This document shows positions 1-17,973 of a stretch of DNA of 17,973 bases, one piece after another (positions within the stretch are counted from its first letter, which is position 1; each line of letters begins with the position of its first letter). The notes under the pieces are model-generated. The model did not search any database. It saw only the letters and a list, made by a program, of their open reading frames with translations, and was not told where the DNA came from. Source of the stretch: Lachnospiraceae bacterium (lineage in GTDB: Bacteria; Bacillota; Clostridia; Lachnospirales; Lachnospiraceae); assembly GCA_017615375.1 (NCBI GenBank), contig JAGAAH010000147.1, positions 1 through 17,973 on the forward strand. The letters run 5' to 3'. Position numbers and translations under genes: made by a program.

Positions 1-111
1 GGATTTATCGCACCTGTATCCGTATATCCGGGTGAAGATGAGCTTCTTGCACTTGCACAGGGCGGACTTCGTGTTCTTAATAAAGAAGAGGAAGCACATA
101 TCTATAAATAA
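1..111 (+). CDS. buk: Butyrate kinase, C-terminal end (partial)
   Basis: The window opens inside this gene. Frame 1 reads 36 residues to a TAA at 109-111. The tail contains [15 protein letters not shown] followed by RVLNKEEEA, which I recognise as the C-terminal signature of butyrate kinase in the acetokinase family. That enzyme interconverts butyryl phosphate plus ADP with butyrate plus ATP, the last step of the phosphotransbutyrylase/butyrate kinase route of butyrate formation. The next gene starts 11 bases after the stop, so the two are probably co-transcribed. Only the tail is visible, so the active site cannot be checked. A branched-chain fatty acid kinase paralogue would look the same here. 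Confidence 0.75.
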
Positions 112-122
112 GGATCGAAAAT

Positions 123-1304
123 ATGGATGAATTAAGGAGTTTCTTAGAGGAGACGCTTAATACACAACTTAATAAGATCATTATAAGCAATGGTAAAACA
201 AAGGGCGGAGTGAACAAGATTCACATCCGCCCAATTCTGCTGAAAGAAAAAGTTCTTTTCCAGGCGGCATCCTATACCGAGAAACAGGTATTTCACGAGA
301 ATCTTACAAAAGAAGAGACAATAAACAAGATAATTGCCCTTATGGAAGAATATAAGCAATGTGAGATAGATCATGAGGATAAGATAATTACCTGTCTTAT
401 AAGCAAGAAGGGCAAAGTCACCATTAAGGCGAAGAACAATGTTCGTAAAGGGGAAGAAAAAGCGTCAAAGACGGAGCTTTTATCCCATAACAGAAGGAAA
501 AAATACTTGATACCGGAAGGAGTACCGGTACCGTTTCTTATCGATCTTGGCGTAATGACAGAAGACGGCAAGATACACGATAAGATGTACGATAAGTATA
601 GACAGATTAACAGATTCTTAGAATTTGTCGAAGATATACTTCCTGCCTTACCGAAGGACAGGGAAGTCACAATAATAGATTTTGGATGCGGAAAATCCTA
701 TCTTACCTTTGCAATGTACTATTATCTTAATAAGCTTAACGGCATAAATGTGCAGATGATAGGCCTTGATTTAAAGGAAGATGTAATAGATAAATGTAAT
801 AAACTGGCAGTTAAATACGGCTATGACAAGCTTAAATTCCTTGTCGGCGACATTAAGGATTATGAGGGCGTAGATAAGGTAGATATGGTTGTAACACTGC
901 ATGCTTGCGATACAGCTACGGATTATGCGCTTTACAAAGCAGTAACGTGGGATGCAAGCGTAATACTTTCGGTTCCTTGTTGTCAGCATGAGATGAATAA
1001 GCAGCTTAGCGGCACATATAAGGATACAGACCTTGCAGCTCTTATGTCATATGGTATAATAAGAGAGCGCGTGGCGGCGCTTTTTACGGATGCGGTCAGA
1101 GCAGAAGTATTAAGGGACTGCGGATTCGACGTACAGCTTCTTGAGTTTATCGATATGGAGCATACGCCGAAGAACATTCTTATCCGCGCGGTAAGAGAAA
1201 AGAAAAAGATAGAGATTAAGCCTAATAAGAAGACGCACCGTGATGCAATCGAGTATCTTAAGGTTACGCCTATGTTGCTTAAACTTCTCGATAAAGAAAG
1301 GTAA
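123..1304 (+). CDS. SAM-dependent methyltransferase, Methyltransf_32-like
   Basis: This 393-residue protein has a class I methyltransferase core in its second half. Motif I is DFGCGKSYLTF (D186, G188, G190), followed by GLDLKEDV as the SAM-ribose strand. HACDTATD (H260, D263, D267) and VPCCQHE (P285 to E290) are the signatures I associate with the Methyltransf_32 family, which includes eukaryotic METTL25- and RRNAD1-type proteins. A basic linker, HNRRKKYLIPEG near residue 122, separates an N-terminal domain of about 120 residues from the core and could touch nucleic acid. The substrate is not known from sequence; an RNA target is inference. The ATG at 123 is preceded by AAGGA at 112-116. The gene lies 11 bases after butyrate kinase and 12 bases before the next gene, consistent with one transcript. 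The protein is cytosolic, with no signal peptide or membrane segment. Confidence 0.85.
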   Translation: MDELRSFLEETLNTQLNKIIISNGKTKGGVNKIHIRPILLKEKVLFQAASYTEKQVFHENLTKEETINKIIALMEEYKQCEIDHEDKIITCLISKKGKVTIKAKNNVRKGEEKASKTELLSHNRRKKYLIPEGVPVPFLIDLGVMTEDGKIHDKMYDKYRQINRFLEFVEDILPALPKDREVTIIDFGCGKSYLTFAMYYYLNKLNGINVQMIGLDLKEDVIDKCNKLAVKYGYDKLKFLVGDIKDYEGVDKVDMVVTLHACDTATDYALYKAVTWDASVILSVPCCQHEMNKQLSGTYKDTDLAALMSYGIIRERVAALFTDAVRAEVLRDCGFDVQLLEFIDMEHTPKNILIRAVREKKKIEIKPNKKTHRDAIEYLKVTPMLLKLLDKER

Positions 1305-1316
1305 GTTTTAATACTT

Positions 1317-3848
1317 ATGACGAAAATACTTTCAAAGGCAGGTATTCTTGCGGGAATATTTGTGGTAAGCGTTTTTATAATGGAAATCTTCTCGAGTATC
1401 TCGGGAGAGGACCGAACAGCCAAGATGGATGCGGCAACGCTTCCGACAATGGTATTATACGAAAATGCGCAGGCGGTTAATACCCTTTTCGGTTATACAA
1501 CCGAGATGGACACTGATTATATGCGCGATACCATAACACCGCTTTTTAATAACCTGTCACTTCCTATTACAATTAATACATACGGTGCAGCTGTCGAGAA
1601 AATCAACTACAAGATAAGAACGCTTAACGGCGACAGACTCGTTGAAGATACCGACATTAAGGAATTTGCCGTAGACGGAAACAAGATAAATGTGACGCTT
1701 CCGATACAGAATCTTCTTGAAGATGCGGTTGAGTATCAGCTTATTATAATGCTTACGGTTGATGGTCGCGAAGTGTATTACTATACGCGAATTATCGTGC
1801 CGACCGATATGCATGCAAGAGAATGTATATACTTTTGCACGAGTTTTAATGAAAAGACCTTTATACCGGAGAAGAAGCAGGATCTTGCAATCTATATGGA
1901 ATCCGACCATACGATGGCAAACGACAATCTCCATTATGTAACAATAAAGTCATCGATGAAGCAGCTTTTTTACGCAGGATTCGAATGTGCGCCTATTACG
2001 GAAAAGCGCGTAAACATTAAGGAAATTAAGCCGGAATATACGGTTGTTACGATAGAATACAGTATCGGTGCCAAGGGAGAAAACGGCGAGCCCGAATACT
2101 ATAACGTAGAAGAATACTATAGAGTTCGCTGGGGACAAGCGAGAATGTATCTTCTTAATTTCGAGCGAACGGTTAATCAGATATTCCGTGAAGACGGAGA
2201 TAATTTCGGTAAAAACTCCATCCGCTTAGGAATCGCTGATGAAGAGAATGTTGATTACAAGACAAGCGAGAACGGTACAATCGTTGCATTTGTGCAGGAA
2301 GGTGACCTCTGGCAGTATTCCAATATCAACAATTCTCTTGCAAGAGTATGGTCTTATAGAGGCTATGAGCAGTTAGACGAGAGAGAGAATAATAAAGACC
2401 ACCAGGTTAAAGTTATAAGGGTAGATGAGACCGGAAGTATAGATTTCATTATATACGGATATGCGCCGAGAGGCATTCACGAAGGTCAGGTCGGAATAAG
2501 CGTATATCATTATGATTCCGTAGCCAATGCAAATGAAGAGATTCTCTACATACCGTTTACAAGATCTTATCAGATGATAGAGCAGATGGTAGGTAAGATT
2601 CTTTATGTTAATGACCTTAACCATTTCTATATTAAGTGCGAGAATAACATCTATGATATAGACCTTACGACAAGAATTGCAACCGTTATGGGAAGCGGCC
2701 ACGGCGAAGGCTGGTACAGTGTATCAAGTGATTCTTCGAGGATGGCATTTTTAAGCAAGGGTAATGAAAACGAAGGCGAGAAGATAGAATACTATAATCT
2801 CGAAGACGGAAGCAAGATAGAGATTAATGCGATGGATGACGAGTGGATAAGACCGCTTGGATTCATAGAGCATAACTTAATATACGGAGCCGTTAAGAAA
2901 GATGACGTAACCATAGGTATATCGGGAGCGGTACATTTCCCGATGTATGCCATGTATATAATCTCTGAAGACGGAATAATTAAGAAAGAGTATAAGAAAG
3001 ATAATATCTACGTACTCGGAATTAAGTCCGAAGAGACACTTATAAAAATCGACCGCGAAGAGCGAGTCGGCAACGAATATCGCGAGATACTTCAGGATAC
3101 TATAATGGATATGGAAATTGATAACGAGAGTGTAACGGAAGTTTCATCCGTATATTCCGATATCAAGCAGAAAGTTATAGTAATTAAGCTTTCTCACGAG
3201 ATAAAGGACGAATCGCCAAGCTTGCTTTCGGCTAAGCTTATTCTCGGAGATGAAGATAACGTCGTATCCATAGAGGGTACCGGTACGGAAGAATACTATT
3301 ACGTATATGCAAAAGGCCGTATGATGTTCATATCGCCGGAAGTATCCGATGCGGTTAATGTTGCGGCAGAGAATGCCGGAGTCGTAATAGATGACGGATT
3401 AAACTATGTATGGCAGCAGGCAAAGCAGAATTATGTTAACAGATTAAGCGGAATGAAGGTCGATACTTCAAAGGTAGGCACCGGATATGAAGAAAGATGT
3501 CTTACCGTAATCTTGCAGCATGAGAGTATCGCAATCTCCGTAGGAGAGCTTATATCCAGCGGAAGGTCGGTTAAGAAGATACTTCAGGATTCCTTGCATG
3601 ATGCCAAAGTTCTTGACCTTAAAGGCGCAACCGTTAATCAGATGTTATATTACATAAGCCAGGATACGCCGGTATATGCGATGATGAGCGATAATAAGCC
3701 TGTTATTCTATGCGGATACACAAACAGAGAGGTTTTATATTACGATCCGGAGACCAATACGGCGAAGCTTATGAAACTGGATGCAGCAAAAGAAATGTTT
3801 GAGGCAGCGGGAAATATCTTCATGACATACATTAAATCAACAAAATAA
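1317..3848 (+). CDS. Membrane-anchored extracytoplasmic protein with propeller-like middle and C39-like C-terminus
   Basis: This is a large 843-residue protein I cannot name. Residues 8-29 form a single hydrophobic segment after two lysines, so it is probably an N-terminally anchored protein with the bulk outside the cell. Residues 60-300 look beta-rich. About 310-530 carries repeated strands of the type TIVAFVQEGDLWQY and SSRMAFLSKG, suggesting a WD40/TolB-like beta-propeller. The last 120 residues resemble a papain-like C39 domain: C728 in ERCLTVILQ, then TPVYAMM, VILCGY and LYYDPE with D810. The expected His before VILCGY is replaced by NK (793-794), so peptidase activity is doubtful. The start is weakly supported: AAAGG ends 15 bases upstream, and translation may be coupled to the methyltransferase. 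A terminator follows. A role in surface or envelope sensing is inference only. Confidence 0.7.
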   Translation: MTKILSKAGILAGIFVVSVFIMEIFSSISGEDRTAKMDAATLPTMVLYENAQAVNTLFGYTTEMDTDYMRDTITPLFNNLSLPITINTYGAAVEKINYKIRTLNGDRLVEDTDIKEFAVDGNKINVTLPIQNLLEDAVEYQLIIMLTVDGREVYYYTRIIVPTDMHARECIYFCTSFNEKTFIPEKKQDLAIYMESDHTMANDNLHYVTIKSSMKQLFYAGFECAPITEKRVNIKEIKPEYTVVTIEYSIGAKGENGEPEYYNVEEYYRVRWGQARMYLLNFERTVNQIFREDGDNFGKNSIRLGIADEENVDYKTSENGTIVAFVQEGDLWQYSNINNSLARVWSYRGYEQLDERENNKDHQVKVIRVDETGSIDFIIYGYAPRGIHEGQVGISVYHYDSVANANEEILYIPFTRSYQMIEQMVGKILYVNDLNHFYIKCENNIYDIDLTTRIATVMGSGHGEGWYSVSSDSSRMAFLSKGNENEGEKIEYYNLEDGSKIEINAMDDEWIRPLGFIEHNLIYGAVKKDDVTIGISGAVHFPMYAMYIISEDGIIKKEYKKDNIYVLGIKSEETLIKIDREERVGNEYREILQDTIMDMEIDNESVTEVSSVYSDIKQKVIVIKLSHEIKDESPSLLSAKLILGDEDNVVSIEGTGTEEYYYVYAKGRMMFISPEVSDAVNVAAENAGVVIDDGLNYVWQQAKQNYVNRLSGMKVDTSKVGTGYEERCLTVILQHESIAISVGELISSGRSVKKILQDSLHDAKVLDLKGATVNQMLYYISQDTPVYAMMSDNKPVILCGYTNREVLYYDPETNTAKLMKLDAAKEMFEAAGNIFMTYIKSTK

Positions 3849-3853
3849 ACTCC

Positions 3854-3882
3854 AAAGGAGGTTGTTATCCACCTCCTTTTTT
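3854..3882 (+). terminator. Rho-independent terminator after the butyrate kinase operon
   Basis: A nine-base stem AAAGGAGGT at 3854-3862 pairs with ACCTCCTTT at 3871-3879 across an eight-base loop and runs into Ts to 3882. It begins six bases after the stop of the 843-residue protein and separates that operon from the flagellar block. The GGAGG in the left arm resembles a ribosome binding site, but no start codon follows at a usable distance. Confidence 0.9.
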
Positions 3883-3900
3883 AATACATCAAATATTCAT

Positions 3901-3928
3901 TAAAGAATTAAACCGCCCCGACCGAAAT
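3901..3928 (+). promoter_or_regulatory. Sigma-D (sigma-28)-like flagellar promoter
   Basis: TAAA at 3901-3904, a 16-base spacer, then ACCGAAAT at 3921-3928. The known flagellar sigma consensus is TAAA, about 15 bases, GCCGATAA (CCGATAT in Bacillus). The match has one or two substitutions in the downstream box. It lies between the terminator at 3854-3882 and the FliK-like start at 3950, implying a very short leader. The same CCGAAAT box occurs upstream of flagellin, which supports the call. Confidence 0.6.
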
Positions 3929-3949
3929 AGTAGATATGAGGTGGGACAT

Positions 3950-6790
3950 ATGCAGATAAACGAGATTATTAATACCAAAACAATAAATAACGGTATGTTA
4001 CCGGAGAATATAGTTAATACGAAAGACGAGAAGGTTAAAGAATCTTCTTTTAATATGGCGCCTGTTAATTCGTTTGGAAAAGAGGGCGGATTAAGTTTTG
4101 CGGACATTGCGGCCAAGTCTAAGATGCGTATGGACAAAATGACCATGAATAATGCGGAATTCGTAGCCGGAACAATGGACGAAGAGATGGCAAAAGCACT
4201 TAATGACGAGGGTATCGATGTCGAGAAAGACGATGCTGAAGTTATGCTTACCGTTGTCGACAAGATTAACCTTCAGCGAGCAATCGGCGGAGCAGATGAT
4301 ATCGCGGTTAAGAATCTTTCCAAAGAGCAGCTTACGGCAGTATCGCCTTATGTTGCAAGAGCTTATGAAATGGCGACGGAACTTACCGCACCTACCATGG
4401 AAGAAGCCGCATACATGATTAAAAATGAGATGCAACCGACTATCGAGAATATATTTAAGGCAGAAAACGTAATGAGCAAAACTCAGGTTAAGACGGAAGA
4501 TATTACGGAATTAAAGCCTGCCATAGAAGAGAAGGTCAGAACTTTTATCGAAAATCCGACACCCGATGATATAGAGTTTGCGGAGAAAATAGTAAAGCTT
4601 GGCGTAGAGCTTAACGAGGGAACTTTTATCCTTGGAAAAGATCTTGTATCGGGTGACGTAATCGCAACGGATGAAGAGATTCTCGTAAGCATTAACGAAG
4701 CGGTATCCATGGGATTTAACCCGCAGGAAGCGATTGGTCTTAAGGGTTATAGCTATACGGATGCGCTTAAGAATATAGATGATAAGGAATTAAATAATAG
4801 ATTATCTCTTATCGGCGCAAAAAGAAGAATCGTGGAAGCAAGTCTTATTCTCTCCGAAGAAGCAAACCTTACATTATGTAAGAAAGATATGCATATAGAT
4901 ACAACCGGATTACAGAAGATAGTTGAAGGCTTGAAGGATGAAGAGGCTGCACTTGAAAAGGCTATGTGCGGCTCGGTCGAAGGATTCGGCGAATTTGAAA
5001 AGACGGTTGATTTAATCGATGAGATAAAGGCTTCCCCGGCATATGCGATGCCGATTCTTAGCTTTAGCAATACAATTCCTGAGATTAAGGAAGCAATTGA
5101 TAACTTTGTAAGTACACATTCTATCGGTGAAAAAGCGCTTGATATGGCAGCAGCTTCATACGATACGATGCGTACCGAGATTAGGCCTGATTTAGGAGAC
5201 AGCATCAAGAAAGCATTTGCCAATGTATCTGATATTCTTTCCGAGATGGGCATGGAAGATAATGCGGTAAATGAGCGAGCTGTCAGAATCTTGGGCTACA
5301 ACAGCATGGAAATTACGGAAGAAGCCGTTGAAAACATTAAAGTAAATGACGAGAAATGGCAGAACGTATTTAATAACCTTACTCCAAAGGTAGTTCTTAC
5401 AATGATTCGAGAGGGATATAATCCTCTTAATGTAGAGCTTACCGAGTTAAACGACAAGGCGGTTGAATTAAGAGAGCGTATAGGAGATACGGGAACCGAG
5501 AAGTACAGCAAGTTCTTATATGATTTAACCAAGAAGGACGGAATTACCGAAGAGGAGCGCGAATCCTACATGGGAATCTATCGTCTTCTTCGCCAGGTTG
5601 AAAAGACGGATGGAGCAGTTATCGGAGCGGCTGTTGCAAGTAATGCGGAGCTTACTTTAAAGAATCTTATCACAGAAGTACGAAGCCGTCATACGGGACA
5701 CGTTGATAAGAGAGTGGATGATGAGCTTGCCGCATCGGAAAAGCGCGTGGTTGCGGATCTTTCTATAACCGAGCAGGTAAATAGCGCATATGAAGCATAT
5801 GCTTTAAAGAATGCGTTGGAAGAAATCAATGTAGAAGCTCTCGTTAAGATGAGTGAGGAAATGGCAGACGGCGAGACTATTCTCGACAAGACGCCGGAAG
5901 AATTTGTAGAAAGTCTTCGTCTTATCAATTCCGAGATTAAGGAAGAAACAAAAGAAGAAGATATAGAGGCAAAGACCAGACTTAGCGAAAGTCTTAAGAT
6001 ATTGGAAACAGACGAAGAAGTAAGAGATTATCTTAATACGATAGAGGCGCCTAAGTCGGTTGAAAACATTGAGGCCGTATATAATTACTTTAAGTTTAAT
6101 AAGACCTACAGTAAGTTATATGAGGAAGTAAATTCATTATCCAAGCAGGATAAGTTTAATTTCCTTAAGGCAGAGGCGCTAAAGCATTTTGAGGAGAATA
6201 TCGAATCTCCGACCGCAATGGGAGAAGCATTGGAAGAGCTTGAAGAGCTTGCGACAGAAGTCATGGATACCATGGAAAATGAAGATGAAGTATCTGACGT
6301 AAACTTACGAGAAATGCGACTTATCTGCGGACAGATAGGATTATTTGCGGATGCAGCGAAGAAAGAGGATTTTGCGATTCCGGTTCTTATTAAGGGTAAG
6401 ATGGGAACGGTATCTTTAAAGATAGTTAAGGGCAAGAAAGAAAAAGGAAAAGTAACGATTACTTCGCACTTGCCAAATGACAAGGATATCGCAGCAGAAT
6501 TTAAAGTACAAAACGGCGACATAAAAGGTTACTTCGTCACGGACGATGAAGAGCTTTTCGACGATATGAAAGACGCCGAGGACAGAATGAAAGAAATGTT
6601 GAGTGAAAACGAAGCATTAAAAGAGTGCAATTTCTCACTTGACGCAATTAAGAGTAATACGGTATCTCTTTCGGGATTTAGAAAAGATGCCATGAAGGGC
6701 CTGGAGACACCGGATTCCGAAAGCAATGTGCTTAACGAAAGCTTATACGGAATCGCGAAAGTTTTCATTACGGTTCTTAAGAGAAGCTGA
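3950..6790 (+). CDS. Large flagellar protein with FliK-like C-terminus (possible DUF6240)
   Basis: A 946-residue, acidic, mostly helical protein with no signal peptide or membrane segment. Residues 800-930 have the organisation of the FliK hook-length-control C-terminal domain (Flg_hook). A block IPVLIKGKMGTVSLKI leads into a strand pair (GKVTITSHL, AEFKV, GDIKGYFV), then a helix ending DRMKEMLSENEAL and a final strand NFSLDAI. The long N-terminal 800 residues repeat helix-rich segments and may be the DUF6240 region found in Lachnospiraceae; that name is from memory and tentative. The ATG at 3950 is preferred over GTG at 3941 because GAGGTGG (3938-3944) sits five bases before it. The gene sits behind a sigma-D-like promoter and next to flagellin, so a role in hook length or export switching is a reasonable inference. 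FliK proteins are usually about 400-600 residues, so this one is long. Confidence 0.65.
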   Translation: MQINEIINTKTINNGMLPENIVNTKDEKVKESSFNMAPVNSFGKEGGLSFADIAAKSKMRMDKMTMNNAEFVAGTMDEEMAKALNDEGIDVEKDDAEVMLTVVDKINLQRAIGGADDIAVKNLSKEQLTAVSPYVARAYEMATELTAPTMEEAAYMIKNEMQPTIENIFKAENVMSKTQVKTEDITELKPAIEEKVRTFIENPTPDDIEFAEKIVKLGVELNEGTFILGKDLVSGDVIATDEEILVSINEAVSMGFNPQEAIGLKGYSYTDALKNIDDKELNNRLSLIGAKRRIVEASLILSEEANLTLCKKDMHIDTTGLQKIVEGLKDEEAALEKAMCGSVEGFGEFEKTVDLIDEIKASPAYAMPILSFSNTIPEIKEAIDNFVSTHSIGEKALDMAAASYDTMRTEIRPDLGDSIKKAFANVSDILSEMGMEDNAVNERAVRILGYNSMEITEEAVENIKVNDEKWQNVFNNLTPKVVLTMIREGYNPLNVELTELNDKAVELRERIGDTGTEKYSKFLYDLTKKDGITEEERESYMGIYRLLRQVEKTDGAVIGAAVASNAELTLKNLITEVRSRHTGHVDKRVDDELAASEKRVVADLSITEQVNSAYEAYALKNALEEINVEALVKMSEEMADGETILDKTPEEFVESLRLINSEIKEETKEEDIEAKTRLSESLKILETDEEVRDYLNTIEAPKSVENIEAVYNYFKFNKTYSKLYEEVNSLSKQDKFNFLKAEALKHFEENIESPTAMGEALEELEELATEVMDTMENEDEVSDVNLREMRLICGQIGLFADAAKKEDFAIPVLIKGKMGTVSLKIVKGKKEKGKVTITSHLPNDKDIAAEFKVQNGDIKGYFVTDDEELFDDMKDAEDRMKEMLSENEALKECNFSLDAIKSNTVSLSGFRKDAMKGLETPDSESNVLNESLYGIAKVFITVLKRS

Positions 6791-6804
6791 GTTTTGTCCG
6801 AAAT
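6778..6804 (+). promoter_or_regulatory. Sigma-D-like promoter of flagellin
   Basis: TAAG at 6778-6781, a 15-base spacer, then TCCGAAAT at 6797-6804. The downstream box CCGAAAT is identical to that upstream of the FliK-like gene. The -35 part overlaps the end of that gene's coding region. A start of transcription near 6811 would leave a leader of about 75 bases before flagellin. The -35 differs from TAAA at the last base, so the call is moderate. Confidence 0.5.
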
Positions 6805-6817
6805 ATTAAGCATAAGA

Positions 6818-6843
6818 ATGTTAACACAAGGAAGTGTAAGCAT
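6818..6843 (+). promoter_or_regulatory. Flagellin leader hairpin with CsrA-like binding site
   Basis: ATGTTAACAC at 6818-6827 pairs with GTGTAAGCAT at 6834-6843: eight Watson-Crick pairs, one G-U and one A-A mismatch, around the six-base loop AAGGAA. The CsrA consensus is RUACARGGAUGU with GGA in a hairpin loop. Here ACACAAGGAAGU matches ten of twelve positions with GGA in the loop. A second GGA lies in the ribosome binding site at 6874-6876, inside a possible weak GTAA/TTAC stem (6864-6867 with 6882-6885). This two-site layout resembles the Bacillus subtilis hag leader, where CsrA represses flagellin translation and FliW relieves it. Neither csrA nor fliW lies in this window. Confidence 0.5.
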
Positions 6844-6885
6844 CGTATAAAGGAATTAACACGGTAAGGCAAAGGAGATGTTTAC

Positions 6886-8379
6886 ATGAAGATTAATTAT
6901 AATATGTCAGCCTATACGGCTAATGCACGTCTATTACAGAACGAAGACCTTCTTACAAGATCACTTGAGAGGTTGTCTTCGGGTTACAGAATCAATCATG
7001 CTGCAGACGATCCTGCAGGCATGGCGATTTCCGCAAAAATGAAATCCCAGATTAAAGGTCTTGAACAGGCAAGTCGTAATTCTTCCGATGGTATATCTGT
7101 ATTACAGACTACGGAAGGTGCGTTAAATGAGGTTAATTCCATCATTCAGAGAATGAGAGAATTGGCAGTTCAGTCCGGAAACGACACCTATACACAGGAA
7201 GATCTTCAGGCGATGCAGGATGAAATCGTTGCATTGAAGGAAGAAATTGATAGAATTTCAAAAGATACGGAGTTTAATAAGCTTCGTGTACTTGATGGCT
7301 CTTTGAGCGCCGGAATTTATCCGAGTACGAGAGATATAACCCTTCCGGAAGCAAGTTCCACCATTAAGCCGGGTATCTATCACTTTGCTATAGATGCGGA
7401 TGCAGAACGCGCTATGTATATAGCCGATCCTTGTAGCGCTTTTACGGGAGATGAAGCCGGAACCATAAGCATTAACGGTTCTAAGGTTAAATTTACCGGT
7501 GAAGAGACAATAGTTGAAGCATATGAGAAATTAAGAGATGCTGCGGAAATCGGCGAAGTAACCGTTATGCCGGTTGACACGGGAGCAGCACTTGATTATA
7601 CAGAGAATGCAGAGACAAACGGTGTATCACCGGACACTAATCCTATAGCAGCAGGAACGAAATTCGGTTTCTTCTCCAAATTTACCGGAAGCTCTGAGAA
7701 GATCACTATAGAATGTGATAATCCGAATCTTATCGCAAAGCTTGGAATTACGCTTCCTGTTGAGGTAAAAGGTAAAGATGTTCAGGTAGCGATGATAAAT
7801 TATGATCCGTCAAAGCCACAGTTTTCACCGCTTGCAACCCTTTCAACAAAGGGAAATATGGTAAAAGTTACGGAAATGGATGGACGTTCCATAAGCTTTA
7901 AGGTAGAGGATGGAGCTTTTCACAGAGGAAATACTGTACCGGGAACAACCGATCCGGTACCGGTTTCGCTTAATGTAACAGATATCGGAAAGATGGTATT
8001 CCAGGTAGGTGCTAACGAGCATGAGACAATTGCTATAGATATTCCTGAGATTTCTACAAGATCGCTTTATATTGAAGATATCGACGTAACTACGATTAAC
8101 GGTACAGACAGAGCACTCGAGGCATTGGACAATGCGCTTGCAAAGGTTACGGCAGTAAGATCCGCAATCGGTGCGGTTCAGAACAGACTTGATTATGCGG
8201 TAGATAATCTTTCTGAGACAGACCTTGATATGTCATCAGCATTGTCGAGAATAGAAGACGTTGATATGGCAACGGAAATGTCGACATATACACAGATGAA
8301 CGTGCTTGTTCAGGCAGCAACATCGGTACTTGCACAGGCAAATGATATTCCTCAGCAGGTATTACAGCTTTTGCAGTAA
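6886..8379 (+). CDS. fliC: Flagellin
   Basis: A 497-residue filament subunit. The N-terminal D0/D1 region (1 to about 145) carries LERLSSGYRINHAADDPAGM, GISVLQTTEGALNE and MRELAVQSGNDTY. The C-terminal D1/D0 region (about 400-497) carries AVQNRLDYAVDNL and ends in the coiled segment STYTQMNVLVQAATSVLAQAN followed by VLQLLQ. Both ends are the parts that polymerise and that the export apparatus recognises. The middle, about 145-395, is a variable surface-exposed insertion, making the protein longer than the 304-residue Bacillus Hag. There is no cleavable signal, as expected for export through the flagellar channel. The ATG at 6886 has AAAGGAG (6871-6877) eight bases before it. Control probably combines a sigma-D-like promoter and a CsrA-type leader. 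fliS follows after 10 bases. Confidence 0.97.
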   Translation: MKINYNMSAYTANARLLQNEDLLTRSLERLSSGYRINHAADDPAGMAISAKMKSQIKGLEQASRNSSDGISVLQTTEGALNEVNSIIQRMRELAVQSGNDTYTQEDLQAMQDEIVALKEEIDRISKDTEFNKLRVLDGSLSAGIYPSTRDITLPEASSTIKPGIYHFAIDADAERAMYIADPCSAFTGDEAGTISINGSKVKFTGEETIVEAYEKLRDAAEIGEVTVMPVDTGAALDYTENAETNGVSPDTNPIAAGTKFGFFSKFTGSSEKITIECDNPNLIAKLGITLPVEVKGKDVQVAMINYDPSKPQFSPLATLSTKGNMVKVTEMDGRSISFKVEDGAFHRGNTVPGTTDPVPVSLNVTDIGKMVFQVGANEHETIAIDIPEISTRSLYIEDIDVTTINGTDRALEALDNALAKVTAVRSAIGAVQNRLDYAVDNLSETDLDMSSALSRIEDVDMATEMSTYTQMNVLVQAATSVLAQANDIPQQVLQLLQ

Positions 8380-8389
8380 GGTGAGATAG

Positions 8390-8863
8390 ATGAAATTAGA
8401 AAAGAAGAAAGAGTATAAGGAACGAATAATCGCAGCCAATAGAAGCGAGCTTATCGTAATCATGTACGAAATGATATTTTCTTATATGGAAGATTTCTAT
8501 GAAAGCATCGATGCAAACGAGTGGATTGATGCAAAAGAAGCGATTGCGTATGCGGAAGCGATTATAAGAAGACTTATAGAGGATCTTAATTTTAATTACG
8601 ATATAGCAAAAGAGCTTTATCCGCTTTATGAGTTTACGTTAAGAAGATTTGCTATGGCACGCGTAAAAAAGAGTAAAGAACCGGTTAAAGAAGCCGAGAC
8701 GGTTTTAAGGAATCTCTATAAAGGCATGCTTGAGATGTCATCTAAAGATGAGTCTCCGGCATTAATGCAAAACAGAGAAGATATGTATGTAGGCCTTACA
8801 TATGGTAAAAACTCTCTTAACGAAATTGCAAACGGCGTAAATAAGCGAGGATTCTACGCTTAA
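8390..8863 (+). CDS. fliS: Flagellar export chaperone FliS
   Basis: A 157-residue, mostly helical protein. The N-terminal pattern ERIIAANRSELIVIMYEMIFSY and the later LYPLYEFTLRRFAMARV segment are typical of FliS, which binds the C-terminal D0 helix of unpolymerised flagellin in the cytosol and delivers it for export. It is somewhat longer than the usual 125-135 residues, with an extra tail after residue 125. The ATG at 8390 follows AAGGTGAG (8378-8385) by four bases; this site overlaps the flagellin stop codon, so translation is likely coupled. A strong terminator lies 35 bases downstream. Confidence 0.88.
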   Translation: MKLEKKKEYKERIIAANRSELIVIMYEMIFSYMEDFYESIDANEWIDAKEAIAYAEAIIRRLIEDLNFNYDIAKELYPLYEFTLRRFAMARVKKSKEPVKEAETVLRNLYKGMLEMSSKDESPALMQNREDMYVGLTYGKNSLNEIANGVNKRGFYA

Positions 8864-8897
8864 CAAAATACGGTTTATTAAAATTTAATAATTTAAG

Positions 8898-8928
8898 AAA
8901 GAGCGATTACAGTAATCGCTCTTTTTTA
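8898..8928 (+). terminator. Strong rho-independent terminator of the flagellin-fliS operon
   Basis: A perfect 12-base stem AAAGAGCGATTA (8898-8909) pairs with TAATCGCTCTTT (8913-8924) around CAG, followed by a run of Ts. It ends the flagellar block ahead of the tad promoter. Confidence 0.95.
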
Positions 8929-8951
8929 TTTTAATTTTATTATTTGTTCGA

Positions 8952-8980
8952 TTGAAAAAGCGCGGGAATGAAACTATAAT
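8952..8980 (+). promoter_or_regulatory. Sigma-A promoter of the tad operon
   Basis: TTGAAA at 8952-8957, a 17-base spacer and a perfect TATAAT at 8975-8980. Transcription would start near 8987, giving a leader of roughly 18 bases before the first gene at 9005. No operator-like palindrome is evident around it. It is the only good promoter seen ahead of the pilus genes. Confidence 0.85.
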
Positions 8981-9004
8981 TCGAAGTACACTTAAGCGAA
9001 AGGA

Positions 9005-9409
9005 ATGAACGATATAGATAGATACGGACTTTTGATTCCGTATTCGGTTATTGCTTCTTATTTCGATATTAAAGAATGTAAGATACCCAATATGCTTACC
9101 GCAGTCGGATTAATAAGCTTTGGGGTATACAGACTTTTATTCTTAAGGCATGAGGAGACGAAAGTTTTCTTTAATCTTTTAATCCTTATTGCGATTCTTT
9201 TATTCTACTTGCTGCAGTTACTTGGCGGCGGTGATGTCAAATTAATTTCCACGATTATTATACTAATGAAATGGGAGGAGACGGCAGAGTGGCTTATGGT
9301 ATCGGTTCTGATACAGGCGGTTTTCTTTATTCTTACGAGAAAAGATAAGTTACCGTTTGCACCGGCACTTACCGTAGGGCTTATTATAACCGGATTGGGA
9401 AAATGGTAA
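9005..9409 (+). CDS. tadV: Prepilin peptidase (A24, TadV/CpaA type)
   Basis: A 134-residue integral membrane aspartic peptidase that would cut the leader of Flp pilin and pseudopilins at the cytoplasmic face of the membrane. The two catalytic aspartates are visible: D21 in YFDIKECKIPN and D77 in the GGGDVKL (GxGD) motif. Hydrophobic segments fall at about 9-20, 30-46, 56-73, 81-88, 95-108 and 119-131. Length suits the short TadV form without the methyltransferase domain. The ATG at 9005 is the first start after an in-frame TAA at 8993, but AAAGGA at 8999-9004 abuts it, so initiation looks weak or the true start is unusual. It is first in the operon and overlaps tadZ by seven bases. Confidence 0.88.
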   Translation: MNDIDRYGLLIPYSVIASYFDIKECKIPNMLTAVGLISFGVYRLLFLRHEETKVFFNLLILIAILLFYLLQLLGGGDVKLISTIIILMKWEETAEWLMVSVLIQAVFFILTRKDKLPFAPALTVGLIITGLGKW

Positions 9410-10230
9410 AAAAGTACTTACTTGTAAAAGATAATGAGCGGGATTTTGCGGCGAGGCTTATTGCAAGATTAAATGAGCTTTACGGCGAAATAGACATTCT
9501 TATTGTATATGAAGATGAGGCTAGGGGTCTTAGAGATGATGAGATCTTTGTATTTTCGGACGAAAGGACCGATAATACGGCCAAGATATATAAGTTTCAA
9601 AAGGCTGCAGATATTCGGCGTGAGATATTGGCAAAGAGCGGGGGAGTAGAAGATTATGGAAGCGAGATTAAGACATCTGTTACGCTTCTAATTACACCTT
9701 CGGGTAATGCAGCACAGAGAGATTTTATGTATGAGGAAGTGGCAAGAAGAAGTGTAGGGAGAACGGTTCTTGCAATTAATATAGGATACTTCGGAAAGGC
9801 AAAAGAATCGGTTGGCGCAATCGGACTTTCGGAATTGTGTTTTGAATTATATAAAGGGTTGGGAAGCACGATAGATAGGCCTTATATAGAAAAGGCTATT
9901 GAGGAGTATAACGGCATTGATTATTTACGTCCGTTCTCTTCGCCGGTGCACCTTATGCAACTTAAAGGTGAGCTTGCGGAGTTAATTAACATAATAGAGA
10001 AAACGTGTAAGTATGATGAGCTTTTCATCTCGGCAGAGACACTTTTCCCGAGAATTGACGAGCTTATGGTTAAGGCAGGTGAGGTAATTGTACTTAGAGC
10101 ATCGGACGAAGAGGAGACGGAATTTGAGAAAGATGCGCTTATGGGACTTAGAGAGTACATGGAACATGTCGGGGTTAACAGTGAGAGGATAAAGGAGAAA
10201 GCGATAAGTTGCCGAATTACGGAGAATTGA
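9403..10230 (+). CDS. tadZ: TadZ/CpaE-like protein without a P-loop
   Basis: A 275-residue cytosolic protein in the tadZ position between the peptidase and TadA. Residues 1-80 look like a small receiver-type domain, and 90-270 like a MinD/ParA fold: TSVTLLITPSG as the first strand and loop, TVLAINIGYFG as a second strand, and DYLRPFSSPVHL, a segment typical of TadZ/CpaE. TadZ proteins place the pilus machine at its site in the cell. The loop at 98-106 reads TPSGNAAQR, with no lysine matching the deviant Walker A motif KGGxGKT, so ATP hydrolysis is unlikely. It starts within the tadV stop (ATGGTAA) and overlaps tadA by 22 bases. The assignment rests on position and these motifs; overall similarity is modest. 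Confidence 0.7.
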   Translation: MVKKYLLVKDNERDFAARLIARLNELYGEIDILIVYEDEARGLRDDEIFVFSDERTDNTAKIYKFQKAADIRREILAKSGGVEDYGSEIKTSVTLLITPSGNAAQRDFMYEEVARRSVGRTVLAINIGYFGKAKESVGAIGLSELCFELYKGLGSTIDRPYIEKAIEEYNGIDYLRPFSSPVHLMQLKGELAELINIIEKTCKYDELFISAETLFPRIDELMVKAGEVIVLRASDEEETEFEKDALMGLREYMEHVGVNSERIKEKAISCRITEN

Positions 10231-11333
10231 AGAGAAGAGCGATCGGGCTTTTGGAAGAAGGGGGAGGCGTCTATGCTAACGATGCTGAAGACGGTCGCGT
10301 TAAAGAAGCTATAAGAACGGTTATATCAAAAGAACAGCATAAGGAGGGAATGTCTTTTTACGAATGGGAGAAGGCAGAAAAGAGGCTCTATTATGCTATG
10401 AGAGGATACGACGTAATAGAAGAGCTTATGGAAGATTGCGAAGTATCGGAGATAATGATTAACGGTATGGAATCGATTTTCTATGAGAAGAACGGTGTAT
10501 TGATTAAATTTCCGGAGAACTTTGAATCGGAGGAAGACCTTTATCTTATGATAGAGAGAATCGTATCGAGGCATAACAGGAAAGTAAACCTTAAAGAGCC
10601 GATTGTTGATACCAAGTGTCCCGACGGCAGCAGAGTACATGTAGTTTTGCCACCGGTATCTGTTACGGGGCCGGTTGTTACCATAAGGCGCTTTTTAAAT
10701 AAGGCGAGGACCATTGCTGATTTAATTGCTTGCGGAGGAATAACAAAAGGAGCGGCGGATTTTTTGAGGGAAGCCGTAAGAAGCAGAAAGACGGTGCTTA
10801 TATCCGGCGGAACTTCTTCCGGAAAGACGACATTACTTAATGCGCTTATAGATGAGATTGACGAAAACGAGAGGATTATTACCATCGAAGATTCCGCAGA
10901 GCTTAAGCTTGACGGAAGGGAGAATGCCATATCTCTCGAGTGCAGGAATAAAACAGCGGAGGGTGTTAATGAAGTTAACTTGCGCGATTTAATCAAAGCA
11001 TCTTTAAGAATGCGTCCCGATAGAATTATAGTCGGAGAAGTAAGAGGCGCGGAGGCGCTCGATCTTATGCAGGCGCTTAATACGGGACATGAGGGTTCGT
11101 TATGTACGCTTCATGCCAATTCCTGTAATGATGCAATCTTACGACTTAAGATACTTATGCTTATGGGAATGGAGCTTCCGATGGAAGCGATTATGTCGCA
11201 GATAGTCGCGGGTATCGATTATATCGTGCAGATGAAGAGAAATAATGCGGGGAAAAGGGAGGTAAGCGAGATAATCAAGTTATGCGGAGTGGAAAATGGA
11301 GAGATTATATCGGAAAGAATCGATATAGGATAG
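10209..11333 (+). CDS. tadA: Pilus assembly ATPase TadA/CpaF
   Basis: A 374-residue secretion ATPase of the type II/IV superfamily. It forms a hexamer on the inner face of the membrane and powers pilus polymerisation. Walker A is SGGTSSGKTT with K206. The Asp box is TIEDSAEL, Walker B is RIIVGEVRGAEAL, and the His box is GSLCTLHAN. The N-terminal part (EVSEIMINGMESIFYEKNG, RIVSRHNR) is typical of CpaF. The start is probably TTG at 10209, with AAAGGAG at 10191-10197 eleven bases upstream; TTG at 10227 is an alternative with a poorer site. It overlaps both tadZ and tadB. Confidence 0.95.
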   Translation: MPNYGELKRRAIGLLEEGGGVYANDAEDGRVKEAIRTVISKEQHKEGMSFYEWEKAEKRLYYAMRGYDVIEELMEDCEVSEIMINGMESIFYEKNGVLIKFPENFESEEDLYLMIERIVSRHNRKVNLKEPIVDTKCPDGSRVHVVLPPVSVTGPVVTIRRFLNKARTIADLIACGGITKGAADFLREAVRSRKTVLISGGTSSGKTTLLNALIDEIDENERIITIEDSAELKLDGRENAISLECRNKTAEGVNEVNLRDLIKASLRMRPDRIIVGEVRGAEALDLMQALNTGHEGSLCTLHANSCNDAILRLKILMLMGMELPMEAIMSQIVAGIDYIVQMKRNNAGKREVSEIIKLCGVENGEIISERIDIG

Positions 11334-12037
11334 GTGATGCGGTTTTAATGTACCTAATCGGTGTAGTTTCTTTAATGCTTATATCATATCTTTTCTTTTC
11401 AGATGTGCGATTCGTAATTCTTTTATTGGTGCTTTTAATACCCTATACAAAGATTGGAAATAAGATACGGAAGCGAAGGAAGAAAAAAGCGTTTTGTCTT
11501 GATTTCAAGGAATTCCTGCAGATGTTTGAAGCGGAAATTGCGGCAGGATCGTCTCCGGAAAGCGCCATTTATGAATTATCCGGAAAGATTGCGGAAAGAG
11601 TATCGGATAAGTCGCTTATTATAGGGGATGTTGCCAGGGTTTGTAAAAGAATATCTCTCGGAATGTCCATAGAAGAAGCTTTTATTAAGTGGGCCGAAGA
11701 AAGAGGCGAAGAACACCTTAAAACGTTTGTGGAGGTTTTTTCCTATGGAAAAAGAATGGGAAAGAACATTGCGGAGCTTACGTTTAAAACGGAAGAAATC
11801 ATAAGCAGCGACATAGAGATTGTTGAAGAAGCGCGAAATATAATGTCCGAAGCAACCGTTGAGCAAAGGGTAATGTCGTTAATGCCGATAGCTTTCCTTA
11901 TGTACATAAGAGCTACTACCGGGGATTATCTTACCGTGATTTACAGAAGTTCGGGAGGGTATCTTTTTATGGGCGCCTGCATTCTTTTGTACGCTATAGC
12001 TGTTTTCTGGGGATTTAAGATTACGGAGGAGATATGA
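11282..12037 (+). CDS. tadB: TadB-like pilus platform protein (T2SSF)
   Basis: A 251-residue polytopic membrane protein with the GspF-type domain. Two hydrophobic segments at about 20-58 are followed by a basic stretch (IRKRRKKK), a cytosolic helical domain (LDFKEFLQMFEAEIAAGSSPESAI and the GMSIEEAFIKWAEE repeat) and two hydrophobic segments at about 196-246. TadB and TadC form the membrane platform on which TadA works. The ATG at 11282 overlaps tadA by 52 bases and has no good ribosome binding site. ATG at 11348, with AGGTG 11 bases upstream, is the alternative. I keep the longer form because its DYIGKNRYRIG segment resembles the conserved N-terminus of clostridial TadB proteins, but the start is uncertain. 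Confidence 0.85.
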   Translation: MRSGKWRDYIGKNRYRIGDAVLMYLIGVVSLMLISYLFFSDVRFVILLLVLLIPYTKIGNKIRKRRKKKAFCLDFKEFLQMFEAEIAAGSSPESAIYELSGKIAERVSDKSLIIGDVARVCKRISLGMSIEEAFIKWAEERGEEHLKTFVEVFSYGKRMGKNIAELTFKTEEIISSDIEIVEEARNIMSEATVEQRVMSLMPIAFLMYIRATTGDYLTVIYRSSGGYLFMGACILLYAIAVFWGFKITEEI

Positions 12038-12582
12038 GGCTATATATAATCATAGTTTTGGTGCTTGCAGTTCCCGTGCTTTTATTCCTTAATCGGATAG
12101 AAAAGAAAAAGGAAAAAGAAAAGGAACGGGAAAACGAATTTAAGAATCAGTACTCCAAAGTTGTATATGCATTGACAGCATATACGGAAGGAGGAATGAG
12201 CACGAGAGAAGCTTTGAAAAGAGTTGCACGAGACGAAGTCGTTGGGAAAGGTGAGCTTTTAGCTGAGCTTAGGCAATTGAATTATGAGCTCGATAACGGG
12301 TTAAGTACGGAAAAAGCGCTGCTTAAGTTTGCGGGGAAAATAAGAGTTAATGAATATAAGAAACTGGTGGGTCTTATAATACAGAACGAAAAGAAAGGAA
12401 GCGTAAGGCTTTCTGAGGTATTAACCATGGAGCTACTTGAGGCTTCCAATAATAAGATAAGGCTTATTAAGGAAAAGAGCGAAGAACGGAAGGTTAAAAT
12501 GCTGTTTCCGATAACAATGCTGCTTCTTGTGGTTGTTCTGATACTTATGGGTCCGGCGTTTATACAATTAAAAAGCATATAG
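12034..12582 (+). CDS. tadC: TadC-like pilus platform protein (short)
   Basis: A 182-residue protein with one hydrophobic segment at 3-19, a lysine/glutamate-rich linker (21-40), a GspF-like helical domain (YALTAYTEGGMSTREALKRVAR and GLSTEKALLKFAGK) and a C-terminal hydrophobic pair around 157-178. It partners TadB in the membrane platform. TadC proteins are usually near 300 residues, so this one has a reduced architecture with a single F-domain. Its ATG overlaps the tadB stop as ATGA, giving tight coupling. The Flp pilin gene follows after 12 bases. Confidence 0.82.
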   Translation: MRLYIIIVLVLAVPVLLFLNRIEKKKEKEKERENEFKNQYSKVVYALTAYTEGGMSTREALKRVARDEVVGKGELLAELRQLNYELDNGLSTEKALLKFAGKIRVNEYKKLVGLIIQNEKKGSVRLSEVLTMELLEASNNKIRLIKEKSEERKVKMLFPITMLLLVVVLILMGPAFIQLKSI

Positions 12583-12594
12583 GAGGTATGAAGA

Positions 12595-12768
12595 ATGAAT
12601 TTTTTAAAGAATCTTAAGGCAGATGAGGAAGGAATCACAACGGTTGAGCTCATATTAATACTGGTTGTATTAATTGCGATTGTCCTTATATTTAAGGAAC
12701 AGCTTTTGTCGCTTGTTGATAATATCTTCGATACCATTACAAAAGGTGCGGGAGAAATCAGTGCATAA
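12595..12768 (+). CDS. flp: Flp-type major pilin (type IVb)
   Basis: A 57-residue prepilin. A short charged leader (MNFLKNLKADEEG) ends in G13, followed by ITTVELILILVVLIAIVLIF, a hydrophobic helix with glutamate at +5 of the mature form; this is the classic type IVb cleavage site and polymerisation residue. The mature pilin would be 44 residues. Glu is followed by Leu, where many Flp pilins have Tyr. AGGAGG at 12581-12586 sits eight bases before ATG 12595, the strongest ribosome binding site in the operon, as expected for a major subunit. The ATG at 12588 is rejected because that frame stops after nine codons. The gene overlaps the next start (GTG 12761) by eight bases. Confidence 0.92.
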   Translation: MNFLKNLKADEEGITTVELILILVVLIAIVLIFKEQLLSLVDNIFDTITKGAGEISA

Positions 12769-14212
12769 AAGAGGAAGAAAAAAGGGCGTAATAACCGTAT
12801 TTTCCGCTATAAGTTTTGCACTTACGGTATCTTTATTTCTGTCGCTGTTAGAAAGTGCGAGGATTCAGGGAATGAAATATTTCTACCCGGAATACGTAAA
12901 TCTTCAGGCAGATAATGTATTGGCGCATTATGACAGGGATATATACGAGAGGTTCGGACTTTTCGGAAGATGCGATACGGGTGCTCTTGAGAACACTTTA
13001 AGTGAGTATCTTAATCGGGATGAAGCACTTAATGAAAAGGATCTTCTTAAGGGTAAAAGCGCTACCGTTCGTGAGCTCAGAAAGAAGCTTATGACAGACG
13101 ATAGCGGACGAGCTTTTCAGCATTTGGCGGCATCTTATATGAAATCGATTTTGCCCGACGTATTTCCCGAAAAGGTTAAGGGACTTATGTCCAATTATGC
13201 GGATGTGGCGGAATATCTTGACGGAAGTAAGATAATGGAGCACATAGATGCTGCGATAGATGCAGTTTTAAAGGCGCTTTCCATTGCAAGAAGCAGACTT
13301 TATAAGACGGTAGTTGATGAAGATGGGAATGAAATTACTGTCGAAGATCCGGAAATGCGTGCAGTTATCGAGCAGTTGGAAAACAGCGAGATTCTTAAGT
13401 CAAAAGAAAGAATCAATAACTTTACTTTGCTTGATCTTCTGCCGAGCGGGATGAGTATATCGAAGGGAAGAAAGTTATACGGGGATCCGATTGATAAGCG
13501 CGAATTAAAGTCGGGGGATATGGAAGATGTAGAGACCGACAAGGCTGAGTATTGCCTTATGCTTCTATACGCGGCGGCTAATCTTAAGAGCTATCTCGAT
13601 CAATACATAAAACCCGAAGATGAGCATGAGATTCCGAACAGCAATGAGAATCTTATATATGAGCTTGAATATGTATGCTCCGGAAAAGAAACCGATGAAG
13701 AGAATCTTTCCAATACGGTTAAGAGAATATATATTATGCGCACGTCGGTACATTTTCTTGCAGACCTTATGGACCCTTCAAGAGTTGCAACCGCGGAAAG
13801 CATAGCTATAATGCTGGTCGGATTTACCGGCCTGCCGTTTCTTATCCCTTTGGTTAAGTACGGAATTATCGTTTGCTGGTCACTACTGGAGGCGATAAAC
13901 GATTGCAAGTTATTGCTTTCGGGGAAAAGAATACCTATTGTTCCTTACGTGAATATCGGGCTTATACAGATTAATTATACGGAGCATATACTATTATTGC
14001 TCATGCCCAAAGGGACAAAGAAGATAAGCTATAGAATAATGGATATGATTGAAGAATACTCTCGTAAGAAAATGGATAACATGGTTATTGCCTTAGCCGG
14101 AAAAGTTGATATAACGACCGATTTTAAAATGGCAAAGGCCGTACTTATGGTGCCGATACCGCAAGGCGGCGTAAATAGCAGTTACGATTTTTACAGCAAG
14201 TATTATAGATAG
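12761..14212 (+). CDS. DUF5702-like secreted Tad-locus protein
   Basis: A 483-residue protein with an N-terminal pilin-like hydrophobic segment (ITVFSAISFALTVSLFLSLLESAR, about 11-33) after a basic start, then a long exported domain. It resembles DUF5702 proteins that accompany tad genes in Lachnospiraceae, including the LLESARIQG start, a second hydrophobic stretch near 375-400 and the late ISYRIMDMIEEYSRKK helix. There is a Gly before VITVF, but no Glu at +5, so it may not be a true prepilin. The GTG at 12761 is chosen because GGGAG (12750-12754) lies six bases upstream. An in-frame ATG at 12674 would only read the flp gene in another frame. Its precise role, perhaps a TadG-like anchor or minor component, is inference. 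Confidence 0.75.
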   Translation: MHKRGRKKGVITVFSAISFALTVSLFLSLLESARIQGMKYFYPEYVNLQADNVLAHYDRDIYERFGLFGRCDTGALENTLSEYLNRDEALNEKDLLKGKSATVRELRKKLMTDDSGRAFQHLAASYMKSILPDVFPEKVKGLMSNYADVAEYLDGSKIMEHIDAAIDAVLKALSIARSRLYKTVVDEDGNEITVEDPEMRAVIEQLENSEILKSKERINNFTLLDLLPSGMSISKGRKLYGDPIDKRELKSGDMEDVETDKAEYCLMLLYAAANLKSYLDQYIKPEDEHEIPNSNENLIYELEYVCSGKETDEENLSNTVKRIYIMRTSVHFLADLMDPSRVATAESIAIMLVGFTGLPFLIPLVKYGIIVCWSLLEAINDCKLLLSGKRIPIVPYVNIGLIQINYTEHILLLLMPKGTKKISYRIMDMIEEYSRKKMDNMVIALAGKVDITTDFKMAKAVLMVPIPQGGVNSSYDFYSKYYR

Positions 14213-14218
14213 GAAGGA

Positions 14219-14372
14219 GGTTTGGTCCGGATGTTCCTCGGATTTCATAAGTTTCACTCTTACGGTAAATCTACCTGGATATTTTCACATAAACTCTCCC
14301 AAAGCATAATGAACACACAAAATAATAAAAAAAATGCCCATTTACACATCCGGGGAACACCCGGGCCAAGCC
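14219..14372 (+). repeat. Imperfect inverted repeat enclosing the TadE-like gene start
   Basis: The arms are 14219-14245 and 14346-14372, with 100 bases between them. Of 27 facing positions, 22 are Watson-Crick, 3 are G-U (14221/14370, 14226/14365, 14238/14353) and 2 are mismatches (14231/14360, 14244/14347). The left arm starts in the ribosome binding site GGAGG (14216-14220) and covers the start codon ATG 14231; the right arm lies inside the coding region. GGA occurs directly outside both ends (14216-14218 and 14373-14375), which could be a three-base target duplication or chance. The two readings are a small mobile element (MITE-like) or an RNA switch. Confidence 0.75.
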
Positions 14373-15082
14373 GGAAAAAAGCAGGTCTTACGGTTGAAGC
14401 ATCGGTATCCGTTATGATAACCGTGCTTGCACTTTTATCCGTATTGCTTGTGTTTGTAGCAATGAAGAAGCAGGTGGCTTTAACGAGAGTTATGTACGAG
14501 ACCTGTGAAGACGCAAAGATATATACGGGCGTAATGGATAGAGGCGCGGCGGCAGCAGCTGTAGTTTTGGACAGTAAGGCGCGGGCAGCGACCAAAGGAG
14601 TCGGGAACGCGCAGTTTATGGCTACTTTTAAGGACGGAGCACTTTATTATTCTGCGGGGTTTAAGCTAAAGGTACCTTTTTTTAAGCTTGCAACGGAAGG
14701 CATATATCTTAAAAAGACTTTGATAATCGAGTTGTATGGCGGATACAGCGAAGATGATGATGCGCGATATGTATATGTGACAAAGTACGGAACGGTATAT
14801 CATGAGTCACTTTCGTGCAGGCATTTAAATATAACCATATTATCGGTATCTATGGATGGTTTGGATACACGCCGCAACAAAAGCGGCGGAAAATATAAGC
14901 CTTGTGAATATTGCATAAGAGGAAAAGGTTCCGGAGTTGTATATATAACGCCGGAGGGAGACAGATATCACAGCAACCGTGATTGCAGAGGATTATTGCG
15001 AAATATAAGAAAGGTTAAATTGGCAGATGTTATTGAAACTCATGCACCATGCGCCGACTGCGGACATTTGGCAGATAATTGA
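14231..15082 (+). CDS. TadE-like pseudopilin with two C-terminal His/Cys modules
   Basis: A 283-residue protein. After an unusually long 52-residue leader comes the prepilin signature AG/LTVEASV with a hydrophobic helix (residues 53-78), typical of TadE-type minor pilins. The exported part ends in two similar modules: YVTKYGTVYHESLSCRHL with a later KPCEYC (H191, C196, C225, C228), and YITPEGDRYHSNRDCRGL with a later APCADC (H247, C252, C274, C277). H-x4-C...C-x2-C suggests zinc or another metal, similar to Ada-type metal-binding segments; that similarity is inference. ATG 14231 lies ten bases after GGAGG; TTG 14222 is too close to it. The gene start sits in an inverted repeat, and codons in the leader (CCC, GGG, CGG, CAA, CTC) are uncommon in the neighbouring genes. 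It overlaps the next gene by 56 bases. Confidence 0.78.
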   Translation: MFLGFHKFHSYGKSTWIFSHKLSQSIMNTQNNKKNAHLHIRGTPGPSRKKAGLTVEASVSVMITVLALLSVLLVFVAMKKQVALTRVMYETCEDAKIYTGVMDRGAAAAAVVLDSKARAATKGVGNAQFMATFKDGALYYSAGFKLKVPFFKLATEGIYLKKTLIIELYGGYSEDDDARYVYVTKYGTVYHESLSCRHLNITILSVSMDGLDTRRNKSGGKYKPCEYCIRGKGSGVVYITPEGDRYHSNRDCRGLLRNIRKVKLADVIETHAPCADCGHLADN

Positions 15083-15512
15083 TATTGTTAGATATCTGAT
15101 GCTTCTTGGGATATTGTGCCGAGAAACCGTACGGGATATAAGAGAAAGAGAAGTGGATATCGGTATGCCCATAGCATATGGGGCGGTAATTTTTCTTATT
15201 AATCTGGTTCCCGGATACGGAGATATAAAAGGGTGTATAGGCGGAGCGATTCTGGGAAGCGTTATGATAGCTATTTCTCTTATAAAGAGCGAAAGTATAG
15301 GAGTAGGAGATGGAATAATGCTTGTAATAACGGGAATTGCGCTTGGAACGTATCTTAATCTTATTCTTATCGTAAGAGCGATGATTATGGCGGGGATCGG
15401 CGCAATTATTCTTATAATAGTGAGAAAAAGGAGGAATATGGCAGCACAGACGATGCCGTTAATGCCGTATATATTGCTGTCATACATAACCATATGCGTA
15501 AAATTCGTTTAA
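15027..15512 (+). CDS. Second prepilin-peptidase-like membrane protein (A24)
   Basis: A 161-residue polytopic membrane protein with hydrophobic segments near 16-31, 48-61, 70-86, 96-106, 109-131 and 144-158. D37 in ETVRDIREREV at the end of the first segment and D95 in GVGDGIM match the two catalytic aspartates and GxGD motif of A24 peptidases. MPLMPYILLSY near the end resembles the PFGPF segment of that family. It is clearly different from the first peptidase of this operon. The start is uncertain: ATG 15027 overlaps the TadE-like gene by 56 bases and has AAAGG 13 bases upstream; ATG 15042 and 15099 have no visible site. A specialised role on pseudopilins or another substrate is inference. 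Confidence 0.7.
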   Translation: MLLKLMHHAPTADIWQIIDIVRYLMLLGILCRETVRDIREREVDIGMPIAYGAVIFLINLVPGYGDIKGCIGGAILGSVMIAISLIKSESIGVGDGIMLVITGIALGTYLNLILIVRAMIMAGIGAIILIIVRKRRNMAAQTMPLMPYILLSYITICVKFV

Positions 15513-15781
15513 AGGCCATGGTTACAACGGAAGCGGCGGTTATCGTATCCATATATATAATAACGTTGTCATCGCTTATGGCATATTCGTTTACCGGCCA
15601 TAATGATATTGTAAGTACGGCTTCGCTTGAACTTAAGAAGCCGTGGTATACGGTTTATCAGATTTTATCTTTAAAACATATCGGAGGAGAAATATATGAG
15701 GAGTTTACAGGCGGAAATTATAAGGAAGCGAAACATGTCGGACAGTTACAGAGTGATAACGCCCGATATAGAGACCGTTAA
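15494..15781 (+). CDS. Small TadE-like pseudopilin
   Basis: A 95-residue protein. A basic start (MRKIRLKAM) runs into VTTEAAVIVSIYIITLSSLM, a pilin-like hydrophobic helix with Glu at position +4 or +5 depending on the cleavage point, as in TadE-type minor pilins. The usual Gly or Ala before the cut is here Ala-Met, so cleavage is less certain. The rest is a short soluble tail. Its ATG lies inside the end of the second peptidase gene (19-base overlap) with no clear ribosome binding site, so it probably depends on coupled translation. The last 86 bases overlap the start of the next gene. Confidence 0.65.
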   Translation: MRKIRLKAMVTTEAAVIVSIYIITLSSLMAYSFTGHNDIVSTASLELKKPWYTVYQILSLKHIGGEIYEEFTGGNYKEAKHVGQLQSDNARYRDR

Positions 15782-16562
15782 AGTTTTTGAAGTGGGGATG
15801 CTTACGGAATGTAACATAAGGTCACTCCTTGATATGGAGGCGACAGTTATAGCGGGTGTCGTAAGTTACAATTATAAGATAAGCGGGTTGCTTTCTTTGG
15901 AGAACATCAAGAAAACAGGGAAACTTACGGGAGAAGTAGTCAATAATTTATTTAAGAGTCTGTATAATTGCTTTGATGAAATTGCCGATTATATGCTTGT
16001 TCCGGAGAATGTGCTTCTTACATCGAGTGAAATCTTTTTTACGGACGACCTTAAAAAAGCGCTTTTCTTATACGTGCCGAGAGAAGAGACCGGGGCTATG
16101 TCGAATGAAGAAATAATAGATTTTGCGGAAGAATTGCTTAATACTGCCGACAATATAGACAGAGAAGTAATAATGTATATGTATTCGCTGATTTGCGAGC
16201 TTAAGGAAGAAAACGGAACCTTAAAGACCGCAATAGAAAAAGCGGAGAGAATAACTTTTAACAAAGAGGAAAAGGAAAAAAGGAAAGCCCAGGTTGCAGA
16301 AGTTAAGAGTCCGATTATAGAATGTAAGGATGAAGGCGAGAAAGCAATACGAAAAGAAATAAGAAAAGCGGATAACAGGGCAAAAAGGAAGGACCGTTTT
16401 AAAAAGAAGAAAAAGGAAGTCTTAAGTGAAAGAAAGAAAAAGCTTCTTGAATACATGGACTTTTCCTTTACAAAGCACGATAAGCTTAAAGAAAACAAAG
16501 AAGACAGATTTATTGAAGAAGATTACAAAGAGAAAGATTCGGAGTTTGTGTATCTTGCTTGA
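15696..16562 (+). CDS. DUF6382-like protein with lysine-rich tail
   Basis: A 288-residue protein with no membrane segment. Residues 15-170 (VGMLTECNIRSLLDMEATV, VVSYNYKISGLLSLENI, YMLVPENVLLTSSEIFF, KALFLYVP) match what I remember of the DUF6382 domain, which accompanies tad genes in Lachnospiraceae and is often fused to a C-terminal FHA domain. Here no FHA domain follows. Instead residues 186-288 are very rich in Lys, Glu and Arg and probably form a coiled coil or disordered tail. ATG 15696 is preferred because GGAGGAG (15683-15689) lies six bases upstream, although it creates an 86-base overlap. ATG 15735 with AAGGAAG is the alternative. It is the last gene of the tad operon; a cytosolic regulatory or scaffold role is inference. 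Confidence 0.7.
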   Translation: MRSLQAEIIRKRNMSDSYRVITPDIETVKVFEVGMLTECNIRSLLDMEATVIAGVVSYNYKISGLLSLENIKKTGKLTGEVVNNLFKSLYNCFDEIADYMLVPENVLLTSSEIFFTDDLKKALFLYVPREETGAMSNEEIIDFAEELLNTADNIDREVIMYMYSLICELKEENGTLKTAIEKAERITFNKEEKEKRKAQVAEVKSPIIECKDEGEKAIRKEIRKADNRAKRKDRFKKKKKEVLSERKKKLLEYMDFSFTKHDKLKENKEDRFIEEDYKEKDSEFVYLA

Positions 16563-16587
16563 CTAATATTCTTCCGAAATTTATACT
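16559..16587 (+). promoter_or_regulatory. Sigma-A promoter of the flavodoxin-SCP2 gene
   Basis: TTGACT at 16559-16564, a 17-base spacer and TATACT at 16582-16587. The -35 hexamer overlaps the stop codon of the last tad gene (TGA 16560-16562). Transcription would start near 16594, about 40 bases before ATG 16634. The leader contains a short palindrome, CGATA-ATA-TATCG (16607-16619), of unknown meaning. No terminator separates the tad operon from this gene. Confidence 0.8.
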
Positions 16588-16633
16588 TTAAAGTAGGTAT
16601 TGATGTCGATAATATATCGTTAAGGAGTATAGC

Positions 16634-17626
16634 ATGAAGATTAATATCTACTACGGAGGAAGAGGATTACTTGATGATCCTACAATATACGTAATCAATA
16701 AGATGACGGAGGTTTTAGAAGAACTTCGCGTTAAGGTTCAGCGATTTAATATATATGAGCAGAAGAATGCAATCTCCACATTACCGCAGACATTAAAGGA
16801 TGCAGACGGAGTTATATTCGCGACAACCGTTGAGTGGCTCGGTATAGGCGGATATATGCACCAGTTCCTTGATGCATGCTGGTTATATGCGGATAAGGAC
16901 AAGATTAAGAATCTTTACATGCAGCCTGTTGTAATGTCTACAACTTATGGTGAAAGAGAAGCATATCTTACACTTTCGGGAGCATGGGATACACTCGGAG
17001 GTCTTCCTTGCAGCGGTATAAGCGGATATGTAGAGGATCTTACTTTATTTGAACTTAATAAAGATTATACGTTAATTATAGAGAAGAAGGCAGAGACCTT
17101 ATATAGAACAATTTCTCAGAATATAAGAAGTCTTCCTTCATCTTCACAGGCAGTCAACCGTTCGGTTGCAAGAGCACAGCAGTTAGAGCTTACTCCGCAG
17201 GAGTCCGAGCAGTTGTCTAAGTTTGTGTCGGATGATGAATACGTTAAGCAGCAAAAGCAAGACTTGGCAGAGCTTACCTCAATGTTTAAAGAGAAAATCG
17301 GAAAAGACGATCACGACGAAGAGACGGAATATATTATAGAATTTGAATCGCACTTTGTTCCGCAGGAAGGAAAGAACATGACGTTTTCCTTTATGATAGG
17401 TGCGAAGAAGAAGTCTCTTATCTTAGAGATTCTCGGCAAAGAATTGTCGGTTAGATACGGACAGATTAATCATGCAGACCAGCAGATTAGAATAACGCCG
17501 GATGTTCTTGAGGAGATCTTAGACGGAAGGATGACTTTCCAGAAGGCATTTATGACAGGACAATTACAGGCAAAGGGCGATTTCAGACTTATGAGTGAAC
17601 TTGATAAGATGTTCATTTTTTCGTAG
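16634..17626 (+). CDS. Flavodoxin-like NAD(P)H reductase fused to an SCP2 domain
   Basis: A 330-residue cytosolic protein with two domains. Residues 1-185 have the flavodoxin-like fold of NADPH-dependent FMN reductases: strand MKINIYYGG, DADGVIFATTVEWLGIGGYMHQFLDA as the flavin-loop region, and PVVMSTTYGEREAY. After a Gln/Ser-rich linker, residues 225-330 look like an SCP2 sterol-carrier domain, ending ITPDVLEEILDGRMTFQKAFMTGQLQAKG with the final LMSELDKMF helix. SCP2 domains hold lipids or other hydrophobic ligands, so a flavin-dependent reaction on, or sensing of, a hydrophobic molecule is possible but not shown. AAGGAG (16622-16627) lies six bases before ATG. It has its own sigma-A promoter, and its stop overlaps the ribosome binding site of the HIT gene, so the two are probably co-transcribed. 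Confidence 0.8.
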   Translation: MKINIYYGGRGLLDDPTIYVINKMTEVLEELRVKVQRFNIYEQKNAISTLPQTLKDADGVIFATTVEWLGIGGYMHQFLDACWLYADKDKIKNLYMQPVVMSTTYGEREAYLTLSGAWDTLGGLPCSGISGYVEDLTLFELNKDYTLIIEKKAETLYRTISQNIRSLPSSSQAVNRSVARAQQLELTPQESEQLSKFVSDDEYVKQQKQDLAELTSMFKEKIGKDDHDEETEYIIEFESHFVPQEGKNMTFSFMIGAKKKSLILEILGKELSVRYGQINHADQQIRITPDVLEEILDGRMTFQKAFMTGQLQAKGDFRLMSELDKMFIFS

Positions 17627-17637
17627 GAGGACTTAAT

Positions 17638-17973
17638 ATGAGCGATTGTATTTTTTGTAAATTGGCAAACGGCGAGATACCTACAAGAAAGATATACGAA
17701 GACGATTTGTTTACGGTATTTATGGATGCGGGCCCTGTAACCCGCGGACATTCATTGATAGTGCCGAAGAGACATTGTGACAATTTATATTCGCTTCCTG
17801 ATGAAGAAGCATCTAAGATTATGATTCTTGCAAAGAAACTTGCAACCAATATGACGGAGAAGCTTCATGCCGATGGATTTAATATAATGCAGAACAACGG
17901 AGAAGTTGCGGGTCAGAGCGTATTTCATTATCATTTGCATCTTATTCCGAGATATAAGAACGACGGTCACGAA
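17638..17973 (+). CDS. HIT-family nucleotide hydrolase/transferase (partial, 3' end cut)
   Basis: The first 112 residues are visible before the window ends. The catalytic histidine triad is H97, H99 and H101 in SVFHYHLHLIPRY, the HxHxH motif of the HIT/Hint branch, which cleaves phosphoramidates of nucleotides such as AMP-lysine or AMP-NH2. The N-terminal CIFCK (C4, C7) and GEIPTRKIYEDD are typical of bacterial HIT proteins. Only a short tail should be missing. TAGGAGG (17624-17630), sharing its TAG with the upstream stop, sits seven bases before ATG 17638, so translation with the flavodoxin-SCP2 gene is likely coupled. Confidence 0.93.
   Translation, partial: MSDCIFCKLANGEIPTRKIYEDDLFTVFMDAGPVTRGHSLIVPKRHCDNLYSLPDEEASKIMILAKKLATNMTEKLHADGFNIMQNNGEVAGQSVFHYHLHLIPRYKNDGHE

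What the first reader, a model, noticed from the sequence alone, without database searches (positions are those of the whole stretch)
14219..14372. Long inverted repeat hides the ribosome binding site and start codon of a pilus pseudopilin gene
The sequence shows 27 facing positions with only two mismatches and three G-U pairs. It starts in the Shine-Dalgarno GGAGG, covers ATG 14231 and closes 140 bases later inside the coding region. Chance pairing of this length is very unlikely. Either a small element with terminal inverted repeats inserted and kept the frame open, or the mRNA folds to block translation of the TadE-like protein, giving a switch on pilus assembly. The G-U pairs suit RNA pairing, while the possible GGA duplication suits insertion.
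Basis: seen in the sequence. Interest (0 to 1): 0.72.

Follow-up and report, generated by a model that had tools for sequence, protein, structure and literature searches.

The report
mRNA hairpin at a pseudopilin start
A long hairpin in the messenger RNA, where one pilus gene ends and the next begins, has been kept by paired mutations in most sampled members of a family of gut and rumen bacteria although its letters keep changing, so it is very probably a control element, and I found no description of it.

Summary
The inverted repeat is real (14219-14245 / 14346-14372, two mismatches, three G-U pairs) and is neither chance nor an insertion. At the same place, next to the stop of a DUF5702 gene and before the GS(L/M/I)TVEA codons of a TadE-like gene, 114 of 126 Lachnospiraceae genomes examined carry a long inverted repeat (median 28 pairs, loop about 100 nt); 63 of 69 in a partly overlapping named set. 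Eight homologues from three other families score 9-13, below the threshold. Arm sequences turn over between genera, yet each left arm fits its own right arm (96% of positions, 45% when swapped). Mismatches are G-U rather than A-C (393 to 79 in 172 distinct hairpins), so selection acts on the mRNA strand. A clade alignment shows 18 of 26 pairs changed on both sides. In 68 of 114 loci, as here, the start codon lies in the left arm; in 26 it is in the loop and in 13 after the hairpin, so start masking cannot be the only function. No Rfam match. Best reading: an undescribed cis-acting mRNA stem-loop limiting or timing the TadE-like gene; translation gate and RNA processing are not separated.

The parts
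12674..14212 (+). upstream gene, DUF5702 protein; its stop TAG 14210-14212 lies 6 nt before the stem
   Evidence: Pfam DUF5702 E 4.5e-41; DUF5702 also in 10 of 10 upstream proteins scanned, of 14 prepared; stop read
14214..14220 (+). Shine-Dalgarno sequence AAGGAGG; last two bases are in the stem
   Evidence: read directly; SD score 7 at spacing 10
14219..14245 (+). left arm of the stem, holds the start codon
   Evidence: pairing kept in relatives
14231..14233 (+). ATG start codon of the TadE-like gene, inside the left arm; its A faces a C in this genome, a U in genus-mates G002 and G003
14246..14345 (+). loop of about 100 nt, coding for the variable leader peptide
   Evidence: in the family set loops are A-rich and G-poor
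14294..14300 (+). CTCTCCC, this genome's version of a pyrimidine-rich loop word (CTCTCC type) enriched in relatives
   Evidence: read directly; CTCTCC in 27 of 114 loops, 2.5 expected
14346..14372 (+). right arm of the stem, inside the coding region, ends 8 nt before the AGLTVEAS codons
14231..15082 (+). TadE-like pseudopilin gene with a leader of 50 residues before AGLTVEAS and two Cys/His-rich stretches near the C-terminus
   Evidence: a profile of this family matches (E <= 0.001) in 384 of 397 genomes of the same family; conserved Cys and His; no Pfam hit at 1e-3

Best explanation
This is a cis-acting mRNA stem-loop at the junction of a DUF5702 gene and a TadE-like gene in the tad operon of Lachnospiraceae. 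Shown: position, conservation, covariation, RNA-strand selection. Inferred: function. In the majority form, and in this window, the left arm carries the end of the Shine-Dalgarno sequence and the start codon. Once RNA polymerase has made the ~100-nt loop and the right arm, the stem closes and hides the start. New ribosomes can then enter only from upstream (a ribosome ending the DUF5702 gene reaches the base of the stem) or before the right arm is made. The effect would be to keep the TadE-like minor pilin at a low level tied to its upstream partners. In the other forms the start is in the loop or beyond (I infer that it moved there), and the stem stays as a barrier to ribosomes running on from the upstream stop and/or as a double-stranded processing site between the two messages.
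For: 114 of 126 loci score 15 or more against a control maximum of 14; 63 of 69 in a partly overlapping named set. Own arms pair at 95.7% over the inner 20 positions (n=175; arms were chosen for pairing, so the controls matter), swapped arms at 44.7%, slid by 1-3 nt at 46-52%. G-U 393, A-C 79 in 172 distinct hairpins; 136 hairpins have more G-U, 5 more A-C, 31 equal; chance repeats give 233:172. Alignment of 18 loci: 97.6% of cells paired, 18 of 26 pairs with both-side changes, 0 of 500 shuffles reaching four of the five measures and 20 of 500 the fifth; RNAalifold gives the same 26-pair stem. Start in left arm 68 of 114, masked there in computed folds. Upstream stop median 7 nt before the stem, n=112.
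Against: In 39 of 114 loci the best start is in the loop or downstream and is not masked, so masking alone does not explain retention. Stems of 22-38 pairs are longer than masking should need (my judgement). Five of 126 in-family loci (L010, L023, L024, L026, L069) show no such stem and two more (L018, L028) are unclear, so it is dispensable. No expression, probing or RNA-seq data were available. Structure directly after an upstream stop can lower, not raise, coupling (review PMC12548453, passages seen).
Confidence: 0.55

Rival explanations
1. Intercistronic RNA processing and stability element: the 22-38 bp stem is cut by a double-strand or structure-dependent endonuclease (RNase III or RNase Y type) or protects message ends, so that DUF5702 and TadE-like messages have different lifetimes.
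For: Present whether the start is in the arm, the loop or beyond. Stem >=20 bp in 175 of 177. Sits at the 3' side of the upstream gene. Selective RNA processing with intercistronic stem-loops sets subunit ratios in Clostridium cellulolyticum (PMC4423207 passages; PMC10311766 abstract and section 12), and RNase III cuts a long 5' hairpin of cspA in Staphylococcus aureus (PMC3386247 passages).
Against: In the majority class (68 of 114) the stem lies across the start of the reading frame, so a cut there would damage the downstream message; the loop is far larger than in stability stem-loops that I recall. No cleavage data.
Confidence: 0.33
2. DNA-level element: invertible segment with recombinase sites, or a small insertion with terminal inverted repeats.
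For: Near-perfect inverted repeats with a short interior; arms differ between genera.
Against: Mismatches are G-U rather than A-C, which a process acting on double-stranded DNA should not give. Loop words are mainly in one orientation: CTCTCC in 38 of 177 loops against GGAGAG in 1; GAAAGGAG 31 against CTCCTTTC 4. One match only in the own, incomplete genome.
Confidence: 0.02
3. By-product of coding: the leader peptide is conserved and the arms pair only because of it.
For: Some leaders share S-L-(Q/R/P)-(A/V) in the loop and R-(A/V)-S in the right arm.
Against: Pairing is kept where the hairpin lies before the called TadE start (13 of 114) and where the arm ATG is lost with a compensating change opposite (L078, L107, L120; columns 24/174 G-C 12, G-U 3, A-U 3).
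Confidence: 0.02
4. Transcription attenuator or intrinsic terminator between the two genes.
For: Strong stem in an operon.
Against: Mean T fraction in the 10 nt after the right arm is 0.17, and 1 of 177 loci has 60% T or more; no terminator-like site in 13900-14700.
Confidence: 0.03

Closest known systems
Start-masking structures in translationally coupled gene pairs (MS2 coat-lysis, f1 VII-IX, rpmI-rplT; review PMC12548453, passages seen)
   Same: Structure around or near the downstream start, next to an upstream stop; in 68 of 114 loci the start is masked in computed folds
   Different: Here the stem is 22-38 near-perfect pairs closing a loop of about 100 nt, kept over most of a bacterial family with sequence turnover, and kept even where the start is outside the stem; coupling not measured
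Selective RNA processing and stabilisation stem-loops of Clostridium operons (PMC4423207 passages; PMC10311766 abstract and section 12)
   Same: Intercistronic stem-loop in a multi-subunit operon of Clostridia
   Different: Those reported in the passages lie in intergenic space with folding energies of -6.6 to -31.8 kcal/mol; this one in most loci overlaps the downstream frame and is stronger (median duplex -44.6 kcal/mol; energies computed differently); cleavage not tested
RNase III-cut long hairpin of the cspA leader in S. aureus (PMC3386247 passages)
   Same: Long mRNA stem near a start site
   Different: The cspA stem is at the 5' end of a leader; no cleavage evidence here

Membership tests
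Start-masking translational-coupling structure | RBS or start of the downstream gene is in the stem | tested here: inconclusive
   68 of 114 in the left arm (window included), 26 in loop, 13 after, 4 upstream, 2 in right arm, 1 none; masked in folds in the left-arm class and at the two right-arm starts, not in the others
Start-masking translational-coupling structure | upstream stop within ribosome reach of the stem | tested here: met
   window 6 nt; median 7 nt before the stem, quartiles 17 and 3 nt before, 5% at 56 nt before, 112 of 114 loci with a stop found: met in most loci
Start-masking translational-coupling structure | downstream translation depends on upstream translation | not testable with these tools
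   needs reporter assay
SRPS intercistronic stem-loop | stem-loop between genes of one operon | tested here: met
   DUF5702 / TadE-like junction, though it overlaps the downstream frame in most loci
SRPS intercistronic stem-loop | processed ends and unequal transcript levels | not testable with these tools
   no transcript data
Invertible DNA element | interior found in both orientations | tested here: not met
   loop words mainly in one orientation; G000, G002 and G003 leaders read the same way; reads of one strain were not available
MITE or other terminal-repeat insertion | several copies with the same ends in a genome | tested here: not met
   one match in the own genome, 62% complete
Any Rfam 15 family | match at gathering score | tested here: not met
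   none in the window or in 14 related loci
Intrinsic terminator | U-tract after the stem | tested here: not met
   1 of 177 loci with 60% T or more in the next 10 nt

The most novel reading that the evidence does not exclude
A previously undescribed class of coding-embedded cis-regulatory RNA, possibly ancestral to Lachnospiraceae tad operons (no tree was made): a long duplex with a conserved core (GAUGYCCUU / AAGGRCAUC) and loop motifs, recognised as double-stranded RNA by a ribonuclease or RNA-binding protein, that times or meters synthesis of a minor pilin; its presence where the start codon lies outside the stem suggests that the duplex itself is the functional part.
Probability: 0.45. 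Interest if true: 0.8.

Novelty: new variant of a known kind. Interest (0 to 1): 0.72.

Why it matters
To my knowledge (recalled) few mRNA structures inside coding sequence are known to be kept over most of a bacterial family with pairing conserved and sequence lost. It gives a natural series of 172 distinct variants, so the role of long duplexes at gene junctions (masking, coupling, RNase III, RNase Y) becomes directly testable. The TadE-like gene has a match in 384 of 397 genomes of the family, yet the library held one paper with TadE, Lachnospiraceae and pilus together and none with the term DUF5702.

Tried and rejected
Rejected: chance; insertion or inverton; terminator; pure coding by-product. 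Tried without result: Rfam; the repeat finder, which missed the repeat. My first alignment of the three nearest loci and part used minus-strand loci unreversed; corrected. I first took the loop motif for a pure RNA motif because it occurs in all three reading frames; the refined profile shows a frame bias (70, 39 and 29 of 138 sites), in the commonest frame often S-L-(Q/R/P)-(A/V), so RNA or peptide level is open; weak sites in that list may be noise.

Sampling. The 126 loci are not a random sample: one locus per genome, 30 (the own genome, six genus-mates, 23 others) and the best-scoring rows in order (110 loci, of which 14 were dropped as duplicates of the 30). So 120 of the 384 matching genomes plus six genus-mates were examined. 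In one search, 80 records were fetched; 5 had no anchor, and 6 (the genus-mates again) were left out of the 69. Four of the remaining hairpins are identical to ones in the first set and one repeats within the set; some rows come from one isolate or near species. The 172 hairpins are related by descent, so counts are not independent events. Rows L144-L162, L165 and L166 (same family) were not added to any count; most have a stem, L152 has none, L146 scores 14, L158 had no anchor. The 18 loci were picked by me partly because their loops carry AAAGGAG, so its invariance there is partly by choice. Start calls rest on a simple SD score; some rows have two plausible starts. The core register was set by the core word itself, which inflates its frequencies.

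Full report
Check. The upstream DUF5702 gene stops at 14212, the Shine-Dalgarno AAGGAGG is 14214-14220, the stem starts at 14219, and ATG 14231 is in the left arm. The right arm ends 8 nt before the codons AGLTVEAS, the usual start of a TadE-like pseudopilin after its leader is removed (recalled). The window also holds T2SSE, T2SSF and prepilin-peptidase genes, hence 'tad operon'.

Nearest relatives. In genus-mates G002 and G003 the same arms are kept with better pairing. In G004 the same place holds a different, perfect 22-bp repeat, and in G005 a perfect 23-bp repeat that lies before the called TadE start. In G001 and G006 (L007, L008) it is weaker (scores 14 and 12).

Family scale. A profile of the protein matches in 384 of 397 genomes of the family. 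In 126 genomes I searched -400 to +30 of the GSxTVEA codons with a finder that treats G-U, A-C and transversions alike: 114 score 15 or more (median of all 21), against median 9 and maximum 14 (7 of 126 at 13 or more) in windows further upstream, and 40 of 1260 shuffles at 13 or more, maximum 17. In the named set 63 of 69 scored 15 or more. Eight homologues from three other families of the order (L163, L164, L167-L172) scored 9-13; the best at about the right place is L172 with 13. Among the 12 in-family loci under 15, L007, L008, L064, L065 and L091 still show a recognisable weaker stem; L010, L023, L024, L026 and L069 show none, mostly with a shorter leader; L018 and L028 are unclear (my reading of the rows). 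A second TadE-like gene in the own assembly has its own 25-bp stem with a loop of 59 and other outer letters.

RNA, not DNA. Own arms pair at 95.7% over the inner 20 positions, swapped arms at 44.7% (n=175). The arms were chosen for pairing, so the excess over shuffled windows and the next two tests carry the weight. G-U exceeds A-C 393 to 79 in 172 distinct hairpins, and in 136 hairpins against 5, 31 equal; chance repeats give 233 to 172. Since a G-T mismatch on one strand is A-C on the other, this asymmetry marks the mRNA strand as the one under selection. An alignment of 18 related loci, picked by me from those with AAAGGAG in the loop, gives 26 pairs: 6 invariant, 2 varying on one side, 18 with changes on both sides, 97.6% of cells paired; 0 of 500 shuffles reach four of the five measures and 20 of 500 the fifth, and RNAalifold returns the same stem. 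At one pair the G of the arm ATG is A in three sequences with U opposite, and G-U in three others.

Anatomy. Stem 22-38 pairs (5-95%), median 28; loop 57-160 nt, median 102; loop 41% A, 14.5% G. Duplex median -44.6 kcal/mol. Commonest letters of the left arm: GGAGGTG, then variable, then GATGYCCTTT (register set by the core word). Start in left arm 68, loop 26, after 13, upstream 4, right arm 2, none 1. Computed unpaired probability of the start is 0.04 in the left-arm class (0.46 with the right arm scrambled) and 0.42 and 0.44 in the loop and downstream classes. Upstream proteins were DUF5702 in 10 of 10 scanned, and in the window.

Loop motifs. CTCTC occurs in 46 of 114 loops (11.4 expected). 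In the 18 picked loci GAAAGGAG is followed by GATTCG-like letters, also where no ATG follows at the usual distance. Both words occur mainly in one orientation. The CTCTCC motif has a frame bias, so it may act as RNA or as peptide.

Background. In 800 kb sampled from two other complete genomes of the family, 18 inverted repeats of score 16 or more with loops of 40-250 were found, two of them the TadE hairpins themselves, so such stems are rare and not a general feature of gene junctions there.

Mechanism. Steps shown: conserved place, pairing, strand. Steps inferred: closing of the stem after the right arm is made, masking in the majority form, barrier or processing role in the others. The published classes nearest to it are structure-masked coupled genes (PMC12548453, passages) and processing stem-loops of Clostridium (PMC4423207 passages; PMC10311766 abstract and section 12); neither could be tested as to function. 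PMC8040213 (candidate structured RNAs in human microbiomes) does not hold the words pilus, TadE or Lachnospir in its main text; its supplements were not read, so an unnamed entry there is possible. Ten literature searches listed no title or abstract start describing this element; most lists were capped, and I opened five papers, in part only.

Noticed in passing
L260 2945-3197 and 3391-3700; L270 17712-17956; L271 6919-7072 (genome G115): A dispersed family of nested long hairpins (inner loop about 80, outer about 180), with similar inner ends; not linked to the TadE gene.
   Followed up: no
L293 about 830-938, minus strand (G000:C37): A second TadE-like gene in the own assembly with its own 25-bp start hairpin; could be a paralogue or a contaminating contig.
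   Followed up: partly
loops of L127, L107, L120, L133, L054 and relatives (alignment A4): GAAAGGAG-N3-GATTCG kept in the loop also where no start codon follows at the usual distance; AGAAAGGAG looks like a full complement of the 16S 3' tail (recalled).
   Followed up: partly
L014 and L040, hairpin region: Where the called TadE start lies after the hairpin, a separate ORF of 45 codons with a similar beginning (MD.DIRSY) runs across it in both.
   Followed up: partly
window 14231-14380 and leaders: Many TadE-like proteins of this family have long leaders (often 40-60 residues, unusual from memory) before the GSxTVEA site, many with S-L-(Q/R/P)-(A/V) and R-(A/V)-S.
   Followed up: partly
window 6886-8379: ORF that looks like a flagellin (by eye, not tested) a few kb upstream of the tad genes.
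   Followed up: no
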